Origin: Anaerolineae bacterium
GTDB lineage: Bacteria > Chloroflexota > Anaerolineae > Caldilineales > Caldilineaceae
DNA: 64,000 nucleotides
Assembly: GCA_030432295.1 (NCBI GenBank)
Contig: JAUIHI010000003.1
Span: 186,001-250,000, forward strand
Direction of reading: 5' to 3'
Program-made: the position numbers and the translations under genes
Notes under the pieces: generated by a model
What the model saw: the letters and a program-made list of their open reading frames with translations, nothing else
What the model was told of the DNA's origin: nothing
Databases searched by the model: none
Shown here: piece after piece, positions 1-64,000 of the stretch
Numbering within the stretch: position 1 is the stretch's first letter
How the letters are laid out: the number at the start of each line of letters is the position of its first letter

Positions 1-136
1 GAGGGTTGCAGGAACGTTGCAAAGCATGTGATTGTAAAATATTGCGATGTGAAGAAACCGAAGGACGGTTTGTGCTCCTGGTACGTCCCGATTTGCGCAG
101 ACCTTGACACTCTTTCACTCTATGTAAGGGGCTGTT

Positions 137-292
137 CTACCCCCCAATCTCCCCCGCCATCTCCACAGTCACCGCCACCCCGTGGACCTCCTGGGCGTGG
201 GCCGCGGCCTGGGCCAATACTTCTTCAACGGTCTCTGAGGTCACAACCGCGGCGCAGTCAAAGCCAACATCACTGCATTTGAGCGTTTTCAT
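137..292 (-). CDS. DUF1059 family small protein (51 aa)
   Basis: Read directly from the minus strand. The product begins MKTLKCSDVGFDC, continues with an ETVEEVLAQAAAHAQ helix and a VHG turn, and ends after 51 residues. This matches the DUF1059 pattern (MKTLxCxDVGFDC near the N-terminus, then a helix and an HG turn). The function of the family is not known. The ATG at 290-292 is preceded by a good AGGAG ribosome binding site about 8 nt upstream, which supports the start. The C-terminus is slightly shorter than the usual 55-60 residues. The gene stands alone; what lies downstream is outside the window. Confidence 0.8.
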   Translation of the reverse strand: MKTLKCSDVGFDCAAVVTSETVEEVLAQAAAHAQEVHGVAVTVEMAGEIGG

Positions 293-545
293 CTTCGCTT
301 CTCCTGTGGAATGGATAATGCCAAGTACATAGGCCCGCCGTACATTGCACTGGCAGTCAGCGAGATTTTCGCACCGCAGATCTATCGCTGATCTGTCCTA
401 TATCTATTCTCGATCTAACCACTCTGGCTTCTAATGAACTCACCCCTGCCCGCGCCTGCTCTGACGGTAGGCGGTGACCTGCTCGACTGCTATGGCCCGG
501 TAGGAAGCATTTGTCGCAGTCCATTGAAAATAGCTGAAAAAGAGA
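293..545. other. intergenic, no gene recognised
   Basis: Upstream of the DUF1059 gene I see no convincing coding frame or RNA gene on either strand. The open frames here are short and have no family-like composition. The stretch ends in a strong hairpin at 546-579. Confidence 0.5.
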
Positions 546-579
546 AAAGGCCCGACCAGAATTTTCTGGTCGGGCCTTT
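546..579. terminator. perfect 16-bp hairpin, terminator-like
   Basis: Two 16-nt arms (AAAGGCCCGACCAGAA and its exact complement) are separated by TT. Each end carries an A/T run, so it could terminate transcription in either direction. It lies downstream of the VOC gene, which runs leftward and ends at 684, and is the likely terminator for that gene. Confidence 0.7.
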
Positions 580-605
580 ATCTTGTCGCCGATATAGAGA
601 CAAAA

Positions 606-633
606 ATCAGCGTCTATCAGCGTGAATCAGCGT
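606..633. repeat. ATCAGCGT x3, partial dispersed repeat
   Basis: Three ATCAGCGT units occur at a 10-nt period. This is the same style as the ATCCGCGT / ATCTGCGT runs at 22988-23083 and 34405-34480, so it is probably one arm of that dispersed family. Confidence 0.5.
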
Positions 634-683
634 CCCATTTTTGCTACGATGTCCCTCTGTTCAACGCGCTTTTGGCCAATCTC

Positions 684-1322
684 CTACGCCAGCGTCATCC
701 GCCCCTTTGGCGTATCGATCACCGCGTAGAGAGCAGGCGCGGAGCCTACTGTCACCGGTACATCCAGCCCCAGCGCGGCCAACATTCGGCGGATGGGTTC
801 CGGCTCCGGGTGTTCGGCGCGCAACCCAACCAGCGAACACCCCTGGGGCGAATCGCTGGACGGGTGAGGCGTGCCATCGCCCCATTCGATCAGAAAGGGA
901 ACCAGCCCATCGCCCGCTGGGGGCCAGCCCACCAGCCGGGTCGAGCGCCATTCGATCTTCATCCCATCTGGGCGCAGACGGCTGCCGTCCATCACCGCGC
1001 CGGCGTCGTAGCCCTTCGCCCGCGCCGCTGCGTGGGTGGCGTCCAGATCGCTGACCGTCGCGGCCCAGGTCACCAGCCGGGTCTCGCCGGGGCGCTCGTC
1101 AATGCCGAAGTTGCGGCCCAATGGCGGATCGGGCTGGGCCGGGTCCGGCGCGATGATTTCCAGATAGGTGTGTGGGCCCAGGGCCAGGAGCGCGTTGTGG
1201 GTTCCATTGGGGTGCTGGCCGCCGATGGCAGGGCGCACACCCCAATCGGCGGCAATGCGTTCCACTGCCGCGGCCAGATCGGGCACGGCATAGACCAGGT
1301 GGTCGGTGCGAATAGTTGTCAT
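684..1322 (-). CDS. VOC / glyoxalase-like domain protein
   Basis: 212 aa. It opens with TDHLVYAVPDLAAAVE, the first beta-alpha unit of the vicinal oxygen chelate fold with a histidine that often binds metal, and continues with LGPHTYLEIIAPDP, a further conserved strand of glyoxalase-like (Glyoxalase_3 type) proteins. The C-terminal half carries a second, weaker repeat. The ATG at 1320-1322 is preceded by GGGAGAG at good spacing, so the longer upstream open frame is not used. The substrate cannot be predicted. It is divergent from the carotenoid operon and shares the 220-bp gap with the crt promoter; no functional link is evident. Confidence 0.8.
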   Translation of the reverse strand: MTTIRTDHLVYAVPDLAAAVERIAADWGVRPAIGGQHPNGTHNALLALGPHTYLEIIAPDPAQPDPPLGRNFGIDERPGETRLVTWAATVSDLDATHAAARAKGYDAGAVMDGSRLRPDGMKIEWRSTRLVGWPPAGDGLVPFLIEWGDGTPHPSSDSPQGCSLVGLRAEHPEPEPIRRMLAALGLDVPVTVGSAPALYAVIDTPKGRMTLA

Positions 1323-1463
1323 TGCTCTCTCCCAAAATGTGTGGTGTGCTAACCGATAGCAGATGATATTCCGATTATGGGGGATGTAAGCGCCATTTGC
1401 AAAGCCGTAAAGGTTGGCTTGGGCCAATGGATCGATGTGGTTGTTCAAAATGATTTCAATATA

Positions 1464-1492
1464 TTGACAAAATATAATTTTCGTGATATAAA
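1464..1492 (+). promoter_or_regulatory. sigma70-type promoter of the carotenoid operon
   Basis: TTGACA at 1464-1469 and TATAAA at 1487-1492 are separated by exactly 17 nt in an unusually AT-rich island, 54 nt before the crtB start. The near-consensus match suggests strong transcription or control by a repressor. I could not identify an operator with confidence. Confidence 0.75.
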
Positions 1493-1545
1493 ATCTGTAC
1501 AGGCAATCCCGATCTTGCATTCTGTCCAGCGAAAGGACCACCAAA

Positions 1546-2577
1546 ATGGCGACCGCCTCCATCTCCTGGGAAGAAAAGCTCTTCCATCGAGCCAATGTGA
1601 CCGCGACCCCTGCGCTGATCTTCGGTCACGACGTAGACAGGGAAACTCTGGATGCGGCCTATCTACAGTGTGCCCACATTACCCGTAGCAACAGCCGCAC
1701 CTTTTATATGAGTTCCCGGCTGCTGCCCAGAGAGATGCGGGCTGCGGCCCGGGCGCTCTACGCCTTCTGCCGCATCACCGACGACATTGTGGACGAGCCG
1801 GCCAGGGATGTGAGCAAGGAAAGCCGCCTGGCTGATCTGCAAAACTGGCGGCGGCGCAGTTTGGATGGCAGCCAGGCCTCTGTGAATCCGACATCCACGG
1901 ATCTGGCAACCCTGGCCTGGACCGACGCCCGCGCCCGCTATGGCATTCCCAAAGCCTATGCCGAGCAGTTGATCGAAGGGGTGGGCCAGGACCTGACCCA
2001 TAGCCGCTACGAGAGCTTCGACGATCTGGCCCACTACTGCTATCTGGTCGCTTCCACCGTCGGGCTGATGACGATGCACATTGTGGGCTACGCCGGTCCC
2101 CAGGCCATTCCCTATGCCATCAAACTGGGGGTGGCTCTGCAATTGACGAATATTCTGCGAGATGTGGGCGAGGACTGGGCCAACGGACGGCTCTATCTGC
2201 CCCAGGACGAACTGGCCGCCTACGGCATCACTGAAGAAGAGATCGCCGCGGGCAAGGTGACGCCCCGCTGGCGGGCCTTTATGCGCTTTCAGATCGACCG
2301 GGCGCGGCGACTCTACGAAGAGGCTATGCCGGGGATTGGGATGCTGGGGCGAGACGGTCAGATTGCGATTGCCGCGTCTGCGGTTCTCTACCGGGACATT
2401 CTGGCCAAGATCGAGGAGAACGATTTCGATGTATTTGCCCGCCGCGCCCACACCAGCGGCATGGAAAAAGTGCGCCGTCTGCCCGGTATCTGGTGGACGA
2501 CGCTCACAAATGGGTGGGGAGCGACCGCGGACGGTAGACGACTATCCGCGGCCCCGTCTTCCCGATTGGAGAAATGA
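1546..2577 (+). CDS. crtB: phytoene synthase
   Basis: 343 aa. It condenses two geranylgeranyl diphosphates to phytoene, the first committed carotenoid step. The two aspartate-rich motifs that bind the Mg-diphosphate are present: DDIVD at residues 79-83 and DVGED at 206-210. The [11 protein letters not shown] block and ALYAFCR helix typical of trans-isoprenyl diphosphate synthases are also present. An AAAGGA site precedes the ATG. It is the first gene of a four-gene operon; the stop lies 1 nt before the crtI start, implying translational coupling. The last ~20 residues are low complexity and probably not part of the fold. Confidence 0.95.
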
Positions 2578-2578
2578 A

Positions 2579-4063
2579 ATGGCTGAGAAAGTGATCGTCA
2601 TCGGCAGCGGTTTTGGCGGGCTGGGCGCGGCTGTGCGTCTGGCCGCCAAAGGCTACGATGTGGAAATCTATGAGAAACGGGACAAGCCCGGTGGCCGTGG
2701 CTATGTCTACGAGCAGAACGGCTTCAAATTCGACGGTGGGCCAACGGTCATCACCGCGCCCTTTATGTTCGACGATCTCTTTGCCCTGGCCGGGCGCAAG
2801 CGAGAAGACTACGTGAAGTTCGTCCCCCTGGACCCCTTCTACCGCATCTTCAACAGCGAAGGGCGTCCCTTCGACTACAACGGCAACCCGGAATTCATCC
2901 ACGACCAGATCGCCCAGGTCAGTCCCGGCGATGTGGAGGGCTACAAGCGCTTCATCGGCACGACAAAGGCTATCTTTGAGAAGGGCTTTGTGGAACTGGC
3001 CGATCAGCCCTTTCTGGGCATCGGCGATATGCTGCGTGTGGTCCCGGACCTGATGCGGCTGCAATCCCAGAAGACGGTCTACGACTACGCGTCCAGTTTT
3101 ATCCAGGACGACTTTCTGCGCCGGGTCTTCTCTTTCCATCCCCTGCTGGTGGGGGGCAATCCCTTCGACACCACCTCCATCTATGCGATGATTCACTATC
3201 TGGAACGGGAGTGGGGCGTCCACTATGCCATCGGCGGCACCGGGGCTATCATCGACGCGCTGGTCAAGCTTTTTGAGGAATTGGGTGGCAAAATTTACCT
3301 GAACAGTTCCGTGGCCGAAATTCTCGTCAACAAGCGGCGCACGACGGGCATCCGCTTGGCCGACGGCCAGGAGGTGAAGGCGGATCACGTCATCTCCAAT
3401 GCGGATGTGGCCTGGACATATCTCAATCTGATCCCCTCCGCGGCCCGGGGCCTGCGCAATTCGGATTTGCGCTACCAGAAGCTGACCCGTTACAGTATGT
3501 CTCTCTTTGTCATCTATTTTGGCACAAAGAGGCGCTACACCGACAGCAAACTGGCCCATCACAATATCATTCTGGGCGACCGCTACGAGGGGCTGCTGGA
3601 CGACATCTTTCACAAGAAAAAGCTGTCCAAAGACTTCTCCCTCTATTTGCATATGCCCACCCTGACCGATCCGAGCACGGCCCCGGAAGGCCACGAGGGG
3701 TTTTACGTCCTTTCCCCTGTGCCCCATATGGATGCGGGCATCGATTGGACGAAGCAGGCCAAGCCCTATCGGGACGCGATAATGAACTTTCTGGAAGAGA
3801 ACTATCTGCCCGATTTGCAGGAAAATCTGGTGGCCGAGCACACCATCGACCCCCTGCACTTCCAGAATACGCTCAACAGCTACAAAGGCTCGGCCTTTTC
3901 TGTGGAGCCGATTCTGACCCAATCGGCCTGGTTCCGCCCCCACAACCGGTCCGAGGATATCGACAATCTCTACTTTGTGGGCGCGGGGACCCATCCCGGC
4001 GCGGGGCTGCCCGGGGTGCTTTCGTCATCGAAGATCGCGGACGATTTGATAAGCCAGAGCTAA
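2579..4063 (+). CDS. crtI: phytoene desaturase (CrtI type)
   Basis: 494 aa. FAD-dependent desaturase that converts phytoene to lycopene or an intermediate. The N-terminus carries the dinucleotide-binding motif [17 protein letters not shown] followed by EKRDKPGGR. The C-terminus has the FAD-binding [16 protein letters not shown] signature of CrtI-type desaturases and carotenoid oxidoreductases. The ATG at 2579 is chosen because GGAG in the end of crtB precedes it and homology-like sequence begins there; the frame stays open upstream only through crtB. How many desaturation steps it performs cannot be told from sequence. A related carotenoid isomerase or ketolase is possible but less likely next to crtB. 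Confidence 0.93.
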
Positions 4064-4141
4064 AGCAGATATTGGGTATTGGATATTTCGTGGGGATGTC
4101 CCGCTACATCCCCACGAAATATCCAATACCCAATACCTGCT
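4064..4141. repeat. 36-bp-arm palindrome, AATACCCAATA family
   Basis: Arms 4064-4099 and 4106-4141 are complementary except for one position, with a 6-nt loop. The core is TATTGGGTATTGGATATTTCGTG. Related copies lie at 27835-27868, 57236-57325 and 59606-59700. It sits between crtI and the P450 gene inside the operon and could form a large hairpin in the mRNA. Confidence 0.9.
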
Positions 4142-4174
4142 CTCTTCCCTTCCCTTTCGATTGGACACTCGCTT

Positions 4175-5542
4175 ATGCCTTCCTTCCCCACCCTATCCGG
4201 TCTGCCTGGGCTGGCAGCTCTGCGCGCAATGGTCCGGGAGCGCTCGATTCTGGCCGGGCTGGCCGCCATGCACAAATATCTGGGCGATGCCTTTCAGATT
4301 ACTCTGCCCGGTTTCAAACCGGTGGTCTTTGTGGGGCCGGAGAGCAACCGCCACATTCTGGTCAATGGCCGGGAGGATTTCCGGTGGCGCACGGAGAGCG
4401 ATCCGGTGGTCAAACTGTTGCGCCACGGCCTGCTGGTGGAAGACGGCGAAGATCACGCCTGTATGCGGGCGGTGATGGAGCCGACCCTGCAACGGAGCGC
4501 GGTCAACGGCCACATCGACGCTTTCTGGGCGTGCACGGCCAGCATTTCCGATGGCTGGGCCGACGGCGAGACGGTGGATATGCTGGTCGAGATGCGCAAA
4601 GTGGCCCTGCTGATCCTGACCGAAACCGTCTTCGCCGTGGACTTCCGCCCGGAGATGGAACGGCTGTGGCGGCCTGTGATCCGTTCCGTCGAATATATCG
4701 CGCCTGGCCCCTGGCTGCTCTGGCCGGATATTCCCCGTCCTGGCTATAAGAAGGACCTGGCCGTATTGGACGAATATCTGTACAGAATTATCCGGGAGCG
4801 GCGGGCAGCCTATGCGCAGACCGGAAAACTGGGCGACGACCTGCTATCGGTGCTTGTGGGCCATCAGGAAAACGGGGAAGGGCTGGATGACGACCTGATC
4901 CGGGACCAGCTTCTGACGATGATTGTGGCCGGTCACGACACCAGCACGGCCCTGCTGGCCTGGGCGCTCTATATGCTCGGCAGCCATCCCGAAGCGCTGG
5001 CCGCGGCCCAAACCGAAGCCCGCGCGGTGTTGAGCGATGAAGCGCCCACCCCGGAGCAGTTGAAGGAATTGACCTTTCTGGATACGGTGCTCAAAGAGAC
5101 CCTGCGCCTCTATCCACCTCTGCCTGTGGGCAATCGGCGGGCCGCCCAGGAGACGGAAGTGCGGGGCTATCCGATCCCCCAGGACAACCGGGTGATGTTT
5201 CCCATCTACCTCACCCATCGGGACCCGGACCTCTGGGACGATCCGGAGTCCTTCTGTCCGGCCCGTTTCGACCGCTCCCAGGGAGCGAGTACGCCGCCCG
5301 CTTTCGCCTATATTCCCTTTGGGGGTGGCCCCCGCAACTGCATCGGCGCCACCTTTGCCCAGGTGGAAGCGAAGGCAGTGTTGGGCAGAATTCTGCACGA
5401 TTACGACCTGCAGTTGCTGCCGGGCGCGGTCCATTCCCATATGGGCACGACGCTGGAACCTCGCCCCGGCGTGAAGATGCGGGTGCGGCGAACTACAAAA
5501 AATGAACCACAAAGGCACGAAGACACAAAGAAAAGCAGTTAA
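4175..5542 (+). CDS. cytochrome P450, probable carotenoid hydroxylase
   Basis: 455 aa. All P450 hallmarks are visible: the I-helix oxygen-binding motif AGHDTS at 252-257, the K-helix ExxR at E308-R311, and the heme-thiolate loop FGGGPRNCIG with Cys389 as the ligand. Its position between crtI and a lycopene cyclase gene suggests a carotenoid substrate, such as ring hydroxylation as done by Thermus CYP175A1; this is inference. The ATG at 4175 gives a normal N-terminus without a membrane anchor; the open frame upstream runs through a repeat palindrome. The last ~12 residues (NEPQRHEDTKKSS) are encoded by the left arm of a dispersed repeat and are probably not part of the fold. Confidence 0.9.
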   Translation: MPSFPTLSGLPGLAALRAMVRERSILAGLAAMHKYLGDAFQITLPGFKPVVFVGPESNRHILVNGREDFRWRTESDPVVKLLRHGLLVEDGEDHACMRAVMEPTLQRSAVNGHIDAFWACTASISDGWADGETVDMLVEMRKVALLILTETVFAVDFRPEMERLWRPVIRSVEYIAPGPWLLWPDIPRPGYKKDLAVLDEYLYRIIRERRAAYAQTGKLGDDLLSVLVGHQENGEGLDDDLIRDQLLTMIVAGHDTSTALLAWALYMLGSHPEALAAAQTEARAVLSDEAPTPEQLKELTFLDTVLKETLRLYPPLPVGNRRAAQETEVRGYPIPQDNRVMFPIYLTHRDPDLWDDPESFCPARFDRSQGASTPPAFAYIPFGGGPRNCIGATFAQVEAKAVLGRILHDYDLQLLPGAVHSHMGTTLEPRPGVKMRVRRTTKNEPQRHEDTKKSS

Positions 5543-5573
5543 TTCTTCTTCGTGTCTTTGTGCCTTTGTGGTT
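5505..5573. repeat. palindrome of the ACCACAAAGGC family
   Basis: The left arm AACCACAAAGGCACGAAG is mirrored by CTTTGTGCCTTTGTGGTT, with arms of about 28-30 nt and a few mismatches. The left arm lies inside the P450 reading frame and provides its stop codon. A perfect relative is at 33376-33435. Confidence 0.88.
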
Positions 5574-5594
5574 ATTCTGGAGTGAGAGAGAACA

Positions 5595-6398
5595 ATGACG
5601 TACTTCGCTTTTTTGGCGCTGTTTGTGGGGATACCGATTCTATTACTTCTCGGCGTGGCCTGGTGGGACGGGCGATCCGGGCGCAAGCGGCCCGCAGCAT
5701 TGGCAAACTGGCCGGTCGCTGGTGGTATTCTGCTCCACGCGCTGATCGCGCTGGTATACACGACGCCCTGGGACAACTATCTGGTGGCAACCCGGGTCTG
5801 GTGGTACGACCCGGCGCTGGTCACGGGGATCGTCTTCGGCTGGGTTCCGATTGAAGAGTACACATTCTTTATCGTCCAGCCGATTCTGGCCGGGCTGTGG
5901 CTGACGGCCCTGGCCCGGCGTCTGCCTGTGGCGACTGGGCCGACCGCGGCTGACGGGAAGATTCGTATGGGGGGGCTGGCGTTTCTGGGGCTGGTCTGGC
6001 TGGCGTCTGTGGGGATTCTGTGGAGTGGCTGGCAGCCGGGAACCTATCTGGCCCTGGAACTGGTCTGGGCCCTGCCGCCGATTGCGCTCCAATGGGGTTT
6101 TGGTGGCGACATTCTACGGCGCAACTGGCGGCTGGTTCTGCTCGCGCTCGTTCCAATGACCCTCTATCTGGCCGGCGCGGACGCCATCGCCATCGGCGCT
6201 GGCACGTGGACCATCGACCCGGCCCAGTCCACCGGTCTGCTCCTGGGCGGCATCCTGCCCGTCGAGGAATTCCTCTTTTTCGGGCTGACCAATACGCTGG
6301 TCACCTTTGGGCTGGTGCTGGTCTGGGCCGCGGAGAGCCGGACGCGCTTGGCTGATTTCAGAAGTTCGACTTTTCTAAAAAGTCGAACTTCTTATTGA
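5595..6398 (+). CDS. crtY: lycopene cyclase, fused CrtYc-CrtYd type
   Basis: 267 aa, six to seven hydrophobic segments. It contains both halves of the heterodimeric-type lycopene cyclase in one chain: TTPWDNY plus PIEEYTFF at 85-92 in the first half, and PVEEFLFF at about 222-229 in the second. The paired glutamates are the conserved catalytic residues of the CrtYc/CrtYd and archaeal/fungal cyclase family. It would make beta- or gamma-carotene or another cyclised product from lycopene. It is last in the operon. The final ~12 residues (FRSSTFLKSRTSY) are read from the repeat palindrome at 6360-6392, so the tail is repeat-derived. The frame overlaps the stop of the converging DUF58 gene by a few bases. 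Confidence 0.88.
   Translation: MTYFAFLALFVGIPILLLLGVAWWDGRSGRKRPAALANWPVAGGILLHALIALVYTTPWDNYLVATRVWWYDPALVTGIVFGWVPIEEYTFFIVQPILAGLWLTALARRLPVATGPTAADGKIRMGGLAFLGLVWLASVGILWSGWQPGTYLALELVWALPPIALQWGFGGDILRRNWRLVLLALVPMTLYLAGADAIAIGAGTWTIDPAQSTGLLLGGILPVEEFLFFGLTNTLVTFGLVLVWAAESRTRLADFRSSTFLKSRTSY
6360..6392. terminator. palindrome, bidirectional terminator (GAAGTTCGACTTTT family)
   Basis: Perfect 15-nt arms AGAAGTTCGACTTTT and complement with a 3-nt loop, at the convergent crtY/DUF58 junction. Close copies occur at 12847-12880 and 50627-50660, so it is both a repeat family member and a plausible terminator. Confidence 0.8.
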
Positions 6399-7819
6399 CG
6401 CGGGCGCTGGAAACGGGCGTTTTCTATCTCTTTTTCCACTTCCTCTACGCTATACGCCTGCCCGTCCATCAGTTGAGGCAGAATCAGATCGTCGATGAGA
6501 TGGGGCAGGTGATAGACGGTCACGCCTTTCAGAAATTGGGTGGGCGGCTTTTCGGCCAGCGTCACCAGCACCACCGGACGACCCGCCTCGGCCAGTTCAA
6601 GCAATGTGACCAGCAGGGCCTCGTGGGCGATGGCGCTGACGACGACGACTGTCGCACCCCAGCCCAGACGGGGCGCCTCCTTCAGCAGCAGATGCTCGAT
6701 GGGGTCGCTGGCAAAAGGGGTGACCGCAGCCAGCAGTTCCAGAATCCGGGTCAACTGTTCCGGGTTGCGTCCCGGCAGCAGACGCAGGGGCTGATCGCTG
6801 CCGGGCAGTGTGCCGTTGGCGATCAGCCCCACTGGCAGCCGCTGCTCCGCTGCCACAGCCGCCAGACTGGCCGCCACACTGATTGCCCGCTCCTGTAGCT
6901 CTGGGATCGTCCCAAACCAATGGCGTTCCAGCGTCGCCACATTCAGAAAAAGTTGAATCTGCTGCTCTTTGCTCGGCTCGTAGACCCGGCTGAGGAGTTC
7001 CTGGTGGCGGGCAGTGGCCTTCCAGTGGATGCGCCGGGGACTGTCGCCGCTGTCCCAGGCGCGCACGCCGACGGTACGCATGGGGTCTTCGTGTAGATGT
7101 CCGTGGGCGCGCAGGCTGCCAAAGGGATTCTTGGCGGGCAGTTGCATTTCGGCCACAGAATAGATGCGGGGATAGACGATCAGAAATTGTTCGTCCAAAA
7201 AGCGCGCAGCCCGGTTGAAGAAACCAAAACCGTCCCCGGTCTCCACCTGGGCCGGGCCGTATTTGTGAAAGCCCCGGGCCGTGCAGTCGATTGTAAAATG
7301 GCGGCTCAGGCGTTGAAAGGCGTTGGGCATCCAGAAGGTGCGGAACTCGCCCTGGTTTGTGGCTGCATTCAGACTGACGATTGTCTCCCGGATGGGCAGT
7401 TCGACGGGGAAGATGTCCTGGACAGTCATCCAGGTCAGGGGCAGAAATTTCTGGTTTTGCACCTCTAGGGTCAGCCGTATTTCCTCGCCCTGAAAGGCGC
7501 GCACTTCGGCAAAGTGGCGCCGGTAGTGGAGGCCGTAGAGACTCAGCAGACTCCACAGCCAGCCGATCCCGGCCAGGGTCAGCAGCAGAATGCCCGCGGT
7601 GGTGAAGAAGCGATTGGAGACAATCAGCCCGAATCCCAGCAACAGCACCGCCAGCAGCACCCAGGCATCGCTGAATTGGGTATCTTTGGTCAGGTCGATG
7701 TAGCGGCGCTTGCGACGAAAGCCGCGCAGAAAAGGCAGGCCACGCTGGCCTTCGGTTTTGTCTTCGTTGGGTTCGGTGTGGAGGGGCAGGCCGGGCATTA
7801 GAGAGTATCCGCGGGTCAC
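6392..7819 (-). CDS. DUF58 domain protein
   Basis: 475 aa. Two transmembrane segments lie near residues 50-95 (WVLLAVLLLGFGLIVS and GILLLTLAGIGWLW). They are followed by a large domain with the DUF58 signature VRAWDSGDSPRRIHWKATARHQEL and a von Willebrand-A-like C-terminal fold. DUF58 proteins usually pair with MoxR ATPases, as here (MoxR is upstream at 7987-8925), and are thought to act in metal-centre or envelope protein assembly; the role here is unknown. The start given is a GTG; the ATG 21 nt downstream (7798) is equally possible because neither has a clear ribosome binding site. Confidence 0.88.
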   Translation of the reverse strand: MTRGYSLMPGLPLHTEPNEDKTEGQRGLPFLRGFRRKRRYIDLTKDTQFSDAWVLLAVLLLGFGLIVSNRFFTTAGILLLTLAGIGWLWSLLSLYGLHYRRHFAEVRAFQGEEIRLTLEVQNQKFLPLTWMTVQDIFPVELPIRETIVSLNAATNQGEFRTFWMPNAFQRLSRHFTIDCTARGFHKYGPAQVETGDGFGFFNRAARFLDEQFLIVYPRIYSVAEMQLPAKNPFGSLRAHGHLHEDPMRTVGVRAWDSGDSPRRIHWKATARHQELLSRVYEPSKEQQIQLFLNVATLERHWFGTIPELQERAISVAASLAAVAAEQRLPVGLIANGTLPGSDQPLRLLPGRNPEQLTRILELLAAVTPFASDPIEHLLLKEAPRLGWGATVVVVSAIAHEALLVTLLELAEAGRPVVLVTLAEKPPTQFLKGVTVYHLPHLIDDLILPQLMDGQAYSVEEVEKEIENARFQRPRQ

Positions 7820-7880
7820 AGGAATTTGTCTGGGTGCTGGTGAACACTTTGTAAATTAAGTTTTCGTGAATACCCGCTCG

Positions 7881-7924
7881 CTTGATTTCGATACGCCTCG
7901 AAGACTCGGCTACTCAATCAGCGC
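7881..7924. repeat. half copy of the TTTCGATACGCCTCGAAGAC family
   Basis: TTTCGATACGCCTCGAAGAC followed by TCGGCTACTCAATCAGCGCT also appears in the large imperfect palindrome at 21962-22089. It lies in the gap between moxR and the DUF58 gene. Confidence 0.7.
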
Positions 7925-7986
7925 TCACTAGCCCAGGCTGTGTACAACTTTGTGGCTTTGCCTCCTTATCCAGCACGCAGCACCTC

Positions 7987-8925
7987 TCACTCCGCCACCG
8001 GAACCGGCACACTTCCCACCACTTCGGCCACTATTTGCTGGGGCGTGCGCCCGCGCAGCCGGGTCTGGGGGCTGATGTGGATGCGGTGGGTGAGCAGGGC
8101 CGGGGCCAGATGCTGGACATCGCTGGGAATGATATACTCTCGCCCGCGCAGGGCAGCAAAGGCTTGGCAGGCCCGATAGAGGGCCAGGGTTCCCCGGGGC
8201 GAGACACCCAGTTCCACTGACGGGTGCTCCCGTGTGGAGCGCACCACCCGCAGCAGATAGGCCCGCAGTTCTTCGCTGACGTGGATGGCCCGCACCTGCT
8301 TTTGCAGGGCCAGCAGATCGTCGATATGCACGACGGGTTGGAGTTCGTCCAGGGGTTCGTCCTGTTCATAGCGCAGGAGCATCTCCGTCTCTTCGGCCTC
8401 GTCCGGGTAGCCCAGTTTGAGCTGCATGACAAAGCGGTCCAGTTGGGCTTCGGGGAGGGGGAAAGTGCCTTCCAACTCAATCGGATTCTGGGTGGCGATG
8501 ACCAGAAAGGGGCGGGCCAAGGCGTGGGTCTCCCGGTCCACCGTCGTCTGGCGCTCTTGCATGGCTTCCAGCAGGGCTGATTGGGTGCGGGGCGTAGCCC
8601 GGTTGATCTCGTCCGCCAGCACCACCTGGGCAAAGATGGGGCCGGGACGGAACTCGAATTCCTGGCTCTTCTGGTTGTAGAAGCTGATGCCGGTCACGTC
8701 GCTGGGCAGCAGGTCTGGCGTGAACTGAATGCGGTCAAAGGAGCAGTCGATGCTGCGGGCCAGGGCTTTGGCCAGGGTCGTCTTGCCGATGCCGGGGACA
8801 TCTTCCAGCAGGACGTGGCCGTCGCAGAGCAGCGCGACGAGGAGCATTTCCACTACATCCCGCTTGCCGATGATAACGCGCCCGACGCTGGACTGGACGG
8901 CGCTGCTGAATTGAGAAAAGTTCAC
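7987..8925 (-). CDS. moxR: MoxR family AAA+ ATPase
   Basis: 312 aa. Walker A DVPGIGKT at 42-49, Walker B VVLADEINRA, sensor-1 ATQNP followed by IELEGTFPLPEAQLDRF, and the MoxR-specific SPRG motif (VSPRGTLALYRACQA). It starts at a GTG (8923-8925) preceded by GAGG. MoxR ATPases act as chaperones with DUF58 and VWA partners; here the DUF58 partner lies directly downstream on the same strand. No transglutaminase gene follows, unlike in many related loci. Confidence 0.93.
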   Translation of the reverse strand: MNFSQFSSAVQSSVGRVIIGKRDVVEMLLVALLCDGHVLLEDVPGIGKTTLAKALARSIDCSFDRIQFTPDLLPSDVTGISFYNQKSQEFEFRPGPIFAQVVLADEINRATPRTQSALLEAMQERQTTVDRETHALARPFLVIATQNPIELEGTFPLPEAQLDRFVMQLKLGYPDEAEETEMLLRYEQDEPLDELQPVVHIDDLLALQKQVRAIHVSEELRAYLLRVVRSTREHPSVELGVSPRGTLALYRACQAFAALRGREYIIPSDVQHLAPALLTHRIHISPQTRLRGRTPQQIVAEVVGSVPVPVAE

Positions 8926-9025
8926 GGGGCCTCGGATTGGGTGATTGGGTGACTCGGTGATTGGGGAGAAGTCTACTATCGGATGGGGGTGGGGTCAAGA
9001 ATCGAGGCTGCCCTGAAAAATAGCC

Positions 9026-9095
9026 TTGTAAACACGGATAAAAAAGAACACTGAACAGTCTGGAAATCCGTGTTCCTTTCTATCCGTGTTTACAA
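9026..9095. repeat. palindrome of the AACACGGAT family
   Basis: Arms 9026-9054 and 9067-9095 match at 26 of 29 positions, beginning TTGTAAACACGGATA. They lie between the MFS gene 3' end and the MoxR 5' side and are a plausible MFS terminator. Confidence 0.85.
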
Positions 9096-9159
9096 AATTT
9101 TCATCCCCCGTGGCGCACTTGGCGCAAGAAGAACTGTTCGGATGGCCGAATGGGGGCGG

Positions 9160-10374
9160 CTACTCTGCGGTACGAGAAGCGGCCACCGGCGACGGATTTA
9201 CCCGGATGCGGGGCAGCACTGTCGCCACGACCAGCGCGCCCGCCAGCAGCAGCGCGCCGAGCAGCCAGAGCATCCCCACATAGCCCAGCCCGGCGATGAG
9301 TAGCCCGCCGAGAACTGGCCCGGCCACTTTGCCTGCGTTGTCCAGTGTCCCCACAAAACCCAGCCCCGCGCCCAGATGCTCCGGCTCGATCTGGTCTGCC
9401 ACCAGCGCGACAGTGGCCGGGAAGATCAGCGCCTGACAGCCGCCGAAAAGTGCAGCCAGCCCCAACAGCATCCACCCCTGAGAGGCGACGGTCAGCAATG
9501 GCAGCAGACCGGCCAGCCCACCCATCCCCAATGCAATGGCCCAGTAGTAGCCGATGCGATCCCCGGCCCGGCCCGCGGCTGGTTTCAGTAGCAGATGTAC
9601 TCCTTCCTGTACAGTGAAGAAGAGACCGATCTGCGCGGTATTATAGCCGGCGGTCAGCGCATAGACGGGCAAAAAAGCTTTGATGGCGTAGGTGGCGATG
9701 TAGACCGTGGCCTCCATCCCGCCGGAGAGCCAGACGGAGGGGGTGCGGAATGCAGAATGGGGAATACGGAAGGGGGCGCGAGTTGCAAGTTGCGAGTTGC
9801 GAGTTGCGGTCTGCGGTCCGCCGTCCGCCGTCTCATCCAGCAGCAGGACGGGGATGAAAGCCAGCAGACTCAGCCCGCCGATGACGGCGAAGACATCCGC
9901 CGGGTCGTTCCAGAGCAGAAGCATCCCCGCGGCCAGGGGGCCGACGACGTAGCCGCCGCTGCGGGCCATCCCAAACCAGCCCAGCCGCTCGGCCTTGCGC
10001 TTGCCGCTCCGTTCGGCCACATAGGCCACTGTGACCGGGCCGTAGATGGCCGTGGCCGTGCCGTGGATCAGACGCAGGATCACCAGTTGGCCGGGGGTGT
10101 CGATGAATTTGTACAGAAAAGGCACGCCCGCAAAGAGGAGCGTGCCCAGAAGAATCCAAATCTTGCGTCCCTGCCTGTCCGAAAGAACACCAAAGATCGG
10201 CTTCGTTATCATTCCGGTCAGGGTAGAGACAGAGACGATCATTCCCAGCAGCACATCCGTCGCGCCCAGCGATGCGGCCAGAATAGGCAGCAGGGGCGTC
10301 TTGCCCATCTGGTAGCCGGCACGCACGATGAAATCGGCCAGGGTGATTTTGAGGAGATTGGGGGAGGTTTTCAT
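9160..10374 (-). CDS. MFS transporter
   Basis: 404 aa. Twelve-helix major facilitator with the loop 2-3 signature GVLSDRQGRKIW and a matching loop in the second half (GRAGDRIGYYW). The substrate is unknown; a drug or sugar efflux family member is likely. The central cytoplasmic loop between helices 6 and 7 contains about 30 low-complexity residues (TADGGPQTATRN... to ...AFRTPS) encoded by a GAGTTGC-type dispersed repeat at 9740-9838, inserted in frame. The gene lies upstream of MoxR/DUF58 on the same strand but is separated by a palindrome. Confidence 0.85.
   Translation of the reverse strand: MKTSPNLLKITLADFIVRAGYQMGKTPLLPILAASLGATDVLLGMIVSVSTLTGMITKPIFGVLSDRQGRKIWILLGTLLFAGVPFLYKFIDTPGQLVILRLIHGTATAIYGPVTVAYVAERSGKRKAERLGWFGMARSGGYVVGPLAAGMLLLWNDPADVFAVIGGLSLLAFIPVLLLDETADGGPQTATRNSQLATRAPFRIPHSAFRTPSVWLSGGMEATVYIATYAIKAFLPVYALTAGYNTAQIGLFFTVQEGVHLLLKPAAGRAGDRIGYYWAIALGMGGLAGLLPLLTVASQGWMLLGLAALFGGCQALIFPATVALVADQIEPEHLGAGLGFVGTLDNAGKVAGPVLGGLLIAGLGYVGMLWLLGALLLAGALVVATVLPRIRVNPSPVAASRTAE
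9740..9838. repeat. dispersed repeat inserted in frame in the MFS gene
   Basis: GGAATGCAGAATGGGGAATACGG is followed by tandem GAGTTGC and GTCCGCC units. This is low-complexity tandem sequence unlike the flanking code. The reading frame is kept. Confidence 0.75.
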
Positions 10375-10406
10375 GGCGGATCTGACAGTGACAGGTCCTC
10401 AGAAAC

Positions 10407-10438
10407 AAGGAAACCCCGCCTCTCGGCAGGGTTTCCTT
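10407..10438 (-). terminator. hairpin downstream of tRNA-Asp
   Basis: Arms AAGGAAACCCCGCC and GGCAGGGTTTCCTT pair with one mismatch and a 4-nt loop, just past the tRNA 3' end and followed by a T-rich stretch on the minus strand. Confidence 0.7.
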
Positions 10439-10466
10439 ACTATTCCGACTGGGAAATAGTCCAGTG

Positions 10467-10539
10467 CGGGAGCGACGGGATTTGAACCCGCGACCTCCGG
10501 CTTGACAGGCCGACATGCTAACCGCTACACCACGCCCCC
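10467..10539 (-). tRNA. tRNA-Asp (GTC)
   Basis: On the minus strand it folds as a cloverleaf. The acceptor is GGGGGCG with CGCTCCC, the D arm is GTAGCGGTTAGCAT, the anticodon stem-loop TCGGC-CTGTCAA-GCCGG has anticodon GTC, and the T arm is GCGGG-TTCAAAT-CCCGT. The discriminator base is G, as expected for Asp. CCA is not encoded. Confidence 0.95.
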
Positions 10540-10639
10540 AGAACTGCATTGCAATTGAGCAACGAAAGCCATTGTAGCATCGGCGTCGGGGGATGTCAAA
10601 TTTGGCGACGAATTTTTTCAATCGAATCGCATGTGGTCC

Positions 10640-11704
10640 TTACGGAACGATAATCGTCTTCAGGGAGGACTGCTCGTCCTCCGAGGCGGTCTCGGCCTGG
10701 AAGACCGCAGGTAGATCGGCCAGCCGGTGGCGGGTGGAGTTTGCCAGAATGATGTCCAGATTGAAGACGCCCCGTTCCACGGCCCGGAATGCCTCGCGCA
10801 TATTTTCGACCGAGCGCAGTTTGGTGTAGTGGACCGCGTTCAGGTTGCGCACTTCCAGCCCGTCCTCGTGAAAGCGATGGAAGCTAAACTCCTTGACCGG
10901 CGCGTAGTTGTCGCCGTAGAGAGCCAGAATGCCGTTGTGGCCCACCATTCCCAACGCCTGGACCAGTCCGATACCTGTGCCGCCCACGGCCTCGATGGCC
11001 ACATCCACCCCCACGCCTTTGGTCAGCTCGTCCACCGCCGCCACCGGGTCGACCATCCGGGCGTTGATGGTGTGATGTGCGCCCAACTGCTTGGCGATCT
11101 CCAGCTTTTCCGGCGAAACGTCGATGGCGATGACTTGGGACGCGCCGGATTTGAGCGCGCCTTGCAGCAGAATGTTGCCCGCAAAACCCACGCCGTTGAC
11201 CGCCACCACATCCCCCAATTTCACGCCCGTATGGATGGCTGCCCAGGCCGCACAGCCTAACGGTTCGTAGAGACAGCCCACCTCAAAGGAGACCCCATCG
11301 GGGATGGGCTGGATGTGGGCCAGGTCCACCACCCAATAGTCCGAGTAGGTGGGGTAGATGAGGCTGCCCACCCGGTCGCCGACCCGCACAGTGCCGCCGC
11401 CCAGATATTCCTCCACGCCGCTGCCGATCTCTACAATTGTGCCGCCCCCCTCGTGGCCCAGGGGTCCCATCGGATAGGCGTGGGCGCGGTCGGTCTTGCT
11501 GTGTGCGCCCAATTGTACCTCTGGCCCGCCTTTGGCCTCGTCCTGGGGACGGACGGTAATGTTGCGATAGAAGTAGCGCTCGGAGCCACAGACCGACGCC
11601 TGATGGGTCTTGACCAGCACTTGGGTTGGTTTGAGCGGCGGCAGAGTGACGGTTTCGCTTGTCAGTTTGTTGGGTTCCAGATAAATTACGCGGGTGTCGA
11701 TCAT
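10640..11704 (-). CDS. zinc-type (MDR) alcohol/polyol dehydrogenase
   Basis: 354 aa. GroES-like N-terminal domain with catalytic zinc ligands VCGSE (Cys39) and PLGHEGGG (His-Glu), then a Rossmann domain with AVNGVGFAGNILLQGALKSGA. The structural-zinc four-cysteine loop is absent. The ATG at 11704 has AGGAGAA at ideal spacing, so the 14-residue upstream extension is not used. The substrate is probably a polyol, sugar alcohol or similar NAD(P)-dependent substrate, but cannot be fixed. Divergent from the SDR gene at 11868. Confidence 0.88.
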   Translation of the reverse strand: MIDTRVIYLEPNKLTSETVTLPPLKPTQVLVKTHQASVCGSERYFYRNITVRPQDEAKGGPEVQLGAHSKTDRAHAYPMGPLGHEGGGTIVEIGSGVEEYLGGGTVRVGDRVGSLIYPTYSDYWVVDLAHIQPIPDGVSFEVGCLYEPLGCAAWAAIHTGVKLGDVVAVNGVGFAGNILLQGALKSGASQVIAIDVSPEKLEIAKQLGAHHTINARMVDPVAAVDELTKGVGVDVAIEAVGGTGIGLVQALGMVGHNGILALYGDNYAPVKEFSFHRFHEDGLEVRNLNAVHYTKLRSVENMREAFRAVERGVFNLDIILANSTRHRLADLPAVFQAETASEDEQSSLKTIIVP

Positions 11705-11770
11705 TTGAGTTTCTCCTGGGGGATGGAATGGGACACGGATTGACACAGATGGAAAGGATTTGCACGGTTA

Positions 11771-11812
11771 AATCATAGCCGCTTGTGGAGAATTCTTCAA
11801 GCGGCTATGATT
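11771..11812. repeat. 15-bp hairpin between divergent genes
   Basis: AATCATAGCCGCTTG and its exact complement with a 12-nt loop, in the divergent gap. The flanks 11727-11770 (ACACGGATTGACACAGATGG) and 11819-11845 (CCTTTGTGGACTTTGTGGTT) are pieces of the dispersed AACACGGAT and ACCACAAAGG families, so this gap is composed largely of repeats. Confidence 0.75.
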
Positions 11813-11867
11813 CTTGCGTTCCTTTGTGGACTTTGTGGTTCAAATCTCTTTTGGAAAGGAAACAACA

Positions 11868-12665
11868 ATGAAATTGCGAGGCAAAGTGGCGCTGGTGACG
11901 GGCGGAGCGCGAGGGCTGGGTCGGGCCTACGTCCTGCACCTGGCCCGGCTGGGTGCAGATATTGTGATCAACGACATCGACCTCTCCGCGGCGGCAGAAT
12001 ACAACGAGCAATTGAGCGCCCCCACAGTGATGGAAGAGGTGGAGGCGCTGGACTGTCGGGCATTGGGCGTTCAGGCTGATGTGACAGTCAAAGCGGAGGT
12101 GGACGCAATGGTGGAGCAGACCCTCGCCACCTTTGGCCGTCTGGATATTCTGGTCAACAATGCGGGCGGGATGTTGCATCCCCCGGCCCAAACTTCGGCG
12201 GCCACCGCGCCGGAGGACCACTATCGATATATTATGGACATCAATCTGACCAGCACTGTTTTCTGCTGCCAGGCCGCCAGCCGCCCGATGATTGCCGCAG
12301 GTTCGGGAAAAATTGTCAATGTGGGTTCCCAGGCCGGGCTGTGGAGCGGACGCAGCGGCAACGGCGTCGCCTACAAAGTCGCCAAAGCGGGAATTATCCA
12401 CTACACTCGGGTTCTGGCCGCGGAGTTGGGTCCCCACGGCGTCAATGTCAACTGCATCGCGCCGGGCTGGATTCTCTCTTCCCGTGCCCTGGCCAGCGGA
12501 CGCAACAGCGACGAAACCCGCGCCCGTCTGGAAGCCGACATTCCCCTGGGCCGTCTGGGCTGGCCCGAAGACTGCGCCAAAGTTGTCGAGTTTCTCGTCA
12601 CCGATCTCTCGGACTACGTGACCGGCCAGTGCATTCCCGTGGATGGGGGCTATGTGGCGTTTTAG
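11868..12665 (+). CDS. short-chain dehydrogenase/reductase
   Basis: 265 aa. Classical SDR with the cofactor motif TGGARGLG at 10-17, NNAG, a Ser before the active-site helix, catalytic Tyr169-x3-Lys173 (YKVAK) and the C-terminal PVDGGY. GGAAAGGA precedes the ATG at 11868; the upstream open frame starts inside a repeat and is rejected. The catalytic set is complete, so it is probably active; the substrate is unknown. Confidence 0.9.
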   Translation: MKLRGKVALVTGGARGLGRAYVLHLARLGADIVINDIDLSAAAEYNEQLSAPTVMEEVEALDCRALGVQADVTVKAEVDAMVEQTLATFGRLDILVNNAGGMLHPPAQTSAATAPEDHYRYIMDINLTSTVFCCQAASRPMIAAGSGKIVNVGSQAGLWSGRSGNGVAYKVAKAGIIHYTRVLAAELGPHGVNVNCIAPGWILSSRALASGRNSDETRARLEADIPLGRLGWPEDCAKVVEFLVTDLSDYVTGQCIPVDGGYVAF

Positions 12666-12677
12666 TCCGTGGCGGGT

Positions 12678-12798
12678 GGTGTGTAGTGCGTGAACTGGGA
12701 GTGGTTGATTGCGGTGCAGTCGAAATGACAGGTGTTCGCACCAAAGACAGGGCACGGTTCGCCCGACAGTAGCGGTGCAAGTTCACGCACTACGCACC
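12678..12798. repeat. separated inverted repeat GGTGTGTAGTGCGTGAACT
   Basis: The 19-nt arms at 12678-12696 and 12780-12798 match at 18 positions around an 83-nt spacer. It lies between the SDR gene and aspS and holds no gene. Confidence 0.8.
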
Positions 12799-12846
12799 GC
12801 GCACAAATTGCGTCTGCCCTACTCCCCATCTATAATTGAAGGGATG

Positions 12847-12880
12847 CAGAAGTCCGACTTTTGATAAAGTCGGACTTCTG
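12847..12880. terminator. palindrome of the GAAGTCCGACTTT family
   Basis: Perfect 15-nt arms CAGAAGTCCGACTTT with a TGAT loop, 47 nt upstream of aspS. It could terminate the SDR transcript. Confidence 0.75.
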
Positions 12881-12927
12881 GCACAATCAATCCAACCGGC
12901 GGGAACAAACGGAGTACGGAGTCGAAA

Positions 12928-14733
12928 ATGCTGAAGAGTCATTCATGTGGGGTATTGCGGGCTGAAGATGCGGGTAAGCAAGTCACGCTGGCGGGTTGGA
13001 TCAACCGGCGGCGGGATCACGGCGGTCTGATCTTCCTGGACGTGCGGGATCGCTTTGGTGTCACCCAAGTCACCATCAATTCCGATAATCAGCCCGATGC
13101 CCACGCCGTAGCCGCCACCCTGCGCAGCGAATTCGTCGTGCAGTTCCACGGCACTGTGCAGAAACGCCCGCCTGGTTTTGAGAATCCCGACCTGCCGACC
13201 GGCGAGATCGAAGTCATTGCCGACAAAGTGGTAATTCTCAGCGAAGCCCGCACGCCCCCCTTTGTGATCAGCGGCGACCAGGGCGACGACGTGGACGAGG
13301 CCGTGCGCCTCAAATACCGCTATCTGGACCTGCGCCGTCCCAAGCTGGCCCGCAATATGGCACTGCGCCACAATATTGTGCGCTTTATCCGCAACTACCT
13401 GTCGGACCGGGACTTCCTGGAAATCGAGACGCCGATTCTGCTCAAGAGCACGCCGGAAGGGGCACGGGATTTTGTCGTGCCCAGCCGGATGCACGCGGGC
13501 AAATTCTATGCCCTGCCCCAGAGTCCCCAGCAGATGAAGCAATTGCTGATGGTGGCCGGGATGGAGCGCTATTTCCAGATCGCCCGCTGCTTCCGGGACG
13601 AAGACCTGCGCGCCGACCGCCAGCCGGAATTCACCCAACTGGACCTGGAAATGAGCTTTGTCGATCAGGGCGATATTATGGCCCTCATCGAGCCGATGCT
13701 GATTGAGCTTTCCCAGCAGGTGAGCAGCAAGCGCATTTTGCAGACCCCCTTCCCAGTCATCTCCTGGGACGACGCTATGGACAAATACGGCATCGACCGC
13801 CCGGACATCCGCTTTGGCCAGACCCTCTGCAATGTGAGCAGCCTGGTGGCCGAGAGCGGCTTTGGCGTCTTCAAAAATGCGGTGGCGGCTGGCGGGCTGG
13901 TCAAGGGCGTTGTCTATCCCGGCGGCGCGGGGATGAGCCGACGGGAGATCGACGAACTGACTGAATTCATCAAACCCTACGGTGCAAAGGGACTGGCCTG
14001 GATCGGCGTTACCGGCGAACCGGACAGCGACGGCCACTACACCGGCGACGCCCTGCGCAGCCAGATCACCAAATTCCTCAGCCAGGAGGAGATCGACGGG
14101 ATTGTCTCGGCCAGTGGTGCGGGCGCGGGCGACCTGATTCTGCTGGTGGCGGACCAGCCGGATGTGACCAACCCCAGTCTGGCTAACCTGCGTCTGGAGA
14201 TTGGCCGGCGGGCCGGACTGATCGATCAGAACCTGCTGGCTTTCTGTTGGGTGGTGGACTTTCCTTTGCTGGAATACAGCGAAGACGAAGACCGCTGGGT
14301 GGCCTGTCATCACCCCTTCACCACTGCCCAGGACGCGGACTGGCCCCGGCTGGAGAGCGAACCGGGCAAAGTCAAGGCCAAAGCCTACGACGTAATTCTC
14401 AACGGTTGGGAGATCGGCGGCGGCAGCATCCGTATCCACCGCAGCGACCACCAGATGCGCCTCTTCCAGCGGCTGGGCATGAACGAGGCCGAAGTGGACG
14501 AGATGTTCGGCCATCTGCTCGAGGCCTTCACCTATGGCGCACCGCCCCACGGCGGCATTGCCCTGGGCATCGAGCGGGTGGTGGCTCTCTACGCCGACGC
14601 CGCCAGCATCCGGGAGGTAATGGCCTTCCCCAAGACGGCTACAGGCACGGACCTGTTGCTGGAAGCCCCCAGCCCGGTGAGCGAGAAGCAGTTGGTCGAG
14701 CTACACATTTCCGTGCGGGATAAGAAGAAGTAG
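12928..14733 (+). CDS. aspS: aspartyl-tRNA synthetase (bacterial type)
   Basis: 601 aa. N-terminal OB-fold anticodon domain, class II core with motif 2 [18 protein letters not shown], inserted GAD domain around residues 280-420, and motif 3 [14 protein letters not shown]. Bacterial-type length and architecture. Residue 31 is His (RRRDHGG) rather than the Leu of discriminating enzymes such as E. coli. In Pseudomonas aeruginosa His31 is linked to non-discriminating activity, so it may also charge tRNA-Asn for GatCAB; this is inference. Motif 3 has Glu where GLDR is usual. No T-box leader is visible. Confidence 0.96.
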
Positions 14734-14791
14734 CAGTGGCAACCTTCGGCTTGCAATTTTATCACCTAAACTTTGCCACATTTAGCCCATT

Positions 14792-14819
14792 TTGCACCCT
14801 ATGACAGGTGTGCTATAGT
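14792..14819 (+). promoter_or_regulatory. promoter of the 6S-like RNA
   Basis: TTGCAC at 14792-14797, a 16-nt spacer, then TATAGT at 14814-14819, directly before the structured RNA. A start near 14826 is predicted. Confidence 0.6.
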
Positions 14820-14825
14820 ATTAGA

Positions 14826-15012
14826 CAGAACCCTGCGATGTGCGTGATCAACCAGCATACGGGGCGAGCCAACATTAGACCAACGGGAGCATTGCGAGGC
14901 GACGTGGATGTGATAGCCTAGCTTAGGCCAGGGCAAGACGGAAGCGTTCAGCTGGCACCCACCTGCTACAGCAGGTTCGCACCCACTGGATACACGGCAT
15001 CGCGGGGGTCCC
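14826..15012 (+). ncRNA. ssrS: structured RNA, probable 6S RNA
   Basis: About 187 nt, non-coding, with its own promoter and intrinsic terminator. The 5' end (ACCCTGCGATGTGCGTG) pairs with the 3' end (CACGGCATCGCGGGGGT) to form a long closing stem. The 3' half has a CACCCACCTGCT-ACA-AGCAGGT-like hairpin, and the middle can form an extended, interrupted helix. Size, closing stem and interrupted helix fit 6S RNA, which binds and inhibits sigma70 RNA polymerase. The call rests on shape and motif memory only. Confidence 0.55.
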
Positions 15013-15053
15013 AAAACGCCGTCCGAGAGATTCTTCTCCCGGACGGCGTTTTT
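15013..15053 (+). terminator. intrinsic terminator of the 6S-like RNA
   Basis: Arms AAAACGCCGTCCG and CGGACGGCGTTTT around a 14-nt loop, ending in a T run. A textbook rho-independent terminator. Confidence 0.9.
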
Positions 15054-15110
15054 GATCAAACAGGCTGTCCAAGCGCAGTAAAACTCGTCCTGAAGATTTC
15101 ATTTTTTTGC

Positions 15111-15140
15111 TTGACGGCTGCTGCTCTTTTGTGCTATAGT
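15111..15140 (+). promoter_or_regulatory. promoter of the MBL/RNase H operon
   Basis: TTGACG at 15111-15116, an 18-nt spacer and TATAGT at 15135-15140, 65 nt before the GTG start of the next gene. Confidence 0.65.
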
Positions 15141-15204
15141 AACCGGTCTAATTGAGAAGCACGCATCCTTCAGCCTTTTTGCTGAGAAGAAAGGAAGTCT
15201 GACC

Positions 15205-16074
15205 GTGGCTATCATTCGCACACGGGTTGCCGACGATACATGGGTATTTACGAGCGGTCTCTACGCAGAGGTCAATGCCGGGCTGGTGGTGACACCCGAA
15301 GGGGGCATTCTGATCGATACCCTCCCCTTTCCATCCGAGACCAACCAGATTATTGAATTCGCCAAACGGGTCTGTCCCGCGGGTATTAAATATGTGATCA
15401 ACACCATCAGCCACGCAGATCACGTCTATGGTTCGTGTCTGCTGCCCGATGCCGAGTTGATCGCCCACGAAAAGACCCGGGAAATGTTGCAGCGCTACGG
15501 ACGCAAATCTTTGGAAGACGCCCGGGAACATACGCCCGAACTCTTCAAAGTAGAAATCCGCCTGCCCAAGTTCGTCTTTAGCGAAAGCGCGCTGATTCGG
15601 CTGGGGGGCAAGACGATCCACGTGCTGCACGCGCCCGGCCCCAGCCCGGAGGTCTGTGTGGTCCACGTGCGGGAGGAGAAGGTCCTCTTCGCCAGCGATC
15701 TGATTATGCCTGTGCCTCTGATCGCCACACCCTTCTCTAACATCGATCAGTTCCGCCACTCCCTGCGGATGCTGCATGACTACAACCTGGAATCGATTGT
15801 CCAGGGCCACGGGGACATTCTTCTGCGCGGCGAAGTCACAAGCAGCATCGACGAGAGCATCACCTACCTCAACCACATCGAGGAATTGGTGGAGAATCTG
15901 ATGGACAACGGGGCCACCAAACACGACCTGCTCCAACACGACGTGGAAGGGTTTGGGCGCAGCCGCATTCCCCTGGGCGGACTGGTGCAGAATTTTCACC
16001 AGGCCAATCTGCTCTTTTTGTGGGAAAAGGCCCGTGCACGGCGACGCAAGGAGCGTCAGGCAGCCCAGGCATAA
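15205..16074 (+). CDS. metallo-beta-lactamase-fold protein with degenerate site 1
   Basis: 289 aa. MBL fold: the alpha-beta-beta-alpha pattern starts with [18 protein letters not shown]. The usual THxHxDH is TISHADH here, so the first His is Ile; the HTPGHTPG loop is HAPGPSPE, losing another metal His. The Asp-His pair of HADH, the bridging Asp of FASDLIMP and the His of QGHGD are kept. This suggests a single-metal or altered site. The GTG start at 15205 has GAAAGGAAG upstream. The stop overlaps the next start (TAATG), so the two genes are translationally coupled. Function unknown. Confidence 0.8.
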
Positions 16075-16826
16075 TGACACACTCACGCCGGATCGATGCA
16101 CTCATCGAAGAAATTCGCGCTCTCTCGCCTGCCGAGAGGCGTCGGCTGGCGCGCCAGCTTCGCATCAACGGTCTGTTGGAAAACGAAGAGGCACTGACTG
16201 ATCTGCATCCCCTGGAAATCGCGCCGGCACTGACGCCTGCGGGTCTGCGCCAATTGCTCTACCCATCGCCAGCCCCATCCGGCCCCGCGCCTGTGCAGCG
16301 GGATGATACGCCGGTCGCCCCCTACAAATCCGCGGTGAGCGGTCGGGTGGTGATGGGCTCGCCGGGCGATGAGTCCACGAGTGATGCGCCGTCGGTCATG
16401 CCCCCTCTGCCCGGTCAGGCCCCGGAACAGCCCATCCGGGTGATCTTTGACGGAGGCAGCAAAGGCAATCCAGGCTTGGGCTACGGCAGCTACGCGCTGG
16501 AGTGGCCGGGCTTTCCCCGCCAGATTGTGCAGCTTCGTTTTGGGGATCGGGTGACCAACAACGAGGCGGAGTACGACACGCTGATCGCTGCGCTGGAGGC
16601 GATTGTCAAGCGGCTGAAGGAGAGCGGCGCGGATACGCGCACGGCCCGGTTGGACATCTGGGGCGATTCTCTGCTGGTCATCTCCCAGATCAAAGGGGAG
16701 TGGAAGGTGAACAAAGCCGAGCTACAGAGCCGACGGGATCAGGCCCGCAGTCTGTTGGCCCTCTTCGGCCAGGCTCGGCTCACCCACCACGACCGGGAGA
16801 AGAGTGTGGAAGTGCTGGGCCACTGA
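16074..16826 (+). CDS. RNase HI-like protein with N-terminal extension
   Basis: 250 aa. The C-terminal ~130 residues are an RNase H domain: IFDGGSKGNPGLGYGSY (first Asp), NNEAEYDTLIAAL (Glu) and DIWGDSLLVISQI (second Asp). The fourth acidic residue, normally in a NxEADxLA helix, is not seen; the chain ends REKSVEVLGH. The first ~120 residues are a helical segment (ALSPAERRRLARQLR) plus a proline-rich linker, with no domain I recognise. The ATG overlaps the stop of the MBL gene. It may cleave RNA in RNA-DNA hybrids; reduced activity is possible. Confidence 0.78.
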   Translation: MTHSRRIDALIEEIRALSPAERRRLARQLRINGLLENEEALTDLHPLEIAPALTPAGLRQLLYPSPAPSGPAPVQRDDTPVAPYKSAVSGRVVMGSPGDESTSDAPSVMPPLPGQAPEQPIRVIFDGGSKGNPGLGYGSYALEWPGFPRQIVQLRFGDRVTNNEAEYDTLIAALEAIVKRLKESGADTRTARLDIWGDSLLVISQIKGEWKVNKAELQSRRDQARSLLALFGQARLTHHDREKSVEVLGH

Positions 16827-16845
16827 ACGGGAATTGATGGGGAAT

Positions 16846-16908
16846 AGTAAAAAGTGAGCCGTAATCAGTCGCAACGCATCTGCGACTGATTACGGCTCAC
16901 TTTTTACT
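16846..16908. terminator. perfect 28-bp palindrome at a convergent junction
   Basis: Arms 16846-16873 and 16881-16908 are exact complements (AGTAAAAAGTGAGCCGTAAT...) with a 7-nt loop. Runs of A and T at the stem base suit bidirectional termination between the RNase H and lipoprotein genes. Confidence 0.88.
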
Positions 16909-16929
16909 GATTAACTATCCTCGCTTCTG

Positions 16930-18096
16930 CTACTCCACAAAGACCTGCGCCCGGCCTTTGCCGCTGTCGTCTGTGTCGATAAACATAGAGAAGCTAGCGT
17001 CCCCCTTCGTGACTTCGTAGAAGCCAAAATCGCCGCTAAAGCTCCAGCCCAGGGCCGCAAAGGAATCGGTGTAGAAAGTCACCAATTCTTCCTGGCTCAG
17101 CTCGCTGGTAATCTCCGGCATCCCGATCATATTGGGGGCCATTTTGCCGCCCTCTGGCACGGGGAACTCACCTTCGGCAAAGCCCGGAATGCTGATTGCG
17201 CCCGGCTCCGGCGCGTCGGCAGGAAGTTCAATGGCGATGTCGCTATTTGTGTCATAGAGTTCGTAGGACCAGTTCACGCTCTGGGTCGTCAACACTTCTG
17301 CCCCACTGCTGTCTGTGTCGGTGACATTGCTCACCGTGGCCTCAATGGCGTACTTGAGAATGAATCCACCCTCTTTTGCCACCCAGACATCCATCTGCAC
17401 AGTTTCGATCACCTCTGCCGAGTCGGGCGCCATTTGGGCCATGCGCTCAAAGGCAGTGATGTCGTCCATGCGGTAGTGGTTCGTCGTGACCCCATCGACC
17501 ACCTCTTCACCCAAATCGGTGGCTCCCTCGTTTTCCAGGGAAAACTGGTCCACAAAGCTGGTAAAGATGTCCGACATAGACGTGAACAGCCCCGCATTGT
17601 CCCGGCCCACAGTAATCCATTCGCCCTGGGAGTTGGCAGAAACCCACTCGCCAATTTTGTAGATGGCGACAGTCTCGACCGAACTATCTTCGTTGATCGT
17701 CATCTGGAACAATTCATCCGAGCCATAGACATTGTCGGCCCGAACGTAGGCACCCTCCAACTGCATATCCTGCGCCGCCGACGTTCCATCCGGGAAGGTG
17801 GTGGTGATCAGAAACTGGCCTTTGGTCCGATAGGACTTCAATATATCGTTGGGTGCGGCGAAGCTGCTGGCCACACTGGCCTCTGGCGCAGGGGTGTTGG
17901 TAGCGGCAGCAGCAGCAGGCGCGGGTGTGTTTGTCGCGGAGACCGGTGTCTCCGTAGGCGGAGCAGGCGTATCTGTGGCTGCCACCGCTGCCGCTTCCGG
18001 TGTGGCGGTAGGCGTGGGGTCATCCTCGCCACAGGCGGCCAGGCTCACCGCAAGCAGTGCGACGAGCAAAAGAGTGAGAATGCGTTTGATTGACAT
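16930..18096 (-). CDS. secreted lipoprotein, unknown function
   Basis: 388 aa. Signal peptide with lipobox LAAC (Cys22), then a Thr/Pro/Ala-rich tether of about 60 residues (repeats of TNTPAP/TDTPAP), then a beta-rich domain of the LolA/LppX-like type with VDGVTTNHYRM, as seen in many Chloroflexota and Actinobacteria lipoproteins. A short C-terminal domain ends in FSMFIDTDDSGKG. The ATG at 18096 has AAAGGAA upstream. It is anchored at the outer face of the membrane; the ligand could be a lipid but is not known. Confidence 0.8.
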   Translation of the reverse strand: MSIKRILTLLLVALLAVSLAACGEDDPTPTATPEAAAVAATDTPAPPTETPVSATNTPAPAAAAATNTPAPEASVASSFAAPNDILKSYRTKGQFLITTTFPDGTSAAQDMQLEGAYVRADNVYGSDELFQMTINEDSSVETVAIYKIGEWVSANSQGEWITVGRDNAGLFTSMSDIFTSFVDQFSLENEGATDLGEEVVDGVTTNHYRMDDITAFERMAQMAPDSAEVIETVQMDVWVAKEGGFILKYAIEATVSNVTDTDSSGAEVLTTQSVNWSYELYDTNSDIAIELPADAPEPGAISIPGFAEGEFPVPEGGKMAPNMIGMPEITSELSQEELVTFYTDSFAALGWSFSGDFGFYEVTKGDASFSMFIDTDDSGKGRAQVFVE

Positions 18097-18254
18097 TAGG
18101 ATTCCTTTCGGATAGTGCAGGCTGTTGGCTGTTGCACAGCGAACCGGCATTTGAATGGAGCAGGAGACTACATATCCTGCAATAAATAGTATACGTTCGG
18201 GTGAATGATACTCAATAATTCTGCGGCGTTGCGGATTTGGGCCAGCCTAAATCT

Positions 18255-21200
18255 TTACATCGTCACCGCTTCTGTCTCTTCTTCGATCTCCTGCACAGGG
18301 CGGCCCTTCTCCATCTCCACCATCTCGTCCCCCTCCAGGCGCAGGCTGATGACCCGGCTCACCCCGTCGTCGCCCATTGTGATGCCGTAAATGGTGTTGC
18401 TGGCTTCCAGCGTGCGCCGGTTGTGGGTGATGAGAATGAATTGGGTGTTGACGCCCAACTCCTCCACCACCTCCCGGAAACGGTCCACATTGGCCTCGTC
18501 CAGGGCAGCGTCCACCTCGTCCAGAATGCAGAAGGGGGTGGGGCTGACCCGCAGAATCGCAAAGATCAGCGCACAGGCGGTCAAAGAACGCTCGCCGCCG
18601 GAGAGAAGGTCCAGGCTCTGGGGGCGCTTGCCCGGCGGACGGGCCACAATCTCCACGCCGGTGTTGATGATGTCCTCCGGGCTGGTCAGGGAAATCTGCG
18701 CGGTGCCGCCCCGGAAGAGCAGTTGGAAGAAGTGGACAAATTCCGTGGAGACCGCGTCAAAAGTGCGGCGTAGCTCTGCCTCCATCCGCTTGTCCAACTC
18801 CCGGATGATCTGGCGCAGATCAAAGGCCGCCTTTTCCAAATCCTCGGACTGATGGAGCAGAAAATCGTGACGGCCCGCTGCCTCCTCGTACTCTTTGGGG
18901 GCGTCTGGGTTCACATTGCTCAGACGGCGCAGCCGGGCACGGGTCTCCTGCACTTCGTCGTCCAGTCCCGGCGGTAGCTCTGTGACCACCGGCAACTGGG
19001 CCACAATTGTGTCGAAGGGCAGGGGCGGCTGGTAGGCCACATCCTCACTCTGCTCCATCTCGGCCAGGCCAAAATCCTGGCGAATCTCCTGGCGCAAAAT
19101 ATCCAGCCGGTCGTCGGCCCGTTGCAGCTTCAATTGGGCCCCGTTGTATTGGGTTTCGTCCTGGCGCAGAAGTTGCTGCATCCGTCGCTCTTCGCTCTCG
19201 GACTGAATCTGGCGGGTCTGCAATTGAGCCAGTTCGCTCTGGGCCGGGCCAATCTCAGCCTGCAATGCGGCCATCTGCTCCGAGAATTGGGCTTCTGTCG
19301 CAGCGCGGGAAGCTGTCTCCGTTTCTAAATTCTCGATCTCCGCGTTCAATGTCTCCAGACGCTGGCTGCGGGAATCGGCCTGGCTTTTCATTGCGTCGCC
19401 GCTGCGTCGGGCTGCGTCCAGGGCCGACTGCTGGTTGCGCAGATGGCCCTGACTCTCGGCCGCGGCGGCCCGCAGATCGGCCAGTTGGCGCAACAGATCG
19501 TCCACATTGGCCGCGCTGGCGGCCTCGTCCGCTGCCCGCAATTCACCGGCCAACTGGCCTTCCCGCTCTGTGAAATCGGCCATCTCCTGGCGCAGGGTGG
19601 CTTCCTGCTGGTCGAGCCGCTCGGCCTCCGCGGCCAGTTGACTGCTGCGTTTCTGCTGCCAGGCTGCCCGCTCCTGGGATTGGGTCAATTGCAGCCGGGC
19701 GCGCTCTGCGGCCTGTTGGCTCTGGCTGGCCTGCTGGCGGACTGCGTCGGCCTGTGTGCGGCTCTCGGCCAGATTGTTCTGGGCGTCGGCCAGATGTTGG
19801 CGCACCTCCTCGCCCCCGCGCTGGCTGGTCTGGGCAATCTGGCGGGCCGCGGCGATCTGCTCCGGCAGTTCCCGATATTCCCGCTCCCGGGCCAGCACCG
19901 AATCGTCCTGGCGGCGACCGTCGCTGCCGCCTGTGACCGCGCCACCGGGCCGCACAATCTCGCCGCCCAGTGTGACGACCGTCGGCGTCGATCCTCGCTG
20001 ACGGTCCAGGGCGCGGCGGGCCGCAGGCAAATCCTCGGCCACCCAGACCCGGTTGAGCAGTTGCTCCGCGGCCTGGGCTACTTTGGGCGCATAGCCGACC
20101 AGCGCGGCCGCGTTGCCCAGAATGCCCGGCTCGTTGGGTGGGTCGATGGCGGGCAGCACATTCAGCCGGTCCAGGGGCAGAAAGGTAGCCCGGCCCTGGC
20201 CCGAACCCTTGAGAAATTCGATGGCGGCCTGGGTGTCGTTCCAGCCTTCGGTGATCACATTTTGAAATGCGCCGCCCAGCGCGGTTTCGATGGCTTTGTC
20301 CAGATGGGCGGGCACGGAAAGCTGGGATGCGACTGTGCCGACAACGCCGGATAGCTGGCTGCGGCCCGCGGCTTGCAGGACAGCCCGCACGCCGTTCGCA
20401 TAGCCAGCGCCCTCGTTGCGCAGCCGTTCCAGCAGGTCGAAGCGGGTTTGCAGCCTATCCACGGCCCGCTCGGCTTCCCTGTGGGCCTGTTCGGCCTGGG
20501 CCAGTTGGCTGCGTAGGTCGGCAATGTGGCTTTCGTTTTCGGCGACGGCCGCCTGGGCAACCGTTGCGTTTTGGGCTGTCTCTGCCGCGTCGCTCTCGGC
20601 TTGGGCCAGAAGCGCGGTTGCATCCTCAATATCCTTGTCAGCGTCGGTTTGGGCTGTTTGCTGGGCGGCGGCGTCTTCCTGCAGGCGGACGCGGGCCTCG
20701 TCGATCTGGTCCAGACGGCTGCGACGGTCGGCCAGACGTTCGCCCAGCTTGCGCTGCTCGGCACGCAGGGAATCCAGCCGATCCACCAGGCCCGAACGTT
20801 CCTGCTGGCGCAGACGCACGTGGCCTTGCAGCCGGTCCACTTCGCTCTGGCGGCTGGTGTGGGCTAGTTGGGCCGCTTCGACTTCGCCGCGCAGTTGCTC
20901 CATCCGCTGGGCGGTCTGGGCCGCCTCTTTTTGCAATTCGACCAACTCCCGGGCCAGTTCGTCCCGCCGGGCCAGAAGCTGGCTGCGTCGCTCGTTAGAG
21001 ACGGCCAGTTCCCGCTGCAAGGCGTCGGCCTGACGGCGATGTTCGTCGTGGGCGTTCTGCTGGCGTTTCAATCCTTCGCGCAGGGAAATTTGAGAACGAC
21101 GCAGAGCCTCGATCTGCACGGTAATCTCTTCCAGCCGCTTGCGTCGGGCGCTGGTGACGCGGCCCGCGGCTTCGCTCTGGCGGCGGGCCTCGGCCATCTC

Positions 21201-21920
21201 TTCCAGGCTGGTGTGCCAGCGGAAGCCATACCACTGATGGAGCAGCCCTTGCAAGTCCGCGTCCACCTGTGCCCGTTCTCTGGCCCGCTCGGCCTGGCGT
21301 TTCAGATAGCCCAGCCGGGGGGAAAGTTCGGCCAGAATGTCCTGGACCCGGCTCAGATTTTCCTGGGTGGCGTCCAGGCGACGCAGGGCGGTGGTGCGCT
21401 TGGACTGGTGGCCGGTGATGCCCGCTGCTTCCTCAAAGAGTCCCCGCCGTTCCTCCGGTTTCAGGCTGAGCACCTGGTCGATCAGCCCCTGGCCGATGAC
21501 TGCGTAGGCCCGTTTGCCCAGGCCGCTGGGCGCAAGGAGTTGGGTGATGTCCATCAGCCGCACCTGCTGGCCGTTGAGCAGGTATTCGTTCTCGCCGTCC
21601 CGGTAGGCCCGGCGGCTGATCTCGACTTCGGCAAAGTCAATCGCCAGTTCGTTGTCGCTGTTGTCCAGGGTCAGGCTGACGTGGGCCATGCCCATGCGCG
21701 CCCGTTTGTCGCTGCCGGAGAAGATGACATCCGCGGTCTTTTTGGAGCGTAACAGGCCGAAGCTCTGCTCGCCCAGACACCAGCGCACCGCGTCGGCCAC
21801 GTTGCTCTTGCCGCTGCCGTTGGGGCCGACGACGGCTGTCACGCCGGGGTCAAAGACAAATTCGGTTTTGCGGGCGAAGGTCTTGAAGCCCTGGATGACG
21901 ATACGTTTGATGCGCAGCAT
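18255..21920 (-). CDS. smc: chromosome segregation ATPase SMC
   Basis: 1221 aa, usual SMC length. Walker [19 protein letters not shown] near residue 31, long heptad-rich coiled coils, a hinge around residues 510-680 ([21 protein letters not shown] to [15 protein letters not shown]), the ABC signature LSGGE from residue 1106, and Walker [16 protein letters not shown]. It organises the chromosome with ScpA/ScpB, which are not in this window. The coiled coils are rich in Gln, Ala and Arg. No clear ribosome binding site precedes the ATG at 21918-21920. Confidence 0.97.
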
Positions 21921-21961
21921 AAAAGAAGGTATTAGGGATTGGGTATACGCGCCAGATTAGT

Positions 21962-22089
21962 GAGCGCCGGTTGAGTAGCTGAGTCTTCGAGGCGTATCGA
22001 AACCCAGCGAACGGGTCGACGAGACGACTCTTCCCACCCGCTGGGTTTCGATACGGCGGAAAACAGCCCCCGCCTACTCAACCGGCGCT
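21962..22089. repeat. large imperfect palindrome, TTTCGATACG family
   Basis: AGCGCCGGTTGAGTAG at the left mirrors CTACTCAACCGGCGCT at the right, with inner arms TATCGAAACCCAGCG and CGCTGGGTTTCGATA. It fills the gap between smc and the membrane protein gene. A half copy is at 7881-7924. Confidence 0.88.
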
Positions 22090-22099
22090 AGTCTATTTG

Positions 22100-22888
22100 T
22101 TATTTCACTGCAAAAATTGCCCGCCACAGACCGGGCAGGAAAAGCTCGGCGATCAGCCCCCCAGCGACCAGGGCCAGGGAGACGAGGATCAGCCGCCGTT
22201 GGGTGGACAGGTAGTGGGCCGGGTTCCAGTTGTTGAGCAGGAGTGGCTGGATGAGCAGGACGAAGAGTCCGGTGTATCCGGCCAGTTGGGCCAGTCGCCA
22301 GGGAGCCAGCCCCAGCAGAATACCCAGCGGCGAACCGATTCCCCGCCACAGGCTGCCTACCCCGTAGGCGAACAGATTTACGCCTTTGACCAAAAACCAG
22401 CTACCTATCAGCCCGACCGTCGCCAGGCTGCCCAGAACGATTCCGGCGATTTCGCCCAGGCGGGCCAAGGGCGCGGCCAGCAGTGAGCCGGGCCAGAGGC
22501 TACTGCCATAGACCCATTCCATCAGTTCGGCACGGATGAAAAAGCCGTCGTGGATGGCGTTCTCGATCTGCCCAGGCAGCAGCCAGGTGAGCAGCCAGAG
22601 AAATAGCCCCTGCACCACCAGCCAGACTGTCGCCACCCGCAGGGCCGGGCCGATCCCTCCCCGGCGCAGGGCGATGGCCGTGAAGACCGTCAGCGCTAGG
22701 GCCTGGATCACAGGCATGAAATTGGGCTGGCCCATCAAACCGGGCACGGCTGTGGTGAGCAGCACAAAGAAGACGAGCGTCCCGTAAAAGAGCGGGTCCC
22801 TGGTCAGATCGTAGACCGGGGCAGGGGCGTCGCTGATCGGCGGTGTGGGGGGCGTCGGTTGGCCGTGATGGTTGGTGTAGAGTTCCAT
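22100..22888 (-). CDS. polytopic membrane protein, unknown
   Basis: 262 aa with about six hydrophobic helices; the N-terminal ~35 residues are Pro-rich and hydrophilic (QPTPPTPPISDAPAP). I do not recognise a family; the arrangement is reminiscent of Yip1-like or other small integral membrane proteins. The ATG at 22888 is chosen because the upstream open frame has no methionine near a ribosome binding site and low-complexity code. Same strand as smc, separated by a repeat palindrome. Confidence 0.7.
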   Translation of the reverse strand: MELYTNHHGQPTPPTPPISDAPAPVYDLTRDPLFYGTLVFFVLLTTAVPGLMGQPNFMPVIQALALTVFTAIALRRGGIGPALRVATVWLVVQGLFLWLLTWLLPGQIENAIHDGFFIRAELMEWVYGSSLWPGSLLAAPLARLGEIAGIVLGSLATVGLIGSWFLVKGVNLFAYGVGSLWRGIGSPLGILLGLAPWRLAQLAGYTGLFVLLIQPLLLNNWNPAHYLSTQRRLILVSLALVAGGLIAELFLPGLWRAIFAVK

Positions 22889-22987
22889 AGCTGTGGTCGC
22901 AGGCAGTAAACTGGTCCGATTGTATCGGGAAATTATACCACTGACCGAGCGATGAAACCGAATGGAGGAGGGAGAGAGGAATTTCAA

Positions 22988-23083
22988 AGATAGAACGCGG
23001 ATGACGCGGAAACAGCGGATTTGCGCGGATTTTTTTCTTTATCCGCGTTCCTCAGCCCGATCCGCGTCATCCGCGTTCTATCT
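22988..23083. repeat. 96-bp imperfect palindrome, ATCCGCGT family
   Basis: AGATAGAACGCGGATGACGC at the left mirrors GCGTCATCCGCGTTCTATCT at the right; the interior is looser (TTTGCGCGGATTTTTT). It lies between the M81 gene 3' end and the membrane protein gene and could act as a terminator. Confidence 0.9.
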
Positions 23084-23086
23084 CTT

Positions 23087-24580
23087 TCACCGCTGGTAAA
23101 TTTTGGCCTGGGGCACAAAGGCCACATCCCCATCCAGCGGGAAGATGGGACGGGCGCAGACGGTGTGGCCCAGGTAGGGCAGGTTGGCACTGGTGGAGCC
23201 GGGCGCGTCCACGTGCAGGGTTTGGGCTGCCCAGGTGTTGAAGAAGTGGGGCTGGCAGTGGGGCGATTTGACCACCACCGCGTCGAAGCGGGTGGGGTCC
23301 TGGCCGTGGCCGAGGAAGAGAGAGCGATCGTAGAGGCTGACCGCGCGGCTGGTGGTGATGACCACATGCCGTCCCACTTGCAGCACAGCCGTTGGGCCGC
23401 CCCGCCAGATAGCGCCATTGCTCTCGCTGACAAAATCTCCATCCGAGAGCATCCGCACCTGGGCTGTCACTGCCAGGGGGTGGAAGCGCGCCCGGTCCAG
23501 CCCGCCGCCGATGGTTGTATGGATGGTAGCACCCACACCGGCCTTCATTGCGTCCAGCACTGCGTTGGGATCCACAATCGGCGTCAGCAGGCGGCCTGTA
23601 TAGCCCCGCTGCATCAATGCGGCCAGAATGGCGTTGCTGTCACCGGAAGCGCCGGAGCTGGTGGCATCGGCCGCGTCGGTGAGGATTGTCGTGCCGCTGG
23701 GGTTGGCAATCGTCCGTTCGACGGCTTCGTCCAGGCTGATGAGCGGCTGGTGAAGCTGGGCGCGCACGGCCCAGAAATCTTCGGCCAGTTTGATCGCCTC
23801 CCGCTCGGCACGGTCGGCTTCCCCGTTCAGCACAACCAGACTGTTGGAGCGCAGTTCTGGCACGTCGGTGAATGGATTGCCGATGAACATTCCCCCAGAG
23901 AGTCCGCTGGGGCCTTCCTCCAACGCTTTGGCCTGTCCAACCGTCTGCCCGAAGAGACCGGTAGCGGTGATTAGTTCGCTGCCCCGCACCAGCGCGGGGA
24001 TGGGCACAACGGCGGTCACCGGGTGGACTTCGCCGTCCAAAATGCGCAGGAGCAGCCGGGCGGCCCGTTCTCCGGTGCTGGCAAAGTCGATGTGGGGATA
24101 GGTGTGGTAGACCACTACTGCGTTGGAATGGGTCAGCATCCGGTCGGTGAGGATGCCGTGTAGGTCCAGGGAGATGACGATGGGAATGCGCTCGCCGACG
24201 ATCTTGCGGGTCTCGGCCAGCAGGTAGCCTTCCGGGTCGCTCTCGTTTTCGGCAGACATTGCGCCGTGCAGGGAAAAGTAGACCGCATCCACTTCTCCTG
24301 CAGCCTGTATAAGGGCCAGAAATTCCGCGGCCAGTTGGGTGAACTCGTCAGCGGCCAATGTGCCGCCGGAGGTGATGGCCCGGGCGCTGTAGGCCGGAAC
24401 CAGTTGCAGATCGGCCCGGCTCTCGAAGATGCCCAATGCACCGGCCACTTCCGAGTTCAAGCCTCTGTGGTAGTCGAGAAAGTCCGGTCCCCAAAGGATT
24501 TCAAAATCAGCCAGGGAACTGGGCAGTGGATTGAAGGATGATACTTCCTGTTTGCATTCGGCAATGAGGATGCGTGGCAT
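23087..24580 (-). CDS. M81 family metallopeptidase (MlrC-like)
   Basis: 497 aa, full length. The N-terminus MPRILIAECKQEVSSFNP, then SLHGAMSAENESDPEG, ISLDLHGILTDRML and TYPHIDFASTGERAA, match the MlrC/M81 family (microcystin degradation protein and its wider relatives). The conserved Asp/His residues of these blocks are the presumed zinc ligands. GGGAGGAA precedes the ATG. Most members outside Sphingomonas have unknown substrates, probably small peptides or amide compounds. It stands alone. Confidence 0.9.
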   Translation of the reverse strand: MPRILIAECKQEVSSFNPLPSSLADFEILWGPDFLDYHRGLNSEVAGALGIFESRADLQLVPAYSARAITSGGTLAADEFTQLAAEFLALIQAAGEVDAVYFSLHGAMSAENESDPEGYLLAETRKIVGERIPIVISLDLHGILTDRMLTHSNAVVVYHTYPHIDFASTGERAARLLLRILDGEVHPVTAVVPIPALVRGSELITATGLFGQTVGQAKALEEGPSGLSGGMFIGNPFTDVPELRSNSLVVLNGEADRAEREAIKLAEDFWAVRAQLHQPLISLDEAVERTIANPSGTTILTDAADATSSGASGDSNAILAALMQRGYTGRLLTPIVDPNAVLDAMKAGVGATIHTTIGGGLDRARFHPLAVTAQVRMLSDGDFVSESNGAIWRGGPTAVLQVGRHVVITTSRAVSLYDRSLFLGHGQDPTRFDAVVVKSPHCQPHFFNTWAAQTLHVDAPGSTSANLPYLGHTVCARPIFPLDGDVAFVPQAKIYQR

Positions 24581-24792
24581 AGATTCCTCCCAGGAGTGGG
24601 TTGGGGGTGGTGGATGTAGAGCAAGTATTTCAGTTGGGATTTATATGTTTGGGAAACCACCCATCTGACCGCAGCCGGAAAGGCGTCTGGCTTCCCAGTT
24701 GAAAGTGCGTAAGCTTTGATAGCCCAAAAGTGGTACAATAAGATCCTGAAGATATGGATTTGATGTCTGAATTCTTACGAAAAGGTCTGGTT

Positions 24793-26949
24793 ATGACTCC
24801 TGAACACGGAAAGTTCTCGCAGATTTTGCCTATCATACCCGATGATGGAAAAAAGGTCTATGCAGACATAACCGATCAGATGGATAGCCCAGAACGTGAC
24901 CGGCTGGAGGCGATGCTGCGACGTCAGGCTCTGTTGCTGGATCAGGTTTCCGATGCCGTCATTTCGACCGACGAAGACTTTGTGATTACTTCTTGGAACC
25001 GCGGGGCAGAGCGTATCTACGGCTGGAAGGCAGAGGAGGTGATTGGCAAGCCATCGGAGAATTTGCTGCACACACGCTATCTGAGCGGCACATTACAGGA
25101 TGTTTTGTCAGAGTTTTCTGCCAAAGGGTATTGGGAGGGGGAGGTGGAGCAGCGGCGCAAAGATGGCTCTACGGTTCCTATTCTGTCGGCAGTCACACTT
25201 CTGCGCAATGACGCTGGGGAGTTGCTCGGTGCTGTGGGCGTCAATCGGGACATTACCAATTTGCGCCGTTCGGAAGCCGCATTGCGGGTGGCAGAGCGGC
25301 GCTATCGCCATCTTTTTGATAGAGCGCCGGTGATGTATTTGGCGCTGGAAGATCAGGACGGCGATCCGATTATTCGGGATGTCAACAATTTTTATCTGCA
25401 GAGGCTGGGCTATACGCGGGAAGAGGTAGTGGGTCGCAATGCAATGGACTTTCTGGACCCGGATTCACGCCAGGCGGCATTGCTCGAATACCCGAAGATT
25501 GTCCGGGGAACGGATAAGGTGGCGGTGCGGATTCTGCGCAGCCGCGACGGCGAGCGTATCGAAACGCTGATGAGGGCCGCCCCGGAGCTTGACAAGGAGG
25601 GGCAGGTCGTAGGTTTTCTGACGATGTATACTGATCTTTCCCCATTCAGGCAATCGGAGCAGCGCTTGCGGGTAGAGGCTGGGCGGGTACAGACGCTGTT
25701 GCGCATTGTCTCTCGGCTCAATCGCCAGGCGGATTTGGTGGGCCTGATGCAGACCGTTTGCACGGAAGTTTCTGTGGCGCTCGATGTGCCGGGCGTAAGC
25801 CTGAGCCTGGTGGATCAAGAAAAGGGGATATTCGTTCACGGCGCAGATGTGGGCTTGCCGTTGGGTTATGAAAGATTGACACAGTCTGTTGCCATTCCAC
25901 CTCATCTGCGGGGGGATATGCGCGATGTGGAGTTGATCCGCATCAACCCGATTGACACGCTGGTAGACTCGCCCAACTATGCAATGTATGTGGAGCAGGG
26001 ATTGCAGATCGGTGTCAATGTGATGCTGGTGCGGGATGCGCAACTGATTGGCTCACTCAATCTCCACATCACTGATCCCCAGCGCCAGTTTGGACCAGAC
26101 GATCTGGCCCTGTTACGCGGTATTGCCGATGTGGTGACCCAGGCGATTCTCAACGCCCAATTGCGGGAGGAGAGCCTGCGCTACGCCAGCCACCTGCAAG
26201 AATTGGTCAACGAGCGCACAATGGAATTGGAGGAGGCACTGGCCCAGGCGCAAGAAGCAGATCGTCTCAAATCCCAGTTTGTCAGCGATATCAACCACGA
26301 ACTGCGCACACCCCTGACCAATATTATCCTCTATTTGGGATTGCTCACCAACGGCAAGCCGGAGAAGCGGGCGCAGGCAATTGCCATTATGCAGCGGGAA
26401 GCCCAGCGTCTGCGCCAGATGATTGAGGATGTGCTGGACCTCTCGCGTCTGGATTTGGACAGGACCGAAATGCATGCCCGGACTGTGCTGCTCAGCGAGC
26501 TGGTGGAGGGACTGATCGAAGATCGGGGGCCACTGTTCGAAGATACCTCTCTGCAATTCTCTTTTCATGCAGAGCCGGAGTTGCCACCCATTTCGGTAGA
26601 CGCCAGCCTGGTTGGGCGGGTCATCACAAATCTTCTCGACAACGCCTTCAAGTACACGGCCCACGGACAGATACGGATCGAAGTCAACCACCGCTGGGTC
26701 GATAGCAGTGAATGGCAGACCATCAGCGTTGCAGACAGCGGCCCCGGCATAGACCCGGAGGATCTGCCCAACCTTTTTCTGCGCTTCTATCGGGGACAGT
26801 CCGCCCGACAATCCGGTGTGTCTGGCACTGGTCTCGGCCTTGCCATCTGTCAGGAGATTGCCGAACTGCACGGCGGGCATATCGCAGTCGAGACAGAGTA
26901 TGGCAAAGGCAGCACCTTCACCCTCTGGCTGCCTGGCGAGAGAACCTAA
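24793..26949 (+). CDS. PAS-PAS-GAF sensor histidine kinase
   Basis: 718 aa, no transmembrane segment, so cytoplasmic. Domains in order: PAS (about 30-150, with AVISTDEDFVITSWNRGAE), second PAS with PAC (about 165-280), GAF (about 300-460), a short coiled coil, HisKA with phospho-acceptor His502 in DINHELRTP, and HATPase with N box NLLDNAFKYT, DSGPGIDPEDL and GTGLGLAICQEI. The ATG at 24793 is preferred over those at 24754 and 24763 because AAAAGG lies 7 nt upstream. No response regulator gene is adjacent, so this is an orphan kinase; the signal is unknown. Confidence 0.93.
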   Translation: MTPEHGKFSQILPIIPDDGKKVYADITDQMDSPERDRLEAMLRRQALLLDQVSDAVISTDEDFVITSWNRGAERIYGWKAEEVIGKPSENLLHTRYLSGTLQDVLSEFSAKGYWEGEVEQRRKDGSTVPILSAVTLLRNDAGELLGAVGVNRDITNLRRSEAALRVAERRYRHLFDRAPVMYLALEDQDGDPIIRDVNNFYLQRLGYTREEVVGRNAMDFLDPDSRQAALLEYPKIVRGTDKVAVRILRSRDGERIETLMRAAPELDKEGQVVGFLTMYTDLSPFRQSEQRLRVEAGRVQTLLRIVSRLNRQADLVGLMQTVCTEVSVALDVPGVSLSLVDQEKGIFVHGADVGLPLGYERLTQSVAIPPHLRGDMRDVELIRINPIDTLVDSPNYAMYVEQGLQIGVNVMLVRDAQLIGSLNLHITDPQRQFGPDDLALLRGIADVVTQAILNAQLREESLRYASHLQELVNERTMELEEALAQAQEADRLKSQFVSDINHELRTPLTNIILYLGLLTNGKPEKRAQAIAIMQREAQRLRQMIEDVLDLSRLDLDRTEMHARTVLLSELVEGLIEDRGPLFEDTSLQFSFHAEPELPPISVDASLVGRVITNLLDNAFKYTAHGQIRIEVNHRWVDSSEWQTISVADSGPGIDPEDLPNLFLRFYRGQSARQSGVSGTGLGLAICQEIAELHGGHIAVETEYGKGSTFTLWLPGERT

Positions 26950-26950
26950 A

Positions 26951-27021
26951 CAGCCCGCCACCCCGGAAGCCCATCAACTCCTGGAAAGCAAAAGTTGATG
27001 GGATTCCGGGATGACGGGCTG
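26951..27021. terminator. 29-bp palindrome at a convergent junction
   Basis: Arms 26951-26979 and 26993-27021 match at 26 of 29 positions (CAGCCCG..CCCGGAA..CCCATCAACT) around a 13-nt loop, between the histidine kinase and the converging propeller gene. Confidence 0.85.
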
Positions 27022-27033
27022 TCCTCTTCTTCT

Positions 27034-27738
27034 CTATTCGATTTCCATCTTTACTACCCAGCCAGACGCTGCGTCGCAGTAAATCATCGCATCCCCATAG
27101 GCCGTCATGCAGTGGGGTTCGGGCTGGTCCGCGGGCACTTCGATGCGTTCCAACTCCCGGCCATCCATCGCCAGTTTGAGGATCAGCCGGTGGCCGGTGA
27201 AGACCACCCACATTCCATCCTCTTTCTGCACCAGCCCGTGGGCACGGGGATAGGGCAGTTCAATCGTATGCTGGATCGACCAATCGCTGATGCGCATCCG
27301 CAACAGCTTTCCATCCTTCAGCGCCTCCACCCAAATGTAGCCCGGCTCGAACTGGTCGTATTCCGTTCCGTGGGTTCCACCGCCGCCGGGGACGGGATAG
27401 CGGGCCAGGGTTGCGCCTGTGGCCGGGTCCACCCGCAATATTTCGCCCGTATGCGCGCCGGCATCTGTGGGGCGCGCTGTGCGCCAGATGCCAGCGTCGC
27501 CGTTGGCCGCCAGCCAGAGCGAGCCATCCCCCCAGGTCATTCCGCTGGTGTTGGAAGATTCGGTGGGAATCTCCCGATGCACCCAGGGCACGCCGTAGTA
27601 GTCCGAGGGTTCTTCGATGCGGACGAGCGCGGCCCGGTCGCTGATCTGATCGACAATCCACAGCCCCTCGTCAGTGGTCTGCATGGCGTTGGGCACGCCA
27701 TAGGGAGAGCGGAAGAGTTTCGTATAGGTAGCGTTCAT
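27034..27738 (-). CDS. beta-propeller (SMP-30/streptogramin lyase-like) protein
   Basis: 234 aa. Repeated short beta strands with the MTWGDGSLWLAANGDAGI and HGLVQKEDGMWVVFTGH patterns of NHL/Vgb-type propellers. AAAGGACC precedes the ATG at 27738; the upstream extension runs into repeat sequence. No signal peptide, so cytoplasmic. It lies downstream of the Ldh2-type gene on the same strand, with a repeat in the gap. The reaction is unknown; a lactonase or lyase is possible. Confidence 0.75.
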   Translation of the reverse strand: MNATYTKLFRSPYGVPNAMQTTDEGLWIVDQISDRAALVRIEEPSDYYGVPWVHREIPTESSNTSGMTWGDGSLWLAANGDAGIWRTARPTDAGAHTGEILRVDPATGATLARYPVPGGGGTHGTEYDQFEPGYIWVEALKDGKLLRMRISDWSIQHTIELPYPRAHGLVQKEDGMWVVFTGHRLILKLAMDGRELERIEVPADQPEPHCMTAYGDAMIYCDAASGWVVKMEIE

Positions 27739-27759
27739 TGGGTGGTCCTTTTGGTTTAT

Positions 27760-27870
27760 GGCAGGTCGAAGATTACAAGTTGAAAGTGGCAGATGGCGGG
27801 TGGTGGGTGGCGGATGGCCATTGGGTTTCAACGCCACCCGCGAAATAACCAATACCCAATACTTCTATAC
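27760..27870. repeat. compound dispersed repeat
   Basis: GGTGGGTGGCGGATGG-type tandem purine-rich units on one side face CGCCACCCGCGAAATAACC and AATACCCAATAC on the other. The right part belongs to the AATACCCAATA family; it reaches the stop codon of the next gene. Confidence 0.7.
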
Positions 27871-28908
27871 CGCAGGCACTGCCACGTTTACTTCGGCCGC
27901 GGCTTCGGCGATGCGTCCCCAGGTGGTCTCTTCGATGGGGATTCCGTCGGCAGTGCGGGTGGTCCGGTAGTCCTCTTCGATCTCGCCGGGATAGTAGATT
28001 TTTTTGACACCAGGCGCTTTGTTGGATGATTTGGCCCAATCGATGAGAATTTGCACCTCTTTTTTATACTCGTCAATATCGATAAAGCTGCTGATGTTGA
28101 TGGCCATTGCCAAAAATCCGCTGCCGCCCCGGGTGGGACTGTCGCTGCTGCACCCGGCCCAGGAGAGTCCGCCGGCGATGGCGTCCACCATCATTCCCAG
28201 CCCGTAGCCCTTGTGCCCTGACGCGCCGCCGAGAGGCAGCATCGCAGTTTCGCCTTCCCGGAAATGGGTTGGGTCCCGTACTTCGTTGCCGTCGTTGTCG
28301 ATCAGCCAGCCGGGGGGAAGTAGCTGGCCCCGGGCCGCGGCGACCTCCACTTTGCCCCCAGCGGCCATGCTGGTGGTGATGTCCAGCATCATCGTCGGGC
28401 CATTTTCCGACGGCACGGCCATAGAAATCGGGTTGGGTGGCAGGCGGCGGGATGTTCCGCCAAAAGGCACTGTGAAGCGGCTGCCTCCGTTGAGGAGCAG
28501 AATGCCGATGCAGTCCTGCTCCGCGGCCATCGGCGGATACGCGCCCAGGCGTCCGATGTGGCTGCACTGATGGACGGCCACTGCGCCAAAGGTGGTTTTC
28601 TTGGCCCGCTCGATAGCCATTTCCATGGCTTTGGTGCAAATCACAATGCCCTGGCCGCCTTCGCCGTCGATGACCGCCGAAGCGGGGGTCTCGCGTACGA
28701 CTTTGAGATCGCCCACAGGCACGATATTTCCTGCCACAAGGCTGCGGATGTAGCCGGGGATACGGATGATGCCGTGGGAGTCGTGGCCGGTCAGGTTGGC
28801 GTCGACCAGATGGTCGGTGACGATGCGGGACTGGTCCGCGGGTAGACCCGCGGCTTCAAAGAGTGCATAGCCGTAGCTGCGCATGGTGGAATGGGGAACA
28901 TTTGGCAT
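27865..28908 (-). CDS. malate/L-lactate dehydrogenase family (Ldh2) oxidoreductase
   Basis: 347 aa. DSHGIIRIPGY near residue 43, VHQCSHIGRLGAYPPMAAEQ and GGASGHKGYGLGMMVDAIAGGLSWAG are hallmarks of the type-2 malate/lactate/ureidoglycolate dehydrogenase family (NAD(P)-dependent, distinct from Rossmann LDH). The catalytic His is likely that of SHIGR or DSHG. AAAGGAA precedes the ATG. The real substrate may be a hydroxy acid or ureidoglycolate. Confidence 0.92.
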   Translation of the reverse strand: MPNVPHSTMRSYGYALFEAAGLPADQSRIVTDHLVDANLTGHDSHGIIRIPGYIRSLVAGNIVPVGDLKVVRETPASAVIDGEGGQGIVICTKAMEMAIERAKKTTFGAVAVHQCSHIGRLGAYPPMAAEQDCIGILLLNGGSRFTVPFGGTSRRLPPNPISMAVPSENGPTMMLDITTSMAAGGKVEVAAARGQLLPPGWLIDNDGNEVRDPTHFREGETAMLPLGGASGHKGYGLGMMVDAIAGGLSWAGCSSDSPTRGGSGFLAMAINISSFIDIDEYKKEVQILIDWAKSSNKAPGVKKIYYPGEIEEDYRTTRTADGIPIEETTWGRIAEAAAEVNVAVPAV

Positions 28909-29026
28909 GGGTGGGTTCCTTTGTCTGGGGGTGGATTGGGCACGACAGAGGACAGTATAGCGTCAATTGAGGAAGGGGGCAACCGATGAAAAAGGGGCTG
29001 GGCACTGGGGATTGGAGATTCGGCTC

Positions 29027-29075
29027 GGAACAAAAAGCTGGCTGGACATCAGATGTCCAGCCAGCTTTTTGTTCC
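29027..29075. terminator. perfect 24-bp palindrome nested in a second inverted repeat
   Basis: Arms GGAACAAAAAGCTGGCTGGA... are exact complements with a single-base loop at 29051. Outside them, TGGGCACTGGGGATTGGAGA (about 28999-29018) faces CCCAGACCCCAGTTTCCAAT (about 29100-29122). It lies just past the amt stop and is its likely terminator. Confidence 0.88.
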
Positions 29076-29137
29076 ATATGGAGGAAGTATTGTCAGGAGT
29101 CCCAGACCCCAGTTTCCAATCCCTAATCAGCAGTTCA

Positions 29138-30469
29138 TCAGTCGCCAGCGTAGGCTACCATTCCGTGCTCGACCACATCCAGACCGGTCTTCTCTTCTTC
29201 GGCAGTCACCCGCAGGCTGCCCATCGCTTTCATCAAGGAGAAGAGGCCAAAGAGCAGGACAAAGGACCAGATGGGATAGACCAGCGAGCCGAGAATCTGC
29301 ACGCCCAGGTTGGCTGTGCCAAAGATGCCAGCGGCCACACCACCCCAGATACCGCACAGTCCATGCACAGGCCACGCACCCACCGGGTCGTCGATCTTCA
29401 GTTTCTCCAGCAGGAGCATACCACCCACGACCAGCAGGCCGGCGATGCCGCCGATTGCCAGGGAACTGGCGTTGCTGACTATGTTCGCGTTAGCTGTGAT
29501 ACCCACCAGACCAGCCAGAATACCGTTCAGACCGTAGCCCAGGTCCGGCTTCTTTTCGATGTACCAGGCCAGGAGAATGGAGAAGACACCACCTGCACAG
29601 GCTGCCAGGGTCGTGTTGACCGCGATCAGCATTGTGGCTTCCACATTGGCTGTACCGGTGAAGGACAATTGACTGCCTGGATTGAAACCGTACCAGCCGA
29701 TGAGGAGAATGAAGACACCCAGGGTCGCAATTGTAATGCTGTGGGCGGGTAGTGGGTTGCGCTTGCCATTGAAACGGCCAATCCGTGGCCCCAGCACAAT
29801 CGCACCGGCCAGGCCAGCGAAACCACCGACCGAGTGGACAATCAGCGAGCCAGCGAAATCGTGGAAGCCCAGTTCGCTCAGCCAGCCACCACCCCAGGTC
29901 CAGAAACCGGCGATGGGATAGACAAGACCAGTCAGCAGCACGCTGTAGACCAGATAGGCACTGACTTTCATGCGCCCGGCCACCGCACCGGAGACGATTG
30001 TAGCGGCTGTGGCCGCAAAGGCTGCCTGGAAGAGCCAGTCAACCTGGGGATGGAGCACACCAGGGCCAGCCGTAGCCGGGTCCATTGTGGCGCTAACGCC
30101 GAAACCGCCCCAAGCCAGGAAACCACCCAGGACCGATTCCCCATACATAATGTTGTAGCCGACAATCCAGAAGATAATCGCCCCAAAACAGAGGTCCATC
30201 GTGTTCTTGAACAGAATATTGACTGTGTTCTTGCGGGAATTGAAGCCCGCTTCTACCAGGGCAAAACCTGCCTGCATAAACAGAACCAAGATCGCTGCAA
30301 TCAACAGGAAAATGTTGTCGATCGCATAATAGGCCAACTCAGCCGTTACCGGCTCGCTTTCCTGGGCAAAGCTGGCTTTGGCAAAGACCAACGCCAGCAA
30401 AATGGCAAGGGGTGTAGCCCGCAACCAGGAACCTCGTGCCACCGAAAGGTAGCGTTTCAATACATCCAT
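29138..30469 (-). CDS. amt: ammonium transporter
   Basis: 443 aa. Signal peptide ending in AKASFAQ, then eleven helices. The Amt/Mep/Rh pore residues are visible: the first pore His in IVHSVGGFAGLAGA and the second in PVHGLCGIWGG; FALVEAGFNSRKN in the second helix region is typical. GAGGAG precedes the ATG. It imports ammonium across the cytoplasmic membrane. No glnK/glnB gene lies next to it, although amt and glnK are paired in many bacteria. Confidence 0.96.
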   Translation of the reverse strand: MDVLKRYLSVARGSWLRATPLAILLALVFAKASFAQESEPVTAELAYYAIDNIFLLIAAILVLFMQAGFALVEAGFNSRKNTVNILFKNTMDLCFGAIIFWIVGYNIMYGESVLGGFLAWGGFGVSATMDPATAGPGVLHPQVDWLFQAAFAATAATIVSGAVAGRMKVSAYLVYSVLLTGLVYPIAGFWTWGGGWLSELGFHDFAGSLIVHSVGGFAGLAGAIVLGPRIGRFNGKRNPLPAHSITIATLGVFILLIGWYGFNPGSQLSFTGTANVEATMLIAVNTTLAACAGGVFSILLAWYIEKKPDLGYGLNGILAGLVGITANANIVSNASSLAIGGIAGLLVVGGMLLLEKLKIDDPVGAWPVHGLCGIWGGVAAGIFGTANLGVQILGSLVYPIWSFVLLFGLFSLMKAMGSLRVTAEEEKTGLDVVEHGMVAYAGD

Positions 30470-30836
30470 TTCGCATCTCCTCTTCTCAAAAGTGTGCCGA
30501 ATAAAGATTTACTTCTACAATATCGTTTGGCTTGGCATCCATCCGGCTCTTATGTACAATGTTTCACAAGCGACCCTGCCAGCCGGATATAGAATACTCT
30601 AATCGTAGATAGTTGCCGACGCCTATCCTGCACAAAATTGTTCCGGGCTTTATGGGCAAGTTGCACAATAAAGGGCGGGTTTTCGTGGTGGCGGTGTGGT
30701 TTTCGTACTGTTTTTGGTGGTTGTGCATGGCTATTTTGTCTGTTTTGCTCTGCCGTCTCTATTCTCTTATCCAAAAATTTGGTTGCCCGTTCTCTATTCC
30801 GCGCATCGATTCGCTCTGTCTATCTGCTCATCTGCT
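30470..30836. other. divergent intergenic region, amt leader side
   Basis: 367 bp between amt (minus) and the DUF72 gene (plus). I see no coding frame with protein-like composition and no clear hairpin. It is richer in A and T than its surroundings and must hold both promoters, but I could not fix the boxes. Confidence 0.5.
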
Positions 30837-31694
30837 ATGACAACACCCTTCTTTCTCGGTACAGCTTCCTGGACATTCCCTGACTGGCGGGGTGTCTTCT
30901 ATCCCGATGGCCTGGCTGATCGGGATAGACTGGCCTGGTATGCCACCCAGGCCAACAGCGTGGAAGTCAACACCAGTTTCTACGGTCTGCCCGCGCCCTC
31001 GACGCTCGTGCAGTGGGTGGAGAGCGTGCCACCCGGCTTCACCTTCAGCCTGAAAGCACCCAAACTGATCACCCACGAGCGGCGGCTGGTGGATTGCAAA
31101 CAGCCAACTCTCGCTTTTCTGGATGTGCTGCGTTCACTGGGGGATGCGGTCGCGCCTGGTCTGCTCCAGTTCCCGCCCAGCTTCACCCGGGCACAGGACG
31201 GGCGCATTCTGGCGGGCTATCTGGACTGGCTGGCCGGGGAACTGGACGGACTGGCTCTCACTGTGGAGGTGCGTTCCGCGGACCTGATGACGCCTGCCTT
31301 TGCCCGCTTTCTGGCCGAACGGGGGATGACATTGGCCGCGGTGGAACGGACGGGGACCGATGACTTTTTTGCCGCCTGGGATGAGTCCGACGCAGCCTAT
31401 CTCTTTCTGCGGCTGATTGGGAACGACAGCGAACCCCCTCCCAACGACCGGGAAATCCAGCGCCCCCAGGAGGAGATTTTGGACCTGTGGGCGATTCGCA
31501 TCGCTGGCCTGCTGGGAAAAGGCATTCCCGTCTATTGTTACACCCACAACACACTGGAAGGCCATTCCCCGGCTTCTATGCGCCGCCTGCGCGAACGCAT
31601 CCACGCCCGCTATCCCCTGCCGGAGTGGTCGCCGGAGATGGTGCTGGCCCAGAACGACGATTCCGCATCCGCAGGCCAGCTTGCGTTGTTCTGA
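30837..31694 (+). CDS. DUF72 family protein (TIM-barrel)
   Basis: 285 aa. TPFFLGTASWTFPDWRGVFYP at the N-terminus, NSVEVNTSFYGLP, FTFSLKAPKLITHERRL and LTVEVRSADL define DUF72 (YecE-like), a TIM-barrel family of unknown function. Full length. The ATG at 30837 matches where family similarity begins; no good ribosome binding site, and the longer upstream frame is hydrophobic noise. It leads a run of three metabolic genes on the plus strand. Confidence 0.9.
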   Translation: MTTPFFLGTASWTFPDWRGVFYPDGLADRDRLAWYATQANSVEVNTSFYGLPAPSTLVQWVESVPPGFTFSLKAPKLITHERRLVDCKQPTLAFLDVLRSLGDAVAPGLLQFPPSFTRAQDGRILAGYLDWLAGELDGLALTVEVRSADLMTPAFARFLAERGMTLAAVERTGTDDFFAAWDESDAAYLFLRLIGNDSEPPPNDREIQRPQEEILDLWAIRIAGLLGKGIPVYCYTHNTLEGHSPASMRRLRERIHARYPLPEWSPEMVLAQNDDSASAGQLALF

Positions 31695-31758
31695 GATTTG
31701 CGAACTGCCGAGCCTCTGCCAAATTATTGTGAGTTCACATCCTACAGGAGACCCATTC

Positions 31759-32577
31759 GTGGAAAATCGCACGCCTACACCGCTGGACGACTTTCTCTTT
31801 GACCTGCGCGGCTATCTGGTGCTGGAAAACGCGGTCGAGCCGGAACTGCTCGACGAACTCAACGGAGCCATCGACGCGCTGCCACCCCTAGACTACGGTG
31901 AGTGGCTCGGCAATGCCCAGCGCCGGGATTACACCGCGTCCACCGGCCTGGAAATCCACAACTGTGTGGAACTGGGCGGCCCCTTCGAGAAGCTCATCGA
32001 CCACCCCGGCTGGATCGACTACGTGCGCCACTACTGCGGCGAAGAGCAATCCTACGTGCAGGGGCTCTTCATCGACGAGTGTATGCTCTCCGTGCGCGAG
32101 GCCGGCGGCCATCACCCGGTCCACTCCGGCGGCTTCAAAGGCGCGCTGCGCGGGGCCTATCACTACAATCACGGCGTCTTTCGCTGCGGCCAGTGCAATG
32201 TCATCCTGGCCTTGACCGATGTGGGGCCGGGCGATGGCTCCACAATGATTGTCCCCGGCAGCCACAAATCCAACTTCCCCCATCCCAACGCGGGGGACTA
32301 CGCCGCCCTGGACCGGATGGACAATTTGGAGGGCGCGGTCGAACTCTTCCTGAAAAAGGGGGACGCTCTGCTCTTTGTGGACGGGGTGATGCACGGGGGT
32401 GGCAGCCGCACCAATCCCGGCGAACGGCGGGTGACAATCTTCCGCTACGGCGCAAGCTGGGGCAGCACCCGCTACGGCTATCACTATTCCCAGGAACTCC
32501 TCGACCGCCTGACACCCGAACGACGCAAGATTCTGCAACCCATTGCGCCTGTGCGCCCACCCCAATCCAAAGGATAG
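31759..32577 (+). CDS. phytanoyl-CoA dioxygenase (PhyH)-like protein
   Basis: 272 aa. A double-stranded beta-helix protein of the PhyH superfamily: the N-terminal DDFLFDLRGYLVLENAV, the middle VILALTDVGPGDGSTMIVPGSHK and the distal FVDGVMHGGGSRTNPGERR with the second His and the Arg that would bind 2-oxoglutarate. The first iron motif, usually HxD, reads PVHSGG, so Asp is missing as in one subfamily of PhyH-like proteins; activity is uncertain. The GTG at 31759 is chosen because AGGAG lies 8 nt upstream. It is followed 6 nt later by the isomerase gene, so the two are likely one operon. Confidence 0.82.
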   Translation: MENRTPTPLDDFLFDLRGYLVLENAVEPELLDELNGAIDALPPLDYGEWLGNAQRRDYTASTGLEIHNCVELGGPFEKLIDHPGWIDYVRHYCGEEQSYVQGLFIDECMLSVREAGGHHPVHSGGFKGALRGAYHYNHGVFRCGQCNVILALTDVGPGDGSTMIVPGSHKSNFPHPNAGDYAALDRMDNLEGAVELFLKKGDALLFVDGVMHGGGSRTNPGERRVTIFRYGASWGSTRYGYHYSQELLDRLTPERRKILQPIAPVRPPQSKG

Positions 32578-32583
32578 AACGCC

Positions 32584-33360
32584 ATGCACTTCTCCTGCTG
32601 CATCTGGGCATTGACCGGCCCGGAAGACGAAAATCTACAGAAGATGTCCGAACTGGGCTTTGACTGGATCGACATCCAGCCCGCAATGCTGGCGACCGCT
32701 GAAAGCCGGGGGCTGGCGCAGAAGCTGGGCCTCTCCGTCTCCTGTGTGGGCGCGTCCTTTGGGCTGCCCGATGGCGCGGCCCTGGACAGCCCCGACGCCA
32801 ATGCGCGGGCCGCGGCCCTGGCCCATATGGAACAATCTCTGGCCCACGCAGCGTCTCTGGGCGCGACGGCTGCCTATGTAATTCCGGGAATGGATGGGAG
32901 CAAAGAGGCGTTGAAGCACTATGGGGATTCGGTGGCCGCCACCGCGGAGATTGCCCAAAAGCACGGGTTGACGCTGGGCATCGAACACTTCCCCGGCAAG
33001 GCGCTAGACACAGCCGCGGTCACCCTGGATTTTGTGCGGGCTGTTGGCCACCCCAATCTTCACCTGCTCTTTGACAGCGGCCACATTCAGATGCGGGGGG
33101 AAGACCCGGCGGCTATCATCCGCCAGGCCGGGGAACGGCTGAGCTACGTCCATCTGGACGACAACGACGGGGTGGGCGACCTGCACTGGTCCCTGCTGGA
33201 CGGGGTGATGACCGAAGTCTCCCTGCGCGCTATCTTCGCCGCGCTGGACGACATCGGCTACGACGGCGGCGTCAGCCTCGAACTCAGCCCCCGGCTGCCC
33301 GACCCCTTCGCCGCGCTGGCAGCCAGCCGGGAGATTGTCCTGGGGCTTGCCAGTCTGTAG
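32584..33360 (+). CDS. sugar phosphate isomerase/epimerase (xylose isomerase-like TIM barrel)
   Basis: 258 aa. AP endonuclease 2 superfamily: LGIEHFPGKALDT, HLLFDSGHIQMRG and YVHLDDNDGVGDLHW carry the Glu, Asp/His and His residues that bind the metal in this barrel, and GVSLELSPR ends with the last Glu. AAAGGA inside the end of the PhyH gene precedes the ATG. Substrate unknown; family members act on inositols, hydroxypyruvate, tagatose and related sugars. Confidence 0.88.
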   Translation: MHFSCCIWALTGPEDENLQKMSELGFDWIDIQPAMLATAESRGLAQKLGLSVSCVGASFGLPDGAALDSPDANARAAALAHMEQSLAHAASLGATAAYVIPGMDGSKEALKHYGDSVAATAEIAQKHGLTLGIEHFPGKALDTAAVTLDFVRAVGHPNLHLLFDSGHIQMRGEDPAAIIRQAGERLSYVHLDDNDGVGDLHWSLLDGVMTEVSLRAIFAALDDIGYDGGVSLELSPRLPDPFAALAASREIVLGLASL

Positions 33361-33375
33361 ACAGAAAATCCATCT

Positions 33376-33435
33376 ACCACAAAGGCCCAAAGACGCGAAG
33401 AAATGCATTTCTTCGCGTCTTTGGGCCTTTGTGGT
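33376..33435. terminator. perfect 60-bp palindrome (30-bp arms, no spacer)
   Basis: 33376-33405 is the exact reverse complement of 33406-33435. It begins ACCACAAAGGCCC and belongs to the ACCACAAAGG family (compare 5505-5573). It lies between the isomerase gene and the converging SDR gene, with 15 and 8 nt to their stop codons. Confidence 0.9.
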
Positions 33436-33443
33436 TTCTTTCC

Positions 33444-34205
33444 CTAAATCGCCGTTAATCCTCCGTCCACAGGGAAAAAGCCGCCCGTACAATAGGCCGA
33501 CTCGTCCGAGGCCAGGAAAACGGCCAGCCCCACAACATCCTCGGCCTGCCCCAGACGGCCCAGGGGTGTGGCAGCTATCAGTCCATCGCGTGTTTCGTCG
33601 TCGGCAAATAGCTCACGGGTAAGAGGGGTCTCGGTTGCGCCAGGGATGAGCGCATTGACCCGGATTTTGTCACGGGCGTAGTCAGCGGCCATCACCCGTG
33701 TCAGCCCGTAGACTGCGCCTTTGGCCGAACTATAGGCGGTGAATCCCGGCGCGCAGCCCAGCAACCCCGTGGGGGATGCCACATTGATAATCGAACCGCC
33801 GCCTCGCTCCAGCAGCGCGGGAATGACATATTTGGCGCAGAGCCAGACGCCCCGGATGTTGATGCTATGGGTGCGATCCCAGGCTTCCTCGCTCAGTTCG
33901 TGGGCACGGGCATCCTGTCCCACCAGTTGCACAGCCGCATTGGCGTAGAGAATATCCACCCCGCCGAATGCGTCCACCGCCGTCTTCACCAGCGCCGCCA
34001 CCTGTTTGCTGTCGGCCACATCAGTTGGGGCGAAGACAGCCTGGCCGCCCGCCTCTTGGATGGCCTGCACAGCCGCCTCCCCGTTGGCCCGGTTGATCTC
34101 CGCCACCACCACCGCCGCGCCTTCCCGCGCATAGGCCAAAGAGACAGCCAGCCCCATCCCCGCGCCGCCACCGGTCACAATCGCTACTTTATTTTGCAGT
34201 CGCAT
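33444..34205 (-). CDS. short-chain dehydrogenase/reductase
   Basis: 253 aa. TGGGAGMG cofactor motif, YANAAVQ region in place of NNAG, Ser in NVASPTG, catalytic Tyr158-x3-Lys162 (YSSAK) and PVDGG near the C-terminus. The ATG at 34205 is preceded by GAGGAG. Note YANA instead of NNAG, a small departure from the classical motif. Substrate unknown; probably an NAD-dependent alcohol or ketone reductase. Confidence 0.9.
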   Translation of the reverse strand: MRLQNKVAIVTGGGAGMGLAVSLAYAREGAAVVVAEINRANGEAAVQAIQEAGGQAVFAPTDVADSKQVAALVKTAVDAFGGVDILYANAAVQLVGQDARAHELSEEAWDRTHSINIRGVWLCAKYVIPALLERGGGSIINVASPTGLLGCAPGFTAYSSAKGAVYGLTRVMAADYARDKIRVNALIPGATETPLTRELFADDETRDGLIAATPLGRLGQAEDVVGLAVFLASDESAYCTGGFFPVDGGLTAI

Positions 34206-34261
34206 CAAAAGTCTCCTCGAACTAAAAAAACTGGGCGTGGTTCATTTGACGAGAAACTGAC

Positions 34262-34354
34262 CTTTACAATTGTCGAGGAGTCGAGCACGCCCTCGTGCGG
34301 GTTTTGTGGGCACAAGCCGCACGAGGGCGTGCTTACTCCTCTCGAAAGTGTAAA
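34262..34354. repeat. imperfect palindrome GCACGCCCTCGTGCGG
   Basis: GCACGCCCTCGTGCGG faces CCGCACGAGGGCGTGC around a ~15-nt centre, with outer arms CTTTACA..GAGGAGT and ACTCCTC..TGTAAAG. It lies between the PPOX and SDR genes on the minus strand. Confidence 0.85.
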
Positions 34355-34404
34355 GAACGCAACCATAGAATCTGAACCACGCCAAAAATTGCCGCTGATG
34401 AACT

Positions 34405-34480
34405 GTGATAAACACTGATGAAACGGATTAGCACGGATTCAATCTGCGAAATCTGTGGTTTCTGCATAATCTGCGTCCAG
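34405..34480. repeat. half element of the ATCTGCGT/CACGGATT family
   Basis: CACTGATGAAACGGATTAGCACGGATT followed by ATCTGCGAAATCTGTGG and ATAATCTGCGT, i.e. one arm of the dispersed family seen at 22988-23083 and 11727-11770. Confidence 0.6.
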
Positions 34481-34492
34481 GTCATTCCGCAA

Positions 34493-34903
34493 TCATTCGT
34501 CAAAATGCCAGCGCCCCTCGCCGTGGCTGCCCCAGGCCATCGCCTTCGTCGGGTCAACGGCGATAATTGTGTTGTAGTCGGGGTCCGTGCGGATGTCCCA
34601 GTCATATTTGGCTTGGAAGAGCGGGGCCAACGCATCTTCCATCTCTGGCGCAAAGCGGGCCGTGCCTTCCAGCACAAAGACATTCAGCGGATCGGGGAGG
34701 GAGAGGCTGACCGCCCGATTGTGGCGGATATTTCGCGCCCGCACCGCACCCTCTTTGGTGACGACGTAGGCAGCGCCTTCATACCAGACGTGCCAGATGG
34801 GGGCCAGGTGGGCGCGGCCGTCGGGACGGGTGCTGGCGAACCAGCAGCACTCTGCCGCGGAAAATTTATCCAACAGCGCTGAGAGGATTGGGTCGCTGGT
34901 CAT
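34493..34903 (-). CDS. PPOX-class split-barrel flavin/F420-binding protein
   Basis: 136 aa. Pyridoxamine 5'-phosphate oxidase-like split barrel: [23 protein letters not shown], then [24 protein letters not shown] with the Arg/Asn that bind the cofactor phosphate, and FVLEGTARF. Size fits the small PPOX group that binds FMN or F420. It overlaps the stop of the upstream methyltransferase gene by 4 nt (ATGA), so translation is coupled. Function unknown; a small-molecule reductase is likely. Confidence 0.85.
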
Positions 34904-36816
34904 GCAGGAATCATTCCCCGCTGGGCCGGTGTCAACGCCTCCAGGACCTGGCAGGCCACTTCGTAGCGGCCAAAGCTGGGCATCAGATAGACGCCCTGGA
35001 CGTGGGGCGCGTCCACCAGTTGCAGCAGAAGCTCCTGGGCCATTGCCACCCCTTCCTGGCGGCCATCCGCACCGGCCTTGCGCATCCGTTCCAGCGCGTC
35101 CTCGGTCAGAGTGATGCCCGGCACTTCGTTGTGCAGAAAGCTGGCGTGGCGGTGGCTTTGCAGGGGCAGAATGCCGATCAGTACCGGCACAGGAAATTCC
35201 CCGTGGCGTTCTTCGTAGACCCGCAGAAAACGCAGCCAGACTTCCGGGTCGTAGATGGGCTGGGTCATTGTAAAGTGTGCGCCGCCGCTTACCTTCTGGT
35301 GGAAACGGTCGGCCTCTTCCGCCAAATCGTCCCGGGTGGGGTCACAGGCCACGGCAATCGTAAAGTTGCCCGGCTGGCCCATCTTGTTGTCGCCCTGGTC
35401 GAAGCCTTCGTTGAAGCGGTTGATGATGCGCACCAGCCCAATCGAGTCCACGTCGTAGACCGGCGTGCTGGTGCGGCTCTCGCCCAGAGAGGGCGGGTCA
35501 CCGGTCAGGGCCAGGATATTGCGCACGCCCAACGCCTGCGCGCCGATCAGATCGGCCTGCAAGCCCATCAGTGAGCGGTCACGGGTGGTGAAATGGACAA
35601 TCGATTCGATGCCCACCTGCTGCTGAATCTGCACGCAGAGGGAGAGCGCGCTCATACGGACACGGGCCATCGGGCTGTCGGCCACATTGATGGCGTCCGC
35701 GCCCATCGATTTGGCGTGGCGTGCCCCTTCGATCTGCTTCTGGGCGTTGAAGCCCCGGGGCGGGTCCACCTCCACACTGATCACAAATTTCCCGGCCCGT
35801 ATTTTGTGCAACAGATCGGTTTCGTCCCGGTAGGGGTCGTCCGTGTCATCGTCCAGGGCCATGTCCAGGGCGATATGCATAGCGGGCAGCTCGTCGGCCA
35901 CCACAGCGGGAACGGTGGCAACGCCTTTTTTATTAAGATACGCATCCAATGCGGTGCGCATCTCCCGGATGTGCATAGGCGTTGTGCCACAGCAGCCGCC
36001 GATCAGCCGCGCGCCGTTGTCCAGAAAGGGGGCCACGTGGCGGGCAAAGTAGGCCGGGCCAGCCGGATAGGAGAAGCGGCCATCGATCCGGGCCGGAAAA
36101 CCCGCGTTGGGCATAATGCTGAAGGCAGCCGTGGCGTCGGCCCGGTGCATCTCCCGCAACACCTCCAGCGAAGGCGCGGGGCCGACCGAACAGTTGATCC
36201 CGGCCACATCCGCGCCGGCTGCTTTCAGCCGCTGCACAGCTTCGCCAGGGGTCATCCCAGAGCCGGTGCGCCCGTCCTGGTTGTAGGTCATGGATGCCAC
36301 AATCGGCAGATCGCAGACCGCCTTGGCCGCGGCAACCGCAATCTCCAGTTCGGCGATTTCGCTAAAAGTCTCGAAGAGGATCAGGTCTGCGCCAGCCTCC
36401 CACAGGACTGCGATCTGCTCCTGAAAGGCGGCTTTGGCTTCTTCGACTGTGACCGGGCCATAGGGAGCCAGCCGTTTGCCCAGCGGCCCCACATCCCCGG
36501 CGATGAAAATGCCCCGGCCCACAACCTCACGCACATCCCGCACCAGCTTGACCGAGCGGAAGTTCAGGTCCCGCACCCGGTCTTGCAGGCCCACATCGGC
36601 CAGCCGCACCCGGTTGGCCCCGAAGGTGTGGGTTTTGATCACATCTGCGCCCGCGGCGGCAAAGGCCTGGTGGATTTCGGTGATCCAACCGGGGCGGCTG
36701 ATGGAGAGATATTCCAGACACTGCTCGTCGCTGGCGCCCATCGAGAAGAGCATTGTGCCCATTGCGCCGTCGCCAAGCAGGGGGCGTTCGGACAGTTTTT
36801 GGAGGAAGGGGTGCAT
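34900..36816 (-). CDS. bifunctional homocysteine S-methyltransferase / methylenetetrahydrofolate reductase
   Basis: 638 aa, like Bacillus YitJ. The N-terminal ~300 residues are a zinc homocysteine methyltransferase barrel ([23 protein letters not shown] and GGCCGTTP with three Cys as zinc ligands). From about residue 350 follows a MetF-type barrel ([40 protein letters not shown]). It would transfer a methyl group to homocysteine and reduce methylene-THF for methionine synthesis. The ATG at 36816 is chosen as family similarity begins there. No S-box riboswitch is visible upstream. Confidence 0.93.
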
Positions 36817-36949
36817 AAAAAGTTCCGTTGTGGCTAACGATACAAATTTCGTTTTGCGAAATCTGCGCTGATTTTGGACGGGTCCACAGAAAATTATACG
36901 GTGCGCAGAGCAGAGAAACAAACCCGCGTCACTATCAAAAAAAGATACC

Positions 36950-36989
36950 GGCACAAAGGGCGCTACCCGCGGATAGCGCCCTTTGTGCC
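36950..36989. repeat. 40-bp palindrome GGCACAAAGGGCGCTA
   Basis: 20-nt arms 36950-36969 and 36970-36989 match except one position, with no spacer. It is the likely terminator of the 1711-aa gene, which ends at 37025. Confidence 0.88.
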
Positions 36990-37024
36990 GGATCCAATTG
37001 TATTTTCCAGATTCTTTGGAATCC

Positions 37025-40000
37025 TCAGCGTGCCGCAGAGACCAGCGGCAGATAGACAGAATCCATCCCCACGGCCACTGAGAGCGAAGCCTGGCCGCTC
37101 TGCCCTCGGCTATCAGTCACTGTCAGGGTAATCGTATGTCGCCCTCTGGAGAGTTGGCTCGTATACAACTCACTGCCTGTGCCCAGTGCCCCGTCCAGGT
37201 CAGAACGCCACGTAAAGCCAGCGGGTGACACGCCATCGGCTCCGCTGGTCACCCGGCCCACAAGCTGGACCGGGTAGCCGACGGGTGTGGAGATGGGCTG
37301 ACCGTCACTGTCGATGTGGACAGCCGGGGGCTGAAAGTTTACGCTGAATGGCTTGGCTGTCTGGGCTTCGACGCTGTGCATCCCATCGCTGGCTGTCACC
37401 CGCACCAGAGCCTGACCGTCGCTGCCCAACAGTTGGGAGCCATCGACTGTCAGCGTCTGGCTGAGATAGTCCTGAGCCAGCAGAAGCCAGCGCTGGCCTC
37501 CATCCGGGCTGTACTGCACCTGGAAACGCAGAGGGTCTCCGTCCACGTCCCCGGCCTCCCACTGGATTGTGAGTTGGTCGCTGATGCTTTCACCGCCGCC
37601 AGGCGACAGCAATTGCAGGCTGGGCAGATTGGCGCTGGCCGTGCGTCGGGCCAATTCCATTTCGCTCCCGTCGATGTGCTGCACCACCACCACCTGGGCC
37701 ACGCCATCCACTGCCGGAGCCAGGACGTGCAATGGGAGGGGGCTGCCCTCTTCCTCCGAAACGTCGGCCAGGGCAAAGGGCTGATCCAGCAGAACTTTAC
37801 CAGCCGCGTCCAGCAGGCGCAGGGAGTAGGCAACTTCGCTGCGACTCTGCTGGGATTGCAAACGGGCCGTGTCGGCCACTTTGCGGCTGTTGAGCGTATC
37901 CGAAACTACCCGATAGACCGGGTCCAGTGCCACATAGCCGGTGGTGGGCGAGATGAGTCCGGTGACGACCAGCAGTTCGTCGGCGGCGAGGATGGCCTGG
38001 GTTTGGGACGCGCTGCGAGCCTCATTTCTGGTTTCGGTCACCCGCTGCTGGGGTGCGCCAAAAAAGGTGCGAGTCAGCATAATGGCCCGGTAAGTATAGT
38101 CGGAAATCCATTTTGTGCCCCGGTAGGACATCAGATCACCCACGGCCATCGGCTCAATCACTGTGCCGGTCAGGGGATCGTAGCCATAATAGGCCAGTGG
38201 ATCGTCCGGGCCGATTACACAGTCATTGCCGCTTGCGTCCTGATATGGGTAGTTGTTGTCTGGATTGTCCGGATCGCCGCAATCCACATGGCGGCGGTTG
38301 TCGTTATGACCGATCTCGTGGGCCATTGTGTAGCCGGCCCGAGGGCCATCCCAGGGCCGGGCCGCGTTCTGTCCATCGGTGAACATAAAGCCCCAGGCTT
38401 CGTCGCCCGGTCGATAGCCGCTGCCAAGTGTCCGCGCGCCAGGCCGGTGATCCGGGTGGACAATACCGTAATAATTCATATCGCTCTCGCAATTGTCCGG
38501 ATCGTCCGTGCGCAAATTGTACATCCACAGAGATTTGAGGACATTGGCCCGGTCACTGGGCAATTCGTAGGGACCAGTCCCCCATTCCTCAATGACGTGC
38601 CGGGTATTGTAGACATCGAAGTGGGGTGTGGGATAGAGACTCTCGGCCCGGCGGATAATCTGCCAGAAGCCCGGATCGTTGATGGAGGCCGTGCGCGGTC
38701 TGGTGCGAACCCGCACAATGCCCACACAGACTGCTGGCACCGGAAAGAACTCGATTGTCTTCTCCAGCCGATTGTCGTTGTAGTTGAGTTCGCGGATGGC
38801 CTCTTCCGGGTTCACTTCCAGACGGAAGGTGACAGTCCCTTCTGTCCACGCGCCGGGTATCCAGAAGGTGAACGCCTGGTCGGGCTGGCTGCGATCCGGC
38901 GTAAGGGAAACCCAGCGGTTGTCGGTGGAAGGGTTGGGGCGCACATTGCGGGGTTCCAGCCATTCGTCTCCCCGGTAGGCGTTGAGCCGGGCGGTGACAC
39001 CGGGCACAGGCTCGCCGTTGGCGTGAACGTGAAAACGCAGGAAAGTGCGCTTGCCTGCCACCAGCGGTACTTCCGGGAAGCGCTCGGTGTCCAGGCTCTG
39101 CACCGCCTGGGTGACTTCGACAAAATTGGCCACCAGCGCGGCGAAGGTGCGGTCATAGGCATCGCTGAACTGGGATGTGTTGCCTTCCGGGTCCGTAGCA
39201 GTCAGTGTCAGGCCATAGCCGGGGTCCGGCGGCGCAAGGGTCCAACTGAATTTCCCCTGCGCGTCGGCGCTGGCAAAGGCCAGGTACATCTGGCCCTCGT
39301 CCTCTGTGTCCTGAAAGAACTCCACCCGACACCCAGCGCAGGTCTGCCCTGCCACAGTCCACAGCGCACCCTGTGCCGGGCGTATATCGTTCACCGCCGG
39401 CGCGGCCAGACCCCGATTGCCGCCGTTCAGCCCAATGCCCGTCAGACCGTTGGCGTAGATACTGTTGGCGGACAGACTGTTGGCAATCGTCCGGCCACCC
39501 ACCGCATCTTCCACCCGCACGCCGTTGGCAGTGCTGGCCGTGATGATATTGAGACTCAATTCGTTGTGGGACGCGCCGTTGAGCAGGTAGATGCCGTGGC
39601 CGGTATTGCCCAGCACTACCTCCTCGTCTTCTACATTTTTGGTGATCCCCACCCAGTTGTCCGCCAACTGGTGATTGTCCGCATCGTCCAGCACAATGCC
39701 GCCGCCGGTGGCATTGACCACCCGGTTCTTCCAGATCAGACTCTGCTGGGGACCGCTTTGCAGATAGATGCCCACCAGTCCGTTGCCCAGATTGTCGGCT
39801 CCGTTGTTGTCCGTGCCGATGCGGTTGTTGATAATACCGTTGCCGTTGCTGCCCGCGCCGCTGATGTGGATGCCGTGGCTGGTGTTGCGTACAATCACAT
39901 TGAAATCGCTCCCGCTAAAGCCGTCGCGGCCGATCACATTATTGAAAGCGCCCCCTTCTACCCGCACACCACTGGCCAGGTTATAGGCGATAAAATTGCC

Positions 40001-42160
40001 GTAGACGACATTTTCGCTGGACGCGCCGTTGATGTGAAGGCCATCGCCGGCGTTGCCCGCGTCCTGGCCCGATGGCATCTGGCCGATGCGGTTGGCCCCC
40101 ACCAGCGTTTTGGATGCGTTGCGCAGCCGTACCCCCGCGCCCTGGCTGTGGACAATTACATTGCCCAGATAGCCCGCGCTATTCAGACCCACTGCGTTGT
40201 CGTGCGCGCCCGCGTCCACCAGCACGCCGTCGCCCCCATTGCCTCCGCTGTAGCGCAGCTCTTCCGGGGTTGTGCCGATGAAATTGTGGACGATCTGATT
40301 GTAGGCGGTCTCGCTGCCAAAGATCAGTACCCCGTGGGAGCGGTTGCCAGCGATGGTATTGGCTTCGCCAGTGCGCGTACTGCCGACGACGTTGTGGTGA
40401 GCATTCTCGCGTATCTCCACACCGATCTGATTGCCCAGGGCCTGCAACCCATCCAGACTCAGCCCGATGCGGTTGCCGAGGAGACGGTTCTCCCCGGTAT
40501 TCTCGCCGCTCAGATAGACCCCCGCGGCCTGGTTGCCGCTGATCAGATTGTCGGCGATAGTATTGCCCTGGCCTTCGGCCACCCATACGCCGTAGGAAGC
40601 GTTGGGCAAGGCCCCGGCTCCGGCGAAATCCGTGCCGATGAAATTGCCGTAGAGTTGATTCTGAGCGCCCCGAATCAGCACACCCGGCCCGGTGTGGCCG
40701 CTGAACAGATTGGCGGGTGTGGCCGGTGGACCAGCCAGAAGACCCGCTCCATCCCGACCAGTGGAGAGAATGCCAACGATATTGTTGTCGCCTTCCACCA
40801 GCAGCCCCGCGTCCGGCCCATTGAGTAGGCGCAGCCCCACCAGCCGATTGTTGTGGGAGCGCAGGGCCAGGGTTGGGTTGCCCCCAGCCAGGGCGCTGCC
40901 ATCTACCACCACGCCAGCGCCCTGCCCGTCGATAACCAGCCCGCCCCGGACTACCCCAGGCAGGGGCGACGCCAGTCGGATGGTGACCGGGGCCAGGGGC
41001 GGGAAGTGCGCCGGATCAAAGCGGACAGTGTCGCCCGTGCGGGCAAAGGTCAGGGCACAGCGCAGGGTCAATGCCGTCGTAGAATCATCGACAGTCGTGT
41101 TGACTGTCCACACCAGCGGCCCAACCGCTGGGTCCACCGCCGCGCAGGCAGTGCCGGGCACAGGTGTGGGGGTCGGTTTGATAGGCGACGTGACCGTCGG
41201 TGTTGCCGTAGGGGTAGGGGTGGGCATCCATTTGTTCTCCACAAAGCGCAGCCAGGTGGGGCCAGTCAGGCCACCGCTGCCACTCGCCACAAAGACCGGC
41301 CAGTCGTAGTTCGGCGCGTCGTAGGAGACGACGCTGCTGTTGCCCTGATTGGCGACAAAAAGGGTCTCTTTGTGAAAGGCCAATCCCCGGGGCGCATCCA
41401 AACCGCTGCCCCCAACGGTCTCCACAAGTGCCCCGGTTGTGCCGTCAAAGACAAAAACCGACAGATTGTCAGGGCTGGTGACGTAGAGATGGCCCTCTGG
41501 CCCAAAGGTCAGGTCCGCGGGATCGCCCAGCAAATTGCCGCTGGTGAAATTGCCCAAACCCACACCGGTCGTGGCGTCGAAGTGGAGCACATCTTTGTGT
41601 TCGCTGTCCACCACAAAGAGCGTGCCGTCGCCACCGATTGCCAGGCTGCGCGGCCCTTTCAGACCGCTGCCCCCATTGGCTCTGCCATCGACAAAGACAC
41701 CCTCAAATGTGCCGTCCGCTTTGTAGCGCAGAATCTGATCCGAGCCGTAGCTGGCTACGTAGAGACGCCCCGCGTCGTCAAATGCGATGCCCTGCGGTGT
41801 GTTCAGCCCGCCGCCGTCAGCACTGTTTCCATCCACAAAGACATCTTTGAATTGCCAGGTGGCGGCCTCATAGCGCAAAATCTGGTGCAACCCGCTGCTG
41901 GCAATATAATAGTTGCCGTCCGCTCCCACGGCGATACCGGCAGGAGCGATGGGGCCGCTGGCTGACGGTGCGTTTAATTTGCCCAAAGGCTGACCGCTGC
42001 TGCCGTCGAAGATCAGCACTTCGTGGCTGGCTGTGCTGCTGACCAACAGAATTTGGGCGGGTGCAGCCGCCGCGGGCAAACTGCCCGCCTGGCTTCCCAG
42101 GAGGCCGCCTACCAGCAGCAGACTGAAAATAGCGACGAAGAAAAATCGTTTGGAATGCAT
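37025..42160 (-). CDS. giant secreted NHL-propeller / beta-helix / metalloprotease protein
   Basis: 1711 aa. Signal peptide ([19 protein letters not shown]). Residues ~35-310: NHL-type beta-propeller; ~312-335: Thr/Pro linker; ~380-930: right-handed parallel beta-helix with many GN.I..N..GV-type turns; ~930-1010: Ig-like; ~1013-1165: CARDB-like ([17 protein letters not shown]); ~1180-1345: zinc protease with [11 protein letters not shown] at 1281-1291, metzincin spacing but Asn in place of Gly; ~1560-1700: Ig/PKD-like. The C-terminus ends [10 protein letters not shown]. Likely a secreted or surface-bound hydrolase/adhesin; the substrate is unknown. A weak minus-strand promoter lies at 42241-42268. 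Confidence 0.88.
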
Positions 42161-42240
42161 GTGGTGTACCTCTGAGAATGGGGGATAAATCTCCCAGACC
42201 TGTCGATTTTGGCATCGATTCCCAAGAGGGAGAAGGCGAT

Positions 42241-42268
42241 GTTATAATCAGCAGTGGGAAAAATACAA
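42241..42268 (-). promoter_or_regulatory. possible promoter of the 1711-aa gene
   Basis: On the minus strand, TTGTAT (complement of 42263-42268), a 16-nt spacer and TATAAC (complement of 42241-42246), about 80 nt before the ATG. Confidence 0.4.
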
Positions 42269-42283
42269 AAATCAGAATCCTAT

Positions 42284-42320
42284 GCCAGCCGATCCCATCT
42301 GTTCGTTGGGACCGGCTGGC
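42284..42320 (-). terminator. hairpin after the repeat-protein gene
   Basis: GCCAGCCGATCCCA faces TGGGACCGGCTGGC with one mismatch and a 9-nt loop, 13 nt past the stop codon of the 63-bp-repeat gene. Confidence 0.7.
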
Positions 42321-42332
42321 AAAATTCAGGCA

Positions 42333-42998
42333 TCATTTTGTGGGTTTCGGTTCGGCCTTTGCATCCATAATGGAGTCAGGCAGAAGTTTGTCCGGGCTGG
42401 GCGTGTAGCTGCTGACCAGCACATTGGATGCAATCGAATCATCCGAAAGCTTGTCCGGGCTGGGCGTGTAGCTGCTGACCAGCACATTGGATGCAATTGA
42501 ATCATCCGAAAGCTTGTCCGGGCTGGGCGTGTAGCTGCTGACCAGTACATTGGATGCAATCGAATCATCCGAAAGCTTGTCCGGGCTGGGCGTGTAGCTG
42601 CTGACCAGTACATTGGATGCAATCGAATCATCCGAAAGCTTGTCCGGGCTGGGCGTGTAGCTGCTGACCAGTACATTGGATGCAATTGAGTCATCCGAAA
42701 TTTTGTCTGGGCTGGGCGTGTAGCTGCTGACCAGTACGTTAGATGCCATTGAATAGGGCACGATTTTGTCCGTTTCTGTCGGATCGCAGTAGGGACACTG
42801 GGAGACGGTGGGAGACCAACGCCGTACCCGGCCCTGCCACTCGTCATTTCGATTGACCTTTTCCACATCGACGATTGTGCCTGTTGACGGAGCCGCCAGG
42901 GCTGGTGTAAAGGCAGAAAGCATGAAAATGGCAGTCAAGAGCAAAACGGACAGGATGCGATTGGTGGATTTGGTGGCGTACATCTTTTTGACGAACAT
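42333..42998 (-). CDS. small secreted protein with six 21-aa repeats
   Basis: 221 aa. Signal peptide (LLLTAIFMLSAFTPALAA), a ~45-residue mature N-terminus with CPYC, then six repeats of 21 aa built on SNVLVSSYTPSPDK, then a short Lys/Pro tail. No family recognised. GAGGAG precedes the ATG at 42998. Repeats are nearly identical in DNA, which suggests recent expansion or homogenisation. The two Cys may form a disulfide or bind a metal. It is divergent from the BTAD regulator gene and next to the giant secreted protein; a surface or extracellular role is inferred. Confidence 0.8.
   Translation of the reverse strand: MFVKKMYATKSTNRILSVLLLTAIFMLSAFTPALAAPSTGTIVDVEKVNRNDEWQGRVRRWSPTVSQCPYCDPTETDKIVPYSMASNVLVSSYTPSPDKISDDSIASNVLVSSYTPSPDKLSDDSIASNVLVSSYTPSPDKLSDDSIASNVLVSSYTPSPDKLSDDSIASNVLVSSYTPSPDKLSDDSIASNVLVSSYTPSPDKLLPDSIMDAKAEPKPTK
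42391..42768. repeat. six 63-bp tandem repeats
   Basis: Units start at 42391, 42454, 42517, 42580, 42643 and 42706 (TCCGGGCTGGGCGTGTAGCT...). Inner units differ at only one or a few bases; the last diverges most. The period is a multiple of three, so copy-number change would keep the frame. Confidence 0.95.
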
Positions 42999-43137
42999 TG
43001 GTTGATCTCCTCTGAATTGTTCTGAAAGTGAACTGCGCTAAAAAAGTAGGGTGTACTCTCTTTTCTCCAACGGTGAACAGCCTACGCAACAAACGTCAAT
43101 AAAACGTCTATGCAAAAACGCAGGTAGGAAATTGGCT

Positions 43138-46100
43138 ATGAATAAGAATGAACTGCACATATATCTGCTAGGGACGCCAGAGGTGCTATTAGAGGGTGAA
43201 ACCGTTACGGGTTTTATCTCCGACAAGACCCGCGGGCTTCTCTACTATCTGGCCGCTACGGGCGAACTTCACACCCGCCAATCCCTGGCTTCTCTCTTCT
43301 GGGGTGATATGCCCGAAGCCCAGGCGTTGAAGAATCTGCGCCAGGCTCTCTACAATCTGCAACAGATGCTCGCCCCCCATCTGGATGTGACCCGCCAGAC
43401 CGTGCGGTTGCTGACCGGCGATGTCTGCCAGGTGGATGTGGCCGCATTGGTCGCCGCTCTGGCCGACCCGGCCCCAGACGCACTGGAAGAGGCGGCTCAG
43501 CTCTATCGGGGCGATTTTCTGACCGGCTTTTCCGTAGCCGACGCCCCGGAATTTGAACAGTGGCAAACGCGCCAGGGCGAACATTTGCGCCGCCAATTGG
43601 TAGATGCGCTACGCACAGCCAGCGCGGATCTGGACAAAGCCACCCGGCTGACCTATCTGCGCCATCTGGTGCGCCTGGAGCCGTGGGCTGAGGAGAGCCA
43701 GCGTCAGTTGATGGAAGTGCTGGCCCGCCAGGGAGAGTATGCCCAGGCATTGATACAATACGAGCGACTGGCCGCTGCATTGAACACAGAATTGGGCATT
43801 GCGCCCCAGCCTCATAGCCAGCGTCTGCGCGAGCGCATCCAGCGGGCACGGCAGCGACCGCGCACACCCCTGCCACCCCTGCCCTTTGCGCTGCTGGGGC
43901 GAGAGGAAGAGGCCCAGCGCCTCTCCGATTGGCTGGCCGCGGACAGCAGCCACGCCCCCCGGCTGATTACCCTTCTTGGCCCCGGCGGCATAGGAAAGAC
44001 CCATCTGGCCCTGGCCACGGCCCACAGCCAGCGCCACGCATTTCTCGACGGCGTCTGGTGGGTGGCCCTGCTTGCCACCAGCACAGCCGAGGAAGTTGCC
44101 CTGGCCCTGGCCCGTGTGCTCGGTCTTCCTATCACCGGCCAGGCCACACCGCGCCAACAGCTTCTGCGCCACATCGCCGGCTGGAATGCCTTGCTGGTGT
44201 TGGACAACAGCGAGCATCTGGTCAATGACGATTTTGCCGATCTCATTGTGGCGATTCTGGAGAGCGCGCCCGAAGTGCGTATCCTCCTCACCAGCCGCAA
44301 ACGGCTGAACTTGCGCCGGGAGCAGCTTCTGCCGTTGGAAGGGTTGGCCGACACCGGCGCGGTGGAGCGTCTCTTTGTGGCGCGGGCGCAGCAGATGCAG
44401 CCCGATTTTGTGCCCACTGCTGAGGACAGCGCGGCCATTCGGCGCATTGGCGCGCTGTTGGATGGCACACCCCTGGGCCTGGAACTGGCCGCGGGGCTGA
44501 CCGACCGCTACGATTGTGCGACGGTTGCCCACAACCTGGCCGCCAACTGGGACAGCCTGGCTTCCTCCCTGCGCGATGTGCCCCCGCGCCAGCGCAGCCT
44601 GCGCGCGGTCTTCGACTATTCCTGGCATCTGCTGGAAGAGACCGAGCAGCGTCTTCTCAGTCTGCTGACAGTCTTTGTGGATGGCTTCAGCCAGGAGGCA
44701 GCGGAGGCACTGGTTGATGGCCTCGGCATTGTCCCCAGCGCCGCGCTCCATTCGCTGGTCAGCCATTCGTTGCTGCGTTTTGATCCCCAGCAGGCCCGCT
44801 ACGCTATGCACGATTTGGTGCGCCAATTTGCCAGAGAACGTCTGGAAGCCGACCCCCAGCGCCAGCGCCAGGCCGAAGAAACCCACAGCCTCTACTTTGC
44901 ACAATTTCTGCACAGCCGGGACGAGATGATTCAGCAGGGCCATCCGCCCACAATGGCCGCGGTCAACGGGGAAATGGGCAACATCCAGGCTATGTGGCGG
45001 CGGGTCTGCGACAGCCGCCAGGTGTTGTTGGTGGCCCAGGCCCTGCAACCCCTGGGCTTCTTTTGCGATGGGGTGGCCCGCTATGTGGAGGGCAAGGGGC
45101 TGTATGCCTATGCACTGGCCCGGCTGGACACAGGCGCCGAGAGTGGCCCCCTGCCGTTGCAAAAGACGGTCTGTAGTCTGCTGGGGGCCTATGCCAATAT
45201 GCTGGATCGCCTGGGCGAGTACAGCGAAGCGCTGACCGTCTGCGGCCGCGCGGTGGAAATTGCCCGGCGCATTGGCTATGCCCAGGCTGTGGGTGTTGGC
45301 CTGCTCTTTTTGGGGCGTATCGAGTCGGATCGGGGGGGCTTTGCCCAAAGCGAGGCATATCTGCGCCAGGCCGTGGACTTCTGTGTCGAGAATGGCCTGT
45401 CGGATACCCAGGCCAGGGCCAGCTTTCGCCTGGGAGAAGCGCTCTTTCACCAGGGGCATCTGGACGAAGCCTGGGCCTGCTATGAGATGGCCCAGCGGCT
45501 TTTTCAGACAGAGCAGGACCGACGGGGGCTTTTCTTTGTGGCCCTGGCAATGGGCGAATGGAAGTTGGAGCAGGGAGAAGTGGCCGCGGCCCAGGATGCG
45601 TATACCCGCGGGCTGACAATCGCCCGCAGCAGTGGGCAGGCCCATTTGCAGGCGGCTGTGCATAGGGGGCTGGCCCACTCTCTTGCCCGATCCGGACGGC
45701 CAGCGGAAGCCGAGTCGTTGCTATTGGCTGGCCTGGCGCTGCTGGCGGATATGCCTCCCGGCCTGCCTTTTTTCGGGCTGGTGCTGCCATTGGCCGTGCT
45801 GTACAGCCGCGCGGGCCAGGCTGAGAAAGCCGAAAGTCTGTTGCATTGGGTGGGCGCAAAGGCCAGCGCCATAGACACCCCGCGCCACCAGATTCCGGTG
45901 CTGCTGGCCTTTGCTCAACTTTTTGGACAAACCCAGTTGGAGAAGGCTGCGGCTCTGGTCCGGCTGATTGTGGACGAGCCAGCCAGCACCTGGGCGCAGC
46001 GACGCCAGGCCAGGGCTGGTTTGACAGGGAAAACAGGTGTGGGGCCGGGGCTGTGGGCCAGCCCATCCCAGGCATTGGCCGATTTGATCGATGAAAACAT

Positions 46101-46203
46101 TGCCCGGCGTGGAGAATCTCTTGTGCAGGCGCTATGCAGCCAAGAGGCGTATTCCTGCCCCGCAGGGGTCACAGATTTATACCAATCCATCGGTCTGCTG
46201 TAG
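43138..46203 (+). CDS. BTAD / NB-ARC / TPR transcriptional regulator
   Basis: 1021 aa. N-terminal winged-helix-like and BTAD region (residues ~1-245: [49 protein letters not shown]), then an NB-ARC/STAND ATPase with P-loop GPGGIGKT at 281-288, [10 protein letters not shown] Walker B, LLTSRKRL and [10 protein letters not shown], then about 400 residues of TPR-like helices. Resembles AfsR/SARP-type and MalT-like regulators that oligomerise on ATP and ligand binding. The ATG at 43138 has AGGAA upstream. Divergent from the secreted repeat protein, which it might control; this is inference. Confidence 0.9.
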
Positions 46204-46220
46204 AATGCAGACCGATATCT

Positions 46221-47528
46221 ATGACAAACAGCGTCTTTTCGCGGCAGAATACAATGGAATCAGAACGAAATTCACCTCCGCTACAGTTGCAACTAAACAG
46301 TGCTTTTGCCGCGTCCTACGGCGATGTGGCCAAAACAGCCCTGGGCATTGTGGGCCAGGATATGGCGGTGGAATCGATCCGCACGCCAGACGCACCGGAT
46401 CAGGAAAACTTCCCGGAGAGCCTGGAGGTACGGGGCCGATTGCTGCGTCCCAGCGCGGATGTTTTTTCCCGCTGGCTGACCGAATTTAATAGGAAGGGCT
46501 TCACCCCTTTTCTGCGCCAGGACGAGAGTGCAGCTATAGCGGGCACAGGCAAAAGCGTCGTGTTGCAGGTGCTGGCCGGTGTGGTCCCGCGCACCCAATC
46601 CAATCCGTGGATCAATCTGGCGCTCTTTGTGGTGACGGTCCTGAGTACGCTTTTTGTGGGCGTCCTCTACGGCGTGGATGTGCCGCTGGACCCCAACGCC
46701 GGCTTTCTGGAACTGATGTGGCAGATATTGTCGACACCGGATCTGCTGGTGATGGGACTGCCCTTTGCGGCTACACTTCTTGGCATCCTGACTGCCCACG
46801 AATTCGGCCACTATTTCGCGGCCCGCTATCACAAAGTAGCGGTGACTCTGCCCTACTTTCTGCCTATGCCCCTGGGCTTTGGCACATTGGGCGCGTTCAT
46901 CCGTCTGAAAGAGCCAGTGCCGGATCGGCGCAAACTGTTCGACATCGGCGTGGCCGGTCCCCTGGCCGGGCTGGTGCTGGCTGTGCCCCTGCTTTTCTAC
47001 GGATTGAGCACCAGTGAAGTGATGGTTCCCCAGTTCAGCGCTGGCGCAATGCTGGAGGGCAACAGCATCCTCTACTACTACGCCAAATTGTGGACCTTCG
47101 GCCAGGCCCTGCCCAATCCACTTACAGGGATGGATGTGATGATGAACGACGTCACCTTTGCCGCCTGGATCGGCCTGCTGGTGACTGCGCTCAATCTGTT
47201 GCCCCTGGGCCAGTTGGACGGCGGCCATACGGTCTTTGCCCTTTTTGGCAAGCGTGCGCGTATCTTCAACTGGGCTGCGTTGGGCGGGTTGCTGGTGCTG
47301 GGCATTGCCGGGCTGGCAGAGGTCCAGGCCCGTATCCCCGGCCTGGAGAATGTGGGCTATTCGGGCTGGTTTGTCTGGCTGGTGCTGATCAACTTTCTGG
47401 GTGGCCCTTTCCATCCCCCCGCCCTGGACGACGTGACCGAACTGGACCCTCGTCGCCGCTGGATTGGGTATGCGGTCATCGCAATTTTTGTGCTGATATT
47501 CACCCCTGTGCCCCTGCGTGTCCTGTGA
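46221..47528 (+). CDS. site-2 protease family (M50) membrane protease
   Basis: 435 aa. Six or more transmembrane helices; zinc motif HEFGH in [15 protein letters not shown] and the second motif [12 protein letters not shown] with the Asp ligand. The ~100-residue N-terminal region is soluble. Close to the EGY1-like/cyanobacterial S2P group with a long N-terminal domain. It would cleave membrane proteins within the bilayer. The ATG at 46254 is an alternative start; neither has a clear ribosome binding site. It begins 17 nt after the regulator gene and 45 nt before glyQS. Confidence 0.9.
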
Positions 47529-47573
47529 GCACTAAACTCTTTTTCAATCAATTTAACGACTCGAAGTGAACCT

Positions 47574-50500
47574 ATGAACGAAATTCCCTCGATGCAAGAA
47601 GTAATCCGCCGCCTGCACGAATACTGGGCGGCTCGCGGCTGCACCATCTGGCAGCCCCACAGCGAGAAAGTGGGCGCGGGCACAATGAACCCGGCCACTG
47701 TTCTGCGCGTCCTCGGCCCGGAGCCGTGGAGCGTGGCCTATGTGGAACCCTCTTTTCGGGCCGACGACGGGCGCTACGCCGAGAACCCTAACCGGATGCA
47801 GATGCACACCCAATATCAGGTGATTCTGAAACCGGACCCCGGCAACCCCCAGGAACTCTATCTGGGCAGCCTGGAAGCCATCGGCCTGGACCGCACCCGC
47901 CACGACATCCGCTTTGTGGAAGACAACTGGGAATCCCCCGCGCTGGGCGCGTGGGGTCTCGGCTGGGAGGTTTGGTTGGACGGCCAGGAGATTACCCAAT
48001 TCACCTATTTCCAGCAGGCGGGCAGCCTGCCCCTGGACCCGGTGAGCGTGGAGATCACCTACGGCCTGGAGCGGATTGTGATGTATCTGCAACAGAAGAG
48101 CGAAGTTTGGAGCATCGACTTCGACGGCCACCACACCTACGGCGAAATCTATAAACAGCAGGAGATCGAACACTGCGTTTACAACTTCGAGCTGGCCGAT
48201 GTGGAGCGCCAGAAGATGCTCTACGACATCTACAAAGCCGAAGCCGAAGCCTGCATTGAGCGCGGTCTGGTCGCGCCGGCCCACGACAATGTGCTGCGCC
48301 AGAGCCAGACCTTCAACATTCTGGACGCTCGCGGTGCGATTGGCGTCACCGAGCGGGCTAAATTCTTTGCGGATATGCGCAGCCAGGCCAAACGCATCTC
48401 CGAACTTTACGTGGAAAACCGCCAGCAGGAAGAGTATCCCTGGCTGGGAAACGGGAATCAGGGATCAGGGATCGGGGATCGGGCCGCCGTCACTTCCCAG
48501 TCCCCAGTCTCCAGTCCCCAGTCCCTTTTGCTCGAACTCGGCTCGGAAGAACTGCCGCCCAAGGACGTGACCGACGGCATCGCCCAGATTCAGGTGAAGT
48601 TGGGCGAGCTGCTGGATGCCGCGAATCTGGACTACGAAAAACTCACCGTTACGGGAACAACCCGACGGCTGGTCGCCCACGTCACCGGGCTGGCCCCCCG
48701 CCAGCGGGACGAGACAGTCGAGAAGAAGGGTCCCCCCGCGGATCGAGCCTTCGACAGCTTTGGTGAACCGACAAAAGCCGCCACTGGCTTTGCCCGAGGC
48801 CAGGGCGTGGAGGTGACTGATCTGGAAGTGCGAGACAATTACGTCTGGGCTGTGCAGCACGTGGCGGGCAAAGCCACCGCGGATGTCCTGCCCCAACTGC
48901 TCACCGACCTGCTGGACGGGATGCGCTGGGGCAAGACAATGCGCTGGAACGCTTCCAACGCGGCCTGGCCCCGTCCCCTACGCTGGATTGTCGCGCTCTA
49001 CGGGGAAACGGTTGTGCCGGTGGTTTGGGCCGGGGTGGACAGCGGACGCATCAGCCGTGGCCCCCGCTTCGCCGACGCGGCTGCGGACCTGTCCGCGGGC
49101 GACTTCACGACTTTTGAAGTTGCCAACGCCGACGCCTATTTCGAGGCGGTGGCGGCCCAGGGCGTTGTGCTGGATAGGGAAGAACGGCGTCAGCGTATCG
49201 CAGCGCTGGTGGCAGAGACCGCAGCCCAGGCTGGCGGCAGCATCCCCAACGACCCGGACCTGCTGGACGAAGTGACCGATCTGGTCGAGTCGCCCACGCC
49301 GGTGCTGGGCAGCTTTGAAGCCAAATATCTGGACCTGCCCACGTCGGTGCTGATTGGTGTGATGAAGAAGCACCAGCGCTACTTCCCGATAGAGAAGATG
49401 ACAGCAGAGAAGACGACAGCGGGCAAATCCCAGCTCCTCCCTCATTTCATTACCGTCGCTAACAGCAGTGGCCTGGCCCATCCCGAAGTGGTGCGGGCGG
49501 GAAACGAAGGGGTGATCCGTGCCCGCTATGCGGATGCGGCCTTCTTCTTCCGCAACGACACGGCCCGTTCATTGGAGAGCTTCACCCCCCGGCTGGGCAC
49601 GCTGACTTTCCACGCCAAACTGGGGTCGATGCTGGACAAAGTACACCGGCTGGAGAAGCTGGCCCCAGAGATCGGCGCAATGCTGGACGGCAGCGGGGAC
49701 GAACTGGCGACGGTTGGCCGGGCCGCCGCGCTGAGCAAATCCGATCTGGTCACATCGATGGTGGTGGAGATGACCAGCTTGCAGGGGATTATCGGTGAAA
49801 TCTATGCCCAGCGCAGCGGTGAATCGGCAGAGGTGGCCCAGGCCATTCGGGAACACTACCTGCCCCGTTTTGCTGGGGACAGCACACCGGCTACGCTGCC
49901 TGGTCTGGCCCTGAGTCTGGCCGACAAATTGGACAGTCTGGCCGGTCTCTTTGCCGTGGGTGTCTCGCCCAGCGGCAGCGCGGATCCCTTCGGTCTGCGC
50001 CGGGCCGCGCTGGGTATCGTCAACAATCTGATCAGCGGCCAGATCGATTTTTCGGTCAACGCCGCGCTGGATCGGGCCGCCAGCCATCTGACAGTCGAAG
50101 CCTCTGCCCAAAGTTTGGCCGACGCTGGCGACTTTGTCACCCGGCGTTTGCAGGGCGTGCTGCTGGAAATGGGCTACGCCTTTGATGTAGTGGAGGCTGT
50201 GCTGGCTGTGCGGGGGGACAACCCCGCCGCGGCTGAGCGGGCCTGTGCTGCCGTCTCGAAGCTGGTGGCCGGAGCCGGGTGGAGCGAAACCTTCACCGCC
50301 TATGCCCGCTGCGCCCGCATTGTGCGCAGCCTGGACGGGGAACGGGCGCTGGACCCGGCGGCCTACGAGACCGACGCCGAACGGTTACTGCATTCCGCGT
50401 GGGAGCAGGCCCAGGCGTCCATCAATGGCGCAGAGGAACCGGCCAGCGCGCTCGATTCGGCTCTGGACAGCCTGACCGCACCCATCAACGGCTTCTTCGA

Positions 50501-50618
50501 TGCGGTGCTGATCAACGCCGAAGACCCGGCTGTGCGTGAGGCACGGCAGGCGCTGGTCCAGCGCATCGCTGCGCTGTCGTCGGCGGTGGCCGACTTGAGT
50601 AAATTGCAGGGGTTTTAG
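47574..50618 (+). CDS. glyQS: glycyl-tRNA synthetase, fused alpha-beta chain
   Basis: 1014 aa. Residues 1-~285 are the GlyQ alpha domain ([64 protein letters not shown]). From ~318 to the end is the GlyS beta chain ([36 protein letters not shown], and the C-terminal anticodon-binding helices). Such a fusion is known in chlamydiae and some other groups. The linker (about 288-318, [20 protein letters not shown]...) is encoded by a dispersed repeat, 48446-48525. No T-box leader is seen upstream. Confidence 0.95.
48446..48525. repeat. dispersed repeat inside glyQS
   Basis: GGGAATCAGGGATCAGGGATCGGGGATC on one side, then CCAGTCCCCAGTCTCCAGTCCCC on the other, an imperfect palindrome of short tandem units, in frame with the gene. 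Confidence 0.85.
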
Positions 50619-50626
50619 CCGCGCTC

Positions 50627-50660
50627 AGAAGTCCGACTTTTTCCGAAAAGTCGAACTTCT
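50627..50660. repeat. palindrome of the GAAGTCCGACTTTT family
   Basis: AGAAGTCCGACTTTT and AAAAGTCGAACTTCT with one mismatch and a 4-nt loop, 8 nt after the glyQS stop; third copy in the window. Confidence 0.85.
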
Positions 50661-50686
50661 ACGAAACAATTGATTCTACCCATTTG

Positions 50687-50716
50687 ACCCGCCGCGTATT
50701 CATACGCGGCGGGTTT
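50687..50716 (+). terminator. intrinsic terminator after glyQS
   Basis: Perfect 13-nt arms ACCCGCCGCGTAT and complement with a TC loop, followed by TTTT. Confidence 0.85.
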
Positions 50717-51036
50717 TGCTTTGCCGGGAATCCAATTTCGCCCGACGAGAAAGGGGATTAGGCGCAAAGGTTGTCCGCAATACTATCCGCCGAACTGTCT
50801 GTGTTTGTCCGGGGCAATCTGTGTCATTATTGTCAGACCCTTGACCGCACTGTGATCTTGCACACAATAAATCGTGTCTCTGGCTATGGAGACGCCTTGT
50901 GAATGGATGAAATACTGTTCATATTCATATCTGTGGACCGTCCCCGTCGAACTTTGATTCTACCCCCAAAGGAGAAAGCCATGCGCTGAGAAGCTGCCCA
51001 TCCCCCCGCCGCTTTGAATATGACCATTGAATCACT
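50717..51036. other. leader region of the 1646-aa gene
   Basis: No real gene seen. TTGACC...CACAAT (about 50841-50868) is a possible weak promoter. A strong AAAGGAG at 50968-50974 precedes the two-codon frame ATG CGC TGA (50981-50989), which then stops; the true gene start has its own GGAGG further on. Confidence 0.4.
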
Positions 51037-51047
51037 GGAGGAACCGA

Positions 51048-54000
51048 ATGGACAATCAACCTGCCAGAAAAACCCGCTCGACAACCGCACTCCGCTACGG
51101 AAGACCAGCCATGATTTTGGGGCTGGTAGTCCTGATTCTGGCACTGGCTTTCTCGAACACCGGTGTCTACGCCCAGCAGAACGAACCCCAACCGCCCCAC
51201 GCCGATCTCGGCGACGCGCCCGACAGTACGAATCATCACAGTATGGACAATACAGCGTACCCTGGCGTGCCGGGGCGCTTCCCCACAGTCTTTGCCGACA
51301 CGCCTGCGGGTGAGGGCAAGGGACCCATCCACCTCGACCCTCGGGTCGTCTGGCTGGGCGACAAAGTGAGCCTGGAAAACGAGGCTGACACTGGCCCGGA
51401 TCAGGAGATGGACGCGGGTGGCAACCCCATCAACAACATCCTGGCCAAAGGAGGCGACAACGCGGACAATGACCGGGCCGACGACGGCTGGCTGAACCGA
51501 GATGTGCCCCTGCCCGACTGCCAAGAAGCCACCCTGCAGGTGCGTGTACGCAAGAGCGCCGCGGCCACCCCCGACTCACTCTATCTCAACGTTTGGATCG
51601 ACGGCAACCGGGACGGCGATTGGGCTGACATTGGCCCTTGCCAATCTGACGGCCACTCCAACGAGTGGATCGTTCAGGACTATTCTATCGATATGACCAG
51701 CTTCATCAGCGACTTTGTAGACATCGATGTCAAGACGATTCTGGTCTACAACGAGAAGCCAGATGCACCCGCCTGGATGCGTTTCTCGCTGAGCGACGAA
51801 CCAGCCGTGCATATCCCCCCTGTAGATCTGCCGAACCCCAATCAGCCCATCCCGGACGAACCGCCCATCCACGGCCTGACCGACGGGCGCGGGCCGGAGA
51901 ACGGCTTCAAAATTGGCGAGACCGAGGACTATCTGCGTCTGCCCGGCCAGCAGGAGGAGGCGAAGCCTGATTTTGGCGATGCACCGGACAGCAGCAACCA
52001 CTACGGCATCCCCAATGTGGCTTATCCGGCTGTGCCCACCAATGGCCGTTTCCCCAGTGTCTGGGACGGAACGCCCGCGGGCGCGCCCAGCGGGCCAATG
52101 CACGCCAATCCCTACGCCTCCTGGCTGGGAGATCGGGTCAGCTCGGAGAAGGACGCGGACCAGTTGCCCGATGCCGACCCGATTACCAACATTCTCAACA
52201 ACGGCACAGACTCGAACTCGTCCAATCGGGACGAATTCGACGACGGCTGGCGCAACGGCAAAGATACCCGTTTCGTCGATTGCGAAGAGACGACGCTGAT
52301 TGTGCGCGTCTCCCGCAACCCGGCCACCCCCGGCGGCAAGATGTATCTGAACGTCTACTACGACGGCGACCGCAGCGGCGATTGGCGGCAGCGCAAAAGT
52401 TGCGAAGCGGAGAACACAGACCCCGCCAACCCAGACTATGCCCACGAGTGGATTGTCGAGAATTTCGTCGTCGATACCTCCACCATCGCCGGTTTCATCG
52501 ACCTGCCCGTGACGACAATGAAGGTGCTGAACAACCAACCGGACGCTCCGGCCTGGGTGCGCTTTACTCTGAGCGAAGAGCCGGTGACCGAACTTGCGCC
52601 CTTCGAGCACGACGGCCGCGGCCCCGATTTCCCCAAGCACTACCGCTTTGGCGAGACCGAAGACTATCTGCACCGGCCCAACACCCAGCCCGGCGAACCG
52701 GGTGATCTGGTGATCCACAAGAGCCACTCGGACCCGGACAATCTGGTCTCTGTGGGCGACCGCATCACCTACACCGTTGAAATCGCCCACGTGGGTGGGA
52801 CGGCCCAGGCCACTGCTGTGATGAGCGACCGGCTGCCCGCCGAAGTGCAACTGCTGCGTGGACCTTTCGTGACACTCCTGGCTGGCAACGCTACCCCGCT
52901 GGCGGCCACCTTCGACAGCAGCATCGCCCCCAGCGGCGAGATCAGTTGGGCCGGTCATTTGGCCCCGGACACCAAACTGCGGATCGAGTTTGTCGTCGGT
53001 GTGCGTCGTTGCCCACCGGCAGACCGACAGATCATCCACAATGTGGCCCGTCTCTTCAACCGGGCTGGCTTTCTTCTCGGCGAGTCGACGGCAGACGTGA
53101 GAACCCAGTGCGAGCAGCCCAAGCCACCGGGGATTCAGTTGCACAAGCGCGTTGTGCGCTTGCCGCAGGAAGCCACTGCGATTGATATTCCCTCTGAGCC
53201 AGACGACGAAACATCGATTCTGGCCGGGCACGAAGTGGCCTATGAACTGGTGTTGGATAGCAGTACCACAATCGCTGGCGAAGTCGTCATCTCCGATCGC
53301 ATTCCTGTGGGGATGGTTGCCAGCCAGGTCCAGGTGGACCGGGGCGAAGCGACCCTACGCGACGGCGGTACGCTTGTCCTCTGGCGTCTGCGCATTGGGC
53401 CAGACTCTGGCCCGGCCCACGCACGGATTCTGGTCAAGCCGACCGAACGGCTGGGCTGCGATCAGCCGGTGGTCAATATCGCCCATTGGGTTTTCTATTT
53501 CGGCAACGAAGAACTGCTGCGCGGGCAAAGCAACCGGGCCGGCATCCGTCTGATCTGCGCTGATTTGGGCGATGCACCCGACAGCAGCAACCACGACGGC
53601 ATAGCAATGGATGCCTACGCCGGTGTGCCTGGCGCACGCTTCCCCACTGTTTTTGATGTGGCCGCGCCGGAGCGGGGACCCAAGCATCTGGTCACCCGGC
53701 CCTTCCATCTGGGCCGGGGTGTGACCGAGGAACGGGAAGCCGACCTGGGCGCGGATATGGACCCGACTAACAACATTCTGCCCAAGCTGAAACGACCGGA
53801 TATGGACGGGCGGGATGACGGTCTTGTCCACAAAGAATTGGTTCTGGAAGATTGCAAAGTGGCCCGCTTCCCTGTGCTTGTCAGCATCGACGCGGGCGCA
53901 CTGGCCGCCCTGACTGCGCTGAATCCCAATGAAAAACCACTGGGCTATGTCAATGTCTGGCTGGACAGCAACCGGGACGGCGACTGGGCAGATCACTACG

Positions 54001-55988
54001 AGTGCCCTGGCGACGATCAGACGAAAGTAGTCGGCTGGGAGCACATCGTCATCGATCATCCCGTGGATGTGGCGGCCCTCGGCCCTGGCATCCACAAAAT
54101 CTATCTGACCACCAACTGGCCCGTATCCTGGCCTGTGGAAGACGAGAAGGAACGTCCGGCCTGGATGCGCATCACCCTTGCCGAGAGCGTCTCTAACAAA
54201 ACGCTGGACTGCGGCGCGGGCACCTGTCACATCGGCGATGGCCGGGGCTACGACACGGCTTTCCGCCTGGGCGAAACTGAGGACTATCTGGTGCGCTCGT
54301 ACAGCGATCAGCCCGGCGAAGGTGCAGACCCGACTGTGCGCAAAGAGGGCCGTCTCTCGCCAGAGCGCAACCCGGAGACGGGCGAGGTCTTCTGGCTGGC
54401 CGAGTGGAGCGTGCGTTATGGCAACGCGGGCTATGCCCTGGCAACCAATGTTGTCGTGGCCGATGAGCTATCCGGCCCCCAGACATTGGAGAGCGAACGT
54501 TCAGTGCCGGTAGTTCCACCAACCATCAGCGGCAACAGCCTGACCTATCCGGTGGGCAATCTGGGACCGGGTGCCGAGGGTCGCATCAGTCTGCGCAGTA
54601 TCCTGCCTATCGACACACCGCCCGGCACAATCATCACAAACTCTGTAACGATCACAGCCGACTCGGACACGGACACAACCAACAATACGTCTGTCGTGAC
54701 CCTGACTGTGCCTCTGCTGCCGCCGCTCATCACCTATCCCACGCCAGGGACAACCTGCACCGGCACATTCACCATCACCGGTCGGGTGCAGCCCGGCGCA
54801 ACGGTTGACCTGACGATTGTGGACAGCAATACCGGCACAACCGTCGATTCGGCCACTGTGGGGTCGGACAGCAGCGGCCACTGGACCCACGCAGTTGTCG
54901 GCTTGCCCGACGGCGAGTACGACATCAACGCCACGGCCAGCCTGGGCGGGGCCACCAGCCCGACCACAACCGCGCATGTGATTGTGGACAGCAGCCTCTT
55001 CTGGAATCCGTTGAGTCTGCGCTTCACATCCGAGGACGGCCACGTGAGCCGCCCCCACGACGCGGACGGACGCACGGACGAAGACGGTTGGAGCGTCTTC
55101 CTGCGCCGGGGCACTGTCTACACAGCCTCCCTGACCATCTGCTGCGATGACCCCAATGCAGTTGTAACCCTGGAACTGGGCACTGTGGCAACCCTGACCC
55201 TGACCGACCCGGACGGCGACGGGACCTACACGGCCACATTCACCACCCCCAGCACCGGTCCCATCACCGGACGCATCCGCATCTGTGTCATCTGCTATCT
55301 GATCAAAGTATGCTCGGACGGCGAAGTGACTATCGACCCGGAAGGCACTGTCTTCGACGTGACCACCGGTCTGGCGGTTGGCTCGTCTGCTGTGGCTTGC
55401 ATGGCCGAGCAGGTGAGCGGGGCCGGGGGGGAGAGTGTCTTCAGCCTGTGGCCAGCGGCGGACTACGACCAGATCAATCCGCAAACAACCGGCAGCGATG
55501 GCTATTTCAGCTTCTTCACCCCCGCGGGAACCTACCAGCTTCAGGTGAGCAAGAGTGGCTATCAGCCCTATCGCAGCCAGGACCTGGTGGTGGTGGATGC
55601 GCCAGTCCACTTCGACGTGCCCTTGACGCCGAATGTGGCAGGGGAGGCCACCCACACTGTGCTCATCACCGCCGAGGGCTTTGACCCCGCGGTGTTGACT
55701 GTAGAACCGGGCGCGGTGGTGGAGTTTGTCAATATGGATGTGGCACTCCACTCCTCCCGCACCACCTCACCGGCCCCCAGCTACGGCACGCAAGCAGCTG
55801 AGCTGAAGAGCAGCGACGCCTGGGACAGCGGTCTGTTGGGCAATGGCGCAGGCTATAAGCGCACACTGACCAGCGAAGGCACGTACACCTATACCGACGC
55901 GCTGAATCCGTCGGTGACAGGCACAATCATCGTGCAGAAGGCCTCCGCAGTCCAGATCAATCTCTATCTGCCTGCTGTGATTCGGTAG
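51048..55988 (+). CDS. giant secreted GEVED/DUF11/cupredoxin-like protein
   Basis: 1646 aa. Signal peptide (LVVLILALAFSNTGVYAQ). Three modules begin D-x-GDAPDSsNH (near residues 48, 302 and 815) and end GETEDYL, with DGNRDGDWAD-type calcium-like loops: GEVED domains. Between them are DUF11-type repeats (~545-650, ~700-810, ~1095-1215). Then an Ig-like domain (~1225-1320), a carboxypeptidase-regulatory-like domain (~1430-1530) and a cupredoxin-like fold (~1540-1636) that keeps one His (ALHSS) but has Asp and Asn in place of the usual Cys/His (TYTDALNPSVTGTI). The C-terminus ends INLYLPAVIR. GGAGG at 51037 fixes the ATG at 51048. Probably a surface or matrix protein. Confidence 0.88.
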   Translation: MDNQPARKTRSTTALRYGRPAMILGLVVLILALAFSNTGVYAQQNEPQPPHADLGDAPDSTNHHSMDNTAYPGVPGRFPTVFADTPAGEGKGPIHLDPRVVWLGDKVSLENEADTGPDQEMDAGGNPINNILAKGGDNADNDRADDGWLNRDVPLPDCQEATLQVRVRKSAAATPDSLYLNVWIDGNRDGDWADIGPCQSDGHSNEWIVQDYSIDMTSFISDFVDIDVKTILVYNEKPDAPAWMRFSLSDEPAVHIPPVDLPNPNQPIPDEPPIHGLTDGRGPENGFKIGETEDYLRLPGQQEEAKPDFGDAPDSSNHYGIPNVAYPAVPTNGRFPSVWDGTPAGAPSGPMHANPYASWLGDRVSSEKDADQLPDADPITNILNNGTDSNSSNRDEFDDGWRNGKDTRFVDCEETTLIVRVSRNPATPGGKMYLNVYYDGDRSGDWRQRKSCEAENTDPANPDYAHEWIVENFVVDTSTIAGFIDLPVTTMKVLNNQPDAPAWVRFTLSEEPVTELAPFEHDGRGPDFPKHYRFGETEDYLHRPNTQPGEPGDLVIHKSHSDPDNLVSVGDRITYTVEIAHVGGTAQATAVMSDRLPAEVQLLRGPFVTLLAGNATPLAATFDSSIAPSGEISWAGHLAPDTKLRIEFVVGVRRCPPADRQIIHNVARLFNRAGFLLGESTADVRTQCEQPKPPGIQLHKRVVRLPQEATAIDIPSEPDDETSILAGHEVAYELVLDSSTTIAGEVVISDRIPVGMVASQVQVDRGEATLRDGGTLVLWRLRIGPDSGPAHARILVKPTERLGCDQPVVNIAHWVFYFGNEELLRGQSNRAGIRLICADLGDAPDSSNHDGIAMDAYAGVPGARFPTVFDVAAPERGPKHLVTRPFHLGRGVTEEREADLGADMDPTNNILPKLKRPDMDGRDDGLVHKELVLEDCKVARFPVLVSIDAGALAALTALNPNEKPLGYVNVWLDSNRDGDWADHYECPGDDQTKVVGWEHIVIDHPVDVAALGPGIHKIYLTTNWPVSWPVEDEKERPAWMRITLAESVSNKTLDCGAGTCHIGDGRGYDTAFRLGETEDYLVRSYSDQPGEGADPTVRKEGRLSPERNPETGEVFWLAEWSVRYGNAGYALATNVVVADELSGPQTLESERSVPVVPPTISGNSLTYPVGNLGPGAEGRISLRSILPIDTPPGTIITNSVTITADSDTDTTNNTSVVTLTVPLLPPLITYPTPGTTCTGTFTITGRVQPGATVDLTIVDSNTGTTVDSATVGSDSSGHWTHAVVGLPDGEYDINATASLGGATSPTTTAHVIVDSSLFWNPLSLRFTSEDGHVSRPHDADGRTDEDGWSVFLRRGTVYTASLTICCDDPNAVVTLELGTVATLTLTDPDGDGTYTATFTTPSTGPITGRIRICVICYLIKVCSDGEVTIDPEGTVFDVTTGLAVGSSAVACMAEQVSGAGGESVFSLWPAADYDQINPQTTGSDGYFSFFTPAGTYQLQVSKSGYQPYRSQDLVVVDAPVHFDVPLTPNVAGEATHTVLITAEGFDPAVLTVEPGAVVEFVNMDVALHSSRTTSPAPSYGTQAAELKSSDAWDSGLLGNGAGYKRTLTSEGTYTYTDALNPSVTGTIIVQKASAVQINLYLPAVIR

Positions 55989-56016
55989 TGCAGGACGGCG
56001 AGAATTAGTCCACAGC

Positions 56017-56125
56017 CTGGGAGGTGCGTGTATCAGTTCGCGCACCTCCCAGCACGCCAGACAAGCAGTGCAATTGAAGACGGCCACGCTCTGCGTCGCA
56101 GCTGTCTTCATTTGCACTGCTTGTC
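56017..56125. repeat. two adjacent hairpins after the 1646-aa gene
   Basis: First, perfect 12-nt arms CTGGGAGGTGCG at 56017-56028 and 56041-56052. Second, 22-nt arms 56060-56081 and 56104-56125 (GACAAGCAGTGCAATTGAAG...) with one mismatch. The first is a likely terminator; the second is unexplained. Confidence 0.85.
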
Positions 56126-56248
56126 CGTTTCTATTTTGCCGGGTGTTGGCGCAGTCTGGTAGAATAGTGCAGGGTTCGGGTCGGTTTCCAAAATCACCCT
56201 TCCGGTTGAATCAAACTTCGACAACGCAGCGAATGGGGTTACGTCTCA

Positions 56249-56539
56249 ATGAAAGCTATGCTATACGTCAGCCGCGTGGAACAGGCGGTCTCCGTCCTGG
56301 ACGATGTGCGCATTGTGGAATACGGCAGCACAAACCACGCGGACAACAGCCAGGTCCGTCTTTTCTTCAAAACAAAGGCGCTGAACGCCACAAAGATGAT
56401 GGTGGAGATGCACCGCGACCAAAAGATGACTGTGAAGCTGGAAGATGGTCGCACAGGCAGCGTTCTGCTTGCCCATTCCAGCATCGACAGCGAAGGCCAT
56501 GCCGTCGGTGTTCTGCGTATGCTCGGCGCGCTGAGCTAG
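56249..56539 (+). CDS. small conserved-looking protein, unknown
   Basis: 96 aa, mixed charged, no signal peptide or membrane segment. YVSRVEQAVSVLDDVRIVEYG followed by QVRLFFKTKALNATKMMVEM and MTVKLEDGRTGSVLLAHSS give an alpha/beta composition typical of a real small domain. I do not recognise the family. No clear ribosome binding site; the second Met (56258) is an alternative. It stands alone between two repeat regions. Confidence 0.55.
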   Translation: MKAMLYVSRVEQAVSVLDDVRIVEYGSTNHADNSQVRLFFKTKALNATKMMVEMHRDQKMTVKLEDGRTGSVLLAHSSIDSEGHAVGVLRMLGALS

Positions 56540-56717
56540 CCACCACGCGTTTGCCCCATCCGATCCAGACGCCTGGCCGATGCAGTTGATCTGCGCAGGC
56601 CGGGCGTTTTTGATTGGGCAGAAAAAGAATCGCAAAAGGCAAAAGGGAACGCGGATGTGTAACCAGACGTTTCCCGCCTGACGCTTTTCATCTGCAACAG
56701 CAATCTGCAACAACCAC

Positions 56718-57224
56718 ATGCAACAGCCACCTGCCGTCTCTGAACCGAAAGCACCCCGCACACTCTTCTGGCTGGCCTTTGCCATCAGTTTTGTGTTGTT
56801 GGCCGGGGCCAGTTGCGGCGGCGTAGCTCTGCTCGCCGGTTTTGGCGACATCAGCCTGGCCGATCTCCAATCCAACGGCCCAGTGTGGACGCCGCCCCCC
56901 GCGCCCACACCCCTGCCCGCGGATATGGCAGCCCCTGCCGCGGCTGTCGATGCCCAGCCGGGTCGCCTGCAATCGGGCGCACAGGCTCGCAACGTCGCGG
57001 CCAGTCGGGTCAACATCCGCAGCACGGCCGGCTATCTGGGCAAAGGCGACGGCGATATTGTCGGCCAGATGGAGCAGGGCGCAACCGTCACAATTTTGGA
57101 TGGCCCCCAGGCTGCGGATCAATTGACCTGGTGGTATATTCGTCTCGACACGCCTGCCGGCCCGGTGGAAGGCTGGGTGGCAGAATCGACGGCCAGCGGT
57201 GTGCAGATTTTGACCCCAGAGTAG
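56718..57224 (+). CDS. membrane-anchored SH3b-domain protein
   Basis: 168 aa. One transmembrane helix (~17-40, LFWLAFAISFVLLAGASCGG), a Pro/Ala linker (TPPPAPTPLPADM), and a bacterial SH3-like domain (~95-165: SRVNIRSTAGYLGKGDGDIVG and WWYIRLDTPAGPVEGWVAES). SH3b domains bind cell-wall peptides or other ligands; here it faces outside. The region before the start is CAACAGCAATCTGCAACAACC, repeat-like, and no ribosome binding site is seen. Confidence 0.75.
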   Translation: MQQPPAVSEPKAPRTLFWLAFAISFVLLAGASCGGVALLAGFGDISLADLQSNGPVWTPPPAPTPLPADMAAPAAAVDAQPGRLQSGAQARNVAASRVNIRSTAGYLGKGDGDIVGQMEQGATVTILDGPQAADQLTWWYIRLDTPAGPVEGWVAESTASGVQILTPE

Positions 57225-57235
57225 AAAGGAGAAAT

Positions 57236-57325
57236 TGGATAATAGGTATTCGATATTGGATATTTCGTAGCCGCGTCATCCTTCCCCAATACCCAATACC
57301 CAATACCCAATATCCAATAACGCCA
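57236..57325. repeat. AATACCCAATA family palindrome before the helicase gene
   Basis: TTGGATATTTCGTAG and tandem CCCAATACCCAATACCCAATA..TCCAATAA form a loose palindrome that runs up to the GTG start of the helicase. Confidence 0.85.
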
Positions 57326-59605
<2,280 letters not shown>

Positions 59606-59608
<3 letters not shown>

Positions 59609-59700
59609 TAGATAGCAGGTATTGGGTATTTCGTAGTCACGATTGACGCTGAATAGCCGGCAATTTGCACTGCGGAATACCCAATACCCAATACCCAATA
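59606..59700. repeat. AATACCCAATA family palindrome before the GT4 gene
   Basis: GGTATTGGGTATTTCGTAGT faces GGAATACCCAATACCC plus further AATACCC units. The last base of the repeat is the A of the next gene's ATG. Confidence 0.88.
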
Positions 59701-60878
59701 TGAAAATCCTCCACCTCTACAAAGACTATTTCCCCATCCTGGGGGGCATCGAAAATCATATCAAATGGCTGGCCGAGGGGATGGCCGCGCGTGGACACGA
59801 CGTCTCTGTGCTGGTGACAAACACCGGTCGGGGCGATGTGGCCGAGACGATCAGCGGTGTGCGGGTGGTGAAGGTCAGCCGCCACTTCAACATCTCCTCC
59901 GCGCCGATTGGTCTGGGAATGGTGGGCCAGTTGCGCCGGATGGGAATGGACGCGGATATTGTCCATCTCCACGCGCCCTACCCGCCGGGAGAGTTGGCCC
60001 AACTGCTGGTCAGAGCGGGCCAGCGCACGGTCATCACCTGGCACAGCGATATTGTGAAGCAGGCGGGGCTGCTGCGTTTCTATGCGCCTTTTCTGCGCGC
60101 CGCGCTGAAGCAGGCGGACAAAATTCTCGTCGCCAGCCCGCCCTACATCCAGAGTTCAGCCTTTCTGCGCCCCATCCACGAACGCACGCCGGGGAAAATC
60201 GCCGTCGTTCCCTTTGGGATTGACCTGACCCGCTTTGCTAAAGAACCCCCACCCCAGCCCTCCCCCACTGTGGGGGAGGGAGCCGATGACGGGTCGGTGA
60301 AGATCGCTGCCATTCGTGCCCGCTACGGACCCGGCCCGCTGGTGCTTTTTGTGGGGCGGATGCGCTACTACAAAGGGCTGCACGTACTGGTTCAGGCAAT
60401 GGCCCAGGTAGAGAACGCCCGCTGTCTGATCGTCGGCGTCGGCCCGCTGGAAGCCGAGATTCGGGCGCAGGTGGCAGCGCTGGGGCTGGAGGAGCGGGTA
60501 CTCTTCGCTGGGGAAGTGGACGACGCCGACCTGCCCGCCTACTACCGGGCCGCGGACATCTTCTGTCTGCCGTCGGTCCATCGCAGCGAAGCCCTGGGCA
60601 TTGTCCTCCTGGAAGCGATGGCGAGCGGCCTGCCCCTGATTTCCACCGAACTGGGCACGGGGACTTCCTGGGTGAATCAGCACGAAATCACCGGGCTGGT
60701 CGTGCCGCCGGAAGACCCCAGCGCGCTGGCCGGGGCCATCGACCGGTTGGCCCGCAACGACGACGAGCGGCATGGATTCGGCCAGGCGGCTCTGCGTCGG
60801 GCGGTCAATGAGTTTGGTCTAGCACAGATGTTGGCGCGGACCGAAGCGGTCTATCGGGAAGTGCTGGATAGCAAGTAG
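59700..60878 (+). CDS. glycosyltransferase family 4
   Basis: 392 aa. GT-B fold: N-terminal GGIENHIKWLAEGMAARGHDV acceptor domain, VPFGIDLTRF hinge, and C-terminal LFVGRMRYYKGLHVLVQAM and CLPSVHRSEALGIVLLEAMASGLPLI with the Glu residues that hold the nucleotide sugar. It would add a sugar to a polysaccharide, glycolipid or secondary metabolite. Between the domains is KEPPPQPSPTVGEGADDGS, encoded by an inserted repeat (60245-60284). The ATG at 59700 abuts a repeat, so there is no ribosome binding site. Confidence 0.9.
   Translation: MKILHLYKDYFPILGGIENHIKWLAEGMAARGHDVSVLVTNTGRGDVAETISGVRVVKVSRHFNISSAPIGLGMVGQLRRMGMDADIVHLHAPYPPGELAQLLVRAGQRTVITWHSDIVKQAGLLRFYAPFLRAALKQADKILVASPPYIQSSAFLRPIHERTPGKIAVVPFGIDLTRFAKEPPPQPSPTVGEGADDGSVKIAAIRARYGPGPLVLFVGRMRYYKGLHVLVQAMAQVENARCLIVGVGPLEAEIRAQVAALGLEERVLFAGEVDDADLPAYYRAADIFCLPSVHRSEALGIVLLEAMASGLPLISTELGTGTSWVNQHEITGLVVPPEDPSALAGAIDRLARNDDERHGFGQAALRRAVNEFGLAQMLARTEAVYREVLDSK
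60245..60284. repeat. dispersed hairpin repeat inside the GT4 gene
   Basis: AACCCCCACCCCAGCCCTCCCCCAC-T-GTGGGGGAGGG; the inner 11-nt arms pair perfectly. It encodes PPPQPSPTVGEGA in frame. Confidence 0.85.
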
Positions 60879-61011
60879 CCTGACATTTGAGAGAAAACGA
60901 ATGGAGAGAAGATAGTTTTGGGGCAGTTGTCAGTTTATAAGAGTTCGGCTACAATTCGGCGAGATTTCGTGCGCAAATCAATAGTTTGTGTGACGAGGGA
61001 GATGCTCCCGG

Positions 61012-62094
61012 ATGTCCGTTGCTTCTACGCTGGCATTTGGTACGCTGCTCAGGCAACTGCGCAAACGCGCGGGGATGACCCAGCGCGATCTGGCCGCGGC
61101 CCTGGGCTACAGCGATTCTCTCATCTCCGGGTTGGAACAGGGCAAGCGCCAGCCCGATGTGGAGACGGTCATCCAGCGCTTTCTCCCCGCGCTGGGTTTG
61201 CAGGACGACCCCGCCCTGGCCTCCCGTCTACTGGAGGCCGCCGCGGCGGCCCGGGGCGAAATCTTGCCCGCCCAGCACAGGTACAGTTCCCCACACAAAC
61301 CGACCGGAAGGCTGGCCCGGAGCGAAGGCAGCCATCGCATCCCAGCCCTGCCTGTGGAAGTGATTGGGCGTGACGAAGCGGTACTCCAATTAAGCAACCG
61401 GCTGCTGGGCCACGGCGGTCGGCTGTTGACGCTGGTGGGGCCGCCGGGGGTGGGCAAGACGACCCTGGCCCTGGCGGTGGCCTGGCAGGTGCAGCATCTC
61501 TACACCGACGGCGCATACTTTCTCCCCCTGGCTGCGGTCAACGACAGCCACTTGATGGCAGGGGCCATCCTCTCCCAGCTTGCCCCCGACGATGCCGGCA
61601 GCAAATCGCCCCCGGATCGGTTGGTTGAACTCCTGCGCCGCAAGACGACACTTTTGATTCTGGACAATCTGGAACAGATCGACAGCGCCCCGGCGCTGAT
61701 TGCCACGCTCCTGGCCGAATGTCCGGGGGTGACGGTCCTGGCGACCAGCCGGGAGCGACTGCATCTGCGCGCTGAGCAGCGGTTTCCCGTGCCACCCCTG
61801 GAACTTGCGCCCGCGGTCAAGCTCTTTGTCCAGCGCGCCCAGGCCGTGGATGGGGACTTCCGCCTCACGGAGCACAATCACTCTACACTGAATACTATCT
61901 GCACCCGGCTTGACTGTCTGCCTCTTGCCCTGGAACTGTGCGCTGCCCAGATTGAGCTTTTTACATCCGCCCAACTTCTGGCCCAATTGCAGGAACATTC
62001 ACTAGATACTCTAATTGCTAAGCTCTGGAGTAAGTGTTGCAGCCAAAAAGAAACTGAGAGTGTGAGCCAGAATCTTGGTAGTCGTTCGATTTAG
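61012..62094 (+). pseudogene. XRE/NB-ARC regulator, N-terminal part, cut by IS
   Basis: N-terminal HTH (residues ~8-60: LLRQLRKRAGMTQRDLAAALG, SLISGLEQGKRQP), then a STAND/NB-ARC ATPase with P-loop GPPGVGKT at 143-150, LLILDNLEQI, TVLATSRERL and LDCLPLALELCAA. Native sequence ends at 62007; the last ~29 codons (TLIAKLWSKCC...) come from the IS. Together with 63045-64000 it was one gene. Members sense a ligand and control transcription; here function is probably lost. Confidence 0.88.
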
Positions 62095-63039
62095 CAAACC
62101 TGAGAACGAACGGGCATGCGGATGTTCGAAATTGAAGACAGTCGTCAAAACGCTGAAAGTGGTCTCAATGCGGTGACGAAGATAGCCCAAAATGCTCTGA
62201 ATGCCTTTTGGGCAGCGCTCTTTTTGGTTGTCCCGTTTGAGGGCCAAAAGCAGGTGCTGACCTTCGTCCCACAAGCGGTCAGCCAAGTCTGCAGAAACGT
62301 ATCCCTTGTCACCAATGACGCTAAGCCCCTGGCGCTTCTCCAAGAGCGAAACCATCGGCTTGCGGTCTTCATAAGAGCCTGGGGCAAGTAGCCAAGTGTC
62401 GATCATCTGGTCCAGGGTAGTCATTACATGACAGCGTGGGCCAAAAAACTTACTTTTTTTGCTGGTGCAAACACCAAACCATTCATCACGCCATTCAAAA
62501 GGAATCGATTGGCAGCGACTTGCCCTTGTATAGGTGCAGATCGAAATGGGTGCACTATCCACCAAACGTAAATGGGCTTCCTCTTGGTCGAGAGGGTGAG
62601 CTACATGCCAACGATCACGTAAATATTCCCGGATGGCTTCCATCACTTCGGTCAATGCCCGGCGGCGACGATTGAACCGGGAATTGTCAAGCAACTTGGG
62701 GAACATATCCAGATGATACTGCCGGATGAAGTGCAATGTTTTGTCTTCATCTCCATCGAAAACCATTTCGGCAAAGAGTGCTATGGTGATCACTTCGCTA
62801 TCGCTGAACTCAAGTCTCCCTTGCGGAGCAAATTTCCGTTGCGGCAACAACTCTGGACTGATTGTCTTGTAGCCATCATCCGTATACACGAATGAAACCG
62901 TCAAAATGTCAGCCCAGATTGCTCGTGTAATATAATCGGTCAGACCCTTCATTTTTCTCTCCCTTTGTGTGATTGCTGATCAAACACAAGGAGTCTAATT
63001 TGAAGGGTCACTTGCTCAAAATAGCTTAGCAATTAGAGT
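62008..63039. mobile_element. IS982-type insertion sequence (1032 bp)
   Basis: Perfect 17-bp terminal inverted repeats: ACTCTAATTGCTAAGCT at 62008-62024 and its complement at 63023-63039. Flanked by a 5-bp target duplication TAGAT (62003-62007 and 63040-63044). It contains one transposase gene on the minus strand; the transposase stop codon lies inside the left repeat. It is intact and may be active. It interrupts a regulator gene. Confidence 0.95.
62011..62952 (-). CDS. IS982 family transposase
   Basis: 313 aa, full length. DDE-type nuclease: LVDSAPISIC (first Asp), VIGDKGYVSADLAD (second Asp) and RIETTFSVLTTVF (Glu), with SICTYTRASRC matching the IS982 group. GGGAGAG precedes the ATG. It cuts and rejoins the element ends. 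No frameshift or stop is seen, so it appears functional. Confidence 0.93.
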   Translation of the reverse strand: MKGLTDYITRAIWADILTVSFVYTDDGYKTISPELLPQRKFAPQGRLEFSDSEVITIALFAEMVFDGDEDKTLHFIRQYHLDMFPKLLDNSRFNRRRRALTEVMEAIREYLRDRWHVAHPLDQEEAHLRLVDSAPISICTYTRASRCQSIPFEWRDEWFGVCTSKKSKFFGPRCHVMTTLDQMIDTWLLAPGSYEDRKPMVSLLEKRQGLSVIGDKGYVSADLADRLWDEGQHLLLALKRDNQKERCPKGIQSILGYLRHRIETTFSVLTTVFNFEHPHARSFSGLLNRTTTKILAHTLSFFLAATLTPELSN

Positions 63040-63044
63040 TAGAT

Positions 63045-64000
63045 GTGTTGATAGACGGCGCGCTCGATCTGCCACCCGAACAGCGGACCCTGCGTGCCGC
63101 CATCCAGCGCAGCTATGAACTGCTGGACGGGAAGGAGCAGCGGCTCTTTCGGCGGCTGGGGGTCTTTGTCGGTGGCTTCGATCTGGCGGCGGTGGAAGGA
63201 ATTGGAGATCGGAGATTGGGGGCTGGGGACTGGGGAACAACGACTGACGACGCCCAATCCCCAGTCTCCAATCTCCAGGCCCCAATCTCTACCCTGCGCT
63301 CTCTCATCGGCAAGAGTCTCGTGCGTGTGGAGACCGCACCGGGTGGAGAGCAACGCTTTTTCCTGTTGGAGACGATCCGGGAATTTGCCTTGGAGCAATT
63401 GCGGACCCAGGGCGAAGAGGAAGCAGCGCGGCAGCGGCACTACGAGATATATCTATCCCGATTCCGAACAGCCGATAGCCATCTTCGGGGGCCAGACGCG
63501 CCCGTCTGGTTTGCGCGTCTGCACCCAGAGCAGGGCAATTTGCGCGCCGCTATGCAATGGACCTTCCACGGCGCATTGCATAGTGATGGCGCGTGGCTGG
63601 TTGTGGCCGCCACTTGGTTCTGGGAGCAGTGCAATCAGCAATTTGAGGCAAGCCAGTGGCTTCTGTTGCTGATGCCCCACTTCCATACGCTGGCCCCAGA
63701 CCTGCGCCTGGCGATTTGGATTATCCTGAACGCCTACGGCGATTACACCGCCGAAGGGTCTCGTCTGGTGGAACGCTTTGACGCTGAGGGGAGGGCATTG
63801 CTTGCCACTTCATCGCACCCGCTCTTGCAGTCTGCTGCCTGGGAATTGATCGCCGACAAATCCTCCGAACCTTCCCAAACGGCTATAGCCAGAGAGCGTG
63901 CCATAGCCCTGGCCCGGGCTGCGGATGGCGTACCAGAACTCGGAGTTGAGTTCGGTCTGTTGGGTGACCGGGACTTTCTGCTGGGTTTTGCCCTGTGGCG
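63045..64000 (+). pseudogene. XRE/NB-ARC regulator, C-terminal part, runs off the window
   Basis: No stop codon from 63045 to the window end in the frame that follows the target duplication. It begins VLIDGALDLPPEQRTLRAAI and QRSYELLDGKEQRLFRRLG (winged helix after NB-ARC), then LFLLETIREFALEQLR-like and HPEQGNLRAAMQW (TPR). Joining codon 332 of the first part (Asp at 62005-62007) to Val at 63045 restores one frame. It lacks its own start. A dispersed repeat lies inside it (63203-63290). Confidence 0.88.
63203..63290. repeat. dispersed repeat inside the split regulator
   Basis: TTGGAGATCGGAGATTGGGGGC faces CCCAATCCCCAGTCTCCAATCTCC. It encodes GIGDRRLGAGDWGTTTDDAQ in frame, placed between the winged helix and the next helix. 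Confidence 0.85.

Follow-up and report, generated by a model that had tools for sequence, protein, structure and literature searches.

Extracellular amyloid subunits show repeats of about 20 residues behind a signal peptide (PMC6242892). The DNA sites of SARP regulators are directly repeated heptamers, which classically form 11-bp units; for PimR, an operator with three copies is known (PMC5930380). A gene for an apparently exported repeat protein and a divergent gene for a SARP-type STAND regulator stand side by side in the 64,000-nt stretch of an Anaerolineae bacterium genome analysed here (contig JAUIHI010000003.1, positions 186,001 to 250,000; the window hereafter). With the gene of a giant secreted protein, they form a trio of about 9.2 kb located between metH/MTHFR-like and M50 protease genes. 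We tentatively read the repeat protein as an orphan extracellular protein of structural, matrix, coat, or adhesive kind, coded in a labile and probably SARP-controlled locus.

The repeat gene lies at 42333–42998 on the reverse strand and codes for 221 aa; the regions of its product were read from the sequence. A good Shine-Dalgarno sequence (RBS AGAGGAG) precedes the ATG by eight to nine bases. Residues 1–35 have the appearance of a Sec signal peptide, with a basic n-region, ILSVLLLTAIFMLSAF, and a TPALA/AP cut, assigned by eye rather than with SignalP. Residues 36–85 represent a mature N-terminal part of 50 residues with CPYC, which supplies the only two cysteines of the protein, and the array is followed by the C-terminal tail DAKAEPKPTK. 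The mature protein has about 186 aa and a calculated pI of about 4.3. Judged by its sequence, this is a genuine gene for a small protein that is apparently exported. The initial annotation had placed the ORF correctly, and the signal peptide and CPYC that it named are both there, the former as read by eye.

The tandem array at 42384–42754 on the reverse strand is the strongest of the window in TRF, with a period of 63 bp (21 residues), 5.9 copies, 95% matches, and a score of 651. Six cores SNVLVSSYTPSPDK, all identical as protein, begin at residues 86, 107, 128, 149, 170, and 191. The full length of 21 residues is reached by five units, of which the first ends in ISDDSIA and the next four in LSDDSIA, and a degenerate half unit TDKIVPYSMA stands before the first of them. 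The six near-identical 63-bp repeats of the initial annotation, with a unit length that preserves the frame, are borne out in array and period, except that the sixth is only a 14-residue core with the altered tail LLPDSIM. The claim that there is almost no divergence in DNA agrees with the 95% identity, but the five full units differ at 8 sites, with the L/I change at one and synonymous third positions at the other 7. When the leading 39 nt of the six cores are compared, every pairwise codon difference (23/23) is synonymous in the coding frame, while none (0/23) is so in the two other forward frames, where all are non-synonymous. Random substitutions in the unit would be synonymous in 24–29% of cases, and 7 or more synonymous sites out of 8 are then expected by chance with P = 0.0003–0.001, depending on transition bias. 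Because 7 of the 8 variable sites are synonymous, the units diverged in DNA with the protein held constant; the frame is coding, and the repeat protein sequence has been under selection. Another open frame on the same strand, 42326–42868, was ruled out as the coding frame, since the differences are synonymous only in the frame of 42333–42998. Protein-altering changes sit in the linkers at both array ends (IVPYSMA before, LLPDSIM after), which is compatible with a selected core and equally with ordinary unequal crossing-over. A scan of about 0.52 Mb of the genome gave further tandem arrays, of which several evidently code for protein (e.g., 120 bp × 6.2 and 372 bp × 6); tandem growth as such is common in this genome, and the 63-bp array is among the cleanest. 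Heptanucleotide tandem repeats were also observed in the window at 9778 (GCGAGTT), 48496 (CCCAGTC), 57285 (CCCAATA), and 59676 (AATACCC), and the one at 48496–48525 falls within the glyS frame, apparently where a linker joins the two parts of this gene.

No convincing homologue of the repeat protein was found in its own genome, 100 relatives, and 396 genomes of the class, nor of the repeat part alone in 400 genomes of the phylum. Genome contigs queried by peptide and by degenerate DNA pattern, as well as viral contigs, plasmids, phages, and PDB sequences, gave no convincing match, and no family was assigned by Pfam, NCBIfam, or PHROGs. This agrees with the initial annotation, which recognised no family and proposed the comparison of the repeat unit with protein databases; that comparison ended without a convincing match. 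Rfam gave no match, and an RNA element is not supported. No second strain of the species is present in the searched collections, within which the repeat protein is an orphan. One match from the phylum set (G575), strong-looking at E 1e-8, was rejected as convergent. It is a lipoprotein (L176, G575:C39) having 21-residue coiled-coil repeats and a C-terminal domain with a DCSGFA motif. Lipoproteins of this type share with the repeat protein the 21-residue unit, export, and that weak profile match, but their units are proline-free heptad coiled coils joined to the C-terminal domain. From the single sequence, AlphaFold revealed no confident fold (mean pLDDT 43.6); each repeat unit received one short strand at low confidence. 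Foldseek found no significant structural match, the best having E 0.9.

The giant secreted protein (37025–42160, reverse strand, 1711 aa) had been described as a protease. It is giant and secreted, and it is a possible protease by an 11-residue zinc-type (HExxH) motif spotted by eye; no peptidase domain was recognised by Pfam or NCBIfam, and Pfam gave only NHL, beta-helix (NosD), and Ig/PKD-type domains. After the stop of the repeat gene there is a hairpin (42283–42321, reverse strand; 15-nt arms, 93% complementary, z −4.65), a possible terminator with no T-run directly after the stem, and one transcript for the repeat gene and the giant gene is doubtful because of this strong hairpin between them. 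A second giant secreted-type protein, with DUF11, GEVED, and a plastocyanin-like match, is coded at 51027–55988, a few kb from the trio. The regulator (43138–46203, forward strand, 1021 aa), earlier called a divergent STAND regulator, is indeed divergent from the repeat gene and has BTAD, NB-ARC, and TPR parts according to Pfam and NCBIfam. Its BTAD matched PF03704 with 64 bits against a curated cut-off of 22.1, which makes it SARP-type. As to an N-terminal winged-helix DNA-binding domain, the AfsR model aligns to the regulator from residue 4, but the Pfam matches listed, at E up to 1, include no separate one for DNA binding. No closer homologue with a similar neighbour was found above about 38% identity.

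The starts of the repeat gene and the regulator gene are 139 bp apart. In this divergent promoter region (42999–43137), three GTGWAC copies (GTGAAC at 43028, GTGTAC at 43051, GTGAAC at 43073), spaced 23 and 22 bp, represent a candidate operator; 22 bp would equal two helical turns, departing from the classical 11-bp SARP spacing. Among shuffled or genomic stretches of equal length, about 3% have a triple this good of any motif (P 0.026–0.028), the motif here being chosen post hoc. The specific GTGWAC pair pattern has four occurrences in 6.7 Mb, and this overlapping triple, unique in the genome, accounts for two of them. A divergent neighbour with a signal peptide was found for 5 of 14 other SARP genes in the same genome compared with 14% of background genes (P 0.036, or 0.012 when the trio locus is counted in), a weak enrichment from crude gene and signal-peptide calls. 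It is plausible, as the initial annotation suggested, that the regulator controls the repeat gene, because they share a 139-bp divergent promoter with a unique triple and because SARP genes are enriched in secreted neighbours. The data also support the idea that SARP-STAND regulators of this genome may control secreted proteins. The Pfam-recognised divergent neighbours of the other SARP genes are NHL, LVIVD, DUF11, or DUF4397 proteins, and the pairing with such large secreted proteins recurs at loci L137, L142, L143, L146, and L148. Close to a further SARP gene, L139:1569-2633 (G000:C10) codes for an apparent lipoprotein built from two tandem copies of 154 residues (462-bp repeat, 83%), and a methyltransferase gene separates it from the regulator.

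The history of the locus was followed by a junction comparison, for which DNA upstream of the conserved glyS gene was taken from 13 relatives, and the trio was delimited to 36955–46220 with approximate edges. The metH/MTHFR-like and M50 protease genes are adjacent and divergent in the five congeners whose junction was compared and in five other genera (L127, L128, L130, L131, L134). Among the relatives compared, the trio stands between them in the window only; it is absent in four congeners and has left a scar in the fifth, G005, which is the nearest relative by the two flanking genes (92.7% protein identity; the tree node is weak, 0.28). The scar at L150 (G005:C27:65800-70500), seen also at L124, keeps the left edge of the trio, CAGAAAATTATACGGTGCGCAGAGCAGAG then ACAAACCCGCGTC; the regulator persists there as an open stub of its last 43 codons, 49% identical (E 2e-8) and with the same ten terminal residues before the stop. 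As both edges and the stub remain, G005 has undergone a deletion. Most simply, G000, the genome of the window, and G005 would descend from an ancestor that had the locus, with or without the repeat gene, and G005 would have lost about 9 kb of it. The trio is a labile locus with one insertion/deletion history.

In our preferred, still tentative reading, the SARP-STAND regulator may bind the three repeated sites of the common promoter and turn on the repeat gene, and the exported chain would serve as extracellular matrix, coat, or adhesive material. Each 21-residue unit would contain one short segment prone to beta structure, NVLVSSY, next to a turn rich in Ser/Thr/Pro/Asp, the two cysteines would be available for cross-linking, and the number of units would set the length or strength of the material. 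The synonymous bias with identical cores, the RBS and apparent signal peptide, the one strand predicted per unit at low confidence, the common insertion/deletion history of the trio, the unique GTGWAC triple, the other SARP genes beside divergent secreted proteins, and the similar repeats of amyloid subunits argue for this reading. Against it, no fold, homologue, known anchor, or assembly partner was found, and a long cross-beta stack is disfavoured because each unit has prolines and aspartates; the post-hoc motif, the 22–23 bp spacing, and the weak neighbour enrichment also count against it.

The main rival to extracellular material is a young, lineage-specific, and largely dispensable secreted filler, i.e., a short exported ORF grown by tandem duplication, held open under weak selection, and lost freely with the locus. 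We consider it possible, if somewhat less likely: it agrees with the lack of relatives in any collection searched, the deletion of the locus in G005, and the otherwise common coding tandem arrays of this genome, but the synonymous bias of the repeats, though from 8 sites only, reveals a constraint on the protein sequence that goes beyond a weak one. A distant rival is a multi-copy precursor, where cleavage of the chain would occur at the one Lys that each unit has, and identical peptides of up to 21 residues (around LSDDSIASNVLVSSYTPSPDK) would act as a signal, perhaps sensed via the adjacent regulator. Six identical cores with more variable linkers between them, one Lys per unit, the neighbouring gene for what may, from its motif only, be a protease, and the sensor-type STAND/TPR part of the regulator speak for it. 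Nevertheless, it is unlikely, as none of the three genes was recognised as coding for a dedicated exporter, a modification enzyme, an importer, or a receptor, and the divergence at the ends of the array is usual for tandem arrays. In its full form, as a bacterial secreted precursor with six identical peptides per chain encoded beside its own SARP-STAND sensor-regulator, it is very improbable. Most improbable is an origin from a secreted lytic transglycosylase (GH23) by decay of its N-terminus and multiplication of its catalytic-Glu helix, which was suggested by two weak matches (E 3e-4 and 1e-3 per genome) to N-termini of such enzymes, both with a signal peptide plus V(R/Q)RWSP, but was rejected on shuffled controls: in a profile of further independent transglycosylases, gathered with the two initial matches left out, the match is reduced to a 13-residue W..VRRW stretch of 2 bits, through which only the mature N-terminal part scored (4 of 3000 shuffles as good), the repeat unit was no better than shuffles (543–582 of 3000 as good), the catalytic Glu is absent with no Pfam SLT match, and with about 400 genomes searched, chance alone should give E-values of this size.

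Secreted tandem-repeat orphans are an already familiar kind, and the repeat protein adds one well-supported member to the many secreted repeat proteins of the lineage; the new part is its setting. The locus is more useful than the protein, since its occupied, empty, and scarred states can be cleanly compared among congeners and it has a compact candidate operator. The promoter of the trio makes the targets of the many SARP-STAND regulators of these bacteria testable at one site.

Compared with the functional-amyloid subunits CsgA (a curlin with repeats of about 19 residues) and FapC, the repeat protein is likewise a small exported protein with a signal peptide and tandem units of about 20 residues, each with a beta-prone segment. 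It differs from them in its near-identical repeats, theirs being imperfect, in the prolines of each unit, and in the lack of the Q/G/N curlin pattern S-X5-Q-X-G-X-N-X5-Q, as the unit SNVLVSSYTPSPDKLSDDSIA has neither Gln nor Gly. Pfam curlin gave no match at E up to 1, and the repeat gene has the giant NHL/beta-helix protein and the SARP regulator as neighbours, with neither secretion or nucleation partners nor csgB, csgE, csgF, or csgG companion genes beside it. With systems of the AfsR and PimR type, the trio locus shares the BTAD/NB-ARC/TPR arrangement, the divergent target and regulator, and directly repeated sites between them. The regulator is not an AfsR (88 bits against a cut-off of 1430), and while the neighbours of AfsR and PimR are genes of antibiotic clusters and their sites are spaced 11 bp, the neighbour here is a secreted repeat protein and the spacing is 22–23 bp.
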